Virus record (IMG/VR): IMGVR_UViG_3300042514_001262
Location: 37,888-101,887 of that record
DNA: 64,000 nucleotides
Source of the DNA: a virus
Strand: one strand, 5' to 3'
The notes beneath the pieces were generated by a model that was not told the origin of the DNA, ran no database searches, and was given only the letters and a program-made list of their open reading frames with translations. Positions 1 through 64,000 of this stretch are shown piece by piece (the stretch's first letter is position 1; every line of letters begins with the position of its first letter). The position numbers were made by a program, and so were the translations under genes.

Positions 1-215
1 CGAGCCATCCACACCTGAAGTACCACTTGAGCCGTTAGTTCCTGATGAACCAGAAGTTCCTGATGAACCAGAAGTTCCTGATGAACCGCTAGTACCTGAC
101 GAGCCATCCGCACCTGATGTACCACTTGAGCCGTTAGTTCCTGACGAACCAGAAGTTCCTGATGACCCACTTGAACCTGAGGTTCCGCTGCTACCAGAAT
201 TACCCGGTGCTCCCT
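1..215 (-). repeat. Collagen-like GSSGTSG coding repeat, block 2
   Basis: Near-tandem 9-18 bp units encode Gly-Ser-Ser-Gly-Thr-Ser triplets. The block continues beyond the left edge of the window. The repeats are in frame and start directly after the intervening globular segment (EGAPGNSGSSG). Confidence 0.85.
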
Positions 216-1614
216 CAAGATTTATAGTCCAAACACAATATTGCGAATTACCGTTAAGTATTGATGTTATTTCAACAACAAATTCTCCTGTTGTTGGGTT
301 ATACGATGCGACATCGCCAGTGAACAAATTATTAACATCATAAGCAACCAAGATTCCTTGCCCTACAGTTATACTTAAATTAGTTGTTCCTGTGAAATAT
401 ATTAAATTACCTATAGAATACCCTGAAAGGGTTAAACAAGTGTTTGATGTTCCATTATATATTGGACTTATCCCTGAACTACCACTTGAACCAGAAGTCC
501 CTGAAGAACCTGAGCTACCATCCGAACCGCTAGTTCCTGATGAACCTGAGCTACCATCCGAACCACTTGAACCATCTGTACCTGAACTACCGCTTGACCC
601 GTTTGTACCTGAGCTACCACTTGTTCCACTTGAACCATTAACACCACTTATACCACTTGTTCCTGAACTACCGCTTGAACCTGAAGTTCCTGATGAACCA
701 CTTGTCCCTGATGAACCTGAAGTTCCAGATGAACCACTTGTCCCTGTACCACCTGTAAAATTGATTAAAACATTTCCACCACCTTGGTTAATAACCGTAG
801 CACCTGAAAATGTCATACCTGTAACAGATGTTACAGTAACACCTGATGTGGAATCATATACCGTTAAAGAACCTGAACCTGAAGTAATACCTGTAACATT
901 AACAACACTTCCATCACTATTATTTAAAGTCAATGTTGAAGTACCGCTATTGTATGTTCCGCCAGTTATAGTTCCTGTGAATCCTGTAATTGTTACAGTA
1001 CCACCCGTATTATTATATAAATCTAAAATTTGTGTACCCGAAAAATATGTACCACCTGTAATTTGAACATCACTTCCCGAAAATATTCTCCATCTTGCAT
1101 CATTATGTGAAACACCATTAACCCCTTCAATTGTGCTTCCTGTCCAAGAATTGATAAAATCTTTACCAGCTTGAGAACGATTGTTTACAATAGTACTATA
1201 CTCAGAAGTAGTAATAGCCGAACTACCAGTTAAACCTGTTACCGCATTCCATAAAGTGTCATAGTTCGGAATTGTATATTGATAAACAGTATCTGTTTCT
1301 TGAACATAAACCTGCATACCTAATCTTCTTCTACCTGAAGATATATTATCAGAGTTTAATGTAACAAAATCAGGTGAGAAAGCAGAACCAGTTCCTTTTG
1401 TAAAATTGATTGGAATAGTGTTTGCAGATAATTGAATGTTAGCAGGATAAGTTGTTGCCGTCAACACTAAATCTAAATCACTTAAGTTATAAACTTCCAT
1501 GTGTCCACCTGTCTGTAATACAGAAAAGTTAGTACCGAAAGTGCTAGTCCTTACAACACTAGTAGGTCCTGCTAATTGAGCCGAAGATAGGGGGTTTTTA
1601 TATGGAAATGACAT
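1..1614 (-). CDS. Partial tail fiber with collagen-like shaft
   Basis: An open frame of exactly 538 codons starts at the ATG at 1614 (MSFPYKNPLSSAQ) and runs off the left edge without a stop, so the C-terminus is missing. About the first 290 residues are beta-rich and Thr/Gly-rich (repeated ITGGTY-type motifs). Residues about 290-380 and from about 470 onward are uninterrupted Gly-Xaa-Yaa triplets of the type GTSGSSGTSG, with Ser, Thr, Asn or Asp and no proline. The two blocks flank a globular segment of about 90 residues. Collagen-like triplets in phage fibers normally form trimeric shafts, so a role as a distal tail fiber or adhesin is inferred. It is the last gene seen in the baseplate and fiber operon, 35 bases after the stop of the preceding gene. 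The receptor-binding tip would lie outside the window. Confidence 0.85.
   Translation of the reverse strand, partial: MSFPYKNPLSSAQLAGPTSVVRTSTFGTNFSVLQTGGHMEVYNLSDLDLVLTATTYPANIQLSANTIPINFTKGTGSAFSPDFVTLNSDNISSGRRRLGMQVYVQETDTVYQYTIPNYDTLWNAVTGLTGSSAITTSEYSTIVNNRSQAGKDFINSWTGSTIEGVNGVSHNDARWRIFSGSDVQITGGTYFSGTQILDLYNNTGGTVTITGFTGTITGGTYNSGTSTLTLNNSDGSVVNVTGITSGSGSLTVYDSTSGVTVTSVTGMTFSGATVINQGGGNVLINFTGGTGTSGSSGTSGSSGTSGSSGTSGSSGSSGTSGISGVNGSSGTSGSSGTNGSSGSSGTDGSSGSDGSSGSSGTSGSDGSSGSSGTSGSSGSSGISPIYNGTSNTCLTLSGYSIGNLIYFTGTTNLSITVGQGILVAYDVNNLFTGDVASYNPTTGEFVVEITSILNGNSQYCVWTINLEGAPGNSGSSGTSGSSGSSGTSGSSGTNGSSGTSGADGSSGTSGSSGTSGSSGTSGSSGTNGSSGTSGVDGS
475..750 (-). repeat. Collagen-like GSSGTSG coding repeat, block 1
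   Basis: In-frame short tandem units encode about 30 Gly-Xaa-Yaa triplets such as GTSGSSGTNGSSG. Such repeats expand and contract easily by slippage and would set fiber shaft length. Confidence 0.85.
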
Positions 1615-1649
1615 ATTATATTTCGTTATTTATTAGTATATTATTATTA

Positions 1650-2750
1650 TTATGATTTAGTATCACCTTTAACCCAGAAAGTCGTTGTTAATGGAGGTGA
1701 AGATGGTTCAGAACACAATTCATTCATCCACAACACTCTATATGTTCCAACAGGAATTGCACATCCACTTGGAACTACCACATTTACACCCGCATTTATA
1801 ACATCAGGTACACCATTATCAATTATTGATGTTGAACATGCATTACCTAATCCCACATCTAAAGTCATGTTGGTCATTGTTCCTCCAACACCAGATAAAG
1901 GTATCCAAACAGTATATGTATATTGAATTGATGGGTTCACTTGTGATGTTGTCACAGGGATACTACTAAAACTATATTGATTTTGAGAACATCCATAAGA
2001 ATCAACACCCGAACCTGAAGATTGTCGTATTGGACCATTCAATGTTGATACGTTTGTTATGAAATTACCAACAGACCCTGTCCAACCTGAGAATTTAGCA
2101 TAAATTGCCATATCTGATGCGTAGTTTAGTCCCGCAGGTGTTCCACTATTACCCCATCCAAAGAAGGATACCGCACCTGTATCATACATATATTGACCCA
2201 AATTATTCAATGATGTTGGGTCTTGAGGTTCAGGGAATAAATAAGCACTGAACGCTGCCGGACTCGGTGTTGGAGTATTTGTAGGTGTTGAGGTATTTGT
2301 AGGCGTTGCAGTATTTGTAGGCGTCGGTGTTGGTGTTTGTCTTGTTGGTGTTACAGTTGGAGTTTGAGTTTGTGTTGGAGTTGTAGTATTTGTTGGTGTT
2401 GGGCTTGGAGATAATCCTGGTGTAGGTGTTATAGTAGGTGTTATAGTTGGTGTCGCAGTATTTGTTGGTGTAGGTGTAGGTGTTTGGTTTGTTGGAGTAA
2501 TACTTGGTGTTGGAGTAGGTGTTGGAGTAATACATTCAACATTTACAAGAACCCCATTCAACATTTCAGTTCTTGTTTGGTCTTCATAAACCAGTGTAGA
2601 ACCCAAATAAACATTAAATGGACCTAAAGCGCTTGAATTAGATGTTAATCTGACAATATATGTTGAACAACCCGATACCGTTATTTGCTGTTCAATTTCA
2701 TTATCACAACCAACAGCATTATTGGTAACGGTTATAGTGTATGTAGCCAT
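1650..2750 (-). CDS. Fiber/adhesin protein with Thr-Pro stalk
   Basis: This 366-residue protein has three visible parts. Residues 1-75 form a small beta-like domain starting [15 protein letters not shown], which resembles the end of the SprB-type repeats in the protein encoded two genes upstream. Residues about 75-165 are a low-complexity Thr/Pro/Asn linker ([11 protein letters not shown]), likely an extended stalk. Residues about 165-366 form a beta-rich C-terminal domain with several cysteines and no family I recognise. It belongs to the fiber operon, lying between a 91-aa protein and the collagen-like fiber. An octamer TATTTATT lies upstream of its ATG. A structural, surface-exposed role is inferred from composition and position only. 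Confidence 0.7.
2265..2540 (-). repeat. Thr/Pro linker coding repeat
   Basis: Short degenerate tandem units on the minus strand encode alternating Thr-Pro with Asn and Ala. Antisense and shifted frames through it give spurious Asn/Tyr-rich ORFs. Confidence 0.8.
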
Positions 2751-2766
2751 CCTCGGTATTTTATTA

Positions 2767-2774
2767 AATAAATA
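2767..2774 (-). promoter_or_regulatory. TATTTATT octamer upstream of Thr-Pro fiber gene
   Basis: The coding strand reads TATTTATT about 16 bases before the ATG at 2750. It is one of at least 16 occurrences of TATTTAT(A/T/C) just upstream of start codons in this window. A late promoter role is a hypothesis. Confidence 0.35.
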
Positions 2775-2803
2775 CCTTAAACGATTACTTTTATTTAGAA
2801 ATT

Positions 2804-2840
2804 GGGAAAATTAAACAACTAATGAATTAAGTTAGTTGTT
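2804..2840 (-). terminator. Hairpin with short U tract after the 91-aa gene
   Basis: A 9-bp perfect stem (AACAACTAA / TTAGTTGTT, 9-base loop, 2814-2840) is followed on the minus strand by TAATTTT. It follows the stop at 2856, so it could attenuate transcription before the Thr-Pro fiber gene. Confidence 0.5.
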
Positions 2841-2855
2841 GTTAATATTGAAAAC

Positions 2856-3131
2856 CTATGTATCAAGTTCAACAATGATTTCAAATGCACATCCAAAGGT
2901 ACAATCTAATATTTTGAATAATTCACAACCATTATCGTCAATCAATTTTAACATCACCTCAGGTGCCGTTTCAAAAATTGACGGGATTGTTGAATTGTAA
3001 GTTTGAACAGGAGGCACAGGTCCTGGATTTATTGTTGCAAGTTGATATTGGTTGTTTCCATAAACATCCGAAATAAAAACTTGAACCGGGTACGTAACTC
3101 CTGATATTTCTGTAATTCTTATTTGTACCAT
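2856..3131 (-). CDS. Small beta-rich structural protein, unknown
   Basis: The product has 91 residues, starts MVQIRITEISGV and is rich in beta-type segments. It has three cysteines near the C-terminus (NGCELFKILDCTFGC). It begins 10 bases after the SprB-repeat fiber gene and ends before a hairpin. No family is recognised. Its position inside the fiber operon suggests a virion accessory or a small fiber-associated protein. The protein-like composition and tight spacing support it as a real gene. Confidence 0.65.
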   Translation of the reverse strand: MVQIRITEISGVTYPVQVFISDVYGNNQYQLATINPGPVPPVQTYNSTIPSIFETAPEVMLKLIDDNGCELFKILDCTFGCAFEIIVELDT

Positions 3132-3141
3132 TTTTTTATTT

Positions 3142-5280
3142 TTAACAAGTTAAACACATTATATCATAGACAATTATTAATTCAACAATAATTTCTTGTC
3201 CGTTTAATGTATTGTCACCAGATTTAGTGTTAATAGTTATTTGATTATTTAATGAATCAATTGTTACTCCTCCAACACCAGGAACAGTCAATAATAAATT
3301 TTTAACTGTATCATAGTATAAGTTATCACTTGGTGCGCTAACCAATGTTGTACCTGTGAAGAAAGCATCGCTTGTTGTTAAACCTAATGGTTGTACACTC
3401 ACATTAACACTAAATACTGCAGATATCAAATCACAATTTGTTCCACCGCTAGTCAAATCGTTAAATCCTTCATTCAACATTTGAAGTAATCCATATTTTG
3501 TTTGTGATTGGATTACAAATTGTTCTCCACCCATAACATATGTTTGATAAGAAACATATTGAGTTTGGCAATCTATATTTGTAGTTCTGCTTAATGAACA
3601 CCCAATTGAATCAACAACTGTTAAACTATATGTTCCGGCAGTTAGTCCTGTTATTTGTATTTGTTGTGGATTACCCTGAACATTATTTGACCAATTGAAA
3701 TTAAATGGTGGTGTGCCTGTAGATATTAGAGCAGTTAAAGTTCCGTCCGAACCATTACCACATGAAGTGCTGTATAATGTAAAATCTAACGGGTCACTTT
3801 CACTAACATAAACTTGTGTTGTTTGTGTACATCCTGTTGCATCTGTAACGGTAACAGTGTGTTGACCTGAAGAAACATTTGTAAATGTTATTGCCGAAAG
3901 TGTCGTGTTAAAAACATTTTGAATCCCATCTAACGAATAATTGAATGGTGATTGCCCCCCATCTGTTTTTTCAACATAAACCGCACCATTACTTTGATTA
4001 CAAGTTGTTCCTGTAATTTCAGTAGTAATTTCAAAAGAATTTGTTGCAAATAAAGTAATTTCATCCGTGTAAGAACATCCCGACGAATCTTGAATTACAA
4101 CTGAATAAGTTCCTGTTGATAAATTACTAAATAATTGAGAAGTTTGACTATTAACAATATTAAGTGTGTTTCCATTGGGATATATTAAGGTGTATGTATA
4201 TGGTGAAACCCCTCCAGCAACTGAAACGGTTATTGAACCGTCGGTACTTGAACATGTTGAACCTTGACTTGATATTGTAACTGAAGCAATCCCAAGTGGT
4301 GTTAGTAATGTTGTACTAACAACTATACTACAAAAAGCGGAATCTGTTACCGAAATTGAATAATCCCCCGCAGATAATCCTGAAATTGACCATGTTTGAC
4401 CATATTGAATTTGAACATTACCTGTAGATGCAGAGTAATAATAAGGTGCAGTACCTCCAGTTATCTGAAGAGTTAAAACACCATCTGAAGAAAAACAAGT
4501 TGGTTGTGTCGCAGTAAACACACCAAACCCAAGAACATTAACATCAGTAACTACACCTGTTTGAGTTTGAGAACAACCCAAACTGTCTGTTACAACAACA
4601 GAATATGTCCCCGATGTTAATCCCGTAATACTACTTGTTGTGAACCCATTACTCCATAGATATGTGTAAGGTGCAACTCCTGTTTGTCCAGTTACAATAA
4701 TTTTTCCAATTGGCGTTCCCCCGCAACTTGAATTTGGAACAACATATAAACCATAATTAAAAGGTCCACTATCTTCCACAATAAAATCAGATGTCTTACC
4801 TGTACATCCCCCTAAATCTTGGGCTATCATATAATATGTTCCCGCAGTTAAATTGCCAAAAACTATGTTTGATGTATTAGTGTTTCCTGAATTTATGTAT
4901 GTATTGTCGGACAAATATAAATAAAAATTTGTTGACGAATAATTTGAAGAAGATGTGCTCGTTACCGAACCATTATCCAAACCACATGTGGTATTTTGGA
5001 CTGAAAGTACACTCGCACATACACCTGAAGAAACAGGGATGTTAATATAAAATTGTAAGTTTGTCGGTACGGTACTATCATTAACATTTACCGCATATGT
5101 ATCAGCACTTAATGAAGTTCTGATAGATGGATTAGTTGTTACAACATCAACACCCAAATTAGGTGATACCCATTGAACAGTATAGGGCGGTGTTCCTCCC
5201 GTTAGATATAATTCGACGGCACCAGAATTTGTATTCTGACAATCTCCCGTTATTATAATATTATAATTAAATGCCGACAT
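3142..5280 (-). CDS. Tail fiber/adhesin with SprB-type repeats
   Basis: This 712-residue protein contains at least seven repeats ending in the pattern (A/S)GTYxVxVxDxxGC, for example SGTYSVVVTDSLGC, several preceded by PYTYLWSNG. This is the hallmark of the SprB repeat family found in Flavobacteriia gliding-motility adhesins. Residues about 590-712 form a different, non-repeated C-terminal domain (YVMGGEQFVIQSQTKYG). It follows the gp7-like gene by two bases and precedes other fiber genes, so it is inferred to be an elongated fiber or spike on the baseplate. The repeats could be host-derived, giving adhesion to, or mimicry of, host surface adhesins. The family assignment is from motif recognition. 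Attachment geometry and receptor are unknown. Confidence 0.8.
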   Translation of the reverse strand: MSAFNYNIIITGDCQNTNSGAVELYLTGGTPPYTVQWVSPNLGVDVVTTNPSIRTSLSADTYAVNVNDSTVPTNLQFYINIPVSSGVCASVLSVQNTTCGLDNGSVTSTSSSNYSSTNFYLYLSDNTYINSGNTNTSNIVFGNLTAGTYYMIAQDLGGCTGKTSDFIVEDSGPFNYGLYVVPNSSCGGTPIGKIIVTGQTGVAPYTYLWSNGFTTSSITGLTSGTYSVVVTDSLGCSQTQTGVVTDVNVLGFGVFTATQPTCFSSDGVLTLQITGGTAPYYYSASTGNVQIQYGQTWSISGLSAGDYSISVTDSAFCSIVVSTTLLTPLGIASVTISSQGSTCSSTDGSITVSVAGGVSPYTYTLIYPNGNTLNIVNSQTSQLFSNLSTGTYSVVIQDSSGCSYTDEITLFATNSFEITTEITGTTCNQSNGAVYVEKTDGGQSPFNYSLDGIQNVFNTTLSAITFTNVSSGQHTVTVTDATGCTQTTQVYVSESDPLDFTLYSTSCGNGSDGTLTALISTGTPPFNFNWSNNVQGNPQQIQITGLTAGTYSLTVVDSIGCSLSRTTNIDCQTQYVSYQTYVMGGEQFVIQSQTKYGLLQMLNEGFNDLTSGGTNCDLISAVFSVNVSVQPLGLTTSDAFFTGTTLVSAPSDNLYYDTVKNLLLTVPGVGGVTIDSLNNQITINTKSGDNTLNGQEIIVELIIVYDIMCLTC

Positions 5281-5282
5281 TG

Positions 5283-8264
5283 TTATGAACAGTTAATACT
5301 AATGTTTATTCCCACATTTAAAGAAACCGTATCAACGATATTCTGAGTTAAACATGATAAATTTGTAATGGTTAATGTATTACCATTTAGATAATATGTG
5401 TAGCCATAATTGTATAATTGGGGTAAATAATTTATTAAAGCATTTCTCCATTGTGTGTTAGTTGGTACATCCATCATACCATAACCAGTGTAAAACGAAT
5501 CTTTAATAATTTGTTGTCCATTTATTTCTAAATCAACATACCAATCACTCAATACCGAGTTTTGAGAACATTGATTTAATGTTAAACCACTTTGAGCCAA
5601 CATATTATTAACCCTATTCACTAAAATAGAACTGAAGTTTGATACATTAACATCTCCATTAAACCAAGGGTAGATATTAAAATCCGCATATTCAGTGTTA
5701 CATGTATAATCAAAGATATTAGAAATGATATAACATGGGTCAACAGGAACTGGAACAAACTGACAACCTCTTTGTCTTCTATAAACAAATTTTTGTTTGT
5801 TCAAAATAGAGTTTTCTAATCTCACACCACCATTCCAAATTGTTGTTGCAGGAACCATTTGTTCAACCAACTTTGTCCAATAAGGACCAATACCATTTAC
5901 ATAATCAATTAACTTTTGGTAAGTATATTTGTTATTGGGTAATCCAACTGTTTGTTCTGATTCAATGTATTTCCAAAAAATAGATTGTAGTGTAGGATAA
6001 CCACCTGTTTTACCATCTGTAATATATTGTCTGTTTCTTGTATTAACCATGTTCTCCCAAAATGTTTGAGAAAATTCAAAGAATGTTTTTTTCTTTGGTT
6101 CAGGATTCACATATGTCCAATCAACTCCTCCAGGAACAGGATAACCAACCGTTAATCCTGATTCAGGAATAGGATAGTCATATTGTCTTGATTGTTCCCA
6201 AACATCATAAAGTAATCCTTGTGCAGGATTTAAGAATATGTCCACATTTTTAACATTCAATACTAATTTTTCATTATCAACGAAATAATAAGCATTGTAA
6301 TCACCTTGTGTTGAAACCCTAATTTTATCGTCAGTTGACAACCATGATTTATTATTATCAACAACTTTTTCCAACTTGAATCCTTCATTCATATATGGGA
6401 AATTCCTATATCTGTTAAGATATGTTTGACCATAAGTGAATGGTGTTAGTTGGGTTTGAATATTATAGTTTTGTCCTGTATACACATTACCCGTAAGTTG
6501 AACTTCATCAGGACTTCTGTGTTGAGGAGTTGTCTCATACCAACCTGCACCGATTTGGAAGAAGTATGTTTCCGTATTTACAGGTGATTTTGGATAACCC
6601 TCAACATCCATCGGATAATCTTCTAATAGAATATTAACATTTTGATAGGTTGCCGTTGAAGTAAATGCAGTATATAATTGACCTTTAACTTTATATGTTT
6701 CTCCAGGTAAATAACTCGGAACATTGTCCACATAAGTACCACCTGATATCTGAGCCCATTGAGTGTAAAATTGGTCAAGGTTAATTTTTTGGTCCGCCAA
6801 GTAAATGTGTTCATTATATTCTATCAACGAATCAGGAGCACCAATCAATCTTAATAAAAATTCAATTGACCTTCTTGTTCCCTTTGACTTGAAAAGATAA
6901 GACGCATTTAAGATTAAATTTCTATAGTACGCATAATTTAACTCTGTTGGTGTAAGAGCTCTTGCATATCCAGGATAAGTCGGTGTTGAGGTGTTACCAA
7001 ATACTGAACCTAAAAAATCTTCGTTTGTAATTGGTGAGAAATTTGAAGACCACCCTAAAGTTCTTGACAAGTTAACCAACAACTCTGAAGGTATATCATT
7101 TGAAGGATTGTAGTTTACTGAGTTCATGTAAGCCAACCCATCAATAAATTGTTTGATTTGGTCAAAACTTCGGCCATAAATCTGAAATATTTTCTCAACT
7201 TTTCTACCCAAAGTATCAAACTCTTTTAGAGAATCTGAAACTAAAAATCTTGAAATTAAATTTGTTTTAAATGAATCAAGGTTTACGGCAATTGATTGAA
7301 TTTGTTCCAAATAATTGTCAAACAAAAATGAACGAATATCTAAGTTCCATGTACCTTGTTTCGGCCATGTCACTTGTTGATAATCTGTATATGTTTGACC
7401 ATATTCATTTTGTTGAGGTACTTGGAAAACGGCAGTGTATTCAGGTCTAACCAATCTATTCACCAAGAATTTTTCAACCTCATCAAAAGATTCTTGGAAA
7501 ACTTTATCAACAATGTAATCATTAGGTCTGATTTGATAATCGTCATTGATTGTAGTTGCAGTTGTCCCAAATGGCGCACCCGAAACATAAAATTGAAGAT
7601 AACCTAAAGATAAAGTTTCAGATGGTACAAACGACAATACCTTATATATGTTATCGTTAATACTAATACAATAATCAAGGTAAGTATTATATAAATTTCT
7701 GTATGGAGATACGATAATTTCTCTGATTGACAAATTGGTTGCCGCACTTATAGAATAATCAATATCAAAAGGATTATTGATTCTATCTACATTCACTTTG
7801 AAATATGTATCATCATTCTGAGTGTCATAAACAATGTCGTATGCAGTGTTAGCGGTAACATAAAAATCATTATTGAACATTACATCCAATGATGCTGGAA
7901 AATAATTTATAATTTTTGTAATTGAAACACTAAATCTTTTAGATAACGACCCATACATCGAAAAGTTTAGAACTTGTGAAATGTCATAATTAGGATAAAC
8001 TCTGAATTGAGTTGCAAGAATCCTCCTACTTTGTTCCAAATCATCAATCCCCAACATATCAAGGGATATCGGTTCAGAGAAAGCCCCGACATTAAAAGTT
8101 CTGTTAACCTTTTCCGTTACACCAGTGGTAAATTCAAAATTACCTTGAGTAAGTCCTCCACCCTCAACAGTTTGTAATCCTACAATGTTGTCAGAGAAGG
8201 TACCCGCACCACTACCTGGTCTTGGGGGATAAAAATATTTCGTATTTTTTATATCTACCGCCAT
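5283..8264 (-). CDS. Baseplate wedge protein, gp7/P2 gpI-like
   Basis: This is a 993-residue structural protein. At about residues 455-480 it has YLFKSKGTRRSIEFLLRLIG, a segment characteristic of tail protein I and gp7-type wedge proteins, in which a conserved KGT-x-x-S-I-x-x-L-L helix follows a helical core. The N-terminal half is beta-rich and the C-terminal third probably carries peripheral domains. The gene is in the wedge and fiber operon downstream of gp25-like and gp6-like genes, as expected for a wedge component that bridges the inner baseplate to the fibers. Its ATG shares one base with the stop of the preceding gene, implying translational coupling. The wedge assignment is fairly secure as a class; equivalence to T4 gp7 specifically is inferred. 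Confidence 0.65.
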   Translation of the reverse strand: MAVDIKNTKYFYPPRPGSGAGTFSDNIVGLQTVEGGGLTQGNFEFTTGVTEKVNRTFNVGAFSEPISLDMLGIDDLEQSRRILATQFRVYPNYDISQVLNFSMYGSLSKRFSVSITKIINYFPASLDVMFNNDFYVTANTAYDIVYDTQNDDTYFKVNVDRINNPFDIDYSISAATNLSIREIIVSPYRNLYNTYLDYCISINDNIYKVLSFVPSETLSLGYLQFYVSGAPFGTTATTINDDYQIRPNDYIVDKVFQESFDEVEKFLVNRLVRPEYTAVFQVPQQNEYGQTYTDYQQVTWPKQGTWNLDIRSFLFDNYLEQIQSIAVNLDSFKTNLISRFLVSDSLKEFDTLGRKVEKIFQIYGRSFDQIKQFIDGLAYMNSVNYNPSNDIPSELLVNLSRTLGWSSNFSPITNEDFLGSVFGNTSTPTYPGYARALTPTELNYAYYRNLILNASYLFKSKGTRRSIEFLLRLIGAPDSLIEYNEHIYLADQKINLDQFYTQWAQISGGTYVDNVPSYLPGETYKVKGQLYTAFTSTATYQNVNILLEDYPMDVEGYPKSPVNTETYFFQIGAGWYETTPQHRSPDEVQLTGNVYTGQNYNIQTQLTPFTYGQTYLNRYRNFPYMNEGFKLEKVVDNNKSWLSTDDKIRVSTQGDYNAYYFVDNEKLVLNVKNVDIFLNPAQGLLYDVWEQSRQYDYPIPESGLTVGYPVPGGVDWTYVNPEPKKKTFFEFSQTFWENMVNTRNRQYITDGKTGGYPTLQSIFWKYIESEQTVGLPNNKYTYQKLIDYVNGIGPYWTKLVEQMVPATTIWNGGVRLENSILNKQKFVYRRQRGCQFVPVPVDPCYIISNIFDYTCNTEYADFNIYPWFNGDVNVSNFSSILVNRVNNMLAQSGLTLNQCSQNSVLSDWYVDLEINGQQIIKDSFYTGYGMMDVPTNTQWRNALINYLPQLYNYGYTYYLNGNTLTITNLSCLTQNIVDTVSLNVGINISINCS

Positions 8265-9172
8265 TAAGTTGTTATTGTTGTGAAGTTTTTACTGAAATCA
8301 ATATTATTTCCTCTACTTTGTCTAACCTCATAAAGAAGAGCATTAAATTGGTCTCTAATCTCATACAAGTTGTATTGTCTGTAGATATTATTTTGAGAGT
8401 CGTAGATTGTGTAAATTCCGTCATCAATAGATTTTGTTTGATTACCGTAAAGAGCAATCGCAAGAGACGAAATATCATATTCAACCATATCAACTTCTAT
8501 CGTAACAGGATTAAAAAATGTGTTAGATATAATAATATTTTGATTTGGTTGCCCAATAAATGGAGTTGCATTTGGTTTGTTTGTTGGTGACGATGATGGC
8601 GATAAAGTCAAAAATATTAAGTTTGAATTACCGTCAACATATCTATATCTTATTGATTTTTGTGTTGTATTGATTTCATTAGTTACAACAGGCTCACAGA
8701 AAAAAGATGATGTCACAACCCTAAAGAAGTTAGGAATTTTTGAACCATCGGCATTTAAGTATTCAATTCTAAAACCCACTAATCCTTGAGGTACGAATTT
8801 ATTTTGGAATTGTGCTGGTACATTTGTAATATCAATAACGATACCCTTAACATTTGGTAATGCGCTTAACACACCACAATCCGTAATTACTGTTCTAATT
8901 TGAGCAGGTCTCAAATACAAAGTGTAAATTCCAATCGCATTGAATTGTTCTGCAGGTAATGTTAAATTATATAACCCACCCAAAACCTCAACATTAGCAT
9001 TTCCTCCTGTTTGAGTATTATTAAAATAAGGTTTTAATAATGTTTGTGCATCAAGTTCCGTTAGGATGAAATTATCCGTTACATCCCTTGTTGGGGTATA
9101 GTTCATTATTATCTGCACATCTTCAGGTGATACGTCTGAAGGTCTTATTGTTCCATATGAGCCGATTGCCAT
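8264..9172 (-). CDS. Virion structural protein, unknown
   Basis: The 302-residue product starts MAIGSYGTIRPSDVSPEDV. It is beta-rich, with no transmembrane segment and no motif I recognise. It lies between the PKD-domain protein and the gp7-like wedge protein, overlapping the latter's start by one base, so a baseplate wedge or fiber-connector role is inferred from position. The ATG is preceded 15 bases upstream by TATTTATA, suggesting that a transcript may begin here. Confidence 0.65.
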   Translation of the reverse strand: MAIGSYGTIRPSDVSPEDVQIIMNYTPTRDVTDNFILTELDAQTLLKPYFNNTQTGGNANVEVLGGLYNLTLPAEQFNAIGIYTLYLRPAQIRTVITDCGVLSALPNVKGIVIDITNVPAQFQNKFVPQGLVGFRIEYLNADGSKIPNFFRVVTSSFFCEPVVTNEINTTQKSIRYRYVDGNSNLIFLTLSPSSSPTNKPNATPFIGQPNQNIIISNTFFNPVTIEVDMVEYDISSLAIALYGNQTKSIDDGIYTIYDSQNNIYRQYNLYEIRDQFNALLYEVRQSRGNNIDFSKNFTTITT

Positions 9173-9187
9173 AGTTTCTTTTTATTT

Positions 9188-9195
9188 TATAAATA
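9188..9195 (-). promoter_or_regulatory. TATTTATA octamer, candidate late signal
   Basis: The coding strand reads TATTTATA 15 bases before the ATG at 9172, in the 27-base gap after the stop of the PKD protein gene. Confidence 0.4.
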
Positions 9196-9199
9196 CTTA

Positions 9200-10309
9200 T
9201 TAATTCTTTTTCACAACATTAAAGAATCCGTAACCATAGTTAATCATATCTCCAAGATTATCAACCTCACCAATTCTTTGGATTCTTTCATATGCTGAGT
9301 TCTTTCCTCGTTCAATGAACAGGTTAGTTTGTATTTGCGCTTGGTCAACAACTTTTAATAATACTTCATCTTTTGTGATTGGCACTTGCGTTAAATTGTT
9401 TTCAGTAAATCCTGATGATGGTTCAAAGAATATTGTTGTCCCATCAATATAATCATAATAACTAACACCGTTTATTGTGTACGCAGTATAAATTGGATTC
9501 ATATCTGTAATTACCCCCCATATTTGTCCGTTTTTAATCACAGGGACCCCAACTTGATATTTTACAGAACCGTAGAGTGTCAAATCTGTTATACTTGATT
9601 TTGTTAATCCTGAAACCGTGTAAGGTACACTAACATAATTCCAAGATGTTTGAGCAGATACTTGATTGATTGCATCTCCTGAAAAAATATAATCATAACT
9701 TACAGGTGTACCAGCCCAGTTTCCACCAACGGGAATAAAAAACGCCTCTCCATTTGGATTTGTTGGTGTAACCAAACTATAAGGTGTTGTTATTGTTTTA
9801 GAGACCCTTGTTATTCCCCAAGGATTTGTTTGTTCTAATGAAATAGTATATTGAGCATTTGCCGTTGGATAAGTATGACTCAACGAATTTGGAGTGTAAC
9901 TTGTAATTGTTTGTTTTGGTGAACCGTCACCCCAATCTACTTTATATGAAGATAAATCTAAAAACTTTTGAAATTCACTTGATGTATTATAAATGTTATA
10001 AACATAAGGATTGATGGTTGTTGATGAAAATATGAAATTTGCAACAACATCTTTTTGTAATACCGCTCCATCAAATGGACTATAGTATCCAACATCAACC
10101 GCAGTTTGTCTGATAAGAATTGGAATTGTCAATCCAGTTAATAATGAAGTACCATTTGGTCCTGCGGTTAATACTTGGGTCATTGCAGAATAAACCCCAA
10201 CAGTTTGACCTGTGTAAGTATTATTCACATTCTGACCTTCAAGATTTACAAGGAATAAATCTCCAAGTATTGTTTCGGGCGATACTATTACTTTATAAAA
10301 ATCTTCCAT
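9200..10309 (-). CDS. Baseplate/fiber protein with PKD domain
   Basis: The product has 369 residues. At about residues 120-175 it shows a PKD-type Ig-like domain with the diagnostic WGDGS followed about 18 residues later by SHTYP. PKD domains are common in surface and adhesive proteins, and phage virion proteins use them as decoration or carbohydrate-contact modules. The rest is beta-rich and unassigned. The gene starts at the base where the preceding 280-aa gene ends and is followed by a TATTTATA octamer. Its function as a structural component is inferred from operon position. Confidence 0.7.
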   Translation of the reverse strand: MEDFYKVIVSPETILGDLFLVNLEGQNVNNTYTGQTVGVYSAMTQVLTAGPNGTSLLTGLTIPILIRQTAVDVGYYSPFDGAVLQKDVVANFIFSSTTINPYVYNIYNTSSEFQKFLDLSSYKVDWGDGSPKQTITSYTPNSLSHTYPTANAQYTISLEQTNPWGITRVSKTITTPYSLVTPTNPNGEAFFIPVGGNWAGTPVSYDYIFSGDAINQVSAQTSWNYVSVPYTVSGLTKSSITDLTLYGSVKYQVGVPVIKNGQIWGVITDMNPIYTAYTINGVSYYDYIDGTTIFFEPSSGFTENNLTQVPITKDEVLLKVVDQAQIQTNLFIERGKNSAYERIQRIGEVDNLGDMINYGYGFFNVVKKN

Positions 10310-11151
10310 TATTTTGGATTAACATATTCATACCATTTTATGGGTACTGAAGCCCCCGCTCTTTGTCCTAAATTACTATAATCCGTTTGGTAAGGATTCA
10401 TATTAAAAACTTGATAGTTTCTTTTTTCATAATCTAACTCAACTCTATAATAGAAATATTTCGTACTATCAAAAGTGAATTTATCACCGACAATTGATGA
10501 TTGCGACATATTCATCATCTTTGTGAAATATCCATTTTTAGCATCATAAAATTTAGCGGTCATGTAGAACGTGTTTATGTTCAAGAAATTTCTCTTCTTT
10601 AACCAATAAATGAAAAATCCTTCTTTATCCCCAACATAATCCAAAACGAAATAAGGTTTTTTTATTTTAACAGGAGTTCTTTGCATTATAGCATCCATTT
10701 TTAAACCTTGTTGTGTTGGTATAATAATCGTTATATAATTTGTTTGACGTTTTTCATCCACATTGTCATAGAAATCCAACTTAAAAAATGAATTAGAAAA
10801 ATTGTTTGTATAATAATAAATTTCTTGAGTTGTAAAACCCTCCATTAGGTAATTACATTTCCAATTGGTAGAATCACTTAACGAACCGCCAGAATAAAAA
10901 TTAAACTCGTATTGAATATCCGTAATTTCATTCAAATTATTTGTTAAAGGGTCTTGAATTATAAGAGGTGCATGTGCAAACCTATCAACCTCAAAGTCAC
11001 CATAAGTACCCGTAACTTTCTTAATGACCTCAGTTTCATATTCATCAATACTTTGGTCTAATCCTAAGTAATCCCACGTCAATTCAATTGGTATGACCAA
11101 CTCTTTATTGGTAAATCCGTCTTTTCTTATTTCTATTTTATTCACATCCAT
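10309..11151 (-). CDS. Virion structural protein, unknown
   Basis: The product has 280 residues (MDVNKIEIRKDGFTNKELVI), rich in Tyr, Phe and Asn and beta-like throughout, with no cysteine-rich or membrane segment. The start overlaps the end of the upstream 564-aa gene by 14 bases and the stop abuts the start of the PKD protein, indicating coupled translation within the baseplate operon. No family is recognised. A peripheral baseplate role is inferred from context. Confidence 0.65.
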   Translation of the reverse strand: MDVNKIEIRKDGFTNKELVIPIELTWDYLGLDQSIDEYETEVIKKVTGTYGDFEVDRFAHAPLIIQDPLTNNLNEITDIQYEFNFYSGGSLSDSTNWKCNYLMEGFTTQEIYYYTNNFSNSFFKLDFYDNVDEKRQTNYITIIIPTQQGLKMDAIMQRTPVKIKKPYFVLDYVGDKEGFFIYWLKKRNFLNINTFYMTAKFYDAKNGYFTKMMNMSQSSIVGDKFTFDSTKYFYYRVELDYEKRNYQVFNMNPYQTDYSNLGQRAGASVPIKWYEYVNPK

Positions 11152-12832
11152 CTATCAAAGGTTTAACAGGGTATGGTACTCCAAGTAAGTCGGAGTTGTA
11201 GTTTATTCCTTCAGGAATCAATCTGAATTGAGTTTCCTTGAATGGATAATGAGCAAAGTTTAAAAACGGATAATTAACACCTCTATCTAAATTATCTCTG
11301 AACCCATATGTATATAAATCCCTCCATCTGAATTGTTGGTCAGAATTTGAGAAATAGGCATACGTTGGAACACCTTCAACAAACTGAATGTCTCCCGTTT
11401 CAACATAATCAGAAAAAACTCTAATCGTCATTGGGATATGTGGTTCATAATAAAATCCTGGAGCATTTGTTGTTGTGGTTTGTGTTGTTTGAAACACATT
11501 CTCATTATATTTCAATTTGTGATAATAAGGTGAAACAACTCTCTCCAATTGCTCATAGTCATTCCACTCACAAAAATCACCATCAATTGTGTCACCTGAC
11601 ATTAAATCTTGGTTATAATAAAAAGTTTTTGTAACTCCGCTTGATAAAGTATAATTTGAAGTTTGGATATTTGTATTTGAATTTAAGTTTGTTAAGTCCC
11701 ACCAAGTGTTTGATGTTTTTGTCAGATTAAATTCCCAACCTTGTTTCAAACCAATACCGTTGTTAGGATAATTGAAATATCCCGTATATCCTTTATTGAT
11801 TATTGTTAAGTATAACTCACTTATTGGTCGTTTTTGATTATCAATCAATCCTTCAAGATTTATGTCATAGTTTACAGTTACGTTATAAGAATTACTACTT
11901 GTTTTTTGAGAAACTCTTGAAACATTATTAGGTGTTATGGAACTAAACTCATATTTTTTTTCCTCAACAAACACATTTTTTTCAAAACCATTTTTGGTCA
12001 TGACACAATCATTCACATTTGTTAAAATTTTATGTTCTCTGACATAGTATTTTGACCTTGTTTCTAAAATAGTATCAGGATTGATTACCCTTTTAAATGT
12101 TCCTGTTGTTTTGTTTGCAAATGTTGTACCAGTATACCCAATATTATAAATATTAAACACGTAAACATCACTTCCAAATTGTCCATTACCTAATGAATAT
12201 ACTTGAAATAAATTTGTATTGTTATATGTTAATGATAATTCAACATACTCACCAACAGATAATCCATGTGGGCAAACACATTGGAATGCAATAACATTAC
12301 TTCCGTTTTGTAATGCGTTGTTCACATAAAAAGGGATTCCATTAGATGCTTTCCAATTTAAACTTGTACCATCCAAAGCATAAAATAATTGCCTATCATA
12401 ATTGTTCTGATAAGCATAACTTATATAGTAAGTCCAATTGTATGTATACGCACTTTTAGCATGATAAACAATATGTTGGTCAGCAATATTAGGTCTATAA
12501 AAATCAAATTCATAATACTGTGGAAATCCTTTCCAAATTCCACTTTGTTTTGAGGATATAGGGTCAACATAATAAAGCAAATTTCTAAACGGAACGTATT
12601 CTGTTGTTCCTGTATAAGTGTTTGAATATAAGTAATTTACCTTAAATGTTGGTCGGAAAATTGTACATTTCTGTCTTTCGTCATCATATAATTGAGCTAA
12701 ACTAATACTTTGACTTCTACTATATTCAGTAATCTGTTGACTTTGTTCTTCTAAAGACAAAGAAATCTCTTGGTCAACAAAAGGAGCTGACTTGTATTTT
12801 TGACTGCTAGGTATGATTGTGTACTTATTCAC
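11138..12832 (-). CDS. Virion structural protein, unknown
   Basis: The product has 564 residues and a GTG start at 12832 that overlaps the end of the 1615-aa class gene by 8 bases. The N-terminal 50 residues are Gln/Ser-rich and probably helical (EEQSQQITEYSRSQS). The remainder is beta-rich with many Tyr, Asn and Thr, as in phage baseplate or fiber-proximal proteins. No recognised domain. Its place between the giant structural protein and a 280-aa protein suggests these three assemble together. Confidence 0.65.
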   Translation of the reverse strand: MNKYTIIPSSQKYKSAPFVDQEISLSLEEQSQQITEYSRSQSISLAQLYDDERQKCTIFRPTFKVNYLYSNTYTGTTEYVPFRNLLYYVDPISSKQSGIWKGFPQYYEFDFYRPNIADQHIVYHAKSAYTYNWTYYISYAYQNNYDRQLFYALDGTSLNWKASNGIPFYVNNALQNGSNVIAFQCVCPHGLSVGEYVELSLTYNNTNLFQVYSLGNGQFGSDVYVFNIYNIGYTGTTFANKTTGTFKRVINPDTILETRSKYYVREHKILTNVNDCVMTKNGFEKNVFVEEKKYEFSSITPNNVSRVSQKTSSNSYNVTVNYDINLEGLIDNQKRPISELYLTIINKGYTGYFNYPNNGIGLKQGWEFNLTKTSNTWWDLTNLNSNTNIQTSNYTLSSGVTKTFYYNQDLMSGDTIDGDFCEWNDYEQLERVVSPYYHKLKYNENVFQTTQTTTTNAPGFYYEPHIPMTIRVFSDYVETGDIQFVEGVPTYAYFSNSDQQFRWRDLYTYGFRDNLDRGVNYPFLNFAHYPFKETQFRLIPEGINYNSDLLGVPYPVKPLIDGCE

Positions 12833-15800
12833 TTACCGAGTATTTTGTTTTGAATTTATCTAAAGCAGTTTCACCCTTAACAGTTCCAAAATAGAAATGG
12901 AATGGTGCTCCAACTATAAATTTATTGCCCGTTGCATTAAAAGCATTACTTCCAGTATATTGACCACTTGCATCAACACTGAAAATATATCCTCTCGCAT
13001 ACAAATCATTAATACTTGATGTTGTAGGTCTGAAATAATTTGGATTACCCAAAAATGTTCTATCTAAAGATTGATACCTAACATTTTGAACAATATCAGA
13101 ACTATTTGTCGCCCAGTTATTCAACTGACTACCAAAAATTAAATTATTAGTATTATTTCTTAACTCCCATTGATAATGTGGTACCACTTGTGACTTAATA
13201 CCGTATGGATATGGATAATTTGCACTATTATCTGGTGTTCTAAAATTTATTCTACCTGGAGTTAGATAATCTTTCATTTGAATATCTTGAGTAGTTGAAG
13301 AAAACCAAACCGCCATTACAGGATTACCCGCACTTCCAAGAACATTAGTAGGAGAATTTGTCGGTGTTGTTGCATAAAATTCGGGAGAAAAGTTAATATT
13401 ACCAACTTCACTATTTATTGAACACAATTGAACAAAATCACCGTCAACTCTAGCTTTAGGTGCGAAAAACCCTAAAACACCTGAACTACCATTAGGTCTT
13501 GAAAATAGAGCCCCAATCGAATCATTTGCAAAACTTACTATTTGTGTTATAAAACCAGCGTCTACCATTCTTGAAATAACAAAAAGATTTACTAAATCAG
13601 AAGTGTCTCCATAACTTGTCGGGTTTAATTCAGGAAGAATATATGCCTTAGTAGAAGGGTCAAAAACTATTTCAGAATATACAATGTCTTTAAAACCTAA
13701 ATTTATTAGTGTTGTTGGGAACATAAGATTAAGCACATTAACCGCACCACTATCGGTCGCCAATCTTCCAACAAATTGTTTTGTATTGATATTATAAGGA
13801 CTACTTCTAAAATAAAAATTTGTAGTATTCTTATCAAAATAAACAAGGTTTTTAGGAATTACAGGGTCGTTAGGTTTGTTTTGTGTATTATAAAAAGTAT
13901 CCACTTGAATTGGGAACATATATAATGAACCGTTAACCCAATTGTTTGTAAATGTTTGTGAAAGAACACCTCTACAAAGTCCGTACATAAATCTAAATCT
14001 ATATCCCCATTCTCCCCAAATTTTCCAATCATCTATGAATCCCAATAAATTCAATGGGTTGTGAAATAAAATATAACAACCATTCTTAACAAAGTTATAT
14101 CCCGTGCCTAAAGGGTCATCACATGGTGTTTTAACTTGGAAAGTGTTCCCAAAACCTTCATAACAATCCAATGGTGCCATACCTGGACAGCTGAAACTAG
14201 CTAATACTTCACCTTCATAAGGTTGTCCGTCTAAATCAGGCCCTACTTGAGACGCACCCGCACCGTAACCCGCATTTTGTTCACCATTCGCACGTACAAT
14301 AAAATACATCGCAAAATTCAAATTTTGTTGTAAAATGCTTGGATTTATATTCCAATCAATACCATCTAAATTGTCTGAAGTTGGTAACCTATCAGTCCTC
14401 ATAACATTATTAACGGGGTTACTTATACTCATCGTAAATGATGGGGTAAAAGCCTTTGTATAATAATACCTCAGATTGATTGGGTTAGTTGGCCATAATC
14501 CCGATATTGGAGTTGCATTATATGGTTGTATGGACATGAAACTTATACCGGACACGTCTTCAGCGTTGTCGTATTTTGAACTATTTGTTGTTATACTATA
14601 AAACCCGTTGAAAGTATTTGATATTAGTTTATTACCACTAGTCATCAACGATGATGAAGGAACAATTACAGGTAAATTATTAACATCTATTGAACCATAA
14701 TATCCAATATTATTTGTAGTGTATGATGAAAATTGTAATCCAATTGTACTACTACCAACAATACCAGGTCTGAAAAAATATGATGAATAAAAAATGTCAT
14801 TTTGATTAGAGAACGGTTGAACACTAATGCTCGTTGTGTTAAGTGCCTGTATTGGAACATTCAATCTAGTGTTGGCACGTACTATAATATCATCCTCATT
14901 TGGATATCCCAATAATTTACCTATTCCATATTTGTTCTCAAACGTTGGTGAGTATGGGTCAACACCTCTTTGTAATATTAAAATAACTTGATTAGAATAA
15001 TTTTGTAATTTTTCTAAAGCATTAAACGAATATAACGAAAGTGAACTAGTCCATTGAGTTCCTCCAGATGGGATTTGTGTTTCCATCCAATAATCAATAT
15101 TACTTGGCTCGTTTAATATGTTTGGAAAACTTTGGGTTGAGCCTGTGTTCCAAATCAATGCCGCCTCAGAAATAGTTATAGCGGTTACAACTTGGTAATA
15201 TTCAAGGTCTGCCGCATATATATTTTGAGTGATTGTTGACCCTGAAGGTAGATTGTAACTTATTGGTGTGGAATTAGTTGTTTGAGTTGACGCGTATGTC
15301 ACATTAACTATTGAAGGACCAGTATTATATGAAGTACCACTGATACCATACGTAATACCTGTACTTGTTGAGCCAGTGTATAAATAGTTTTTATCTTTAC
15401 TGTTTATAGGCGAAACAAAAGTTATTAAATCACCAGCGTTATAACTTGTAATGCCAGTATTGGCTAAAACGGTTATTGTATTATCAAAGTGAGATTTACC
15501 AATATTTGAATTTTCAGCAAAAGTAACTTTAATTTTATTTACACCTGAAAAGAAACTATTTCTTTGGTTGAAAATGTTTATACGCTCACCTAATGGTAAA
15601 CTTTTTGAGGACATCGCAACATTTCTTGAATTAGTAAAACTATAAGATGGTGTGTCGGTTACAGGTATTTTATAATAACTTTGCGATTTATCTCCCGCAA
15701 ATCCAGCAGTTGCAATGGATGTCATAGTTGAAAACGTATCAATATCTTGACTATTCAAAGTACCGAGGTTTTTATAAAAAATTTGATAACTATTAAAAAA

Positions 15801-17669
15801 ATATGGTGGATACGAAACATAACTCAAAAATCCAGTAGCTGTTGGCTCATTTGGATTTTTTGGTAAATCTTGTGTTTGGTTATTAGCATCAACAGTACAT
15901 TCACAAGTTTCACAATCAGGATAAGTTAACATTGTTAACGCCATTGAAGTGTTCCACGAATCACAATTGATATTTAAACCGCTACAAATCCAACCAAAAG
16001 GATATAGTGTTGTGAACCCCAATGGTATTCCTATTCCACATAATAGACAGAAAAATCTTATCACTAAACTATATAGGAATAAAACAACACGTGCAATAAA
16101 AATTAGAGGTAATCCAATTAATTGAATTATTTGAAATATGAATGAAAATAAAAAATACAACAAGTCAAAATTTCTAAATCCTTCGTTCACGGGAAATTTA
16201 TTTACTGTTGATTCACAAGAATTATCATCAATTTCTTTGATACCGATAAACCTACCTCTACCACCTCTTTTATATTCATCTACTAATTGAGATACCGTAT
16301 ACACTTTATTAAAATTAAATTCATAAAAAGTATCATCACAATCAATAACTTCATTTAACCTATCATAATAGTCAGTACCTGTAAATCCATCTGTATACCC
16401 GCTCCACGATAATCCAAAATAATATGAGCTGGCCAATTTTTGTTTGTTACTTGTACTTAATCCATTCAAAGGGTCCGATGAAGAGTTTACCCATCCATAC
16501 TCTTTAACATTTGGAACTAAAAAATAAGGTCTTCTAGTTTGTTCAGTTAGCGTTGGTGATTGTTGCCATTTTATTTTAAATCTATATTTGGCTTTAGTTG
16601 GAATACCGACTGTAGGGTCGTTTGATAAAACTTTTTCTCCAAACTCATTTGTGATAAAGTAATCCAAATTCATTGGTAATTCGGTTAACCAAACTCCACT
16701 ACCATCAATAATATTACCAGATTGTTCTAATTGATATTGCTCAAGAACAGGATTACCATCACTGTCTTGGTAAATTGTTTGTCTGATTGCCAATATTTGA
16801 CCAGGTCCCGCAACCAACGAACACAAGTTACCCATATTGTCTTTGGGTTTGTTATTACGCCTAACCCTCATGTTGTCAGGACTACTAAATATAGAACCCA
16901 TGAATGTTGCTGTTGGTTGGATATCAATATTTGCCTCATCTCTTAAATCAAAATCCAATCTATTGATTGCAATATCACATAACTCAGGGTCACCCCACAA
17001 AGGTGAAACCTCAACTGATTTAACAATATTGATAATTTGTGGTAATGAATTTAAATCGGTTGATGTTCTAAATCTATTACCCGCAACCTGAGCCTCTGTT
17101 GCAAGTCCCATTCTAATTAAATCTTGTGGTGTTAATGAAAACTCACCAATATCTGATAAGTCAACATCCATAACTAAAGTGTGGTTACCTTGTGGTACAC
17201 CCATAATCATGTAATCACCACTTTCATTTGTTTTTGAAGAGAACTTGTAGTACTTGTCGTATATTTCAATCGCAGTATTACCCGTTAAAGCATCTAATCT
17301 TGTGGGTAACGTACCCGTTGAGGCGTGTGTTGAATATGATTTTTCATACGGTAAAAGATTGTATCTATATCCATCTTCATTTCTATCATTAGGAGATTTG
17401 TACGGATAGATACTTGAAATTAAAGGATTTGATTGGTCAACTGATTCAATAGGAATAAAGATTGCAACTCTAGCATTTGGAATCCCAAATCCATTATTTG
17501 CGGTAACTCTACCTACAACAACTCCATATTCCGCACAACTTTTTACGTATACATCTTCCTGTTGTAGTGTTAATGATAATACTTCTAAAAACTCAAACTG
17601 TTGGTCCAGTTGAACATTTATTGTTTTATTAACCCCTAACTCAGTCCTTATTCTATATGATTGACCCAT
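12825..17669 (-). CDS. Giant baseplate protein with membrane segments
   Basis: The product has about 1614 residues. The ATG at 17669 is preferred to an in-frame TTG three bases upstream. Residues about 45-175 look like a carboxypeptidase-regulatory-like beta domain (GRVTANNGFGIPNARV, then GDYMIMGVPQGNHTL). Residues about 498-560 are strongly hydrophobic (LLYFLFSFIFQIIQLIG and following), enough for two to three membrane passes, and are followed by a cysteine cluster (CETCEC). The remaining 1000 residues are beta-rich and Asn/Tyr/Ser-rich. It lies directly downstream of the gp6-like wedge gene, so it is inferred to be part of the baseplate. A membrane-inserting region in a virion protein suggests contact with the host envelope during DNA delivery. 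Family unknown. Confidence 0.7.
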   Translation of the reverse strand: MGQSYRIRTELGVNKTINVQLDQQFEFLEVLSLTLQQEDVYVKSCAEYGVVVGRVTANNGFGIPNARVAIFIPIESVDQSNPLISSIYPYKSPNDRNEDGYRYNLLPYEKSYSTHASTGTLPTRLDALTGNTAIEIYDKYYKFSSKTNESGDYMIMGVPQGNHTLVMDVDLSDIGEFSLTPQDLIRMGLATEAQVAGNRFRTSTDLNSLPQIINIVKSVEVSPLWGDPELCDIAINRLDFDLRDEANIDIQPTATFMGSIFSSPDNMRVRRNNKPKDNMGNLCSLVAGPGQILAIRQTIYQDSDGNPVLEQYQLEQSGNIIDGSGVWLTELPMNLDYFITNEFGEKVLSNDPTVGIPTKAKYRFKIKWQQSPTLTEQTRRPYFLVPNVKEYGWVNSSSDPLNGLSTSNKQKLASSYYFGLSWSGYTDGFTGTDYYDRLNEVIDCDDTFYEFNFNKVYTVSQLVDEYKRGGRGRFIGIKEIDDNSCESTVNKFPVNEGFRNFDLLYFLFSFIFQIIQLIGLPLIFIARVVLFLYSLVIRFFCLLCGIGIPLGFTTLYPFGWICSGLNINCDSWNTSMALTMLTYPDCETCECTVDANNQTQDLPKNPNEPTATGFLSYVSYPPYFFNSYQIFYKNLGTLNSQDIDTFSTMTSIATAGFAGDKSQSYYKIPVTDTPSYSFTNSRNVAMSSKSLPLGERINIFNQRNSFFSGVNKIKVTFAENSNIGKSHFDNTITVLANTGITSYNAGDLITFVSPINSKDKNYLYTGSTSTGITYGISGTSYNTGPSIVNVTYASTQTTNSTPISYNLPSGSTITQNIYAADLEYYQVVTAITISEAALIWNTGSTQSFPNILNEPSNIDYWMETQIPSGGTQWTSSLSLYSFNALEKLQNYSNQVILILQRGVDPYSPTFENKYGIGKLLGYPNEDDIIVRANTRLNVPIQALNTTSISVQPFSNQNDIFYSSYFFRPGIVGSSTIGLQFSSYTTNNIGYYGSIDVNNLPVIVPSSSLMTSGNKLISNTFNGFYSITTNSSKYDNAEDVSGISFMSIQPYNATPISGLWPTNPINLRYYYTKAFTPSFTMSISNPVNNVMRTDRLPTSDNLDGIDWNINPSILQQNLNFAMYFIVRANGEQNAGYGAGASQVGPDLDGQPYEGEVLASFSCPGMAPLDCYEGFGNTFQVKTPCDDPLGTGYNFVKNGCYILFHNPLNLLGFIDDWKIWGEWGYRFRFMYGLCRGVLSQTFTNNWVNGSLYMFPIQVDTFYNTQNKPNDPVIPKNLVYFDKNTTNFYFRSSPYNINTKQFVGRLATDSGAVNVLNLMFPTTLINLGFKDIVYSEIVFDPSTKAYILPELNPTSYGDTSDLVNLFVISRMVDAGFITQIVSFANDSIGALFSRPNGSSGVLGFFAPKARVDGDFVQLCSINSEVGNINFSPEFYATTPTNSPTNVLGSAGNPVMAVWFSSTTQDIQMKDYLTPGRINFRTPDNSANYPYPYGIKSQVVPHYQWELRNNTNNLIFGSQLNNWATNSSDIVQNVRYQSLDRTFLGNPNYFRPTTSSINDLYARGYIFSVDASGQYTGSNAFNATGNKFIVGAPFHFYFGTVKGETALDKFKTKYSVSE

Positions 17670-17684
17670 CAAGTTACTTTAATT

Positions 17685-17692
17685 TATAAATA
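17685..17692 (-). promoter_or_regulatory. TATTTATA octamer, candidate late signal
   Basis: The coding strand reads TATTTATA about 15 bases before the ATG at 17669, in an 89-base gap after the gp6-like gene that otherwise shows no feature. Confidence 0.4.
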
Positions 17693-17761
17693 GTTTATGT
17701 GGAATTTTTAAAATAGACCGCGTGATTAAATTATAAATTAAAATAAAAGAAAATAAACTTG

Positions 17762-19600
17762 TTATGAAAAAGTAACTGATTGGAAGTTCTTAACAGAGAT
17801 TCTAATGTCTTTGTTTGGGTATCTAACTTGATACACTTGAGATGGTTGTGCAAATATCGTATCATCAACAGGTCCAATCAATTTTGTTTCAGGGTTTGAG
17901 TATTCCATTGATGTTTCAGCCGATGAGTACTGTCCGCCAACCTCGTTAAATACATCTATATTCGTAACCGTCAAAACACCATTTGTATTTTGAATTAAAC
18001 TTCTAATCTCAGAAAGATATACGTTTTGTCCAAGTTGTCTGATTTGAGGATTGAAGTATGTAGATACTTTATCCACCACACTTGAAATAACTTGACCTGA
18101 GTTTTGAGCAGAATCCAAAACGATTGAGATATCCAAACTTAAATCAATAACCTCAGCAGTGAATATTGAAATGTAATCATTCATCATCCTGTAGTTTGAT
18201 AAATAATTTGCAATATTTTGTTTCAATGTATTTGATACAATGTTTGTTAACTTACCTGAAGTATCATAAGACAAAATTTGAATTAAGATTTTGTTATCGT
18301 TTTCTGTAATTGATACTTTTGCAGGTGCTCCGAATTGAGCTGGCATGTTTCTAATTAACGATTCATAATCTTGAACAGTCACCGCTCTTTTTTGAGCAGC
18401 AAAGTTAAATGAAACATAATTTCTAATTTCCTCCAATGATGGTATTCCCGCACCACCAACAGCTGCAGTTACGTTAACACATCTCAAAGAGTTCACAACC
18501 GATGAGTTTGTTGTTTCTGAAGGACCATTAACAAAGAAAGAAACCGTACCAATTTGATTAATAACGTTTGTTCCCAAGTTTGTCGCTAATCCACCACCGA
18601 CTCTATACTGAATAAACAGTGTTGAGTTAGGTGTTAAAGTTGCCCCTAAAGATAAGTTGTTTGAATATTTTTGTAATTCTAATGTTGTACCTAAAGTTGT
18701 AAATTGATTCAATTGGTCTTGAGCGGTATTTGTTCCACCACCAAATGTCATCTTTTTAAATCCTTCAGGTGTATATTCAGTGATAAATCTATCTTGTGTT
18801 TGAATGTATTTACCAACTTTGATACCTGGTTGGTCAGAAACTTTTGTAGGGTCTTCAACAAACACCCTATCTTCCGCCAACGCATCTACTTCATACCATC
18901 TGTTTTCTAAACCTAAAAATTCGGCAGTTGTTGGTGTGTTTGTATAGCTGGTACCATTTTTTAACAATACACTTGTGATACCTAAAACATTTTTTTCAGG
19001 TAAGAATAATTCAAAGAACGGCTTTACATCATTTGCATTTATAACTCTTTTGAATACTTTGGTAATACCATTTACAACCACTTCTCTTTTTGTAATTGTA
19101 TAATTAACCAAAACATTGTTGGCATTAAAATTAGGTATTTTTAATCTATTCGGGAAACCTTGAGCATTGTATGGAGACGCAAAATCAATATCATAAACAT
19201 TTTCAAAAACAATACCAGCACCTACCACTTGAGAACCTCTTGTCAATGTTCCAAGATATCTTTCATCTTCTTTATCACCATAAGCAGGAACCGTAACTGA
19301 GAAATCAACCAAAGCAACTGAAGGTCTTTGACCCGGTAATTTCAAACCATAAGTTCTTGCGATGTTATAAATTGAAGACCTTTGTTGTGCATATTGTAAT
19401 ACGGTTTCCTGAATACTTCTATCAATATTATAATGTAAGTTATCAGCAACCGCAGCATTTAAATCAAGGAATACAGAGAATACCGAAGCGTCATTAAAAT
19501 CTTGAATTAAATCAGGATAATATGTTTTTGCGTAGTTTAAGAGCTCAGTTCTTATTGACTGATAATCCCTACTTGTATATGATATTCTATTATTTGCCAT
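17762..19600 (-). CDS. gp6: Baseplate wedge protein gp6-like (baseplate J family)
   Basis: The 612-residue protein begins MANNRISYTSRDYQSIRTEL and continues with a helical N-terminal region (YYPDLIQDFNDASVFSVFLD), the pattern of gp6/baseplate-J wedge proteins. These form the ring that encircles the tail hub and triggers sheath contraction. Length is close to T4 gp6 (about 660). The middle region (residues about 360-440) holds the conserved EEIRNYVSFNFAAQKRAVTV stretch, typical of the J-family segment. It begins six bases after the gp25-like gene, the usual gp25-gp6 adjacency. High confidence for family. Confidence 0.9.
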   Translation of the reverse strand: MANNRISYTSRDYQSIRTELLNYAKTYYPDLIQDFNDASVFSVFLDLNAAVADNLHYNIDRSIQETVLQYAQQRSSIYNIARTYGLKLPGQRPSVALVDFSVTVPAYGDKEDERYLGTLTRGSQVVGAGIVFENVYDIDFASPYNAQGFPNRLKIPNFNANNVLVNYTITKREVVVNGITKVFKRVINANDVKPFFELFLPEKNVLGITSVLLKNGTSYTNTPTTAEFLGLENRWYEVDALAEDRVFVEDPTKVSDQPGIKVGKYIQTQDRFITEYTPEGFKKMTFGGGTNTAQDQLNQFTTLGTTLELQKYSNNLSLGATLTPNSTLFIQYRVGGGLATNLGTNVINQIGTVSFFVNGPSETTNSSVVNSLRCVNVTAAVGGAGIPSLEEIRNYVSFNFAAQKRAVTVQDYESLIRNMPAQFGAPAKVSITENDNKILIQILSYDTSGKLTNIVSNTLKQNIANYLSNYRMMNDYISIFTAEVIDLSLDISIVLDSAQNSGQVISSVVDKVSTYFNPQIRQLGQNVYLSEIRSLIQNTNGVLTVTNIDVFNEVGGQYSSAETSMEYSNPETKLIGPVDDTIFAQPSQVYQVRYPNKDIRISVKNFQSVTFS

Positions 19601-19605
19601 CTTAT

Positions 19606-20076
19606 TTAAATATTGATAATTACAAAATCACTTTGCCCAAATGTAGAACCATTGGTTGAGTAATCTATTCTTATTTTTGCAGTATATTCTGAAGTTCCTT
19701 TACCAGGGAATCTGTAAATTGATGATTCACTACTTCCAACTAAATTTTGACCTGTCGCAATATCAACTTCTTCTTGTGGGTCTGCCGGTGTAATACTTAA
19801 ACTATTTACTAATAAATTCGGCATAAAGTTTTCAATCGCATCCCTAATATCCGATTCAATCGCATTGAATGTTAGTCCATCAAACGGTTCAAAAAGAAAT
19901 TCATACAATCTTGTACCAAATTGCGGTAAAAAATATCTTGAACCTTTTCTAGTTAATAACAAATGAATGAGGTCAGCTTTAATTTCTTGTGATTGAAATT
20001 CAGTTAATTCCAAATAATCACCCCTTCTGGAATCCCTAAAGGGGAAATTTAAACCGTATGTTACTCCATTAGCCAT
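19606..20076 (-). CDS. gp25: Baseplate wedge protein gp25-like
   Basis: This 156-residue protein is of the GPW/gp25 family, which nucleates sheath polymerisation at the baseplate and is also found in contractile injection systems. The diagnostic core is present at about residues 25-105: IKADLIHLLLTRKGSRYF, then FGTRLYEFLFEP and a helix with AIESDIRDAIENF. The usual gp25 length is about 130, and the extra C-terminal 30 residues are a beta tail. It is followed immediately by the gp6-like gene. The ATG lies four bases after a TATTTATA octamer and overlaps the end of the DUF5522-like gene, so replication and baseplate genes are directly joined here. Confidence 0.92.
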   Translation of the reverse strand: MANGVTYGLNFPFRDSRRGDYLELTEFQSQEIKADLIHLLLTRKGSRYFLPQFGTRLYEFLFEPFDGLTFNAIESDIRDAIENFMPNLLVNSLSITPADPQEEVDIATGQNLVGSSESSIYRFPGKGTSEYTAKIRIDYSTNGSTFGQSDFVIINI

Positions 20077-20281
20077 TGTTTATAAATATAGTAGTATTTC
20101 CTTTTTGTGCCTTGGGCTCAAATGCACAATGTCTACAATTATTCCCACAACAATAACCCCTCTTTAAATGAAAATGTTCGGTAAACACATATTTCCCATC
20201 TTCAATATAAAAGTCAAAAGGGGGAATATCTTCCCCCTTGTTTGACTCATCAATATTTGTATGTGTTTTATTTAATTTCAC
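20069..20281 (-). CDS. DUF5522-like small cysteine-rich protein
   Basis: The product has 70 residues and a GTG start that overlaps the ribonucleotide reductase stop by 14 bases. The core YVFTEHFHLKRGYCCGNNC followed by RHCAFEP matches, from memory, DUF5522, a small family typical of Bacteroidota, with a CC-x3-C-x2-C cluster that may bind metal. The function of the family is unknown. The gene lies between nrdJ and the gp25-like gene, overlapping both. Possible links to nucleotide reduction or to an electron or metal carrier are speculation. Its presence points to a Bacteroidota host. Confidence 0.75.
   Translation of the reverse strand: MKLNKTHTNIDESNKGEDIPPFDFYIEDGKYVFTEHFHLKRGYCCGNNCRHCAFEPKAQKGNTTIFINNG
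20081..20088 (-). promoter_or_regulatory. TATTTATA octamer inside the DUF5522-like gene
   Basis: The coding strand reads TATTTATA four bases before the gp25-like ATG, inside the last codons of the preceding gene. It would allow separate late transcription of the baseplate block. Confidence 0.4.
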
Positions 20282-22127
20282 AACCTAAAGCCCCACATGC
20301 AATTTCACCACTCAAATCAGTTTCATCACTTAGTTCAATAACTTTACTTAAATCAATTGAGTGAAGTTTCGAGAACAATCTTTCAAATTCTTCTTTGGTA
20401 CAGTCGGTAAAAGGTGCTTGGATATACGAACCCCCATCGTAGGGTAATACAGATAGACCGTTATAGAAATCTCTGTTTTCCCACATCCACTCACCAGCTA
20501 ATTCCCAATCTTCAGGTTTTAAACTGATTGTTGCAGATACGTTGTGACTGTTTGAACCAGTTCTGTGTCCAGGTCTAACCCATTCTTGTGTGATTTTCTT
20601 AACACGCTCCAGTAATTGGAAAGGGCTTTCACTTCTTAAAATTGCCCCTTCAGGTGCTTTTTGTGGGACTGAAATTACCGCTGTGTCGTGTGGACGGAAA
20701 AACTCATCTTCAACCAATTCAGGGTGATTTGTCGCCAAGTAACTATAAATCGCCTCATTTTTACCTACACGGATTCTACGGATGTAGTAATCATTGTGCC
20801 AAGCATGAATACCTGATGAAGTACCTAAAGTTAACGAAGTTGTCCCCGCAGGTTTAACAGTTGTCATACGAGCTGATTTATTAATACCAATCAATTCAGC
20901 AACTCTTGTATTTTCTTCTTTAACCGCCTTTGCAGCTTCTTTCATGTTATAACCTAAAACAACACCCGAACCAATACCCGTCATAGATACACCAATCAAA
21001 GCATCTTTTTCTGTTGTTCTTTTCCAAATGTCTCTTAAGTAATGGAAATCAGTGTAACCCGCCTGTAATGTTCCGATGAACGCAGCCGCTTTAACACGAG
21101 CATTTAAATCTTCTTGTGATTCAATGTCAGATACATTAACCTCACATAAATTACAGAATTGGTTTGGTCTCAACGCAATTTCACAACAAGGATTTGTTCC
21201 CCAATCTTTATCGTTTGTAAAGTAGATACCAGGCTCACCTGCACCTGAAGCCTCAACACGTTTCCATAAATCCAAGAAAAATTCTTTTGTAATTTTATGT
21301 CTAACAAGAGCCGCTGAGTTATTAGCTCTACCTCTTTGTGGATTTGTTTCCCACCATGAACCTGATTTACAAGCAATCATTTCGTGGTCATCTGCACTGA
21401 ATAAAGAAATAAGTGCAGCTCTGCGAATACCTCCCGCCAACACCGCGTCAGCAATATGACAAACCATATCATGAACTTCAATTGGAGTCAATTTTTCACC
21501 GTCTTCTTTCGCATCCAACATCCCTTTTAATTTGTGAAGACAATCTTTCAAAGGTTGAGGACCTGGTGCTTTACCACCCGAAGTTACAAGTTGAGCACCT
21601 TTTGGTCTAATATCAGAGAAATCAAACTCAGGAGTTGATAAGTTGTCACCAAAGTAAGATTTGAATAATACTTTAATTGCGTCAGCCCATCCTTCAATAG
21701 AATCACCAATTAAAAATCTTCTTGTTCTGTTTGGGTTTGGTTTTCTTATTTCAGGTAACTTTTCAACATGATGTTTTTGTACTGAGTAACCAACACCTGT
21801 TCCTCCTAACAATAAGAACATCGACTCAGCAAATGCATCCAAATGGTCAATAGGTAAGTAAGCACAGTTGTAGATTCTATTTGGAGAAATCTCAATTGGT
21901 TTACCACCAAATTGCATTGACCTCATTGAGGGTAATACTTTCTTATTGTATACCATTTGATATACATCTTTAATTTCATCTTTCAATGATGGGTATTTTT
22001 TAATATGCATGTTCATATTACGGGTTACCAATTCTTCCCATGTTTCACGTCTGTTTAATTCTGGTACGAACTTTGCGTACTTCATGTAAACTGTTAAGTC
22101 TGACAATATCTTTTGTGATGCGTCCAT
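20268..22127 (-). CDS. nrdJ: Class II (B12-dependent) ribonucleotide reductase
   Basis: The 619-residue enzyme would reduce ribonucleotides to deoxyribonucleotides using adenosylcobalamin, supplying precursors for phage DNA synthesis. Seen in the sequence: an N-terminal redox cysteine in RIYNCAYLPID, the glycine-rich LLLGGTGVGYSVQKHHV, the active-site region NPCCEIALRPNQFCNLCEVN at about residues 312-331, and a C-terminal CGALGC pair for thioredoxin-type re-reduction. There is no nrdB or nrdD/G partner nearby, which fits class II. It is somewhat shorter than the monomeric Lactobacillus-type enzyme (about 740). It sits between the DnaB-like helicase gene (18-base gap) and the DUF5522-like gene. 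The class assignment rests on motif pattern and lack of partners. Confidence 0.85.
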   Translation of the reverse strand: MDASQKILSDLTVYMKYAKFVPELNRRETWEELVTRNMNMHIKKYPSLKDEIKDVYQMVYNKKVLPSMRSMQFGGKPIEISPNRIYNCAYLPIDHLDAFAESMFLLLGGTGVGYSVQKHHVEKLPEIRKPNPNRTRRFLIGDSIEGWADAIKVLFKSYFGDNLSTPEFDFSDIRPKGAQLVTSGGKAPGPQPLKDCLHKLKGMLDAKEDGEKLTPIEVHDMVCHIADAVLAGGIRRAALISLFSADDHEMIACKSGSWWETNPQRGRANNSAALVRHKITKEFFLDLWKRVEASGAGEPGIYFTNDKDWGTNPCCEIALRPNQFCNLCEVNVSDIESQEDLNARVKAAAFIGTLQAGYTDFHYLRDIWKRTTEKDALIGVSMTGIGSGVVLGYNMKEAAKAVKEENTRVAELIGINKSARMTTVKPAGTTSLTLGTSSGIHAWHNDYYIRRIRVGKNEAIYSYLATNHPELVEDEFFRPHDTAVISVPQKAPEGAILRSESPFQLLERVKKITQEWVRPGHRTGSNSHNVSATISLKPEDWELAGEWMWENRDFYNGLSVLPYDGGSYIQAPFTDCTKEEFERLFSKLHSIDLSKVIELSDETDLSGEIACGALGCEIK

Positions 22128-22145
22128 AATTCTTCTTTGTTTATT

Positions 22146-23528
22146 TTAATTTGTATTATTGTTTTGTTCTCTTTGTTTTCTTTTCTCCAAAAGTTCTTTA
22201 ACTCGGTCACGTTTTCTTTCTTCTTGTTGTCCTTCAAAACCTAAGAATGTTACCGAACTTTCTGTATCTATTTCAAGTAGTTCGTTGTTGAATTTGCAAT
22301 TTTCAAAAACCACACCATCTTTACCAATACGTGACTTGGTAATTGCAATTGTTGCCAAGTTCATTTCTTTTTGTTGTAGTGTTTTTGCTACCGATATGAT
22401 GACGTGTCCTACTTGGGCTTTCTTAATTGACCCACCCATTTGGTCTGTTGTTACAACCTCAGAAGAGATTGATGACCTGTTACCTTGTGTTGCCGTCCAA
22501 CCTACCAATGATAACTCATGACACATTGCCTCAAATCCTCTCATTACTGACCCCTCAGCCTTCCACTCATCTTTAGAACTACTTTCAGGAACCACACAAT
22601 CAATATAGTCCAAAAGAACTAAATCAATTTTTGTTCCGTCAGCAATCATTTTTCTGATTTGACTTTTGATTTGATTCATTGTCATAGAATCTGAAGGGAG
22701 TTTCTTTAAAATCAACTCGTTCTTCATTGTCTCTTTAATCTCAGTGATTTTACTAATTACGGTTTCTTTATGTAGAACCAAATTATCAGGTTCAATACCA
22801 GTCCATAAGGTGAAGTGTTTACGTTGTACAATCTTCGGATTGTCTTCAAAGAAGATTTGTAAAACATTATACCCAAGATTAAAAGCCGTGTTAGCAATTT
22901 TAGTTAAGATAGTTGTTTTACCAACCCCCGTAGGAGCCAATATAACACCTATCTCACCCTTTGCAAGACCACCCTTAAGTAATCTGTCAATTCCTGGTAT
23001 TCCGATTGGAATTGGGTGTCTAAAATCCTCATCTAATACCGTATCAAGGTTAGAAAAGATATCGGTTGTACCCATATCTCTTTCTCCAACTTGTAACGCC
23101 AAACGAATTAATCCCTCAACTTTATCATAAGATTCAAAATCACCTTCTGTGATAATCTTTTGAGATTTATCCATCGCTTTTTGAAGTTCTTGTTGTTTAC
23201 AAAACTTCAAAGCCTTTTCTTGAACAAATTGAGTTCCTTCAAATGGTGCGTCTTTGATTTGTGAAATAGTGTCAAGAACGATTTTAGCAACCAATTCTTG
23301 TGAGATTTCGGATTTGACGATTTGCTCAAGAGTATCAAAGTTAGGGGTTGATTGATATTTCGCATGATACTCCTTTGTCATCTGTAGGATGATTTTAAAG
23401 TACTTGTTGTCAAAATAAACACTTTCAATTACATCCATAATTGATGTTGAAAATTCTTTATCTACAATAAGTTGGTTTAATAACTGTATTTGAAATGTGT
23501 TCCCTAAATAATCAAAATTCTTGTTCAT
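22146..23528 (-). CDS. Replicative DNA helicase, DnaB/gp41-like
   Basis: This 460-residue RecA-fold helicase would unwind DNA at the phage fork. The Walker A motif ILAPTGVGKTTILTKIA lies at about residues 195-211, Walker B is DLVLLDYIDC, and ATQGNRSS plus QMGGSIKKAQVGHVI match DnaB motifs H3/H4. The N-terminal 170 residues are helical, as in DnaB/gp41. It is similar in length to T4 gp41 (475). It lies in the replication cluster between the 150-aa unknown and nrdJ. I see no separate primase in the window. The C-terminus is charged and Lys/Arg/Gln-rich (ELLEKRKQREQNNN). Confidence 0.9.
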   Translation of the reverse strand: MNKNFDYLGNTFQIQLLNQLIVDKEFSTSIMDVIESVYFDNKYFKIILQMTKEYHAKYQSTPNFDTLEQIVKSEISQELVAKIVLDTISQIKDAPFEGTQFVQEKALKFCKQQELQKAMDKSQKIITEGDFESYDKVEGLIRLALQVGERDMGTTDIFSNLDTVLDEDFRHPIPIGIPGIDRLLKGGLAKGEIGVILAPTGVGKTTILTKIANTAFNLGYNVLQIFFEDNPKIVQRKHFTLWTGIEPDNLVLHKETVISKITEIKETMKNELILKKLPSDSMTMNQIKSQIRKMIADGTKIDLVLLDYIDCVVPESSSKDEWKAEGSVMRGFEAMCHELSLVGWTATQGNRSSISSEVVTTDQMGGSIKKAQVGHVIISVAKTLQQKEMNLATIAITKSRIGKDGVVFENCKFNNELLEIDTESSVTFLGFEGQQEERKRDRVKELLEKRKQREQNNNTN

Positions 23529-23563
23529 ATATCGTTTTTGTAATCCCCTGTTTTATTAAATAG

Positions 23564-24016
23564 TTACTTTCTTAGGTCAAGACCCAAATAATCAAAACTT
23601 AATTTTCGGGATGAAAAAATGTAAGTTAATTCTCTCAAAACTTCTTTTAAAAATGGTCGTACATCCACCGTATAACGAACTTTTGGTGGGAATAATTTTC
23701 CATCAAAAAATCTATGACAAATTGTCTGTTCTCCAATTTTGATGTAAAGGTTAAATTGTTCACTTTCATCGGTAAATGATGTATTCATAATTGATGTGTC
23801 ACTCATAATTGCTTCTGTGTTGTCAATCATGTAGGTGACCGTTTTCATCTTTAAATAATACTCAAGTTCTTGTTTGAATTGTATCATGTAATAATACAAT
23901 TCCAATGAATTTTTTGCGTTTGGATTGAATCCTCTGACATTGAAAAATCTTTGGACGACAATGTTGTCATTCAATGTCATCAGGAACTCCATTTTGGTGC
24001 TGTCTTGCTCTTTCAT
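23564..24016 (-). CDS. Unknown protein of replication cluster
   Basis: The product has 150 residues (MKEQDSTKMEFLMTLNDNIV) and no motif I recognise. It appears soluble, with a mixed alpha/beta pattern and a C-terminal helix followed by SFDYLGLDLRK. It lies four bases after the 5' nuclease gene and 35 bases before the helicase gene, so it is cotranscribed with replication genes. A replication-accessory role, such as helicase loader, is possible only from position. Confidence 0.6.
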   Translation of the reverse strand: MKEQDSTKMEFLMTLNDNIVVQRFFNVRGFNPNAKNSLELYYYMIQFKQELEYYLKMKTVTYMIDNTEAIMSDTSIMNTSFTDESEQFNLYIKIGEQTICHRFFDGKLFPPKVRYTVDVRPFLKEVLRELTYIFSSRKLSFDYLGLDLRK

Positions 24017-24019
24017 AAT

Positions 24020-25024
24020 TTAATTTTTGTTTGTTATATTTCTTTTTTCTTTTCTTGTTAATTTCATAAACGGTTTTAGGAAGTTGACCCACGCCTCATC
24101 GTTCTTCGGTAGATACTTAAACAGACCATCCTCCATCATCATTCTCATCAAGTTTTTATATCCCCTATCTGTAGGGTCTATACTGTCTGTCAATATCTGT
24201 TCAACCAATTCTTTTCCATCATCTGTTATCAAAGGGTTAGTTAAATCAACAATCTTTTTGTTTGTTGTATAGAACTCTTCCCCAAGTATAGACAATTTTG
24301 TCTTACCGGTCAAAATATTAACCAATGTTTTTATGGGTTTATTTTGTGGGATATTTCGTGCATAATCCAAGATTTCTTCTACTGTACATGGTTTCTCCTG
24401 CACCTGAGGGAAATATTTGATTAATGTTTTTTCCCCAAGCCCTTCAATTCCACTGATGTTATCGGATTTGTCCCCTGTAAAGATTTTAGTTAATAATACA
24501 TTATAATGGGGAATATCAACCTTATTAATGGTTATCATATCCCCATTCTTATAATATTGTTTTGATATTGGCGAATAAATGGTTACCCTCTCGGAGATGA
24601 GTTGGGTAAGGTCTTTGTCCGCAGAGAAGATTATAATGTCCTCATCGGTTGCAATTTGTGTATAAAACGCCATAAGGTCATCCGCCTCGTTGTTAACCAT
24701 TTCAACCTGACGAACAAATATTTCTTCAAGGTATTGTTTAACACGGGACTGTTGATACAAATACGATTCGTACTTGTATTCATTCATATCCTGTCTTCTG
24801 TTCGCTTTATACTGGGGGTATAGACCTTTTCTGATGGATGAATTTGAGTCCCCATCCCACATCACAATTACTTTATCATGGTTGTGCTCTTCAAGGAATT
24901 TGCGGAGTATGTTCACAAAGTGAAATACCCCACCCACATGAGCACCGTCATTATACACGTCTTTCGCTCCGTGGAATCCTATCTTGAATAAATTATTTCC
25001 GTCTACTAATAATGTTCTAATCAC
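24020..25024 (-). CDS. 5'-3' exonuclease/FEN-type nuclease (RNase H-like)
   Basis: The 334-residue protein is of the T4 RNase H/T5 exonuclease family, which removes RNA primers and flaps. The metal-binding acidic residues are visible: LLVDGNN near residue 8, VIVMWDGD and the arch region KGLYPQYKANR, EADDLMAFY, FSADKDLTQLI and the H2TH-type GDKSDNISGIEGLGEKT. The length is close to T4 RNase H (305). The start is GTG at 25024; an in-frame TAA lies 12 bases upstream, so no longer form exists. It follows uvsX by 29 bases in the replication operon. Confidence 0.9.
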   Translation of the reverse strand: MIRTLLVDGNNLFKIGFHGAKDVYNDGAHVGGVFHFVNILRKFLEEHNHDKVIVMWDGDSNSSIRKGLYPQYKANRRQDMNEYKYESYLYQQSRVKQYLEEIFVRQVEMVNNEADDLMAFYTQIATDEDIIIFSADKDLTQLISERVTIYSPISKQYYKNGDMITINKVDIPHYNVLLTKIFTGDKSDNISGIEGLGEKTLIKYFPQVQEKPCTVEEILDYARNIPQNKPIKTLVNILTGKTKLSILGEEFYTTNKKIVDLTNPLITDDGKELVEQILTDSIDPTDRGYKNLMRMMMEDGLFKYLPKNDEAWVNFLKPFMKLTRKEKRNITNKN

Positions 25025-25053
25025 CTGTGTGATTTAAAGTGTGATACAATATA

Positions 25054-26058
25054 CTAATCTTCCTTTTCTTCTTTCAAATCAAAATCTAATGATGTTACAC
25101 CAAGAATATCTTTCCAATAGTCAGCATATTCTTTTTTGTAAGATTCAATAGATACCTTTTCTTCAGCCGCTTCTTTTCCCGCCAAGAAACCGTGTGGTGT
25201 TACAATTATCTTTCCGTCTTCATAACCCAATCCATTGATGTGGTTTTTCATAACAGAAACTTTTGTTCTAATCGCAAACTTTACACTTCTCTTGTCTTTT
25301 GTTGCGGTAATCTTGTTTGTTCCCGCACCTTTTTGGTTACCAAACAAAAATACCAATGATGAGTTTAACCAAATGGCTTCACCACCTTTAGCCTTAATTT
25401 TTGGTTGACCGAATGGATTGTCAGGTAATTCAACCCAAGGTTGGTTAACAATAACCAATGTATTTTCGTATTTAGAATCTGCTTTACGAGAACCTGAAAT
25501 ACGCTGATTGATACCCATACCAATTTTGTCAGCAAGTGTAGATGCGTTGTGTTGCTTCCCACCTTTACCTTCAAAGGTCATTTTACAAGGAACTGAACCA
25601 ACAGAATCCCATAAGAACAACAAACTATAATCTAACTCACCTTTTTCTTGAGCATCTAACAAACTGTTGATATAGTCCGTGATTTGCTCAATGTAATCAA
25701 AGTCATTATTAAAGATGTAGAAACCATCCCAATCAACTTCACCTGTAGATTCATCAACAACTTCTTCACAATCAAAACCCATAAGTTTTGCATGTTCAAA
25801 AGACCATTTTTGTTCTGTAATAATGAATACAGGTAAAATACCTTTCTTCTGAGCATCAACGGCAGTTTTAACCAACGCTGTAGTTTTTCCTGTATCTGAG
25901 TGACCCAAGAACATATTCAAATGTCCGATAGCGGGACCAGGTAATCCAACCGCATCTAAGAAATCTTGTCCTAAATCAAAAAATCTTTGGGGTTTGTATT
26001 TTGCAGAAGTTGAGAATTTCTTCTTAACTGAACTGAAATCGTTTTTCTTTATTGCCAT
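25054..26058 (-). CDS. uvsX: RecA-like recombinase, UvsX-like
   Basis: This 334-residue strand-exchange ATPase would serve recombination-dependent replication and repair. Walker A is MFLGHSDTGKTTALVK at about residues 48-63, the glutamate-containing FIITEQKWSFEH follows, and Walker B is LLFLWDSVGSVP. LVIVNQPW and KAKGGEAIWLNSS fit the RecA/UvsX core. The C-terminus is acidic (DLKEEKED), as in UvsX. It lies next to the gp32-like gene, its usual functional partner, with an inverted repeat in the gap. UvsY was not recognised in the window. Confidence 0.9.
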   Translation of the reverse strand: MAIKKNDFSSVKKKFSTSAKYKPQRFFDLGQDFLDAVGLPGPAIGHLNMFLGHSDTGKTTALVKTAVDAQKKGILPVFIITEQKWSFEHAKLMGFDCEEVVDESTGEVDWDGFYIFNNDFDYIEQITDYINSLLDAQEKGELDYSLLFLWDSVGSVPCKMTFEGKGGKQHNASTLADKIGMGINQRISGSRKADSKYENTLVIVNQPWVELPDNPFGQPKIKAKGGEAIWLNSSLVFLFGNQKGAGTNKITATKDKRSVKFAIRTKVSVMKNHINGLGYEDGKIIVTPHGFLAGKEAAEEKVSIESYKKEYADYWKDILGVTSLDFDLKEEKED

Positions 26059-26072
26059 AATGATATAAATTA

Positions 26073-26108
26073 ATCATGTATGGTACCATACAAGATACCA
26101 TACATGAT
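26073..26108 (-). repeat. 13-bp perfect inverted repeat between ssb and uvsX
   Basis: Arms ATCATGTATGGTA (26073-26085) and its exact complement (26096-26108) flank a 10-base loop. The left arm also overlaps a 14-bp perfect palindrome, GTATGGTACCATAC (26078-26091), giving three GTATGG half-sites. It could be a transcript hairpin that protects or terminates the ssb mRNA, or a protein-binding operator before uvsX. There is no clear U tract. Confidence 0.75.
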
Positions 26109-26121
26109 GTGTTTTGTTTTA

Positions 26122-26982
26122 TTAGAAAGGTAAATCTGTGTCAACCTCGTCATTTGATTGAGGGTCAACGATAGGTGCTTTTGTTTCAACTTTTTTAGCC
26201 CCACCCATAGATGTTGTAGATTCGGTATCATTACCGTATACATAACCACCTTTATCACTATCCCATTTTGGAGTTTCTCCACGAGCAATTGCCTCAAGAT
26301 AGTCAACAGGTTTTTTAGAATATACATCCAACCAAGTCAACTCGTCATTAATCCAAGAATCACCTTGAACTTTTTCTTCGTGTATTGGTGTTGGGTCGTC
26401 ATACATAACTGTAGACACACTTGTGTATTCTTTACCTGCAGGTGTTTTAGATTTTGTCAATTCAATGATAAGGTCTCGTCCTTTTTCAGGGTCAGTGATA
26501 TCACCTTTGTTTCTCCAAATTGGGATGATTTTATCCAAGATACCATCGTTCTTGTAATTGTGTTTAAATCTCCAAAATTTTGGACCGTCTTCTTCTCTGT
26601 CTCTATCAATAACCTTTACAATATAGAATTTACGAGACTTATATTGTTTCGCTAATTCTTTATCAGATTCTTTACCTGTTGACATCAATTCTTCATAAAC
26701 CTCATTTAAAGGAGAACGCTCATTGTCATTCTTTCCTGGGTCATAAAATTTTTGCCATTGTCCACCTACTTGGATTTCGTGATACCAAGCCTCTTTAAAT
26801 GGTGAAGAACCATCTGGTGTAGGTAGGATACGTACTCTACGTTGTCCTGATTTCTCTTTGTCTCCTAAGATTAAAGCGAAATACTTTTTCATTCTTTCGT
26901 CTTGCGACATTTTGCTTTGGGCCCCGCCCCCTTGTTGTGCTTTTTCGTACTGTGCCAATACGGCGTCTAATGAACTCATCAT
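26122..26982 (-). CDS. gp32: Single-stranded DNA-binding protein, gp32-like
   Basis: The 286-residue protein has an N-terminal basic segment, a core with RRVRILPTPDGSSPFKEAWY and KFWRFKHNYKNDGILDKIIP as in T4-type gp32 OB folds, and a flexible acidic tail ending DEVDTDLPF, the docking tail typical of SSBs. T4 gp32 binds zinc through Cys/His residues; this protein has no cysteine at all, so the zinc site is lost. It is the first gene of the replication operon, directly behind a strong Bacteroidota-type promoter at 27016-27047, consistent with high expression. Two consecutive ATG codons can serve as start. Confidence 0.88.
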   Translation of the reverse strand: MMSSLDAVLAQYEKAQQGGGAQSKMSQDERMKKYFALILGDKEKSGQRRVRILPTPDGSSPFKEAWYHEIQVGGQWQKFYDPGKNDNERSPLNEVYEELMSTGKESDKELAKQYKSRKFYIVKVIDRDREEDGPKFWRFKHNYKNDGILDKIIPIWRNKGDITDPEKGRDLIIELTKSKTPAGKEYTSVSTVMYDDPTPIHEEKVQGDSWINDELTWLDVYSKKPVDYLEAIARGETPKWDSDKGGYVYGNDTESTTSMGGAKKVETKAPIVDPQSNDEVDTDLPF

Positions 26983-27015
26983 GTTTTTTAAATTTTAAAT
27001 TATTAAGTTATGTTA

Positions 27016-27047
27016 CAAAGGTAATCTAGTTTTTTGATTTTGTCAAA
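27016..27047 (-). promoter_or_regulatory. Bacteroidota-type promoter for ssb operon
   Basis: On the minus strand TTTG (27044-27047) is followed after exactly 20 bases by TACCTTTG (27016-27023), a full match to the Bacteroidota consensus TTTG-N19/20-TAnnTTTG. Transcription would begin near 27009, leaving a leader of about 27 bases before the ssb ATG. Its upstream box overlaps the U tract of the preceding terminator. Confidence 0.8.
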
Positions 27048-27076
27048 TAAAAAAAGCCACCTCAAGGGTGGCTTTT
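27045..27076 (-). terminator. Rho-independent terminator after 219-aa gene
   Basis: The stem AAAAGCCACC / GGTGGCTTTT (10 bp, 5-base loop, 27052-27076) is followed on the minus strand by TTTTTTTATTT. It separates the tail-gene transcript from the replication operon and abuts the ssb promoter. Confidence 0.9.
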
Positions 27077-27098
27077 GTAAATAAACTTTTTGTTATTA

Positions 27099-27758
27099 TT
27101 AGTATTTCAAATCATCCTTAAATCCGTTTCCTTGGAAAGAACTTTTGATGTCACTTACGTTAATGTCAGTTACATCATCGGGAGTTAAAACATAATCATT
27201 TTTTCCCGTTTTTTCCATATCTTCTTTCTTGTCGTCAAAAAATTGTGATAATTTCTGATTAAATGGATATGAATCGTAACTTCTTAATTCTAATTTTTCT
27301 TGTGGAGTTTTTTCTCTGTATTTCTCAATTTTGTTTTCCAATGCATTGAGTTTATTCATAATTGCATCCATCTCACCTAATCTTGATTCCAACTTATTTA
27401 ATTGACCAAACAAATTTTCAAAATAATCATCTTGTTTTGATTGAATATCTTTTTGAGCGGTTACTAATTCGGTAATATCTAATTCTTCTGAACCAGAACC
27501 TTTGTCTTTATTCTCTTCAGATTTACCATTGTCGTCAATTTTTTCAACATCGGGGTCGTTATCAACATCAATTGGTTCTGAACCACTTGGTGGTGGAGGA
27601 GGAGTTGCAGTTGTTTCTGCCGGTGGAGGTGGAGGAGTTGCTCCGGCTTCAGGCTCTAATGCTCCTAAAGCAAGAGCGTCAGCATCTTGTTCAAAGATGT
27701 AATTATTGATACTTCTGTATCTATTTATTTCGCTCAATATTTTTTTATCTAAAGCCAT
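27099..27758 (-). CDS. Coiled-coil Pro-rich protein, probable virion or assembly factor
   Basis: The product has 219 residues. The N-terminus (MALDKKILSEINRYRSINNY) is followed by a Pro/Ala/Thr-rich linker with PPPPP runs at about residues 40-58. An acidic Asp/Glu/Lys/Ser region comes next, and then a coiled-coil-like helix with LNKLESRLGEMDAIMNKLNA at about residues 115-150. It is the last gene before the terminator at 27045-27076. The make-up resembles scaffold or baseplate-associated adaptor proteins, but no family is recognised. It starts five bases after the 74-aa gene. Confidence 0.65.
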   Translation of the reverse strand: MALDKKILSEINRYRSINNYIFEQDADALALGALEPEAGATPPPPPAETTATPPPPPSGSEPIDVDNDPDVEKIDDNGKSEENKDKGSGSEELDITELVTAQKDIQSKQDDYFENLFGQLNKLESRLGEMDAIMNKLNALENKIEKYREKTPQEKLELRSYDSYPFNQKLSQFFDDKKEDMEKTGKNDYVLTPDDVTDINVSDIKSSFQGNGFKDDLKY

Positions 27759-27762
27759 TTTA

Positions 27763-27987
27763 TTATCCGTTTAATAATTGTTTTATTCCGTTAGAGGTTT
27801 CAACCCTAACTCTTCTGTTGGCAGTTGTTTGATGACCCGCTCTCTCAATAAGACCATCTCTTTCTCTTACAGTATAACAATCGCCAGTGTCTAAATCACA
27901 AACTTGTTTAGTTCCGTCACCGTTATCTTCTTGTGAAAATCTAGTTGATTTGCCAAGATAGTTATCTAATGCTGTTTTAATATCCAT
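27763..27987 (-). CDS. Small hypothetical protein
   Basis: The product has 74 residues (MDIKTALDNYLGKSTRFSQ) with a central segment CDLDTGDCYTVRERDGLIER containing two cysteines, then a basic region (RRVRVETSNGIKQLLNG). It lies in the tail operon between the giant hub gene and the coiled-coil protein, with a TATTTATA octamer 13 bases upstream of its ATG. No family is recognised. The tight spacing and conserved signal support it as real. Confidence 0.55.
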   Translation of the reverse strand: MDIKTALDNYLGKSTRFSQEDNGDGTKQVCDLDTGDCYTVRERDGLIERAGHQTTANRRVRVETSNGIKQLLNG

Positions 27988-28000
27988 AATAATGTTTCTA

Positions 28001-28008
28001 TATAAATA
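28001..28008 (-). promoter_or_regulatory. TATTTATA octamer, candidate late signal
   Basis: It lies 13 bases before the ATG at 27987, in the 31-base gap after the giant hub gene. Confidence 0.4.
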
Positions 28009-28018
28009 TACGATTAGT

Positions 28019-31000
28019 TTATAAAGTGAATGGTGGTGATGTTACACTACCATTTATTGGTTTACCAAAGTTTGATGAAGTTGTATCAGTAACCACATAA
28101 TCTTCTGAAGTATATCTAACCTCAAGTTGGAATGCTCCTACACTATTCAATTCAATAACATTTGTGTATTTCGTATCTGTATTATTGGTTATTTTAATAT
28201 TTTGTTTATCCACGCTAGGTATTGAATATACCTCAGCGCCTCCCTTAGAAATTAGTCCTTTACAAGTAAATTGATATGTAATGTATCCTCCAGTTGGTTT
28301 TTTAATATTGTAGTAATCATCACCATTAAAATTTGGTAGATTTTCCCCATATGTTTCGGAAACTTTAAATAATGCTCCTGGTTGTGTTTGTGTTGTTGAG
28401 GATATTGGTCTAAATGCAAAATTAAACGATTGCGATACATTTTGAGGATTTTTAACTTTATCCGTAGGAACTGCGGTAACTGTAAATTTAATATTAGCAA
28501 TTTGACCCTCTTTAATAGGAGCTGTTTGGAATTGAGGTATTGGGTTATTAACTAACATACCCTCAACATTATTATAAGTCATGGTGAATACATTACCCGA
28601 AACATAATTAGAAACTGTTGTTGTTACCGTTCTATTTAATGTTTGCGTTGTAGTATTGTTAACAACAGAATTATCGTAAACAGAAATAATCATTGTAACA
28701 TTTTGCTCTAATGTCCATGTATTTAATGCCGCTGCTTGTGGATTAACAGAAACCGTTAATTGTTGTGTAACCCCACCTGTCGATGTTTGTGTTTGACCGT
28801 CTAAAGTAACGGGTCCTGTTTGTTGTGGTTGTGTGTTTGAGTTATTTGGATTACTTGGAACAGGTGTAACTTGAGCTGGGTTATATGTGAAGTTAACCAC
28901 ACTTGCACTATCTCCATGAGTACCTAATACAATTATAGAATTGTTTTGAGCCACCGTTGTATTACTATACGGAACAATAACACTGATATTAAATGAGTTG
29001 TTTATTGTAATACCTGTAGTTGTTGTTACACCATTTATTGTTGCACCAATAACTTGGTCTAAATCTTTACCAATTATTGATACTATTGTACCACTAATAC
29101 CCGATAACGGTGAGAACGAAGTTATTGTAGGCGGCACACAAATCACAGGTATTATAGTTGTATTTAAATTGTTTGGTGTTGTCGTAATCCCTGCATATGT
29201 GTTTTCAATTTTTTCTTTTTGTTTCTTATCTTCTTTTCTTGCTTGAGTTATTGAATCAACATTCAGACCAACACTACCCGCAGATTTAAAACCTTCAGCA
29301 ACTTTTGTTTGAAGAGTATTAAATTCACTAAGGTGACTATCATAATAACTTTCTGATGTGGTTTCATAAGTTCCATCCCAATAACAAGCATAGTATTTAT
29401 CTATTGCAATACCAGTACCTGATTGTCCACCAAAAACTCTTTCAACATTATTCGATAATCTTGATATCATAAAATCTAAGAATGTATCAACATTTTCAAA
29501 GTTTGCAATTGGTAATGATAATTGCTTGTTTGCCGGTGTGTTTATATTCACACAAGAATAAGTTTTAGAAATAAAATAACTATTTCCCTGACCATAATCA
29601 TTTGTTAATGGTAAATTAACAAAATTATTATTATATCCGTAAAATTGCTTTCCTTGAAATGTTTGAATATAACAAATGATGTAGATTAAAACTTGTAAGT
29701 TGTCGTTTGTGGTTTTGCTCTTTATTTTGTTCGCAAATTCCCCTGAACTTAATGGAGATGGTGTTGATTTTTTAGCATCACCCCAATACACGAAAGCTGA
29801 GTTAAGTTTTTCACTGCAGGAGTTTTCCGCCGCAGGTGTACTATCACCTGTTTGACTAACAAGTTTTGCACTACCAGCATCCGTAACTGGTTTGATATCT
29901 ACCTCAGTTTTCTTACTCTTAATAATCGCCTCAATCTTACTTAATAGATTTTTATTTATACTTTGTAAATAATTTTCAATTGCAGGCAAATCATATATTC
30001 CTTGTCTTGTACCTGTAAATGTTGTTTTGAAAGAACCTTGCGAAATCGCGTGATTTACTTGAGTTATCAAATACGGTCCATTAAACATTGGAACATGTCG
30101 TAAGTTAAAATACATTGTTGGTTGCAACAAAGCATTACCTAAACATTCTACTTGACATTGATAACTTCTTTGTTTGTATAAGTTATATAAACTGATGTTT
30201 TGAGTCGCAACATTTCTACCATTTGCTTGGTCAACCATGTTCAATTGAGTTTGAAGTGATTCAGATGTTGCTTTACCACTATCCATGGAAACATTCAAAG
30301 AATAGAATATATTTTGGTTTCTAATTCCAACATCGACATTAAATCCGACACATTTATTAGATATCGCCCAATCTTTTTTATTTACTTGGTTCTCTATCAA
30401 AGGATTATCCGACGCTCTTCTCAATTCAAATGCATCATCCCTAAATCTTGAATTACCTTTTGGCAAATCCAAGTGGCTTGATGGTTGTCCTGCATAGAAA
30501 CAAATCATTTTTGGACCAGAGTTTCTATAATCCACATTCAAAAATGTACCCCACATATTATCAGCAAAATCTAAATTTCCTTCAGGTTGAGGGATTGTTG
30601 TCCCATCAACATCTTGTATATTATAGAAATTGACATATGCCGGTAATGGCATTACATTGAATTTATTTTCAATTAACAACCCACTCATAAATGTGAATAC
30701 ACTCATCTCCATGTTTAAACTGTTTTCACTAAACATGTCTTTTAAGTCAAAAATATCTACAATGATAGTATCCCCAATATTTCTTGAAGCTCTATCTAAA
30801 AACATAACATCTTCAAATAATGTTTTTGATACATAATCTGAACCGGCAATCCACTTATCATTTAAAGCTTTAAACACTTCATAATTTTCTACTTTACTTT
30901 GTTGTCCATCAATCACACTCTGAATTACTCTTTCAGGTAATTCTTGTTGGTTTGGTAATGCAACTCTGACATTATTTAATACTTGGTTCAGAATGTTATT

Positions 31001-34000
31001 TTGGAACACATCGGTCGTTCCCAAATATGTTTGCAATCTATTCTTGAACACATCATTTGATAAATTTGGTGTATACAATTTTTGAGTGGCATACATTTTA
31101 ATTATTGGAGATAATAAAACAACATTATTTTCTGTGAACTCAATATTATTATCAATGAAGAAATCGGTGATATAGGAACCATTATCATCGTAAACCAAAT
31201 TCGGTATTGTTGAAAACCCTACTTGGGTTTCCAAAGCTAACCAAGCGGCGGCGTTTTGAGCTTTAGATGTTCCTAAACTAATTGAACCTGAACTAGATGG
31301 TAAACTATTTTTAACATACGGATTGAAAACAATCGGGTCCGTTATTGGGTAAGGATTGTTTCCTTGCGCCAAATAAGATGCGAATGTTCTTCTTCTGTAT
31401 CCAGATGGGTTACCATATTTAAGAATAACATCATATTCCATGAAAGCCTTAATAGTACTGGAAAATAATACAAGTTGTTTTTCACCAATAGTATTAAAGT
31501 ATTGACCCGTAGTTAGTGTACTATTTTGCGGTTCAATTTCCATCATATTTGTAAATAAATTTTGGAAATTCTTAAATAGAGCATTTGGGTCAACAGGTGA
31601 TTGACCAATCTGAAGATTTGGTTGAACACCCAAATCAATATCAGCAACAGATTTAGAAAAGTTTAAAAACTCTTGTTCAAACTTATCTAATACACTTTTA
31701 TCAAATACCGAAAATATTTCTTCAATCTTTGAATAATCACCATCTATTAATAAGTTGAACGGTGATTGTTTTGTTGTGCCCGTTTGTATTTTATTAACAT
31801 AAGCATCGGGTTGTGGTTTAGCAATTTGTGAATTATTGAAATAACCAAAATTTGGTGATGACCAAAGTAATCTTACAGAACCATTATAGATTGATGGATT
31901 ATCAATAAAAGGACATTTTGGCTCATTTGCAACCAAACACTCAGAATTAACTTGGTTAATTGATGAACCAAACGATGGTACCACATAATATTTTAAACTA
32001 TTAGTATTGTTAGAGGGGTTACAAATCGCACCGTCCGTTATTGGTGGTCCAATAACACTTGGTAAAATCACAGACCATGTTTGTATTTTTGAGTAACTTA
32101 TTGGTGTTGTAATCGGAAACGCAATTGTTTGTGCATTTATATTTGAATCTGTAAAGTTGAATACTTTAACACCATTATCAATACTTGTTTGAATTTCGGC
32201 ATCAGTATAATTTACATATAAATCATATCCATTATAAAAAACATTGAAATCGTTAATCACTTTTGGGTAGAACCCTGTTTGAAGTGAAGTTATATTGTTG
32301 GATACATTTTGTAGTGTAATTTTATTTTCACCGTCAAACTTGAATGTGTATGTTTTTGTATCTGAACTTGTAATTGGGTCAAAATTTGTTTTGAATGCAA
32401 AATCTTTCCAACAGGTGTCTAATATGTCAACATTACTTGTTTTATAGGTTTTATATCTATACCATATTGAACCCATTTTTAAAACCCAAGCATACGGCAT
32501 TTTATGGATAGCACCATACTTTTTAAAGCATGACGCAATGTAATCTAAGTCACTTGACGCCCCTAAAGTTTTATATTTTTCTTTTAACGATGCTAAAGGT
32601 AAAGAATTAATAAAAAGGTAAGCAGCTTGAGTATAGGGATATGGGTCTTTTTTTCTCCATTGGTAAACACCATTTTGAATCGCGTTTACAAAATATGGCG
32701 TGTTTAACATTGATGTTGTTGTTTCAACACTAATATTTTTACTTGGTGATAAATAATTTACATATCCTTCAGTTGGTACAAAGAAATCAGGGTCTTTTCT
32801 AGTATCATAAAACACAGATAAATTAGTTACCGCAACTTGATTTGCCGGGTTTGAAACTTTTAGATATGAAAAATTTGTAACAGGTCTATTTGTTGAGTAG
32901 TCGTAAACACTGTTGAAATTAGAAATAACATCCCTATCTTCAAAAACAGTCAAAACTTTGTTCGTGTTATAAACCGCATTTTTTGCATTATCAACACTAT
33001 TTGCCATGTGTGTTGACACCCATGTTGGGTCTGTAAATGGATATGTATCAATAACCAATGGTTCATTATTTGCGCCTTTAACCAACTGTAATAAACCTTC
33101 AGTTTTTGTATTAGTTTGAGGCTCTTTACCTAAATCAGTCAAACTTAATATGTTAAATGAGTTTTCCGTTAAGTTTTTAATATACGGTGTTACAAAGAAA
33201 TCTCTTATATAATCTTGATACGCTCTACCTGTTCCTTGGTTTGAAATTGTTTTTAGAAACGTAGGATAGTTTTGTGCTGTTATATTATAATTTTTTAATT
33301 TAAGGGTAAGGTATGGTGAACTAACACCTAAACCAGTAACAATGTTATTTGTTTCGGCACTTACTATTAACTTGGTAAGTTGTTCTAACTGATTATTATT
33401 TGCTCGGACGAATCCAGAATAATTTGAACTCAAGAATTGTCTCTCCCAAATCTCATAGAAAAATTTAATTTCCTCTTTATTAACATATGCAATACCTTCG
33501 GAAGGGTATTCTATCGCATTAACATTTATAATGTTTGTAGTGTTTTGACTATCAATAGGTGGTTGAACAACTGGTTGGGCAAATTTTTGAGCTAATCCCT
33601 TCATATACTCTTCAACAAATTCCACTTCAGGCCATTTTTCAAATGAAAACCCTTTTGTTAAATTCACTACAGATGGGTCGGCAATATATTTTAATTGAAA
33701 CCTTCCTTTTTTGTCTTCAGGTGTTTCAACAAAAAATTGAGGCCATGGGTATACAGGTATTTGACCATTAACCAATCCTTGATTTGAGTCCTGAGCAGTC
33801 GGGCTAATTTTTGTATCATCCAAAGTATCGGTTCCTTTTGCCGAGGATGGATTATTTAGTATCGCGTTTTTTCTTACTGGGTCATACCTTACGTTCCACG
33901 CATTAGTATGTACCTCATCCAATAATCGAATAAATCCTTCTGCAGACGCCATAATAACCGCACAAATGTTTCTGACAGTTGGTTTAAATCCAATACCCGT

Positions 34001-35689
34001 TGATGAACTTTCAATTTTTCTAGCCAAATCTGTAGTGATAGCGGTTTCGTATTCCGAAAGTTTTCTATTTGCTTCCGTTTCCATTGCTGACAAAAGATTT
34101 TGGAAATTAGAAAAAATAAATAATGGTGGTACCACTTTATCTCCTAATGTATTTTCAAATCTTTTATCCGCAGTATCTTTTTCCAAATTTGATTTAATTT
34201 GTCCTACCAACAATTCTTGGGTTTTCAAAATATCATTCTCTGTTGGAGCAAAAATTCCATACAAAGAAGTTGTTGTTTTAACCAAATCGATATCTGTTAA
34301 CGCAACTTGTTTTACAAAAGTATTATAGGTTATACTATTTTTTATGGGTGTTTTACTATTAACCCCTAATGTTTTGTTTTCCGCTAAAGAATTTCTGAAC
34401 TGAATTGTATAACCACTTAATTGACTAATTGCCTCTTGTTTTATTGTAGGATTGTCTATAATTTCTTTTTTAAAAATATAACACTCTTGACCCGTACCTT
34501 GTAATATTATTGGTTTAGGGTTTATATAAGTATTGAACCAAGATTTATTACCTCCGTATATTGTATTAAAATAGTTGGTAAGGTTTTCCTTATATGTTCT
34601 AATATTAGTTAAGGGTTCTACAATAACAGGTGGGTATGATTCTTGAATTGTTTGTTCAAAACGAAGTAATTTATTCATCAATTGAGCTAAAGTCAATTCC
34701 GGAAAGTCAGGACTTACTAATCCTTTTGCTTTATATTCACTATAAACTTCTGAAATTTTTTGATACCCTTTTTCACTAACAACTTCACTATTAATATTAT
34801 CTGATGTTATATTTGATTGTTTAGATGTTACATTATCTACCGAATTAAGTTGGGTTTGTGTTGTTGCATTTCCAGCACCTTCAGGTGAAGTAACTGATTT
34901 TGAAACACTAAATGTTTTACTATACATATGTGGTGTTGCAAACAAACTACCCATTGATATTTCATTAAGAATGTTGAATTTATACCCAACAAACTCCAAT
35001 TCAATTCGATAGTTTCCACTGAAACTATTAAAACTGGCATTGAAAGTTTTTAAATTTAATTGATATCTTATAGCTTGTCCGTAATATCCTTTAAGAGTTA
35101 AGTAAAATGGGCAATAAGGTAAGTTAAAAAAAGCAGAGTAAGGTGAGTCGTTTCCAAGTTGGAAAAGTGCTCTTCCTTGAATATCTTCCAAAGATATACT
35201 TACACTTGGAACAAAAGATGTATTAGTTTTTACATTTATACTTGTCATACCCAATAAACCATTATCTGTGGCCTTTCCTCCCGGGTCAGTCAAAGTAGTT
35301 TTAACATATGGTTTTGTACCATCTTTTGGGTCAATAATTTCAAATTGTTGTTGATTATCACCTAAACCATTTACAGCACCTTTACCGGTCAACTCATCAT
35401 AATATCCTGTAGTTAAATTACTTTTTTCCGTTGGTCTTAAAAAATTCATTTTAGCAACAGAAATAGTTCTGATTCTATCTTCAGGACTTCCTCCCACAGA
35501 TAGTTTTGTTCTTGGGACCACTTCAGCCTCCAAATTGGCAAACATGACCAAATTTTCATGGTCAACCAATCTTTCTTTTACATTTTTTAAAGCATCAATA
35601 GTTTTGTTCGGGTCAACTAAAATAATATTGTTGTAATCGAACTCCACATATATATGCCCACTTTTGTCACCTTGTACACTACCTGCCAT
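28019..35689 (-). CDS. Giant baseplate hub fusion protein
   Basis: This 2556-residue protein is the longest in the window. The N-terminal 270 residues are beta-rich (LTLKGYYGQAIRYQLNLKTF). At about residues 1840-1900, YQCQVECLGNALLQPTMYF, FNGPYLITQVNHAI and GSFKTTFTGTRQG follow the pattern of gp27/gpD-type hub beta domains. Residues about 1955-2105 form a compact region (FYGYNNNFVNLPLTNDYGQG) where a cell-wall-degrading domain might be expected, but no catalytic motif is certain. Residues about 2180-2270 form an IPT/TIG Ig-like domain (PTITSFSPLSGISGTIVSI). The C-terminal 280 residues are further beta domains. Its place between the gp53-like and coiled-coil genes fits a central hub and spike fusion. 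Confidence 0.7.
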   Translation of the reverse strand: MAGSVQGDKSGHIYVEFDYNNIILVDPNKTIDALKNVKERLVDHENLVMFANLEAEVVPRTKLSVGGSPEDRIRTISVAKMNFLRPTEKSNLTTGYYDELTGKGAVNGLGDNQQQFEIIDPKDGTKPYVKTTLTDPGGKATDNGLLGMTSINVKTNTSFVPSVSISLEDIQGRALFQLGNDSPYSAFFNLPYCPFYLTLKGYYGQAIRYQLNLKTFNASFNSFSGNYRIELEFVGYKFNILNEISMGSLFATPHMYSKTFSVSKSVTSPEGAGNATTQTQLNSVDNVTSKQSNITSDNINSEVVSEKGYQKISEVYSEYKAKGLVSPDFPELTLAQLMNKLLRFEQTIQESYPPVIVEPLTNIRTYKENLTNYFNTIYGGNKSWFNTYINPKPIILQGTGQECYIFKKEIIDNPTIKQEAISQLSGYTIQFRNSLAENKTLGVNSKTPIKNSITYNTFVKQVALTDIDLVKTTTSLYGIFAPTENDILKTQELLVGQIKSNLEKDTADKRFENTLGDKVVPPLFIFSNFQNLLSAMETEANRKLSEYETAITTDLARKIESSSTGIGFKPTVRNICAVIMASAEGFIRLLDEVHTNAWNVRYDPVRKNAILNNPSSAKGTDTLDDTKISPTAQDSNQGLVNGQIPVYPWPQFFVETPEDKKGRFQLKYIADPSVVNLTKGFSFEKWPEVEFVEEYMKGLAQKFAQPVVQPPIDSQNTTNIINVNAIEYPSEGIAYVNKEEIKFFYEIWERQFLSSNYSGFVRANNNQLEQLTKLIVSAETNNIVTGLGVSSPYLTLKLKNYNITAQNYPTFLKTISNQGTGRAYQDYIRDFFVTPYIKNLTENSFNILSLTDLGKEPQTNTKTEGLLQLVKGANNEPLVIDTYPFTDPTWVSTHMANSVDNAKNAVYNTNKVLTVFEDRDVISNFNSVYDYSTNRPVTNFSYLKVSNPANQVAVTNLSVFYDTRKDPDFFVPTEGYVNYLSPSKNISVETTTSMLNTPYFVNAIQNGVYQWRKKDPYPYTQAAYLFINSLPLASLKEKYKTLGASSDLDYIASCFKKYGAIHKMPYAWVLKMGSIWYRYKTYKTSNVDILDTCWKDFAFKTNFDPITSSDTKTYTFKFDGENKITLQNVSNNITSLQTGFYPKVINDFNVFYNGYDLYVNYTDAEIQTSIDNGVKVFNFTDSNINAQTIAFPITTPISYSKIQTWSVILPSVIGPPITDGAICNPSNNTNSLKYYVVPSFGSSINQVNSECLVANEPKCPFIDNPSIYNGSVRLLWSSPNFGYFNNSQIAKPQPDAYVNKIQTGTTKQSPFNLLIDGDYSKIEEIFSVFDKSVLDKFEQEFLNFSKSVADIDLGVQPNLQIGQSPVDPNALFKNFQNLFTNMMEIEPQNSTLTTGQYFNTIGEKQLVLFSSTIKAFMEYDVILKYGNPSGYRRRTFASYLAQGNNPYPITDPIVFNPYVKNSLPSSSGSISLGTSKAQNAAAWLALETQVGFSTIPNLVYDDNGSYITDFFIDNNIEFTENNVVLLSPIIKMYATQKLYTPNLSNDVFKNRLQTYLGTTDVFQNNILNQVLNNVRVALPNQQELPERVIQSVIDGQQSKVENYEVFKALNDKWIAGSDYVSKTLFEDVMFLDRASRNIGDTIIVDIFDLKDMFSENSLNMEMSVFTFMSGLLIENKFNVMPLPAYVNFYNIQDVDGTTIPQPEGNLDFADNMWGTFLNVDYRNSGPKMICFYAGQPSSHLDLPKGNSRFRDDAFELRRASDNPLIENQVNKKDWAISNKCVGFNVDVGIRNQNIFYSLNVSMDSGKATSESLQTQLNMVDQANGRNVATQNISLYNLYKQRSYQCQVECLGNALLQPTMYFNLRHVPMFNGPYLITQVNHAISQGSFKTTFTGTRQGIYDLPAIENYLQSINKNLLSKIEAIIKSKKTEVDIKPVTDAGSAKLVSQTGDSTPAAENSCSEKLNSAFVYWGDAKKSTPSPLSSGEFANKIKSKTTNDNLQVLIYIICYIQTFQGKQFYGYNNNFVNLPLTNDYGQGNSYFISKTYSCVNINTPANKQLSLPIANFENVDTFLDFMISRLSNNVERVFGGQSGTGIAIDKYYACYWDGTYETTSESYYDSHLSEFNTLQTKVAEGFKSAGSVGLNVDSITQARKEDKKQKEKIENTYAGITTTPNNLNTTIIPVICVPPTITSFSPLSGISGTIVSIIGKDLDQVIGATINGVTTTTGITINNSFNISVIVPYSNTTVAQNNSIIVLGTHGDSASVVNFTYNPAQVTPVPSNPNNSNTQPQQTGPVTLDGQTQTSTGGVTQQLTVSVNPQAAALNTWTLEQNVTMIISVYDNSVVNNTTTQTLNRTVTTTVSNYVSGNVFTMTYNNVEGMLVNNPIPQFQTAPIKEGQIANIKFTVTAVPTDKVKNPQNVSQSFNFAFRPISSTTQTQPGALFKVSETYGENLPNFNGDDYYNIKKPTGGYITYQFTCKGLISKGGAEVYSIPSVDKQNIKITNNTDTKYTNVIELNSVGAFQLEVRYTSEDYVVTDTTSSNFGKPINGSVTSPPFTL

Positions 35690-36002
35690 AATAATAAAAA
35701 TAATTAGCTAACTCCGCTTTATAATCCTGTAAAGAAGGTAGGAGAGGAAAAGGAATAATCAATACCGCACCATCATAAATATAATTTTCTAAACCACCAA
35801 ATTGAGGATTAGCTTGTAAAATCAACCATCCAAAATATGGTGAGTTATAGAACTCTTGAGATATAATATCTAACCTACTTCTACCAACTTTATATACATA
35901 TGTTTGGTCAGTGGTTTTTTGAGGTATTTGCACAAAAGGAACAACGGTTTGTTCACCATTGATTAAGAATTCACTGTATCTGTTCCAATATTGATATCCC
36001 AT
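35679..36002 (-). CDS. gp53: Baseplate wedge protein, gp53-like/LysM-type
   Basis: The 107-residue protein has the LysM-like pattern of gp53 family wedge proteins: YKVGRSRLDIISQEFYNSP, then YFGWLILQANPQFGGLENYI and the typical GAVLIIPFP ending the module. gp53 helps join wedges around the hub, and small LysM baseplate proteins occur in many contractile systems. T4 gp53 is longer (about 196), so this is a reduced form. Its ends overlap both neighbours: 11 bases with the giant hub gene and one base with the 1680-aa gene. Confidence 0.75.
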   Translation of the reverse strand: MGYQYWNRYSEFLINGEQTVVPFVQIPQKTTDQTYVYKVGRSRLDIISQEFYNSPYFGWLILQANPQFGGLENYIYDGAVLIIPFPLLPSLQDYKAELANYFYYYGR

Positions 36003-39000
36003 TAGTTAAGTTTCGCTTTTGATATAAATACATTTGCAGGACTTTCGTCATTCCATGTTTTATTATTTGTGTTTTGGTTACCTGTCGCACCCAATCCTTT
36101 TATCAATGATTGTTGAGCATCTGTATTTGCATTCTCTGTTGTATAAGTAAATGTTCTTTTCTTTTTAAGACTAAATGGCGTATATTTTAAGAAATCTTTT
36201 AATCTATTTTTTTCCATATCCTCAATAAACGCTTTAGTAATTGTGTTTTCTTCTTCAAAAACAGATTTAACACTTACTTGATTAGGTGAACCTACTAACC
36301 AATACTCATCAAACGCATTACTAATAGCATTACCATCACCTTTTGTTAAAGCGGTATTATTAAGTATATTACCAATTAACGCATTTTTAAATGATTCATA
36401 TTTTTTACTATCGGTAACATCATTAGAAACAATCATATAAACTCTTCTAAAAACATAACCATTAGTATTACTATCAAATAATGAATTAGTACTAAATGGT
36501 GTGAATACTTGTTCTGTTGGGAACTTATAATTTGGTTCAAAAACTAATTTACCTGTATACGATTTAGCGTTGTATGTAAAAGTATTTGCACTCCATACAA
36601 CAGTATTAAATTCAGTGATACCACTTTTTATCTTTTTAATATCATTAATAAGTTCATTCATAGTGTTTGTAACACCTTGTGAACTTGGGTCTACTTCTGT
36701 TGTTCCTGATATTATATAAGAAACAACTTTTCCATCTTTTATTTGGTACCCATCAGTACCTGTGTCCGAATACCCAGGTACATTATATGATATAGTATTT
36801 ACCCTTCCAATATATCCAATATAACTTTGTTGAACGGAAACCATACCATTTGTTATGTTAGTAACAGCACTTTGAAAAGAACTTCTTTTGTTTTTAACAA
36901 AATTTGAATAGTTTTCTTGAACTTGGTTAACTAACCGATTTGAAAAATTTTTAGAAGGGTTCGAAATAAATTGAATAAATCCTTCATTTCCGTCTTTGAT
37001 GTCTTTCTCTAGTTGTCCAAAAATCTCATCAGTTCTTTTTTCTAAATTATAAGATTTACCAAATAAAATGGTGGGACTGTCTTTAGTTAATGTAAAATTA
37101 CCATTCTGATATGTCCTTTCCATCATCCATTGTTGACGAACGGCATTATTATATTGGTTTAAAGTTTCTCTATTTTTATTAACAACATTTGTAAAATATG
37201 ATTGTGTTTGTAATACCACCATATCCATAAATGTACTATAATTTATAGAACCAGTTTGACCTGTTTGACTTATAACATTACTTGTAACCGTACCAATTGG
37301 TTTATCATTACTTTGACCATTTTGTACTGGAGCTTGATTTATTGTCGGTGGTTGGACATTACTTCCAATTGTTTTAAGGAAATCGGCATCAATAACTTGA
37401 TAACTTAAATCCGTTGTGTCCGCTCTATCATCGTAAATTTCAGTATTAGCATAATAATTAAAAGTCAACGCGTTTTGTAATTTATCCACAGATTCTTTTA
37501 ATCCACTACCCCCAACAAAATTAAACGCTAATGTAACATTCGCAATCATTGGTTGAACTCCAATACCTTCAGGATTAATATCCAGATTTTCATAAGTGAT
37601 ACCCAATGATGTTGGGATTATTTTAGTATTATAAAAATCGCCTACTCTTAAAATCAATACTGGTGGTGCACCAAATGATGTATTTGTAGCATTACTATAG
37701 TCAGGGGCTGTAGTACCATTAACATTTTTAATTGTCGGAATGGTATCTCCAGGTCTCATACATTGTTGTAAGAAAGTCAATCTTGAGTTTAAACCTTCAG
37801 GTGTTATTGAGTGGAACGCTGGTTGGAAAAACTTGAGTTTGTCTTTCAAGTTATCATAAACCATTGGAGTATCTTGTTTTATAGTTTCAAAATAATCACA
37901 CTCAGATAATAAAGCTCGTAAAACTTTTTTACTTATATTGTTAGTGTCTTTTCTAACAACATTTGCCTCTGTTACAGGTTCGGTTTCAGTTTTTGTTACA
38001 ACATTACCTGTAACAACAGTAGTTTGTTTTGCCGGTAAAACCGCTGCGGGCGCTTTTAATGTTGATTGTATATTTGAGATATACGCTCTTCTGCAAGCCA
38101 TTGCGTTTGTAGTATAAATGTCTTTATTTAAAGATTGACTATTACCATCATTATCCCCACAAGACACACTACTACCAGGGACAAATTTTTGAGTTTTTTC
38201 GTCGTACCTTAATACTTGTGTAAATTCACCAAATCCTTGACCGACTTTAACAATCAATCTTTGTGGTGTCCCTGTTACGTATTTTGTCATCTTACTATTA
38301 CCTGTAATGTATATTGCCGCTGAGTTAATTCTCTTAGCGGATAAAATGTTGTTGTATGCCTGTTTTGCCGATGGTGAAGTACTACTATCAATTGTAATTG
38401 TTACAGTACCTTCAGGATTATTTTTAAATTGTTTGTCTAACTCATCTATCAATTCATCAATTTTATTTTTGTTTGGTGTAACTACACTATCAAAAAAAGA
38501 CGAAGTTTGTTGAGCAGTACTAGGTGATTGTTCACTATAGTATGTTTTTTGTCCAATATATGGTGTATAGGTATTTATAAAGTTTTCATTAAATTCCGCT
38601 GGTTTATCATTATTAAAATAAAACCCTACTTGTTCAAAACTTTTAAGTGTTGATTCAGGCGCACTACCAGTACCTTTATCACCAGATACTTGTGGTATTG
38701 TTTCAATTGTATTAACTGTATATTCAATTTGTTCTCTTGTTAATTCTTTTGAGGACAAAGCTTGTTGTATATCAAACAAGTCATTTGGTGGTATAGTATA
38801 ATATTTTTTAGCTAACTCATACAAGTCGTATTTTCTACATCCTGCAAAAAACGATTCCAATATAGAATCAATTCTAGTTTTATTTGTTTGGTCAGCCAAA
38901 ACTTTATTAACAATCACATTCAAAACTGAAGGATGGTCAACAACTATTTTCCACTGTAAGCTACCAGTTCTACTTGTATTTTTATATGTGTAAATTGGTT

Positions 39001-41044
39001 CAGGTCTTCCAATAAAATCATTACCTTGCCAATTCGCGCTTACGGTCTCACTAAATGTTAATCCATACGGTGGGAACCACATTACTCTACCTCCATTAGG
39101 TCCTCTTTCACACACTGGTAAATCACCAACCCTAAAACCTGGTGTATTAGATGTTGTCCAAGCCAAGTTTTCAAGTGAGAACATATATTTTTTTGCCTTA
39201 GCATTATTATATGAACCAATCAAGTTAGTTGAATCTTGTCCCCCTTCTTGTTTGTTTGGTGAAATGTTTAGGTTGTAAGCTTTATCTAAAACAGAATACG
39301 AAAATCTTCTACCTTCAGTAACAATACCATCTTGTTTTTGTAAATCATTATATTGTAGATATGGAATATCTTTTGCAAATACTCTACAGTATTCAGTCCC
39401 AACTTCTTGTCCGATAGAACCTGTATATTTAATAACTCTTGAACCCTTGGTTAATTCTTTATAACCGTCATTGAATACTTTACTCACTTGGTCAATGGCA
39501 TTACCAACATGTTGTAATCTTTTACCTCCTTGAGGTTGGCTATCTATGATTCTTTGTGTGTCATCAAGAATGGAACCTTGTCTAAAAGTTCTTTCAGTTG
39601 ATTCTGTTGAATTATAAGATGAAGGTTTAAAATCCTCATCTTGATTCATGATTTCACCACCGATACCAACTTTCTTACCCGCATTACCTTTGTATTTTGG
39701 AGATACCCATGTAAATCCACCCTCAATACCGCCACCATTACTATATGTTGGACCGTTAGCACCTAACCTAACATCTTTACTTGGACCTTCGTATAGTTGA
39801 GCCAATTCTTGTGGACCATATACAGGTGATTGTTGTTCATTACCAAAAGCGTCAACAGGTAACGCACGGCTTGGTGAAAACACTCTCGTTGGGTCAGAAG
39901 TATCTGAACCAATATAGAAATTTGAATTGTTAGTTTGAGTTCCAACAAGCGCACCTCCAAGTCGGTCAACTAGTGTTCTATCGTAATTAGGTTTATATCT
40001 ATTATAATTTATGTTTTTCCATAAAATAGATTTTTGACCAGCACCAGTATTATTGTAAAATATTTGAGTTCCTGTCTTACCTGCGCCTAATAAATTACTT
40101 ACAAAATTACCTACAGCTGCTAATGGATTGGCAAGTAAAGATTGTTGTATTGTTGTTGGTGAAGGTGGATTGATATTTGGGTCAAAATATGAACCAGGTA
40201 TCAAAGAAAAAGGCAATAAACTTCCTCCCAATCTTAATGCAAAATCAGCAGATGCAGTTATTGGATTTGATGGAACGGTAATTTGATAGTTTGGTTCTAT
40301 AATTGGAACATTACCTGTTAAAATGTTAACAAGATTTGTACTACTATTAACATTTAATATATTTGCTCGTCCAATAGTTTCTCTAATAATGGCTCTACCA
40401 ATTCTATCTTCAAATTCCTTTTTGAGCGTTTTAGCACCCAATCTAGCAATAAATGAATCTTGACTTAATAAACCATTACTACCCGTTGGGTCAGGGTTTA
40501 ATAAAATTGATAATGGTGTATAAGATGAAGGGTTAAATACTGATGGATATGGTTGGTTATTATATAATGCTTTAATACCACCTGGTATTGTACTTGAAAT
40601 TGTATCAGGTGTAGTAATATAAACACCCGCATCATATTGTTGTAATCCTCCATTACCAAACGCATTAGCCGCAATATAAGGTGTGGTAATACCTGCAAAA
40701 CCTTTTTGAGCCGCTATTTTTGCTTGGTCAATTATATGAGCATCTTGTTGTCCTGGTCCATACTCACCTTGATTTGATTTTGTATTTAAGTTACCCGAAA
40801 CATCAGGTGCTTGTTTGTAACCACCTTCACTTCCCCATTGATTAAGTGGGTATTGCTTATCAGCAAAAAATGTTGTATCAATTAAGAAATCAGGACTATC
40901 AATAACAGATAAATCTGATTGTACCACCTCATAAGTAATAGGAGGCGTAGCCTTATTAGGGGATTTAGCATAAGGTACTAAATTCCTTGTTATAAGTTTT
41001 TTTCTAAAACCTTCCGTACTAATATAATCTAATGGACTACCCAT
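36002..41044 (-). CDS. Large baseplate/tail protein with OmpA-like segment
   Basis: The 1680-residue structural protein begins MGSPLDYISTEGFRKKLITR. Around residues 640-720 the region MWFPPYGLTFSETVSANW and SRTGSLQWKIVVDHPSVLN resembles segments of other large tail proteins. Residues about 805-935 look like an OmpA-type peptidoglycan-binding fold: FYFNNDKPAEF, then VTITIDSSTSPSAKQAYN and ILSAKRINSAAIYI. This is inferred from the pattern and is not certain. The C-terminal third is mixed, with helical stretches. It lies between the tape measure and gp53-like genes, so it is inferred to be a hub or inner-baseplate component that could touch peptidoglycan. Confidence 0.65.
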   Translation of the reverse strand: MGSPLDYISTEGFRKKLITRNLVPYAKSPNKATPPITYEVVQSDLSVIDSPDFLIDTTFFADKQYPLNQWGSEGGYKQAPDVSGNLNTKSNQGEYGPGQQDAHIIDQAKIAAQKGFAGITTPYIAANAFGNGGLQQYDAGVYITTPDTISSTIPGGIKALYNNQPYPSVFNPSSYTPLSILLNPDPTGSNGLLSQDSFIARLGAKTLKKEFEDRIGRAIIRETIGRANILNVNSSTNLVNILTGNVPIIEPNYQITVPSNPITASADFALRLGGSLLPFSLIPGSYFDPNINPPSPTTIQQSLLANPLAAVGNFVSNLLGAGKTGTQIFYNNTGAGQKSILWKNINYNRYKPNYDRTLVDRLGGALVGTQTNNSNFYIGSDTSDPTRVFSPSRALPVDAFGNEQQSPVYGPQELAQLYEGPSKDVRLGANGPTYSNGGGIEGGFTWVSPKYKGNAGKKVGIGGEIMNQDEDFKPSSYNSTESTERTFRQGSILDDTQRIIDSQPQGGKRLQHVGNAIDQVSKVFNDGYKELTKGSRVIKYTGSIGQEVGTEYCRVFAKDIPYLQYNDLQKQDGIVTEGRRFSYSVLDKAYNLNISPNKQEGGQDSTNLIGSYNNAKAKKYMFSLENLAWTTSNTPGFRVGDLPVCERGPNGGRVMWFPPYGLTFSETVSANWQGNDFIGRPEPIYTYKNTSRTGSLQWKIVVDHPSVLNVIVNKVLADQTNKTRIDSILESFFAGCRKYDLYELAKKYYTIPPNDLFDIQQALSSKELTREQIEYTVNTIETIPQVSGDKGTGSAPESTLKSFEQVGFYFNNDKPAEFNENFINTYTPYIGQKTYYSEQSPSTAQQTSSFFDSVVTPNKNKIDELIDELDKQFKNNPEGTVTITIDSSTSPSAKQAYNNILSAKRINSAAIYITGNSKMTKYVTGTPQRLIVKVGQGFGEFTQVLRYDEKTQKFVPGSSVSCGDNDGNSQSLNKDIYTTNAMACRRAYISNIQSTLKAPAAVLPAKQTTVVTGNVVTKTETEPVTEANVVRKDTNNISKKVLRALLSECDYFETIKQDTPMVYDNLKDKLKFFQPAFHSITPEGLNSRLTFLQQCMRPGDTIPTIKNVNGTTAPDYSNATNTSFGAPPVLILRVGDFYNTKIIPTSLGITYENLDINPEGIGVQPMIANVTLAFNFVGGSGLKESVDKLQNALTFNYYANTEIYDDRADTTDLSYQVIDADFLKTIGSNVQPPTINQAPVQNGQSNDKPIGTVTSNVISQTGQTGSINYSTFMDMVVLQTQSYFTNVVNKNRETLNQYNNAVRQQWMMERTYQNGNFTLTKDSPTILFGKSYNLEKRTDEIFGQLEKDIKDGNEGFIQFISNPSKNFSNRLVNQVQENYSNFVKNKRSSFQSAVTNITNGMVSVQQSYIGYIGRVNTISYNVPGYSDTGTDGYQIKDGKVVSYIISGTTEVDPSSQGVTNTMNELINDIKKIKSGITEFNTVVWSANTFTYNAKSYTGKLVFEPNYKFPTEQVFTPFSTNSLFDSNTNGYVFRRVYMIVSNDVTDSKKYESFKNALIGNILNNTALTKGDGNAISNAFDEYWLVGSPNQVSVKSVFEEENTITKAFIEDMEKNRLKDFLKYTPFSLKKKRTFTYTTENANTDAQQSLIKGLGATGNQNTNNKTWNDESPANVFISKAKLN

Positions 41045-41057
41045 CTATACTTTTACT

Positions 41058-41065
41058 AATAAATA
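41058..41065 (-). promoter_or_regulatory. TATTTATT octamer, candidate late signal
   Basis: It lies 13 bases before the ATG at 41044, in the 43-base gap after the tape measure gene. Confidence 0.35.
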
Positions 41066-41087
41066 GGTTAATAGTATTTTTTTATCA

Positions 41088-42926
41088 TTAACCATAACTA
41101 ACAACACCTTGATTTTTACCTTCTGTATTTGATTTGCCTACCTTTACAATATATTGTTTAAACTCTTGACTGTTAAACACATCATTTAATTGTTTTTGGG
41201 ACACTCCTGAGGGAGTTTTTACATCAATAGTGATTGTACCACCAAAATTTACTTCTGAATTCACTTGTTTTTGTTGGGATAATGTTTCGTTATATTTTTT
41301 TTTGGTACTTAATGCTTGTTCTATTGTTATAGGTTTTGATTTTGTTTGAGTTCCAGATATTACCCCTGTTTTAGTATTTGTTGGGGTTGTAGTACTTCCA
41401 GTCTTTCCTAATATAGCTTCTTTAAATAAGTTTTCAACTTGGCTATTCCCTCTCAATCCTGTTGCAGTTTGTTTTGCCAAATCTTGAATTACTTTAAACA
41501 TTTTGTCATCCATATTTGAACTTTTTTGTAACAATGTTTCTTTCATTTTATTTATAGATTCTCCGAAAGTTATGGATTGAAAACCATCTTTCATTCCAGT
41601 TGACAAAACATTTTGTATATTTTCAACCACACCCTTAACCCCTAATCTTATTTCATCACTTTCAGGAACCATTTTTTGAGCATTACTAGCAAAATTTTTA
41701 ACTATACTTGTTAAACCCTCAATGTTTGCTGCTTGGGAACTTGCCAATCCAAGAACCAATTTATCTTTTATCGCTCTAATATCGGCTTCAATAGATTTTG
41801 TAAAACCCAATTGACTTTTTTGAATCTCTTCCATTGTTTTTGGAGCATCTTTTTGTTGTTTGATTAATTCGTCAAATTCTTCTTGGTTAAGGTTTTGTAA
41901 CTCTTTTTTAGTATTATCTTTAAGAGTTACTTCATATTGACCTTTTTCACCCATTTTTGCAATATTTGCAAGGTATTGTTTGTCTTCTTCGTTTGCAAAT
42001 TTTAATCCCGCCGTTTTAACTTGTGATAATCTTCTATCCAAATCAGCGGCAGCCAATCCCATTTTACTCATCTCAGCCGCACTAACACCAATTTCAGTTT
42101 CCATTTCCCTCAATGTTAGAACACCCTGAGGATTTATTTTAAATGATTGTGTTTTTTCGTCAAAATATGTAAATGATTTTGCAACGTCTGCCAAGCTATT
42201 TTGTAAACCAGATGGGTCATTGATTGATTGGTTCATCAACGCAAATGGGTCCGCTAAATTACCTACGGACACCCCTAATCTTTGAAACGCTGCCGCAACG
42301 TCTATAGCTTTTCCGGGGTCCAAAACTTTATTTGCTAACTCAAAAGTTTGTTTCATATCAAATCTTAACATTGAAGCTTGAGCAGCCATTTTAGCTAAAC
42401 CAGCAACACCACCTTCAAATTGGAAACGATTCATTTGTCCCATATTAGCAGTAACGTCTTTCATTACTGATGTTGCGTTTAACCCAACACTTTGAATATA
42501 TCCAATTGAATCCTCTAAATTTACACCGATTTGAGATGTTTCATACCCAACATCTTTAAAACTACTGACTAATGCGCCACTGGTGGTATTCAAAACTTTT
42601 GCTGATGCATACAATTTTGCAACCACATTTTCATTTTCTATTACATTTCTATTAGATGATGCAGCAATTTCACTCATAGTGACCGCCACATCTTGTAAAT
42701 TACCACCTAAACTTTCAACTCCAGCAGCACTATCAACGAATGCCAAATTCATTTCAATAATTCTTGACCTAGCTAAACCAAAATTTTTGTTTAACAGGTT
42801 TCCACCTGCAACCATGGCATCAAAACCATCTACAATAGTTTGAAGTGGATTTAAAAGTGATACTACAGTACTTTCTAAATCTTTAATATCGTTTTTTTTA
42901 CTATCTAAATTTTCTTCTGTTGCCAT
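41088..42926 (-). CDS. Tail tape measure protein, gp29-like
   Basis: The 612-residue protein is predominantly helical and Ala/Ser/Met/Lys-rich, with long amphipathic stretches (NLQDVAVTMSEIAASSNRN; GLAKMAAQASMLRFDMKQT) typical of tape measure proteins. The C-terminal 80 residues are a Thr/Lys linker followed by a small beta segment (TITIDVKTPSGVSQKQLND). Length is very near T4 gp29 (590), predicting a tail of T4-like length, about 100 nm. The order gp26-like, small overlapping ORF, tape measure matches tail assembly clusters. No strong transmembrane segment stands out. Confidence 0.8.
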   Translation of the reverse strand: MATEENLDSKKNDIKDLESTVVSLLNPLQTIVDGFDAMVAGGNLLNKNFGLARSRIIEMNLAFVDSAAGVESLGGNLQDVAVTMSEIAASSNRNVIENENVVAKLYASAKVLNTTSGALVSSFKDVGYETSQIGVNLEDSIGYIQSVGLNATSVMKDVTANMGQMNRFQFEGGVAGLAKMAAQASMLRFDMKQTFELANKVLDPGKAIDVAAAFQRLGVSVGNLADPFALMNQSINDPSGLQNSLADVAKSFTYFDEKTQSFKINPQGVLTLREMETEIGVSAAEMSKMGLAAADLDRRLSQVKTAGLKFANEEDKQYLANIAKMGEKGQYEVTLKDNTKKELQNLNQEEFDELIKQQKDAPKTMEEIQKSQLGFTKSIEADIRAIKDKLVLGLASSQAANIEGLTSIVKNFASNAQKMVPESDEIRLGVKGVVENIQNVLSTGMKDGFQSITFGESINKMKETLLQKSSNMDDKMFKVIQDLAKQTATGLRGNSQVENLFKEAILGKTGSTTTPTNTKTGVISGTQTKSKPITIEQALSTKKKYNETLSQQKQVNSEVNFGGTITIDVKTPSGVSQKQLNDVFNSQEFKQYIVKVGKSNTEGKNQGVVSYG

Positions 42927-42945
42927 AATTTTTTTTACATTTCTA

Positions 42946-42953
42946 TATAAATA
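42946..42953 (-). promoter_or_regulatory. TATTTATA octamer before the tape measure gene
   Basis: It lies 19 bases before the ATG at 42926 and immediately after a 12-bp hairpin. Confidence 0.4.
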
Positions 42954-42954
42954 G

Positions 42955-42982
42955 AAGAAGGACTAAAAAATTAGTCCTTCTT
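42955..42982. terminator. 12-bp perfect hairpin, possible bidirectional terminator
   Basis: The arms AAGAAGGACTAA / TTAGTCCTTCTT pair perfectly around a 4-base A/T loop. The stop codon of the small overlapping ORF lies in the stem. There is no U tract on the minus strand after the stem, so it may act in mRNA processing or stability rather than strict termination. Confidence 0.55.
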
Positions 42983-43150
42983 ATTCTCTTGAATCCATTT
43001 ATCAAGTAAATACTTTCTAACAAACACCGGCATTTGTTGGAAATCTTGATATGTGATTTTCATAAGGGTGTTTAAATAATAAAATTCGTCAATTTGATTT
43101 TTTCTATAATCAGAAGAAAGGACGAAAAAAGTCAACCCCGAAACCAACAT
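42971..43150 (-). CDS. Small ORF overlapping the gp26-like gene (assembly factor?)
   Basis: A 59-codon ORF begins with an ATG inside the last codons of the gp26-like gene (+1 frame) and ends in a hairpin before the tape measure gene. An internal ATG at 43063 would give 30 residues. The part from SSDYRKNQIDEFYYLNTL through DFQQMPVFVRKYLLDKW looks like real protein and resembles small proteins found after hub genes in other T4-like phages. It could be translated independently or as a +1 frameshift extension of the gp26-like protein at TTT TTT C near 43126-43132, as in gpG/gpGT chaperones. Which of these occurs cannot be told from sequence alone. Confidence 0.5.
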   Translation of the reverse strand: MLVSGLTFFVLSSDYRKNQIDEFYYLNTLMKITYQDFQQMPVFVRKYLLDKWIQENKKD

Positions 43151-43853
43151 TTACTGTTAGTTTTTCTCCTGACGGGGCTATAATCATTTTAGTCATATCC
43201 AATCTCGGTTCGTTTTCGTTCATAAAATTTCTAAGATATTTTGAATCTGCAATTGGCATAGATTCAATAAATTTTGAAATCATTCCTTTATCAGTTGAAC
43301 CATCAATTTCAAATATTTCTTTTTGCATTTTCCAAGTAACTTTTGGTACTATTCTACCTTGTGGGTATGTATCCGCCATTCTATTAATTTCCATTAGTTC
43401 ACCATAACTTAATGGTCTAACTTTGATTGTTGATTGACTTTTAGGTAAAGTTACAGTGAATGTCCCATCTTCGTTTGGTTGTTGACCATTTATGATGGTT
43501 AATTGGTCCAACATAACCGTTGTCTGAAATTGTTTTTTTGTTACTGGGTCAGTAACATTTAAATTTAATTCAGGTCCAAATGCAGTATTTCTTAAAAAGA
43601 TTAATATCGCCTCCACATCACCTTCAAGTAAATCTTCAACCCTAACATCAGGCTCATAAATTTTAGCCCTTAACAAATTGATTGTAATGTCTGAGGTTCC
43701 GCCCATCAAAATATTTTCATCGGACGCGGTTAAATAACCTACTTTTATTGATTTTTTTTTGTTTCTGTAAAAAATACCCTGTGAAGGTAATTGTACCACA
43801 TCGTGTGGTAAAGAAAAATTTTGTTGACCGTAGTCGATTGTTTGATTATCCAT
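43110..43853 (-). CDS. gp26: Baseplate hub assembly protein, gp26-like
   Basis: The 247-residue protein has the gp26-type N-terminal signature VVQLPSQGIFYRNKKKSIKV followed by GYLTASDENIL, and ends with an aromatic-Pro tail (VDFFRPFF), as in hub assembly proteins of T4-like phages. T4 gp26 is needed for hub assembly. The gene lies just upstream of the tape measure gene, the position of tail assembly chaperones. Its 3' end overlaps a +1-frame ORF. The start sits directly after the U tract of a terminator-like hairpin (43856-43898), so it is probably expressed below the tube protein. Confidence 0.7.
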   Translation of the reverse strand: MDNQTIDYGQQNFSLPHDVVQLPSQGIFYRNKKKSIKVGYLTASDENILMGGTSDITINLLRAKIYEPDVRVEDLLEGDVEAILIFLRNTAFGPELNLNVTDPVTKKQFQTTVMLDQLTIINGQQPNEDGTFTVTLPKSQSTIKVRPLSYGELMEINRMADTYPQGRIVPKVTWKMQKEIFEIDGSTDKGMISKFIESMPIADSKYLRNFMNENEPRLDMTKMIIAPSGEKLTVNVGFGVDFFRPFF

Positions 43854-43855
43854 AT

Positions 43856-43898
43856 AAAAAAATTAACCGTAGAGAGTTTATAGTGTCCCTACGGTTAA
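43856..43898 (-). terminator. Terminator after tail tube gene
   Basis: A 10-bp perfect stem (TTAACCGTAG / CTACGGTTAA, 16-base loop, 43863-43898) is followed on the minus strand by seven T's and then the gp26-like ATG. It would reduce read-through from the abundant tube gene into the hub and tape measure genes. Confidence 0.75.
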
Positions 43899-43938
43899 AT
43901 ATAGTTAGTATTGAAAATTCGTAAATAGTATTAAAAAA

Positions 43939-44427
43939 CTAATACACGAGAACACATCTATCCATGCGTAATGTCGCAGAAATTGTCGCTAACGCGTCTC
44001 CATTGTAAGCCAATGAATCAAAGTTAACATCTGTTAAGAATGTTCCATAAAGAATCCATTTCTCAACAACAACACCCGTTGGGTCCAACATTTCAAGGTC
44101 AATGTCTTTTTTGTAACCCGCAGCATAACCCATACGACCTGTAACTGACTCAGCATGTAAACGAACCCATTCCATAAGAGCTTGTGCTGCTGAAGGTCCA
44201 ATTGGGTCACGGAATTTAACTGGAATAGTTTGCCAATTAAATCTACCTGCAACATATGTTGAGGTGTTTAGGAAAGGAATTTCAACAGGGTTAATTGTGA
44301 TGTGTGGTCTAGCCGTTGACTCAACAAACCATTCATTTATACCCAAACTTGATGGAAACCTTAAAATGAATCGGTTCTGACGTTTCGGCTCATAAGGTAT
44401 CGGCATTTTCATTAATAAATCAGCCAT
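43939..44427 (-). CDS. gp19: Tail tube protein, gp19-like
   Basis: The 162-residue protein matches T4 gp19 (163) in length and pattern: N-terminal PYEPKRQNRFILRFPS, central GRFNWQTIPVKFRDPIGPSA and a C-terminal segment with GTFLTDVNFDSLAYNGD. Tube proteins stack as hexamers to make the inner channel. It lies downstream of the sheath gene, separated only by the HAD-like gene, whereas gp18 and gp19 are adjacent in T4. A terminator follows. High confidence. Confidence 0.93.
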   Translation of the reverse strand: MADLLMKMPIPYEPKRQNRFILRFPSSLGINEWFVESTARPHITINPVEIPFLNTSTYVAGRFNWQTIPVKFRDPIGPSAAQALMEWVRLHAESVTGRMGYAAGYKKDIDLEMLDPTGVVVEKWILYGTFLTDVNFDSLAYNGDALATISATLRMDRCVLVY

Positions 44428-44468
44428 GTTATTTTAATTTTTTTTTTAAGTTCTTTTTTATTTATATC

Positions 44469-44476
44469 TATAAATA
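44469..44476 (-). promoter_or_regulatory. TATTTATA octamer in tail tube leader
   Basis: It lies 41 bases before the tube ATG in a 101-base gap. The flanking sequence CTATATTTATAGATATAAATA also contains TATAAATA, the T4 late-promoter octamer, on the coding strand. This is the most promoter-like intergenic region of the tail operon. Confidence 0.45.
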
Positions 44477-44528
44477 TAGTCTTGTTAAAAAATTTTTCTC
44501 TTTACTTTTTTTTTGATGAGATTATTCT

Positions 44529-45356
44529 TTATTTATATTCCTTTTTAATGCCTCCAGCAGTAGAATAAGTTTTAACTATATTATCTGGTTTATCTTTAAA
44601 ATGTTTACTCATTACTTCTACATTTCTTATATCATCGTCTGAAAATCCTATACTAGGTTCCATTGGTATAAAGTTATTTGAAATGTCATTTTTAATAAAT
44701 GCTTTCTTATTAAGTATACCAGCCATCCCTTTTATATAAGAAACAAAATCTTCCATTGCCCTAACTTTTAATTCTTCAGGGTTGGCAGCATCTCCTTCTC
44801 CAAAAGTAACTGGATGATATTTGTTGAGTTCTAAATATGATTTAATTAAATCGTCGTCACTCATTTCTTCCTCACCGACAAATGTCCTATATTTTTTAAG
44901 GTTCTTAACTAGTTGGTCTTTATCAATACCATTAAAACCACTCACGATATAATTATATACCGCTTGTTTTAATGTTTCAGGATTGTGACCTCTAGCCGTG
45001 ATTATTGAAAAAATTGACCCGTTATTGATTGCTTCTCTGAAATCACCAAATGCTGGACCTTCTTTTGCTCTCATCACATCAATTAAAAAATCTTTATCAC
45101 CTTTGGTTCTAAAATTTCTAAAAGGTTCTTCCCCAAATCCAACTATGGTATCTCCTTTATATTGAAATGGTTTTTTTCCCAAAACATGTCTATATTCCGC
45201 AAAATCATCCGTACTCATACCAACTTCATTACCATCTTCCGTTTTAACCATGATTTTTGTTGGCATATGAACAATATTGTCATCCCAATCAAAGGCATAG
45301 TATTTCATATCTGGAGTACCTTCCTTGTTAAATCCTTCTCTAAGTTGTTTTCTCAT
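44529..45356 (-). CDS. HAD-superfamily-like protein between sheath and tube
   Basis: The product has 275 residues from the ATG at 45356; a TTG nine bases upstream lies against the preceding terminator and is less likely. HAD-type motifs are seen in order: motif I YYAFDWDDNIV with D23 and D25, motif II-like SIITARGHNP at about residue 115, and a motif IV-like GFSDDDIRN near 240-242. These suggest a Mg-dependent phosphatase or nucleotidase, perhaps like the 3'-phosphatase domain of T4 polynucleotide kinase. The substrate is unknown. Its position between sheath and tube genes is odd for an enzyme and could reflect insertion. Confidence 0.65.
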   Translation of the reverse strand: MRKQLREGFNKEGTPDMKYYAFDWDDNIVHMPTKIMVKTEDGNEVGMSTDDFAEYRHVLGKKPFQYKGDTIVGFGEEPFRNFRTKGDKDFLIDVMRAKEGPAFGDFREAINNGSIFSIITARGHNPETLKQAVYNYIVSGFNGIDKDQLVKNLKKYRTFVGEEEMSDDDLIKSYLELNKYHPVTFGEGDAANPEELKVRAMEDFVSYIKGMAGILNKKAFIKNDISNNFIPMEPSIGFSDDDIRNVEVMSKHFKDKPDNIVKTYSTAGGIKKEYK

Positions 45357-45363
45357 ATTAGGC

Positions 45364-45390
45364 AATTAAAGGGGATACCGAAGTATCCCC
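45364..45390 (-). terminator. UUCG-tetraloop terminator after sheath gene
   Basis: GGGGATAC-TTCG-GTATCCCC (8-bp stem, 45371-45390) is followed by TTTAATT on the minus strand, ten bases after the sheath stop. The stable UUCG loop makes it a convincing terminator or 3'-end stabiliser. Confidence 0.85.
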
Positions 45391-45400
45391 ATTAAGTTTA

Positions 45401-48400
45401 TTAAATATTTTCAAACGAAGCTCCTGTTGGAGTGATGAAGAACTCAATATCAATGAATTCTAATGCCTTCGTAGGTTTTAAGTAGATTTTACCTACTAGT
45501 CTGTTAGCATCTAAATCTTCAGGTGTTGAAGACACTGTTACACGGAAATCATAAAGACCTCTATCTCTTCTGATTGAATCCAAGATTGGATTTACACTAT
45601 CCAAGAATTGTTGTCTAACAATTTGGTCATTTTGTTCAAATAACAATCTAACTGCAACTGCTGAAATCAACTTACGAGCTTGAAGTAATAATCTTCTTAC
45701 ATTCAATCTGTTAAGTGCCGTATCAGCAACTTGTAATGTTTTGTTACCCCAAATTACAGTTCCAACATCAGAGAAAGTTGCGATAGGGTTAATTCTACCT
45801 TGATATAATGTATCTCTATCAGTTTGTGTAAGTTTTTGTCTAGCTTTGATTGAGTTTACAAGACCTCTTGTGTAACCCGCTGATGCGAACCATGGGAATG
45901 AAATGTTATCAGTCAACGCTAAGTTTCTACAAACCTCACCAGTTGGTGGTAAGTAAATTTGTGTATTATTAACTGTATCACGAACTAATATCCAAGGATA
46001 ATAAGTTGCGGTATAGTTAGAGTCAATTCCTGTGTTATCAAGATTATCTACCGCTTCTTGAGAGTAGATAATATCTTGAGGATTTGTTGAATCAGGAGTG
46101 TACATGTTGTAGTCAGGGGTTGTTGCGATATAAACCGAGTCTGCTCTTGAATATTGAACCATGTCAATTGCTTCTTCAACAAGATTAGAGTTATTGATAT
46201 AATCAATACTTGAAGTTGCGAATATGTTAATGTTTGTAGATTCAGGATTTGCAAATGTTAAGATACCAAGTAAGTAAGCGTAGTAGTCAGTATTTGCAAA
46301 ATCTTGAGTGTTATTTTGAACAACAATTCTCTTGAATAAACCATCACCTGTAGCTGTTGGGTATCTTGAAGATGCTGATGCACCTGCCAAGTAACCTGAA
46401 GCTCCTAATTGGAATCTGTCTTGGTTAGTTCTCCATTCTCTGTAGATATCCCAACCATCAAAACCACCAGCAAAACATACTGTGTATTTTCTTGAGTATA
46501 TAAAGTAGTAAGGATTTTCTTGAGTTTGAGGGTCATTGGTGAAATCAGCAACACCACATTCAAATGCTGTTTGACCACTTGACATATAAGTGTTAGCAAT
46601 TGTAACAACCGTAGCACCTGAGTCCATGTGGAAACCTTTACTGATAATATTCCAAGGTTGACCTTCAACTAAAGGATTTGAAATCCAGTTTGAAGGATTC
46701 TGTTTTCCTTTATATGTTAAGAAAGATTCGTCAATACCAAATTGAGTTGAAAAACCTAAATAACTTCTTCTAACAATGTCTCCCGCAGATTCAACAGGTG
46801 CTCCACCCGCATTTGCACCAAATGGTGGGTTAGATATAACCTCTCCAGGATAATAGTATTTTGTTTTAAATTTAGGATATGGTGAAGGGTATGTATCAAA
46901 ACTTGAATATTCTCTTTGTGTATAACCATAGAAACCACAAGGTAATGCGTCAATAGGTGCCTCATCAGCCATTTCAATCATAATGTATTTTGAAATTAAA
47001 GCAAATTCACCGTTAGACGAACCAATTTTCTTAGCAACGAAGTTGTTAGATGCTGGGTCCATATTACAGTTTGTAAATTTCTCAATAACAACTGGATTAG
47101 CATCCGTATCAAAGAAATTTCTAACTAAAACATCAAAACTCATGTTGTTATACGATAGATTCGCAATTGAAACTTTAACTTCAGTATTTGCAGCATCTCC
47201 ATCAGAAATTGAAATGAACTTGAATAATTTATAAACTTTATTACCTCTTAATTCTGAAACTAAAAATGGTGTTTCAGGTGATTGGTATCTTTCTAAATTA
47301 TACGCAATAGATGATGAATTTTCACTTCTAGCATCAGGTAATGCAATTAAATCACATGCCAAACCACGAATATATCCTTGATTATAGGCATAATTTAAAG
47401 AACCCTGATAAGCTTCCTCAACATAAATTGGGACTTCAAATCTTGATTTTCCAAAATTATCCACACCTAATACTTTAGTGATATATTTTGAATCCGAAGC
47501 TAACATAGATGCTTCAAATGTGAATGTATTGTTATCTTTAGTTACACCTGATAACAAGAACTGTGAATATGGTGAACTTGTGATTTCTGAATATTGTCCT
47601 GTACAAATTAATTGAAGGTTGTTTGGTACCCAAGTGTTATTATTATCGTAATCAATACCAACTTCATAAACGGGTCCATGGGAAATACTTGAACTATTGT
47701 TTTCATAGTTTGAAATACCTCTTGAACGAAGAGTTGCAATCACCATGTTGTTAAACTCTGTATAAGGAGTACCTGTAAATGTATATGAATTACCTACAAC
47801 AGTACCTGTGAAAGCTCCACTAGCACCTGAGATTAAATTTGAAACTGAGTAATAGAATGAATACCCTGTGTAGTTGTTAGTTAATGAATCTCCGTTTTGG
47901 AAATTAAAGTCAGCATAATACCAAGAATCATTATTACTTGCAGTTAAATCATTTTGTGCGAAATTATTTTCACAATCAAAAGGGTTTATAATTGTTGAAT
48001 ATTGACCAGTTACTGAAAAATATGCTGATTCAGGAATTGCACCATATATTACAGCGGTTGTTGCTGATGTTGATGGTGTGTCCATGACAGCATCCAAATA
48101 GGTGTTAAAATCTGTTTGTAATGAAGATGTACTTCCATCTTGTAATTTGTATTGAACTGAAAAGTTTGCAATAACCTGTGCAGGTAACGAACCTGAAATA
48201 AAGTTCACAGTATTTCCTGTTGAGTTCCCTGTGAATGTTGCAGTAAATGATGTTCCAGTAGATGGGTCACCAATAGTTGTTGGGTCTACATTTGCTGTAA
48301 CTGCAAGAGACCATGATGGACCTGCATCGTAACCCGATAAACCTAAAACTCTTGTAACAAACAATTGGTTTGATTGTTGTAAATATGATTTAGCGATATA

Positions 48401-48643
48401 TGCCGCCTCATACTTTGGTATTTGAGTGTTATAAAACTTAACGGGCTCAGTTCCCCCGAAATAAGCTTGAAACTCATCGTAGTTAGTTATGAATACTGGT
48501 TCAAATGCTGGACCTTTGATAGTTTCTCCAACAAGACCTAAAGTCGTTACACCCACACTTTGGGCTACGAAAGATAAGTCGGTTTCAGATGTGTACACCC
48601 CTGGTGATACATATACTTTTTGATTTGCTTGTGCTGTTGCCAT
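45401..48643 (-). CDS. gp18: Tail sheath protein, gp18-like
   Basis: The 1080-residue protein has the sheath N-terminus (VYVSPGVYTSETDLSF, then TLGLVGETIKGPAFEPVFI) and a conserved C-terminal domain at about residues 930-1080 (PWFASAGYTRGLVNSIKARQ; RINPIATFSDVGTVIWGNKT; RRLLLQARKLISAVAVRLLF). The sheath contracts to drive the tube through the host envelope. T4 gp18 has 659 residues, so about 400 extra residues lie in the middle and probably form surface-exposed beta domains. It has a TATTTATC octamer upstream and a strong terminator downstream, consistent with high late expression. Very secure. Confidence 0.95.
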   Translation of the reverse strand: MATAQANQKVYVSPGVYTSETDLSFVAQSVGVTTLGLVGETIKGPAFEPVFITNYDEFQAYFGGTEPVKFYNTQIPKYEAAYIAKSYLQQSNQLFVTRVLGLSGYDAGPSWSLAVTANVDPTTIGDPSTGTSFTATFTGNSTGNTVNFISGSLPAQVIANFSVQYKLQDGSTSSLQTDFNTYLDAVMDTPSTSATTAVIYGAIPESAYFSVTGQYSTIINPFDCENNFAQNDLTASNNDSWYYADFNFQNGDSLTNNYTGYSFYYSVSNLISGASGAFTGTVVGNSYTFTGTPYTEFNNMVIATLRSRGISNYENNSSSISHGPVYEVGIDYDNNNTWVPNNLQLICTGQYSEITSSPYSQFLLSGVTKDNNTFTFEASMLASDSKYITKVLGVDNFGKSRFEVPIYVEEAYQGSLNYAYNQGYIRGLACDLIALPDARSENSSSIAYNLERYQSPETPFLVSELRGNKVYKLFKFISISDGDAANTEVKVSIANLSYNNMSFDVLVRNFFDTDANPVVIEKFTNCNMDPASNNFVAKKIGSSNGEFALISKYIMIEMADEAPIDALPCGFYGYTQREYSSFDTYPSPYPKFKTKYYYPGEVISNPPFGANAGGAPVESAGDIVRRSYLGFSTQFGIDESFLTYKGKQNPSNWISNPLVEGQPWNIISKGFHMDSGATVVTIANTYMSSGQTAFECGVADFTNDPQTQENPYYFIYSRKYTVCFAGGFDGWDIYREWRTNQDRFQLGASGYLAGASASSRYPTATGDGLFKRIVVQNNTQDFANTDYYAYLLGILTFANPESTNINIFATSSIDYINNSNLVEEAIDMVQYSRADSVYIATTPDYNMYTPDSTNPQDIIYSQEAVDNLDNTGIDSNYTATYYPWILVRDTVNNTQIYLPPTGEVCRNLALTDNISFPWFASAGYTRGLVNSIKARQKLTQTDRDTLYQGRINPIATFSDVGTVIWGNKTLQVADTALNRLNVRRLLLQARKLISAVAVRLLFEQNDQIVRQQFLDSVNPILDSIRRDRGLYDFRVTVSSTPEDLDANRLVGKIYLKPTKALEFIDIEFFITPTGASFENI

Positions 48644-48676
48644 TATTAAATTGTTCTGTTACAGATTTATTTTATT

Positions 48677-48684
48677 GATAAATA
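48677..48684 (-). promoter_or_regulatory. TATTTATC octamer upstream of sheath
   Basis: It lies 33 bases before the sheath ATG, in the 120-base gap between divergent genes, facing a plus-strand TATTTATA at 48722-48729. Confidence 0.4.
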
Positions 48685-48721
48685 TTCAATATTATATGAA
48701 AAAACTTTACTTTTGGATAAG

Positions 48722-48729
48722 TATTTATA
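48722..48729 (+). promoter_or_regulatory. TATTTATA octamer upstream of RHH gene
   Basis: A plus-strand copy lies 34 bases before the ATG at 48764, with an intervening terminator-like hairpin. Confidence 0.4.
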
Positions 48730-48732
48730 ATC

Positions 48733-48757
48733 GGTAGGAAATAATTCTACCTTTTTT
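48733..48757 (+). terminator. Terminator-like hairpin in RHH leader
   Basis: GGTAG-N9-CTACC (48733-48751) is followed by six T's (48752-48757), seven bases before the ATG. No plus-strand gene precedes it, so it could be a leader attenuator for the small regulator. The stem is short. Confidence 0.4.
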
Positions 48758-48763
48758 CATACC

Positions 48764-48925
48764 ATGAAAACAAAGAAAGAAATTAAAAATATAAAAATAT
48801 CCCCTGAATCACATGAAATACTAAAAAAGTACTGTGATAAGAGGGGAATTAAGATTTATAAGTTTTTGGAAAATTTAATTATAGAAAAGTGTAAAGAGAA
48901 GAAAGATATCTACGGAGAAGATTAA
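48764..48925 (+). CDS. Small ribbon-helix-helix-like protein
   Basis: The product has 53 residues: an Arg/Lys-rich start (MKTKKEIKNIKISPESHEIL) with a beta strand KNIKIS followed by two predicted helices (SHEILKKYCDKRG and KIYKFLENLIIEKC). This is the plan of MetJ/Arc-type ribbon-helix-helix DNA binders. It is encoded on the plus strand inside an otherwise minus-strand tail operon, and its stop overlaps the stop of the converging 347-aa gene by four bases. It resembles the small proteins that precede the two HNH genes but has no HNH gene behind it. It is too short for common gene callers. A regulator role is inferred. Confidence 0.6.
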   Translation: MKTKKEIKNIKISPESHEILKKYCDKRGIKIYKFLENLIIEKCKEKKDIYGED

Positions 48926-49965
48926 ACTAACTTACTATCAAATGCAATTTTTGATTCTTTTGTATTATCTGTTTTTGTTACTTCAATTCTCAAAACATCG
49001 TTTGTTGTAATCTGAATTAATGCAACATCACTACCATAGAAATCATCATTAATGTAGACATCATAACTATTAACATTATCGGAACCTAACCAAGACATGT
49101 TTGCAGTAAAATCTATTCGGTCAACTAATGTTGTGTTTCCCGAAACAAATAAAAAATCACTTTGAAATTCATTTGGATTTTCAGGATATTTTTTTCTTTT
49201 TTGTTTTCTTGTTGATGTATCTAACTCAAATAATTGTGTAATTCTTTGAATTGCGGGTTTAACTTCAAACTCATCTTCATCTATTAGATAACCCAACATT
49301 GTGAAATCATAATTTTGAATATAATACTTTCTAGCATCAATAGTCATTTGAGATTCATCCGAAACATTATCCATAATAATTGGAACATACTGCCCTTTAA
49401 TAAAAGTATATGCTTGTCTTGAAGCGAATGTTTGCATAACCACTTTATTAAGTTGGTTAAGTTCTCTCATTCTATTACATATAATTTTAACACTATATTT
49501 GATATCTACAGGAACAGGTTGTGGAATTGTGTAAATGTCCATACCCTGTTCATTTCCATTCCATGTTGGAACCGATGCATAATAAAATTGTTTTCTGTTA
49601 GGAATTGTATACTGAAGTGATGGATTTGTACCATACTTAACTTCAGGATTTCTAACTACCGTAATGAATGGTGGCGAGGGGTTATAATCTAAATCAACAA
49701 ACTTCCAAGTTTCTAAATATTGTGACCAGTTTTGTGTTGTAATAATAATATCCAACATTGGTACTATTTTACCTGCAGTAACAACCTCTAATTCGGTCTT
49801 AACAAAATCCAACATACCCCTATCCAAATCAGCATGTAATACTGATTTAGGTAGATAAGTTCCATCTTCTTTAATATACTCTAATAGTTGTTCTCTACGA
49901 GCAGATAGTTCTTTTTTTGGAACTAACGGCAATGTTGGTTTAACTATATTTCTTGGTAATGGCAT
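48922..49965 (-). CDS. Tail/neck structural protein, unknown
   Basis: The product has 347 residues (MPLPRNIVKPTLPLVPKKEL). The N-terminal 60 residues are Pro- and charge-rich; the middle contains VPVDIKYSVKIICNRMRELN and YIQNYDFTMLGYLIDEDEFE; the C-terminal 70 residues look like a small beta domain. It lies immediately upstream of the sheath gene. In T4 the genes before gp18 encode neck and tail-completion proteins, so a tail completion or sheath-terminator role is a reasonable guess, but no family is recognised from sequence. Confidence 0.6.
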   Translation of the reverse strand: MPLPRNIVKPTLPLVPKKELSARREQLLEYIKEDGTYLPKSVLHADLDRGMLDFVKTELEVVTAGKIVPMLDIIITTQNWSQYLETWKFVDLDYNPSPPFITVVRNPEVKYGTNPSLQYTIPNRKQFYYASVPTWNGNEQGMDIYTIPQPVPVDIKYSVKIICNRMRELNQLNKVVMQTFASRQAYTFIKGQYVPIIMDNVSDESQMTIDARKYYIQNYDFTMLGYLIDEDEFEVKPAIQRITQLFELDTSTRKQKRKKYPENPNEFQSDFLFVSGNTTLVDRIDFTANMSWLGSDNVNSYDVYINDDFYGSDVALIQITTNDVLRIEVTKTDNTKESKIAFDSKLV

Positions 49966-49966
49966 T

Positions 49967-50380
49967 TTATTCTTTTACAACAAATAGTTTATTTTGTGAG
50001 TTTATCATGTCAACTTCACTTGCATGATAAACAGGTTCTTCGGTATTTTTAAATACAAACGAGTCGTATTTGTATGGGTCATATGTAATAACATTATTTG
50101 ATAATGATGTTGGGATGTTTTTACAAGGGTATTCAAAGTATTCTAATAATTCTCCAATAACAAAGGCGTGAACATTCTTTCTTTTTTCACTACGGACTTT
50201 TTCTTTTCCACCTTGTCTAACTCTAAATTCTACATCTTTTAATTTAACATAATCGGCATACATAATAACCTTACCGTTATGAGTAACAGAGAAGGTATGT
50301 TTTTTTAAGTTATAATATACCATAACTTTCTTACCGATAAATAAAGAATCAAATTGTGATTCTGTTACAACAACTTTCAT
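49967..50380 (-). CDS. Unknown protein, tail operon
   Basis: The product has 137 residues from the ATG at 50380 (MKVVVTESQFDSLFIGKKVM), which begins one base after the upstream stop. The longer GTG or ATG starts at 50407 and 50401 would overlap the upstream gene. The KVVVTESQ opening recurs in small proteins of this genome (compare KYIITENR at 57442). No catalytic motif. Function unknown; placed between the 170-aa and 347-aa genes with one- to two-base gaps. Confidence 0.6.
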   Translation of the reverse strand: MKVVVTESQFDSLFIGKKVMVYYNLKKHTFSVTHNGKVIMYADYVKLKDVEFRVRQGGKEKVRSEKRKNVHAFVIGELLEYFEYPCKNIPTSLSNNVITYDPYKYDSFVFKNTEEPVYHASEVDMINSQNKLFVVKE

Positions 50381-50381
50381 A

Positions 50382-50894
50382 TTAAATTCCTCTAAATTCA
50401 TTTTCACTTACATATGTGGCAACAATTGTTCTATAGAACGGTTTGTAACCACCATAAGTATGTTTATTATCTGATTTTACATATCCATCATCAGCAACTG
50501 AATAATACCTTACCCTACTTTCAGTTTCATAATATCCTAAATAATCCCCTTGAAAAATTTCAACACCCAAATCATCAAGTTGTTTTTGATATATTGAAAA
50601 TTTCATATTTCCAGGTTCCTGTTGTTCAACTTTTGAATTACCTAAAAATTTATGTGATGGTGCAAGAACTTGAACAAGACCTTTTAATTCAATAGGTGCC
50701 AAGAATTGTACACCATCTTCTAAAACCTCACCATAAACTGCATCTGTTTTTGTCTTATATCTGTCAATACGATATAAAATAACGGTAAAGTTCATATCGC
50801 CTTCTAGCCACTCTTGACCCATACTGGTATCTAAAGTATAATCCTCCCCACCAAAAAATTTGCCTAATCTTGTTATTGGAACTAATTTTTGCAT
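50382..50894 (-). CDS. Unknown protein, tail operon
   Basis: The product has 170 residues from the ATG at 50894 (MQKLVPITRLGKFFGGEDYT), which begins one base after the stop of the upstream gene. A start at 50939 would overlap that gene by 44 bases. It is beta-rich with SKVEQQEPGNMKFSIYQKQL-like segments and no membrane span. From its place upstream of sheath-region genes it may be a minor virion protein or head-tail connector component. No family recognised. Confidence 0.55.
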   Translation of the reverse strand: MQKLVPITRLGKFFGGEDYTLDTSMGQEWLEGDMNFTVILYRIDRYKTKTDAVYGEVLEDGVQFLAPIELKGLVQVLAPSHKFLGNSKVEQQEPGNMKFSIYQKQLDDLGVEIFQGDYLGYYETESRVRYYSVADDGYVKSDNKHTYGGYKPFYRTIVATYVSENEFRGI

Positions 50895-50895
50895 A

Positions 50896-51219
50896 TTATT
50901 TTTCTTTTTGTTTATTGTGGTATGATTCAGATGATACACCCGATGAATTGATTATTATGTCTGTATTAAAATAATTTTTAATTGATTTTTTTATCTCATT
51001 ATTCCACCCCATTCTAATATCGTTGAAAGAGCGAGGAGATTTACCCATATTTAATAATGGGCTATCATCAGGAACAATATATGTTATTTCCATATAAAAC
51101 TCATCATCTCTAATACCCAACGGAACCAAACGAAACTCAATATCCAATACCCCATTAGGTTTAATCACATTAATCATTTTTTTAATTAATTTGGTTAATT
51201 TATCTTCAGACATTTTCAT
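50896..51219 (-). CDS. Unknown protein, first gene of tail operon
   Basis: The product has 107 residues starting MKMSEDKLTKLIKKMINVIK, with an N-terminal helix, a central beta pattern (LDIEFRLVPLG; FYMEITYIVPDD) and a C-terminal helix (NEIKKSIKNYFNTDIIINSS). Its overall plan resembles the 106-aa protein encoded at 57122-57442. It is transcribed divergently from the SNF2 helicase gene, with TATTTATC eight bases upstream of its ATG. Function unknown. Confidence 0.55.
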   Translation of the reverse strand: MKMSEDKLTKLIKKMINVIKPNGVLDIEFRLVPLGIRDDEFYMEITYIVPDDSPLLNMGKSPRSFNDIRMGWNNEIKKSIKNYFNTDIIINSSGVSSESYHNKQKEK

Positions 51220-51221
51220 AT

Positions 51222-51253
51222 GTTGATAAATACTTTATTTTTACTTATATTTA
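51222..51253 (+). promoter_or_regulatory. Weak Bacteroidota-type promoter for helicase gene
   Basis: GTTG (51222-51225), 20 bases, then TATATTTA (51246-51253): one mismatch in each box from TTTG-N20-TAnnTTTG, at correct spacing before the ATG at 51276. Confidence 0.45.
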
Positions 51254-51275
51254 AAGCAAACTTTTATTTAAAAGA

Positions 51276-53027
51276 ATGGAAATAAGTTTGGAGTCAAAAG
51301 CGATGGCGATTCTTGAAACATATGAAGGTGGTAATAACTACCTTTTGGAACTGAAACGGAAATCACAGATTAACAAGAAGTTCTACCCAACAAGAAGCCA
51401 ATCGGAGTATATTTTATCATTCCACGACAAGCAACCAAAGGTTGCAAAGAAGTGGGTGATTCTTGATGCCTACTTTGCTCAAAAGTTAGCAGACGATAAA
51501 TTATATACAGAAATCCCACAAAAAATATGGGTTGAGAAGCTATTAGCCGATAAAGAAAAGGCATACCACATTTGGGGTAAAGTTTTTGAAAAAGAAGAAT
51601 TACACGATTTTTGGTTACCAAAAGCCGCTATTATTAAAGATAATTCAGTTAAAGATGTTGTTATTGATTATTCCAAATATTCTCACCGTCCACCACTTGA
51701 ACACCAAAAAGAAGCAATCCAAAAATTAGTTGAGAATAAAAAGTTTATATTATCAGACGATATGGGACTTGGCAAAACTACGTCCGCTATTATTGCGTCA
51801 TTAGAATCGGGTTCAAAAAAAGTTTTAATTATTTGTCCAGCAACTTTAAAAATTAACTGGAAAAGAGAGATTGAAAATTATTCAGATAAACCAATTTATA
51901 TTGCTGAAGGAAAAAACTTTAATACGGATTCCGATTTTGTTATCATCAACTACGATATCATTAAAAATTTCCATGACCCAAAGAAAAAGGACGATTCTCA
52001 GATATTAAAATCAAAATTTGATTTAATTATAATAGACGAATGCCATATGGCAAAAAATCCTCAGGCTCAGAGGACAAAACTAATTAATGATATTGCAAAA
52101 ACATCGGAAAGATTATGGTTATTAAGTGGAACTCCAATGACCTCAAGACCAATGGATTATTTCAATCTATTAAGTTTGGTTGATTCTCCTGTAAGTAAAA
52201 ATTGGATGGCTTATGCCATTAGATATTGTGCTGGATATCAATTTAATGTTGGTGGAAAAAAAGTTTGGAATGTAACGGGAGCATCAAACCTTGAAGAATT
52301 AAGAGACAGAACTTCAGGGACAATTTTAAGAAGGTTAAAAGAAAATGTTCTTGATTTACCTGACAAGATTATTACCCCCGTGTATTTGAAATTAAAATCA
52401 AAACAATATGAAGAGGTTATGGGTGAATATTATGATTGGTATGATAAAAACCCTGAGGAGTCAAAATCACTTACCGTTCAGTTCACCAAACTGACAAAAG
52501 TTAGACAAATTATTGCCGACGAAAAAATTAAAGAGACAATTGAACTTGCGGAAAACATTTTGGAACAAGACAAAAAAGTTATCATATTTTGCAACTTTAC
52601 TGATTCACTAAATAAAATAACCGAACATTTTGGAAAGTCGGCGGTTAAATTAGATGGGTCAATGTCTCAACATGAGAGACAATATAGTGTTGACCAATTC
52701 CAAGAAAACCCAAAAGTTAAAGTTTTTGTTGGTAATATAAGGGCGGCAGGAACGGGTATTACTTTGACGGCAGGAGAAGCAGCAATATTCAATGACCTAT
52801 CATTCCTTCCGTCAGACCACGCCCAAGCGGAGGATAGAAGTTATCGTTATGGTCAAAAAAACAATGTTTTGGTTTATTATCCAATATATCAAAATACAAT
52901 TGAAAGTGTTATTTACGATATTGTTAATAACAAGAAAAAAGTTATTGCAACCGTAATGGGTGATGATAAAAACCCCGCCGATACCGCAGAAGAAATTCTA
53001 AAAAGAATTAATGATTTAAGAAAATAA
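51276..53027 (+). CDS. SNF2-family DNA helicase/translocase
   Basis: This 583-residue SF2 ATPase has motifs in order: motif I DDMGLGKTTSAII near residue 161, motif II IIIDECHMAKNP near 252, motif III LWLLSGTPMTSRP near 285, and the C-terminal RecA lobe with GTGITLTAGEAAIFND and motif VI QAEDRSYRYGQKNNV near 520. The pattern is that of SNF2/SMARCAL1-like proteins, which remodel or anneal branched DNA, so it may take the place of T4 UvsW in fork regression and recombination. The first 130 residues are family-unassigned. It heads the only long plus-strand block and is divergent from the tail operon. Confidence 0.9.
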   Translation: MEISLESKAMAILETYEGGNNYLLELKRKSQINKKFYPTRSQSEYILSFHDKQPKVAKKWVILDAYFAQKLADDKLYTEIPQKIWVEKLLADKEKAYHIWGKVFEKEELHDFWLPKAAIIKDNSVKDVVIDYSKYSHRPPLEHQKEAIQKLVENKKFILSDDMGLGKTTSAIIASLESGSKKVLIICPATLKINWKREIENYSDKPIYIAEGKNFNTDSDFVIINYDIIKNFHDPKKKDDSQILKSKFDLIIIDECHMAKNPQAQRTKLINDIAKTSERLWLLSGTPMTSRPMDYFNLLSLVDSPVSKNWMAYAIRYCAGYQFNVGGKKVWNVTGASNLEELRDRTSGTILRRLKENVLDLPDKIITPVYLKLKSKQYEEVMGEYYDWYDKNPEESKSLTVQFTKLTKVRQIIADEKIKETIELAENILEQDKKVIIFCNFTDSLNKITEHFGKSAVKLDGSMSQHERQYSVDQFQENPKVKVFVGNIRAAGTGITLTAGEAAIFNDLSFLPSDHAQAEDRSYRYGQKNNVLVYYPIYQNTIESVIYDIVNNKKKVIATVMGDDKNPADTAEEILKRINDLRK

Positions 53028-53040
53028 AAGTTTAACTTTT
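53026..53040 (+). terminator. Short hairpin after helicase gene
   Basis: AAAAGT-TTA-ACTTTT directly follows the stop codon. The stem is only 6 bp, so this is a weak candidate. Confidence 0.3.
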
Positions 53041-53054
53041 ACTATATTAGCAGA

Positions 53055-53062
53055 TATTTATA
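53055..53062 (+). promoter_or_regulatory. TATTTATA octamer before first RHH+HNH cassette
   Basis: The context AGATATTTATA lies three bases before the ATG at 53066, almost identical in sequence and distance to the one at 60743-60750 before the second cassette. Confidence 0.45.
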
Positions 53063-53065
53063 ATT

Positions 53066-53221
53066 ATGGGAAGACCACTAAAAAAAGAAGAAGAAAAAAA
53101 AATTAAAATTGGTATTAGTTTAGATAGAAAACTATATAATACAATAATGAAAGATGGTGGCAAAGTTTCTCGTATAATTGAAAAAATAATTAAAGAGCAT
53201 TGTGGAAACAAAAATTTGTAG
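53066..53221 (+). CDS. RHH-type small protein of HNH cassette 1
   Basis: The product has 51 residues (MGRPLKKEEEKKIKIGISLD), a basic start, one strand IKIGISL and two helices (YNTIMKDGG; SRIIEKIIKEHCG), as in ribbon-helix-helix DNA binders. It overlaps the downstream HNH gene by 20 bases in another frame. It is closely similar in plan and length to the 51-residue protein at 60755-60910. Probably a DNA-binding regulator or partner of the endonuclease; that role is inferred from the conserved pairing. Confidence 0.65.
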   Translation: MGRPLKKEEEKKIKIGISLDRKLYNTIMKDGGKVSRIIEKIIKEHCGNKNL

Positions 53222-53951
53222 TAAATGTAAGGTTGAGAAACTATTAGAAAATTTCGTTAAAAAAAATAATAGTCCTGATGGGTGTGGAAATACTTGTAAT
53301 CAATGTAACAATGAGAGGGGAAGGAAATATCGTATTAAAAATAAAGAAAAAATAAAAAATTATTATATTGAAAATAAAGAAAAACACCAATCTTACAAAA
53401 AAGAACATTACACTAATAATAGAGAAAAAATAAAATCCAACAGTAAAGAATATTATATTAAAAATAAAGAAAAACAAATATCACAAAAAAAAGAATATTA
53501 TATTAAAAATAGAGAAAAAAAACTATCTAAACAGAAAGAATATAATATTAAAAATAAAGAAAATCTACAATCTTACCGTAATGAGTATGAAAGAAATAGA
53601 AAATTAAATGACCCTATTTATAAGTTATCAATTAATGTTAGAGATAGATTAAGAAAATATCTAAAGAGTGTAGGTATCACCAAGAATAAAAGAACATTTG
53701 ATATTGTTGGTTGTTCTCCACCTGAATTAAAAGAACATTTAGAAAAACAATTTGTGGATGGAATGTCTTGGGATAAAATGGGGAAAAAAATACATATTGA
53801 CCATATAATACCATTATCTTCCGCAAAAACAGAAGAAGATATATATAAATTAGCCCATTACACGAATCTTCAACCACTATGGGCTGAAGATAATTTGGCA
53901 AAATCAAACAAACTGGATTATTTATATACAACGGATAATCCAAAATTATGA
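53202..53951 (+). CDS. HNH endonuclease, cassette 1
   Basis: The 249-residue protein starts at a GTG (53202). The N-terminus has a zinc-ribbon-like pair set (ICSKCKVEK, then CGNTCNQCNNERG). Residues about 45-130 are Lys/Asn/Glu-rich helical repeats of about 17 residues (YYIKNKEK). The HNH domain lies at about residues 165-240: FDIVGCSPPELKEHLEKQF, then HIDHIIPLSS and HYTNLQPLWAEDNLAKSNK. Such free-standing HNH enzymes of phages are usually homing endonucleases that spread their own gene. It sits between the helicase gene and the SOD fusion gene, overlapping the latter by four bases. A paralogue lies at 60888-61628. Confidence 0.85.
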   Translation: METKICSKCKVEKLLENFVKKNNSPDGCGNTCNQCNNERGRKYRIKNKEKIKNYYIENKEKHQSYKKEHYTNNREKIKSNSKEYYIKNKEKQISQKKEYYIKNREKKLSKQKEYNIKNKENLQSYRNEYERNRKLNDPIYKLSINVRDRLRKYLKSVGITKNKRTFDIVGCSPPELKEHLEKQFVDGMSWDKMGKKIHIDHIIPLSSAKTEEDIYKLAHYTNLQPLWAEDNLAKSNKLDYLYTTDNPKL

Positions 53952-55480
53952 AAAAAACACAAAAGAAAATCCAACAACTAGAAACACAAATACTTGAAAA
54001 CCACATTAACCAAGAAAAGAAGTTGTTGATTACAGAAATGAAAAAAATAGGGATAGAAAAATTACCTTACTCCTATTCAGCCTTGAAGACGTTTATTGAC
54101 CCTGAGACAATGAATCTACATTACAATAAACACTATAAAACATATGTGGATAAATTGAACGATGCCCTCGCAAAAAAAGAATACGGGGATTTAGATTTAG
54201 AAAAAATAATAAAAACAATCAGTCGTTTTGATAAGACAATAAGAAATAACGCTGGCGGTGCGTTTAATCATGCATTGTTTTGGAATTTCTTAACCCCAAT
54301 CCCAAAAAAACTTGAAGGTGACCTTTACAAGAAGATTACCAAACAATGGGGGACATTCACCAACTTCAAAAAAGAATTTGAAAAACAAGCCAAAGACCGA
54401 TTCGGTTCAGGATGGGTATGGCTAATACTAACTTCAAAAAATACTTTGAAGATTATGTCCACACCAAACCAAGATAACCCATTAATGAATGTAATTGAAG
54501 GTGGTGGATTTCCATTACTCGGATTAGATTTATGGGAACATGCTTATTACTTGAAATATAAAAACAAAAGAGATGAATACATTACAAACTTTTGGAAAGT
54601 TGTTAATTGGGATTTTGTTAGTAAAATGTATGAAATGAAAATTGAAACGAAATTGGCGGAATCAACCAAGATGAAACAAGTATTAACTGAAGGTAAATCT
54701 GAAATGTGTTCTTCTTCTGAAAATGAATTTTATAGAATGTTATTCAATGTTAATTCAGATATTAAATGGACTTACATGAATGGGATTAACAAAATTATGA
54801 AAGAAATGTTTTCTGAAAATTATATTTCAACACCCGAAAATGACCAATTACCTGGTGTCTATAATCTTGAGGGTCCTGGTAGGTCGGTAATCAATAAGTT
54901 AAATACAAATTATACTGCGTTCTGTATTTTGTTGAAGGATTTGAATAAAGTGATTGCAACTATTCCAAACAAGGTTCCAATAAACTTCATGGATAAAACT
55001 CCATCAGAGCAGAAAAAAGAGGTTGAAAGATTTATAAGAGCAATAGACCATTACAAATATAGAATATTTGATAAAGATAGTTCAACTCTTCATAACTTGT
55101 TAAGAACCTTAACTGAAAAAGATAAATCCGGTTCAAAAAGAGAAGCGATTACAGCCGCAATTATTAGAAGACATTTTGGCAACGAGTTTGAAGTTGAAAT
55201 AATAGGTGAGTTAGGAAGTAAGAAAGATGCCATCCAAGGAATAGATTTGGAATTAAAAAATAATGAGAAAAAATATACCGCTCAAATCAAACCTTTCAGA
55301 AATATTATTGTATCTGAAGATGGTATTACCTTAGAAGGAACTGCGAGTGTTAAGATTTATAACACAGACCTCATGATTTTTCAAAAAGGAAAGAATGTTT
55401 TAATATTTAATAAAAAACCAAAAATCGTAAGAGGTAATTTTGTGTTTCCTGTGGATTCACTAATGTACAATATACAATAA
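53948..55480 (+). CDS. Superoxide dismutase fused to nuclease-like domain
   Basis: The product has 510 residues. After a helical N-terminus (1-35), residues about 36-232 are a complete Fe/Mn superoxide dismutase: LPYSYSALKTFIDPETM, metal ligands H58, H108 (FNHALFW), D194 and H198 (LDLWEHAYYL), and Y66. The GG at 103-104 and NQD at 174-176 follow the Mn-type pattern. Residues about 245-510 are a second domain. Near its end AIQGIDLELKN and YTAQIKPFRN give D433 and Q446-x-K448, reminiscent of PD-(D/E)xK nucleases. The SOD call is strong; the nuclease call is tentative. It starts at the HNH stop (ATGA overlap) and precedes a neck-like gene. Such a fusion is unknown to me. Confidence 0.8.
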   Translation: MKKTQKKIQQLETQILENHINQEKKLLITEMKKIGIEKLPYSYSALKTFIDPETMNLHYNKHYKTYVDKLNDALAKKEYGDLDLEKIIKTISRFDKTIRNNAGGAFNHALFWNFLTPIPKKLEGDLYKKITKQWGTFTNFKKEFEKQAKDRFGSGWVWLILTSKNTLKIMSTPNQDNPLMNVIEGGGFPLLGLDLWEHAYYLKYKNKRDEYITNFWKVVNWDFVSKMYEMKIETKLAESTKMKQVLTEGKSEMCSSSENEFYRMLFNVNSDIKWTYMNGINKIMKEMFSENYISTPENDQLPGVYNLEGPGRSVINKLNTNYTAFCILLKDLNKVIATIPNKVPINFMDKTPSEQKKEVERFIRAIDHYKYRIFDKDSSTLHNLLRTLTEKDKSGSKREAITAAIIRRHFGNEFEVEIIGELGSKKDAIQGIDLELKNNEKKYTAQIKPFRNIIVSEDGITLEGTASVKIYNTDLMIFQKGKNVLIFNKKPKIVRGNFVFPVDSLMYNIQ

Positions 55481-55492
55481 TAAACTAATTGA

Positions 55493-55500
55493 TATTTATT
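55493..55500 (+). promoter_or_regulatory. TATTTATT octamer before neck-like gene
   Basis: It lies four bases before the ATG at 55505, in the 24-base gap after the SOD fusion gene. Confidence 0.35.
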
Positions 55501-55504
55501 AGAT

Positions 55505-56626
55505 ATGGCAGTTATTCCAGAACCAGAAAGGTCAAAAATTTATACCAGAGTCAAACATTTATTGGGTGCCCCAATTAGGAGTGTTGAAATTGAAGATGAA
55601 ATGATGGATTCTTTAATGGAACTCTCTATACAAGATTATGAACAATATATCTTAAATTGGTTAATTGATAGTCAGTGGGTTAACTTGGTTAATCTTAATA
55701 TGACCGAAAAATCAGTTTCAAGAGCATTGATTACAAGAACAATGGATTTTGAACAACAATTCTCATATTCATATTCAAAAATCGTGGGTCTTCAGGCGGA
55801 AGGTCCTTGGGTATTAAAGAAAGATTATATCATTCTTGAACAGAACAAACAAAACTACGAAATCCCTGCTGGTCGTGAGATTAATGAAGTGTTATGGTTC
55901 AGTAATCAACCTATTACCGCATTTGGTATGGGTGGTATTGGGGGATTTGGTGGTGTAGGTCTTGGAGCCAACGAAGCTGGATTCGCTCAAATGGGATACC
56001 AAGGTTCTTATTTTATGATGTCAGGTTTTGATTATCTAATAAGAATGCAAGAATCAAACATTTTAAATAGAATTCTTGGAGGTTCTTTAACTTATAGAAT
56101 TACTGCATTACCTGATGGTAAAAAAGATTTACAACTATACAACGCACCTGGTAATCAATTTAATTGGGGTAACTATAGTCAATATGTTGGTAGAGCTGTG
56201 TGGTATTGGTATTACGATGTAACACCTGACAGTAGAGCCGATTGTTTAAAAAATAATCCTGATGTAATTAAATCACCAAATGATGTTCCATTAGAAGAAC
56301 TTACTTGGTCTGACTTAAATGTACCCGCACAACAATGGGTTAGAAGATGGTTTACCGCTTATGTTAAAGAAACATTAGGTAGAGTTAGAGGGAAATACAG
56401 TGGTAATTTAAAAACACCTGATTCTGAAATAACTATGGACTACACAAGTTTGTTGACCGAAGGTAAAGATGAAAAAACAAAATTAATAGAAGAACTTACA
56501 GGTGCTGAAGGTTGGTTAACAAGATTGAGACCTGAAAAAGTTATGGAAAGAGAAGCATTAATAGCTGAGAACTTAAATAAACAAATGAAGTTCAGAGCAA
56601 TGCCTCGTCAAATATATGTAATTTAA
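55505..56626 (+). CDS. Virion structural protein, neck/connector-like
   Basis: The product has 373 residues. The N-terminal helix SKIYTRVKHLLGAPIRSVEI, the central Gly-rich loop GMGGIGGFGGVGLGAN (about 138-155) and the C-terminal ending (YVKETLGRVRGKYSG, then SLLTEGKDEKTKLIEELTG) resemble a family of structural proteins seen in other large myoviruses near head-tail joining genes. A neck or head-completion role is inferred; no T4 gene can be named with confidence. It is followed four bases later by the 111-aa gene. Confidence 0.6.
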   Translation: MAVIPEPERSKIYTRVKHLLGAPIRSVEIEDEMMDSLMELSIQDYEQYILNWLIDSQWVNLVNLNMTEKSVSRALITRTMDFEQQFSYSYSKIVGLQAEGPWVLKKDYIILEQNKQNYEIPAGREINEVLWFSNQPITAFGMGGIGGFGGVGLGANEAGFAQMGYQGSYFMMSGFDYLIRMQESNILNRILGGSLTYRITALPDGKKDLQLYNAPGNQFNWGNYSQYVGRAVWYWYYDVTPDSRADCLKNNPDVIKSPNDVPLEELTWSDLNVPAQQWVRRWFTAYVKETLGRVRGKYSGNLKTPDSEITMDYTSLLTEGKDEKTKLIEELTGAEGWLTRLRPEKVMEREALIAENLNKQMKFRAMPRQIYVI

Positions 56627-56630
56627 TATT

Positions 56631-56966
56631 ATGGCAATTATAAGAACAATCCCGTCTACAAGATTAATCAACGGGGAAATTTTAAAAACATCAGAAGTAT
56701 CAATAGTATCCGAGTCGGAATATAGAACCAACGGAGAGGAATGTATTATTGTGAGAAATGTCAGTGAATCTACAATTATTTTGGATTCCAAAACAACTGA
56801 CCATATTGTGGTAAAGGCAATGACAAAAGTAACAATCAAACCTAATATAGGTAAGATTGATGAGGACTATGATGAAATAGTTGCCGACAAGTATGCTTGT
56901 ATTGAATTCAGATTTTGTGGTGGAAACTGGTATATTTTGTCGTCAGACGGATTGAAAAGTTCTTAA
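56631..56966 (+). CDS. Small beta-rich structural-type protein
   Basis: The product has 111 residues (MAIIRTIPSTRLINGEILKT), beta-rich, with CIEFRFCGGNWYILSSDGLK at the C-terminus, a pattern often seen in phage fiber or decoration proteins. It is the last gene of the plus-strand block, and its final codons overlap the degenerate outer repeat of the CRISPR-like array. Function unknown. Confidence 0.6.
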   Translation: MAIIRTIPSTRLINGEILKTSEVSIVSESEYRTNGEECIIVRNVSESTIILDSKTTDHIVVKAMTKVTIKPNIGKIDEDYDEIVADKYACIEFRFCGGNWYILSSDGLKSS

Positions 56967-57193
56967 TTTATTTCAAATTGAATCTATTTTCAACGAATTT
57001 TTATACACTACCTGTGCATTGGTAGGTGTCTATGACTTTCAAATTGTATCTATCTTCAACAGACCCTTGGACTATGCGCAGATTGTTGCGGGTGTCTATG
57101 ACTTTCAAATTGTATCTGTCTTCAACTTGGTATAGGTATATCCATCACAAAATGGTAGGTGTCTATGACTTTCAAATTGTATCTGTCTTCAAC
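56959..57193. CRISPR. CRISPR-like mini-array: 4 repeats, 3 spacers
   Basis: Four 36-bp units lie at 56959-56994 (degenerate, 26/36 matches), 57025-57060, 57091-57126 and 57158-57193. The last three differ at one position only (57052). The core reads CTTTCAAATTGTATCT and the units end TTCAAC on the plus strand (GTTGAA on the minus). Spacers of 30, 30 and 31 bp (56995-57024, 57061-57090, 57127-57157) are unrelated to each other. Geometry and a degenerate end repeat fit CRISPR, and 36/30 is usual for Bacteroidota type II-C and VI-B arrays. No cas gene is present. The outermost units overlap the 3' ends of both flanking genes, so an origin by duplication of coding sequence is an alternative. Confidence 0.6.
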
Positions 57194-57442
57194 CCACTTA
57201 CCGATAACCTTTAGGGTATCAACCTTCTCCAGTCCGAAGTAGTCAGAAATTTCGTCTCTTAATTTGTAATAAACATATAAATATCCCGGTTTTTTCCATC
57301 CTAAAACACCATATTCCTCACCAGGAAAGTGAAAAACAATATCAACAAACTTACCTTTTTTTTGTTCAAGAGCACCGTATTCCGTATCCAAAAATTTGAA
57401 TATAACTTTATCTAATCTATTTTCTGTTATAATGTATTTCAT
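57122..57442 (-). CDS. Small protein whose 3' end carries a CRISPR-like repeat
   Basis: The product has 106 residues (MKYIITENRLDKVIFKFLDT) with a central beta region (GYLYVYYKLRDEISDYFG) and a C-terminal helix. Residues about 83-94 (VEDRYNLKVIDT) are encoded by the outermost repeat of the array, and the last 12 residues by a spacer. Because VIGKWVEDRYNLKVID reads like a normal protein end, the repeat may derive from this gene, or the reading may be fortuitous. The plan resembles the 107-aa protein at 50896-51219. A TATTTATT octamer lies four bases upstream of its ATG. Function unknown. Confidence 0.6.
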   Translation of the reverse strand: MKYIITENRLDKVIFKFLDTEYGALEQKKGKFVDIVFHFPGEEYGVLGWKKPGYLYVYYKLRDEISDYFGLEKVDTLKVIGKWVEDRYNLKVIDTYHFVMDIPIPS

Positions 57443-57446
57443 TAAT

Positions 57447-57454
57447 AATAAATA
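57447..57454 (-). promoter_or_regulatory. TATTTATT octamer
   Basis: It lies four bases upstream of the ATG at 57442, in the 39-base gap after the polymerase gene. It could also start a transcript reading into the CRISPR-like array. Confidence 0.35.
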
Positions 57455-57481
57455 TTAGAAAATATTTTTTATTACCTTTTC

Positions 57482-60205
57482 TTAAATTATTGTTGCTAGA
57501 TTATCTTGCCAACCATCTTCTGCTAAGTCATACATATAGTCAGAACTTAAACCTCGTTTTTCCCAATAAGACATTTCAGCGTCTGTAATTGCTAACACAT
57601 CTTCCAACTTATCTTGGTCAGAATCTTCAAATGGTAACCCATTTATTAATTCACACTGAGCGGTTGTAAAGATACCTCTTTGTTCAGGGTCATTTACAAT
57701 TAAACCATTTCTAACCTCATCTTTAAAACAAACCAATAATGGCTCAATTCTTTTATTAAATGTTGTTATTGCTCTCGGCACATTATAATCACCTGTTAGA
57801 TTAGGGTCGTTATCTAAAATATCTTTATCTAACATATAACAATTAATTTGAACACCATCACCTTTCTTTTGAACATCACCGTGAGATGATTTAATACCAT
57901 TGTTAACATACAAAATAACATCACCCAAACTCACATTTAAGTTTGACTGTAAAGCTAACTCCATGTGAGCCATACGACTCATACTATTACCTGATTTAGT
58001 TTTTTCTGTTAAACGTTTCTTATAGTCCTCCATTGACAACTTAACCTTAGCTCTTTGAGCAATCTTACTTAACGGTATTTTCTTATCAAAGATTGTTTGT
58101 AAATACTCATAGTAGTATTCCACAAATGATTTACCGTCACCCTGAAGTAACATCTTAATTCCTTTATCCAAAAAAGCCTCAATATATAGTGGAAGTTTTT
58201 TTGATTTAATACTATTACCCGTTAATTTGATTTTACCTTTAGAATCCATAACGGCATAGTTCTTACGAGCCAAGTTAATACATGAAGGCCAAACCCCATC
58301 AGTATCAAGAGCCATTTCACCTCTCATGAAGATATCATTATACTCCGCAACATCCGCTTCAGGACCATAGTATTCTTTACCTTCTTTAACCTTCCAATTT
58401 AACCCACGACCAACATATACCCTATCCTTCGCATCTGGCGGAGTTGAAAAGTTCACTCCGTCCGTATCCATTACCAAAGGAACATAACCTTTAGTCATGA
58501 AGAACTTAATCATTTGACGAAGGTATTGTCTACCCGTACAAGTAATCTGTTCTCCCATATACATGTCACCCCAAGCATAAACCTGTGGTGCCGACAAAGC
58601 TCCGAACATGGAGTTAATAAAAATTTTAATTGGTAATTGTTTGTTACCGTATGATTCAGATTTTTTACGGTCTGTCTCATAAAACTCTTCCGCAAGTTGT
58701 TTGTATTTGATACGAGTGTCACGGAAATACTTTAACATTCCTTTCATTGCACCTGTTACATCACAGTCGGGGAATACATCGTGTACCAACTGAATAGAGG
58801 GATATAGAGACGAGAAGTCAAGTTTGAGAACATCTTTAGAGTAACCAACCTTAAGTAGTCGTGAAAGACCCCCTACGAAGTCTGTCTTACCTTGTTTCTC
58901 AGGAATGGCAAGTCCATGTTTATAAGACCAAGCCAACATCAACATCTTCCATAATGTTGCGGTTCCCATGGTTGAAACCCTTTCATATGTTGTTGGAATC
59001 ATCGCAGCCAACAAGAATGAACCTTGGTTGAACTCTTGGTCAACCTTTAGGGTTTCATCTAAGTCATCGTCAAGATACATCTCAACTAACTTGTCACCTG
59101 TAATTTTGTTATAAACATCAGAGCGTTTTGAACACGCATCATCAATCTTTGAATCAACCCCAACTTTCTTGTACTTACCGTTTTGAGTGTTTAACCAAAA
59201 ATCTTCTTTCTTCACATAAAATGGTCCGATATCCAAATGGTCAATATAAACACGGTCAGGAGCTTCAGCGTTAATATACTTGGTAATATATTTCAAACCC
59301 GCAGCTTTAATACTTGAGTTAATCGCCTGAGCCCTACGAACCGCATGGATAATATCAATTACATTGTAACCCCAAATTGAAGTTTGGGTAAAAGTTTCTA
59401 CCTCATTCGCAAGCTTTAACATACTATCTTTTCTTGTGAATGAATGGTCGGGGTGTAATGACTTACATATTTTCTTTGGGTCAATTCCCAATATATTACA
59501 TCTTTCAAAAATCCAATGCCAGTCAAAGTTTGCCGAATTATATCCACCAATTATACTTGGTTTTAATTCGTTAATCACTCTAAAAAATTCAATGATTGCA
59601 TTTTTTTCTTCTCTCTCATCCATACACTCAATCACTCGGTGATAACCCTTGTTTGTTTTAATTCCAATCATGAAGATACGACCATCCTTTGGTTCAAGAG
59701 CGGTCGTCTCCAAGTCATATACAAGTCGGGTCACTTCGTCATAGTTCTCGAAACCCTTAAATAATCGTTTTTCTTTTGAGATGAGATATTGTTCTACAGG
59801 AGGTAGAATCATTACTTTGTCTTTAGTTTTTTCTCCCCATGGGTCACATCCACCTTCTCTGAAGAATTGGATAAGTTCTCTATAACCTTTAAGTGATTTA
59901 ACCATGAACGTCATACCGTTCTGTAATCTTTCATTACCGTGGGTCTCCAATTTGTCAATCATAATACCATGTTTGGTCATGGCTTCTTTCTGAGCTGCTT
60001 TTGAATTACCGTAAAAGTTAATACCACGCAGGTCACCTACCCAAGCGAATGGGGTGAATGTATCTTTACGGATTTCTTTTCCCTTACCGGGTATTTCACG
60101 TACCTTGTAAATGGAATTTTCGCGATAATCGTATTCTATTGCGACTATAAATTCTTCGGGGTCATTCCCGTGTAAGAACGATTCAATTTCTTCGTTTGAT
60201 ATCAT
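57482..60205 (-). CDS. gp43: DNA polymerase, family B (gp43-like)
   Basis: This 907-residue replicative polymerase is close in length to T4 gp43 (898). The 3'-5' exonuclease motif I LVYDLETTALEP lies near residue 165 and Exo II-like GGYNSANFDWHW near 215. Polymerase motif A KLDFSSLYPSI lies near 466, motif B KIFINSMFGALSAP near 528 and motif C VMDTDGVNFSTP near 578. Motif C has Gly where YxDTDS enzymes have Ser. The gene is separated from the other replication genes by over 30 kb and has its own Bacteroidota-type promoter at 60262-60292. Confidence 0.93.
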   Translation of the reverse strand: MISNEEIESFLHGNDPEEFIVAIEYDYRENSIYKVREIPGKGKEIRKDTFTPFAWVGDLRGINFYGNSKAAQKEAMTKHGIMIDKLETHGNERLQNGMTFMVKSLKGYRELIQFFREGGCDPWGEKTKDKVMILPPVEQYLISKEKRLFKGFENYDEVTRLVYDLETTALEPKDGRIFMIGIKTNKGYHRVIECMDEREEKNAIIEFFRVINELKPSIIGGYNSANFDWHWIFERCNILGIDPKKICKSLHPDHSFTRKDSMLKLANEVETFTQTSIWGYNVIDIIHAVRRAQAINSSIKAAGLKYITKYINAEAPDRVYIDHLDIGPFYVKKEDFWLNTQNGKYKKVGVDSKIDDACSKRSDVYNKITGDKLVEMYLDDDLDETLKVDQEFNQGSFLLAAMIPTTYERVSTMGTATLWKMLMLAWSYKHGLAIPEKQGKTDFVGGLSRLLKVGYSKDVLKLDFSSLYPSIQLVHDVFPDCDVTGAMKGMLKYFRDTRIKYKQLAEEFYETDRKKSESYGNKQLPIKIFINSMFGALSAPQVYAWGDMYMGEQITCTGRQYLRQMIKFFMTKGYVPLVMDTDGVNFSTPPDAKDRVYVGRGLNWKVKEGKEYYGPEADVAEYNDIFMRGEMALDTDGVWPSCINLARKNYAVMDSKGKIKLTGNSIKSKKLPLYIEAFLDKGIKMLLQGDGKSFVEYYYEYLQTIFDKKIPLSKIAQRAKVKLSMEDYKKRLTEKTKSGNSMSRMAHMELALQSNLNVSLGDVILYVNNGIKSSHGDVQKKGDGVQINCYMLDKDILDNDPNLTGDYNVPRAITTFNKRIEPLLVCFKDEVRNGLIVNDPEQRGIFTTAQCELINGLPFEDSDQDKLEDVLAITDAEMSYWEKRGLSSDYMYDLAEDGWQDNLATII

Positions 60206-60261
60206 ATGTTATATAGTTGGTTTATTAGCTTTCACACCATCGTGAAATTTACCTTCTATCG

Positions 60262-60292
60262 CAAATATAAAATAAAACTTTAAATAATCAAA
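60262..60292 (-). promoter_or_regulatory. Bacteroidota-type promoter for DNA polymerase
   Basis: TTTG (60289-60292), exactly 19 bases, then TATATTTG (60262-60269) on the minus strand: a full match to TTTG-N19/20-TAnnTTTG. It lies between the stop of the 125-aa gene and the polymerase start, leaving a leader of about 50 bases. Confidence 0.8.
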
Positions 60293-60670
60293 TTAACAAC
60301 AAGCCGTTTCTGAAATAAAACTTGGTTGGATGTTGATATATAATTCTTCTCTGATTGGAAGAATTAAATTACCTTCGTCGTTTTTAATTAGTACCTGACC
60401 CTGATACCTTCCTGGTGTGTTTGTATCTCTTGAACTAAATTGGAAATAGACATAGTATTCAGGTGTGGCACCGACAGGTAATATTAAAGGTACAATACCG
60501 CAAGGTGCCGAAACTATTTTAGGAATCCCTGTCTCCACATCTATCATTGTAAAAAAGATTGTAGAGACCGCTAAATCTTCCATCAATTGTTGATACCCTG
60601 CTCGCCCATCCTTCACGACCTGAAGTTTCAAAATTGGTAAAGTTGCTCGTTCCTTGATATAGAATTCCAT
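60293..60670 (-). CDS. Small beta-sandwich-like protein
   Basis: The product has 125 residues (MEFYIKERATLPILKLQVVK). The middle TIFFTMIDVETGIPKIVSAP and the later SSRDTNTPGRYQGQVLI follow the pattern of the N-terminal domain of phage baseplate upper proteins and similar Ig-like folds. It ends with two cysteines. A virion accessory role is inferred. The gene is divergent from the second RHH+HNH cassette, with TATTTATT three bases before its ATG. Confidence 0.55.
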   Translation of the reverse strand: MEFYIKERATLPILKLQVVKDGRAGYQQLMEDLAVSTIFFTMIDVETGIPKIVSAPCGIVPLILPVGATPEYYVYFQFSSRDTNTPGRYQGQVLIKNDEGNLILPIREELYINIQPSFISETACC

Positions 60671-60673
60671 ACC

Positions 60674-60681
60674 AATAAATA
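60674..60681 (-). promoter_or_regulatory. TATTTATT octamer
   Basis: It lies three bases upstream of the ATG at 60670. A further TTATTTATC is present about 9 bases upstream of it. Confidence 0.35.
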
Positions 60682-60742
60682 CTTGATAAATAAAAAATAT
60701 TTAATTATTATTATTTGGTATGACTTTTCACACTTTACAAGA

Positions 60743-60750
60743 TATTTATA
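60743..60750 (+). promoter_or_regulatory. TATTTATA octamer before second RHH+HNH cassette
   Basis: The context AGATATTTATA lies four bases before the ATG at 60755, the same arrangement as at 53055-53062. Confidence 0.45.
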
Positions 60751-60754
60751 TTAT

Positions 60755-60910
60755 ATGAAACCAAGAAAAAAAGAAGAAGATAAAAAAATTAAATTCGCTA
60801 TTAGTTTAAACCCAAAATTATTTAAACGAATGGAAGATGAAATAATAAACAAGTCAGGATTGATTGAAAAATTATTGAGAGAACATTATGGAAAAAAAGA
60901 TTTGCAGTAA
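60755..60910 (+). CDS. RHH-type small protein of HNH cassette 2
   Basis: The product has 51 residues (MKPRKKEEDKKIKFAISLNP), the same length and plan as the protein at 53066-53221: basic KKEE(D/E)KKIK start, strand, then helices (KLFKRMEDEI; GLIEKLLREHYG) and a KKDL/NKNL end. A longer in-frame start at 60683 is unlikely because the conserved octamer would then be inside the gene. It overlaps the HNH start by 23 bases. Confidence 0.65.
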   Translation: MKPRKKEEDKKIKFAISLNPKLFKRMEDEIINKSGLIEKLLREHYGKKDLQ

Positions 60911-61628
60911 GTGTAAAATTGAAAAAGATGTTTGTGAGTTCTTTACTGACAAATCAAAAAAGGAGGGGGTATACCCTTCCTGTAAAGTTTGTAAAAAACA
61001 ATATTTTTCAAATAATGATGTTAAAATTAAAGATTACCAACAAAAAAGACGGATGAATAATCCCGACTATGGTAAACAATTCCGAGAAAAAAATCCGGAT
61101 TATGTTAAAAATTATTATATAAATAATAGAACTAAAATGATTGATTCGGTAAAAAAACATTATTTTAAAAATAAAGAAACGATTTTAACAAAAAATAGAG
61201 AACGAGCATTAAAATATTATTATGAGAATATTGACATAATTAAAGAAAAACGTAAAGAATATGATAAAAATAATCGAGAAAAACGTAATAATTATATCTC
61301 CGACAGGAAATTAAATAACCCAATTTATCGATTATCTCACATTGTCAGAAACAGAATTAAACAATTTCTCAAAACAAATAACATAACCAAAAAGAACAAA
61401 ACATTTGATATTGTTGGTTGTACTCCTGAATTTCTTAAAGAACATTTAGAACGAAAATTTACGGAAGGAATGTCTTGGGATAATCAGGGTAAATGGCACA
61501 TTGACCATATCGTTCCATTATCTTCGGCAAAAACTGATGAAGAAATTTATAAGTTGTGTCATTACACAAATCTTCAACCACTATGGGCTAAAGATAACTT
61601 AAAGAAAGGAGATAAGATTATATCTTAA
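60888..61628 (+). CDS. HNH endonuclease, cassette 2
   Basis: The 246-residue paralogue of the protein at 53202-53951 has an N-terminal zinc-ribbon-like set (KICSKCKIEKDVCEFF; YPSCKVCKKQYF), Lys/Asn/Arg-rich helical repeats, and a C-terminal HNH domain with FDIVGCTPEFLKEHLERKF, WHIDHIVPLSSAKTDEEIY and HYTNLQPLWAKDNLKKGDK. It is inserted on the plus strand between minus-strand genes, and its stop overlaps the glycosyltransferase stop by four bases. A homing endonuclease is the likely role. Confidence 0.85.
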   Translation: MEKKICSKCKIEKDVCEFFTDKSKKEGVYPSCKVCKKQYFSNNDVKIKDYQQKRRMNNPDYGKQFREKNPDYVKNYYINNRTKMIDSVKKHYFKNKETILTKNRERALKYYYENIDIIKEKRKEYDKNNREKRNNYISDRKLNNPIYRLSHIVRNRIKQFLKTNNITKKNKTFDIVGCTPEFLKEHLERKFTEGMSWDNQGKWHIDHIVPLSSAKTDEEIYKLCHYTNLQPLWAKDNLKKGDKIIS

Positions 61629-63298
61629 CATTCTTTTCTTAAACTTCTTTCATAATGGTCAAATCTATCGTGTTCAGTTGGTGTCATAAGTAATAATCCG
61701 GGATATAAACTACCATTTTTAACTAACTGATACATGTGACTCATCCACGTTTGTTCAAAACTATGAGCCCAAGTTGTGTCTAAAAACATTTTTTGATTAC
61801 CTGTTCTACTAACTATTTGAGGCCAATTACAATAATAAATTTCACCTGTTACATATGGTACTCCTTGATATGTGTTGACAGAATTATAAACAGCTCTTGG
61901 AGCATTTGGGTCTAATCCTTGTTCTGGTAATCTATTCTTACCTGGCCAATATTGTTCTCTAATATGTTGTGGGACATTATACCACGCCCATTGAGTTCCG
62001 TTATCTCCAAAAAACTCACTAAAGTTTAATTTTAAAAAATCAAAGTTTTCTTTTTTAACAATTTGAAGTGTTTTGGTATATAAATTTGGGACATATCGGT
62101 TAAATCCATTACGACATACATCACCTTCTTTAGGATAAAAGAACATATCGTCTTCAAAAAACAAATAAAAATCTAAATCAGTTTCATTTTGAAAATGTTC
62201 TGCAATCCATTGACGACCACCGCAAATACCTAAATTGTCTTTTTTAATATGTTCAAATCCATACTCTTCACATAATTTCAAATATTCCTCGGTGGTTGAT
62301 AAATCACTTGAATTATCTAATAAGAATTTCTTTGTTTTAGATATATAATCCTTATCGTATGCATTCATAGAGTCAATTAAAGTTCTGAATTGATTAGGAC
62401 TATTAAATGTTATAACATATAAACCAACTTTATTAGTATCTAAATTATTTTCCACTTTAATACTACTTTCAGATTTTGGTTTTAATTCATCATTTTTTAA
62501 ATCCTCAAAAAATTTACCAAATAAACCATTAGATTCAATCTCAAAATAATTAATTAAATCGGAATGAGTGTAACACATAATACTAAAAATAGATTCTTCA
62601 GTACCCATATAACCTTCCTCTAATGTAGTTTTTAGAAAATTATAATATATTCCATTCATGTCTGTTATGGTATGTTTTGGTCCTCCAAAAAATCCACCTC
62701 TAGCAACTTTATCAACTTTTGAACCCGCAACAGAATTTAACTTATTAAATTCAAATCCATGTATTTCAGTATTCGCCTCATATGGAAAACAAACAAATGA
62801 AAATTTTGAAATATATTTTGGTAATTTTTCTAACACTTTGTCGTGAGTAAAATATCCTGGGTGAACCGTGTTTGTTAATCCAGCGTCAATCCAAAACATC
62901 ATTTCAGAATTAAATGGGTCCATAATTCTGGCATCATTTAGTAAAAACATTTTAGACATTACTAAAGGATTATACATATCCAATTTTGCTTGAGTTGATT
63001 CAGGTAACCATCCCGCAAGATTATACCATTCAGGATTATTTCTTATTTCTTGAATTTTATTATAAAAGTCATTATTTTTAAACCAGTCTTGACTACGAGC
63101 AATGAATTGAGTGTTTTCGCGACTTCTTCTTTCAAATACAAAAGATTCTAAATCGGAATCACCAAAAATAATCATTGGATTATCAACCGTTAAAAGTTGT
63201 TCAAATTTATCTAAATAATGTTGAAACGAACGAGACCATCCTTGAGTTAGTTCATCTCTTTTAATATTCCAAAGTCCTGTTACTAATGTTATACTCAT
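61625..63298 (-). CDS. Two-domain glycosyltransferase-like protein
   Basis: The product has 557 residues. Residues about 1-270 resemble the HtrL/YibB-type family (ITLVTGLWNIKRDELTQGWS; MMFWIDAGLTNTV at about 135). Residues about 290-557 look like a GT-A family 2 glycosyltransferase: VGLYVITFNSPNQFRTLID, FLLDNSSDLST, then the acidic metal site FYLFFEDDMFFYP near residue 387. It would transfer sugars to virion proteins, DNA or host glycans; the acceptor is unknown. It follows the methyltransferase gene by six bases, so the two probably form a modification unit. Confidence 0.7.
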   Translation of the reverse strand: MSITLVTGLWNIKRDELTQGWSRSFQHYLDKFEQLLTVDNPMIIFGDSDLESFVFERRSRENTQFIARSQDWFKNNDFYNKIQEIRNNPEWYNLAGWLPESTQAKLDMYNPLVMSKMFLLNDARIMDPFNSEMMFWIDAGLTNTVHPGYFTHDKVLEKLPKYISKFSFVCFPYEANTEIHGFEFNKLNSVAGSKVDKVARGGFFGGPKHTITDMNGIYYNFLKTTLEEGYMGTEESIFSIMCYTHSDLINYFEIESNGLFGKFFEDLKNDELKPKSESSIKVENNLDTNKVGLYVITFNSPNQFRTLIDSMNAYDKDYISKTKKFLLDNSSDLSTTEEYLKLCEEYGFEHIKKDNLGICGGRQWIAEHFQNETDLDFYLFFEDDMFFYPKEGDVCRNGFNRYVPNLYTKTLQIVKKENFDFLKLNFSEFFGDNGTQWAWYNVPQHIREQYWPGKNRLPEQGLDPNAPRAVYNSVNTYQGVPYVTGEIYYCNWPQIVSRTGNQKMFLDTTWAHSFEQTWMSHMYQLVKNGSLYPGLLLMTPTEHDRFDHYERSLRKEC

Positions 63299-63304
63299 AA
63301 ATTA

Positions 63305-63931
63305 TTATTTTGTTTTACAAACCCATACCGCCTGAGAAAATTTATCTTGATTATAAGATTTAAGATTGTTTTCAACAACAGATTGCTCAATATCAGATTC
63401 AGTTATTTCACACCAATTCCAAATTTTGTCTTTAATTTCTGATTCATATATTTCTTTACTAACTGAATAATCGTGAGCTAAAATATAATCACCATTTTTA
63501 ATTAATTTTGAAAAAATCTTAAACTCTCCAATTTTCCATCCTCCATCACAAAGAACTATTGTTAATCCTTCTTGTTGAACAAAATCAACAACCTCTTGTT
63601 TAACTCCACTCCAATCTTCATTAAAGATATTTTCAACTCTAACATCAATTCCTTTTTCAATCATTTGATGATACCAAGGTTTTTCTGAAATATCGTAAGA
63701 TAAGATTTTAGTATTTAACTCTAACTCATCTGTAATGATTTTTAAAAACTCTGTAAATCCACCTAATGAGGTCCCAATTTCTAAAATTCTAACAGGTTTA
63801 ACTTCAGATATGAAATTATAAAAAACCTGATAGGCGTTATGACTTTGTTGTGCGGTATGCCCTCTAAAGGCAGATAAACTATCGTTTTCACTTAGGTTCG
63901 TAAACCTGGTTATATTTTCTTGTATATTCAT
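63305..63931 (-). CDS. SAM-dependent methyltransferase-like (class I fold)
   Basis: The product has 208 residues. Motif I RILEIGTSLGGFTEF lies at about residues 48-62, the acidic end of strand 2 is in ILSYDISEKPWY, and the later strand is LTIVLCDGGWK with DYILAHDYSV, as in CmcI/macrocin-type methyltransferases that act on sugars or small molecules. Adjacent to the glycosyltransferase-like gene, it may methylate a sugar or glycan intermediate. The substrate is not determinable from sequence. Confidence 0.65.
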   Translation of the reverse strand: MNIQENITRFTNLSENDSLSAFRGHTAQQSHNAYQVFYNFISEVKPVRILEIGTSLGGFTEFLKIITDELELNTKILSYDISEKPWYHQMIEKGIDVRVENIFNEDWSGVKQEVVDFVQQEGLTIVLCDGGWKIGEFKIFSKLIKNGDYILAHDYSVSKEIYESEIKDKIWNWCEITESDIEQSVVENNLKSYNQDKFSQAVWVCKTK

Positions 63932-63933
63932 AA

Positions 63934-64000
63934 TTAAAATCTTATATGTAAATTTCCTGATTTATCGTGAAATTCAAAACAACTCGGTAATAATCCTCTA
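63934..64000 (-). CDS. C-terminal end of a partial gene
   Basis: A minus-strand frame entering at the right edge ends at the TAA at 63934, two bases before the methyltransferase ATG. The visible end reads LPSCFEFHDKSGNLHIRF, which looks protein-like. Another frame ends at about 63946 and is less convincing. The product is unknown; by position it may belong to the same modification cluster. Confidence 0.45.
   Translation of the reverse strand, partial: RGLLPSCFEFHDKSGNLHIRF

Follow-up and report, generated by a model that had tools for sequence, protein, structure and literature searches.

The window, the 64,000-nt stretch of an IMG/VR virus record analysed here, holds an array of 36-bp repeats that begins within a protein-coding gene. 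We read it, with confidence a little better than even, as a CRISPR array of the VI-B (Cas13b) kind that is carried by a phage and rooted where the coding sequence of that gene ends. It is very probably a CRISPR-type array grown by a Cas1-Cas2-like integrase, which is well supported by its anatomy, and a yield of working guides is a plausible, still somewhat doubtful and putative further step. In the literature searched, phage CRISPR-like arrays lying inside protein genes and apparently related to VI-B would form a previously unreported class.

Anatomy of the array and its carrier gene

The array lies on the minus strand, which is also the strand of the carrier gene, and is made of three full 36-bp repeats and one degenerate terminal repeat, separated in minus-strand order by spacers of 31, 30 and 30 bp (Table 1). 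The full repeats show at most one mismatch among them and the spacers are mutually unrelated, so that near-identical repeats and unique spacers of uniform length, the general marks of a CRISPR array, are both present. Further repeat copies are found neither in the window nor in the 101,887-bp parent IMG/VR record. The degenerate repeat overlaps the stop of a convergent gene (56631-56966). The first repeat coincides with the 12 codons that close the conserved part of the carrier gene. The first-pass annotation had described a CRISPR-like mini-array of four 36-bp repeats overlapping the gene end, and both the array and the overlap stand, with near relatives carrying the same locus and other spacers; the residues encoded by repeat 1 are 84-95 (VEDRYNLKVIDT) rather than 83-94. 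The 31-bp spacer 1 shifts the frame, and repeat 2 then supplies the stop codon of the carrier gene (..CCA AGT TGA). The inner units are therefore untranslated, and the 66-bp in-frame period once proposed for them is broken.

Table 1. Carrier gene and array elements, positions as in the window
Feature	Position	Strand	Remarks
Carrier gene, 106 aa	57122..57442	-	ORF and relatives; C-terminal motif W83-V84-E85
Repeat 1 (gene-proximal), 36 bp	57158..57193	-	codes carrier residues 84-95: GTTGAAGACAGATACAATTTGAAAGTCATAGACACC
Spacer 1, 31 bp	57127..57157	-	codes the C-terminal tail of the carrier gene
Repeat 2	57091..57126	-	same sequence as repeat 1; supplies the TGA stop of the carrier gene
Spacer 2, 30 bp	57061..57090	-	
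Repeat 3	57025..57060	-	one mismatch
Spacer 3, 30 bp, trailer end	56995..57024	-	common to the window and L004
Degenerate terminal repeat	56959..56994	-	26/36 match, 10 positions differ

Members of the carrier family often start with MKYIITE and end with W-[VFL]-E...L.V, and in several phage lineages they bear arrays at the same place, the 3' end. The carrier phages are uncultured, mostly large and aquatic (IMG/VR). The AlphaFold model of the carrier shows a helix-sheet-helix arrangement (pLDDT 89.8) with no significant fold match in the PDB, and its matches in BFVD are uncharacterised phage proteins only. Pfam and PHROGs give no family match for the window gene, PADLOC gives scattered weak matches only, and no match to a known RNA family was found. 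The family was not found among the cultured phages of INPHARED, where no array was found either, and no carrier relative was confirmed among GTDB genomes.

Spacer turnover among related phages

Three relatives from IMG/VR show how the locus varies. L003 is identical to the window locus. In L004, with a gene product 92% identical over the aligned part, the trailer spacer and the degenerate repeat are kept and the gene side holds one different spacer, unrelated to the window spacer 1 whose place it takes. In L005 (74% identical) the repeat differs slightly from that of the window but is repeated exactly, and it flanks two other spacers. From this comparison the repeats appear to go with the gene and the spacers do not. 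The 3' end in relatives, which the annotation had expected to discriminate between a CRISPR array and diverged tandem duplicates of a coding segment, is indeed a conserved coding end; what follows it are arrays of unrelated spacers and not diverged duplicates.

A census of IMG/VR phages, extended by a second search seeded with members of the long-array lineage, gave about 60 arrays, some of them from overlapping contigs, and 150 distinct spacers, counted without one miscalled array. The 36/30 geometry is quite uniform, with exactly 30 nt in 133/154 spacers, and arrays hold up to eight spacers. Order and polarity were evaluated on 23 distinct arrays, each of three or more spacers and each having a spacer in common with another array. 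The order of shared spacers is conserved in 235/235 pairs. The last spacer is shared in 22 of these 23 arrays and the first in 14; related phages have trailer-end spacers in common and differ mostly at gene-proximal positions. One array reads 63-64-21-22-23-65 in L073, 63-64-21-76-77-23-65 in L092 and 20-21-22-23 in L010. CRISPR arrays change by gain at one end and internal loss, with the old end conserved. Polarised spacer turnover and a degenerate terminal repeat, both expected of CRISPR, are thus found here, and the sequence adjoining the variable end is the coding end of the gene. Spacers have a GC content of 40% and phage loci 32%, suggesting that the spacers come from elsewhere.

Some smaller features of the arrays were also noted. 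Spacers 18 and 61 recur in arrays whose genes are otherwise different (L074, L070, L161, L179, L180, L010, L092, L166 and L178), suggesting that arrays recombine with one another. Among the short arrays (window, L004, L005, L051, L052, L054, L056, L066, L082 and L098), the gene-proximal spacer has a length of 31 nt in 10/19, compared with 1/13 at later positions (Fisher P 0.011); after a spacer of this length, the following repeat supplies an in-frame TGA. Another gene of L005 (1529-1770) contains tandem 60-bp units (ATTAAATCTCTTGGAAACCTTGAATCGGTTGGAGGT plus 24 nt), which are closer to a protein repeat than to an array.

Repeat sequence, proposed coding origin and translation

The repeats were compared with those of 35 Bacteroidota VI-B loci, retrieved by pattern from published Flavobacterium repeats (PMC5395568); Cas13b was confirmed in 4/5 tested neighbouring proteins of these loci. 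The 13 phage repeat variants, all 36 bp, reach 20-26/36 ungapped identity with the best VI-B repeat, where the mean of shuffles is ~12/36 (P about 0.003 or less for the 13 variants). Local alignment on the gene strand gives z 2.7-6.9 against VI-B and z -0.7 to 1.7 against eight Bacteroidota II-C repeats. Many variants, though not all, exceed synonymous recodings of the same peptide in VI-B score, so for many of them the repeat DNA itself, beyond the peptide, seems to lean to VI-B. For class C repeats (L051/L098) the better fit to VI-B is on the non-gene strand; both strands score because VI-B repeats are quasi-palindromic. For the window repeat alone, a smaller comparison gives z 3.7 for VI-B and z 3.5 for II-C, the small II-C set behind the latter value including one long F. 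psychrophilum repeat that resembles the window core, and here the distinction between the two types is weaker. No phage repeat is identical to any host repeat found. On these comparisons VI-B (Cas13b) is probably the related CRISPR type. The annotation had likened the array to those of Bacteroidota II-C; a host CRISPR with a similar repeat does exist, in Bacteroidota VI-B, similar but not identical, and II-C as parent type was rejected, its repeat similarity being mostly near chance and, on the gene strand, far below that of VI-B, the F. psychrophilum repeat aside. Folding agrees less well. The window repeat folds with -2.7 kcal/mol, no better than shuffles and unlike host VI-B repeats, and lacks the VI-B hairpin; A-type repeats show a weaker two-stem fold.

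Array-less relatives keep the W-[VF]-E peptide motif, but their corresponding 36-mers score 0.2 +/- 5.9 against VI-B, array repeats scoring mostly 8-15; a few array-less members of close subfamilies score up to 12. Because the motif is kept with little VI-B likeness, the comparison favours an order in which coding would come first and the repeat second. The birth of the repeat from coding sequence, already proposed in the annotation, gains support from these relatives and is held with moderate confidence. The alternative order, a captured repeat later turned coding, retains some probability. Within the family, gene ends with no array, units with a single spacer and long arrays form a natural series in which the ancestral coding role is still visible and which bears on the birth of CRISPR arrays.

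Arrays of the long-array lineage are open throughout in the frame of the gene. All 117 distinct 30-nt spacers are stop-free in this frame; the two remaining forward frames give 50 and 81. Among host VI-B spacers, 52-65% are stop-free over six frames and 52-59% on the array strand, and spacers of 29 and 31 nt are present there but absent from the long phage arrays. Since all 117 are stop-free and no 29- or 31-nt spacers occur, translation through the array appears to be selected in this lineage; these would be CRISPR arrays under selection to stay translatable. In short arrays, that of the window included, spacers are 29-32 nt long and stops occur. Genes overlap in L010, and translational coupling was considered as a reason for in-frame arrays.

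Machinery, targets and competing explanations

Cas1 was found in none of 19 phage records. Cas13b, which a VI-B locus would have in the same genome, was found in none of 29; the records reach 326 kb, and many are fragments. The annotation's remark on the missing cas gene is supported, in that none was found in the phage. With neither protein found in the records tested, addition and use of spacers would have to rely on host proteins. Searches for protospacers gave none in INPHARED (one match at E = 3), none in five exact core scans of IMG/VR that included all three window spacers, and chance-level matches only in 396 Bacteroidota genomes. The 22-nt core of spacer 1 and the 24-nt core of spacer 2 occur in IMG/VR only in the array, and the core of spacer 3 only in arrays. 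Matches of the spacers to mobile elements, by which the annotation would have linked them to rival phages, were thus not found in INPHARED, related phages or the exact scans of IMG/VR. A self origin was rejected: comparison of about 28 spacers with 27 phage records gave no self-derived one. Host VI-B spacers give only short, chance-level matches to phage loci, and the source of the spacers by coding strand shows no strand bias. Separately, in L147 a 1161-aa protein (3588-7070, minus strand) adjoins a VI-B-like array; it is missed by the Cas13b model as a whole, is weakly recognised over ~240 positions and is perhaps a divergent effector.

In the preferred reading, a host Bacteroidota Cas1-Cas2 (VI-B borrowing that of II-C) would treat the end of the gene as if it were a leader-repeat junction, inserting a 30-nt piece and duplicating the 36-bp repeat. 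VI-B loci acquire spacers in trans via the II-C Cas1 despite different leaders and repeats, and transcription of their arrays proceeds from the leader side (PMC8092290). The phage arrays have the same polarity toward the gene as VI-B arrays toward the leader, and, as in VI-B loci, the gene transcript would reach the variable end of the array first. Host Cas13b could then cut this transcript into guides whose targets would be the transcripts of rival phages or the host's own. One lineage would keep its array in frame and translate it as 22-residue units. More tentatively, the 3' end of the gene may have drifted to VI-B likeness and become a Cas1-Cas2 acceptor, its transcript serving both as mRNA (array-translated in one lineage) and as putative precursor of Cas13b guides. 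Selection for translation of long arrays is unexpected of a plain guide array and counts against the preferred reading, as do the missing protospacers, the missing hairpin of the window repeat, the strand fit of class C and the failure to find an array in a cultured phage.

The arrays could also be accidents, VI-B-like gene ends struck by host Cas1-Cas2 that carry harmless tails with no guide role. The tolerance of VI-B adaptation for very different leaders and repeats (PMC8092290), the window repeat without hairpin and an insertion site at the extreme 3' end of the gene suit such an origin. It is nevertheless unlikely: phage DNA should dominate infected cells, yet no self spacer was found against the 27 phage records, in many variants the codons chosen are more VI-B-like than the peptide demands, and multi-spacer arrays are kept with conserved order across related phages. 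Somewhat less likely again is a decoy, in which the repeats would absorb host adaptation events or keep Cas13b occupied in the manner of an RNA anti-CRISPR. Known RNA anti-CRISPRs are repeat mimics (PMC10651486), and a phage may hold several array-bearing copies of the gene; these mimics are, however, solitary, whereas the arrays here have multiple repeats, up to eight spacers and polarised turnover, and the window repeat has no Cas13b-like fold. Diversification of a protein by some non-CRISPR recombination, joining constant 12-residue and variable 10-residue modules, would explain why long-array spacers are all stop-free and nearly all exactly 30 nt when host VI-B spacers, those of 29 and 31 nt included, are not. 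We consider it improbable, given the stops and 29-32-nt spacers of short arrays, VI-B likeness at the DNA level, mutually unrelated spacers with GC above that of the phage, and degenerate trailer repeats. Chance or plain tandem duplication is ruled out by exact repeats round unrelated equal-length spacers and by spacer turnover.

Among known systems, the VI-B arrays of Bacteroidota (for example Flavobacterium columnare, PMC8092290, PMC5395568) are among the closest, with 36-bp repeats, ~30-bp spacers, GTTG...CAAC-type ends, similar repeat sequence and the variable end upstream in transcription. The arrays described here differ in that they are on phages with no Cas13b found, their repeat is diverged and coding, the hairpin is weak or absent and no non-coding leader is recognised. 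The mini-CRISPR arrays of SPV1/SPV2 (PMC6858448) are likewise carried by viruses, lack cas and show turnover of spacers among related viruses. They lie between genes, next to a host-like leader that bears a promoter, and their 1-2 spacers target related viruses, whereas here up to eight spacers lie within coding sequence. Mini-CRISPRs are cas-less with host-type repeats; here no Cas1 or Cas13b is found and the repeats are VI-B-like, identical to no host repeat found. Cas-less arrays of huge phages share large genomes, compact arrays and bacteria-like repeats, and VI-B-like or coding arrays are not described in the available part of that report (PMC7162821). RNA anti-CRISPRs and solitary repeat units resemble our arrays as repeat mimicry in phages, and they are single repeats of all types except VI (PMC10651486); our arrays would belong to the RNA-targeting type VI while being carried by viruses, and for this type that survey of repeat mimics found none. 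Spurious translated CRISPR ORFs (PMC7673337) also read repeat-spacer units as protein, but in our case a conserved folded domain stands at the start of the ORF and long-array spacers are all stop-free. The arrays lead to testable guesses about which uncultured phages pair with which hosts, and about a role in counter-defence or rivalry directed at Cas13b bacteria.

Identification of the host via cultured relatives failed, the carrier family not being in INPHARED and the polymerase at most ~27% identical. This family B DNA polymerase (window 57482-60205) has its nearest cultured relatives by tblastn in Salinibacter, Nostoc/Anabaena and Stenotrophomonas phages, about 23-27% identical among the best matches listed. 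A 510-aa protein (53948-55480) has an N-terminal Fe/Mn superoxide dismutase domain (Pfam) and a C-terminal part of ~280 residues without Pfam match. A Shine-Dalgarno-like 4-mer is found upstream of 0/33 window ORFs with a length of 150 aa or more (5% per site expected at random), which is weakly consistent with a Bacteroidota host.
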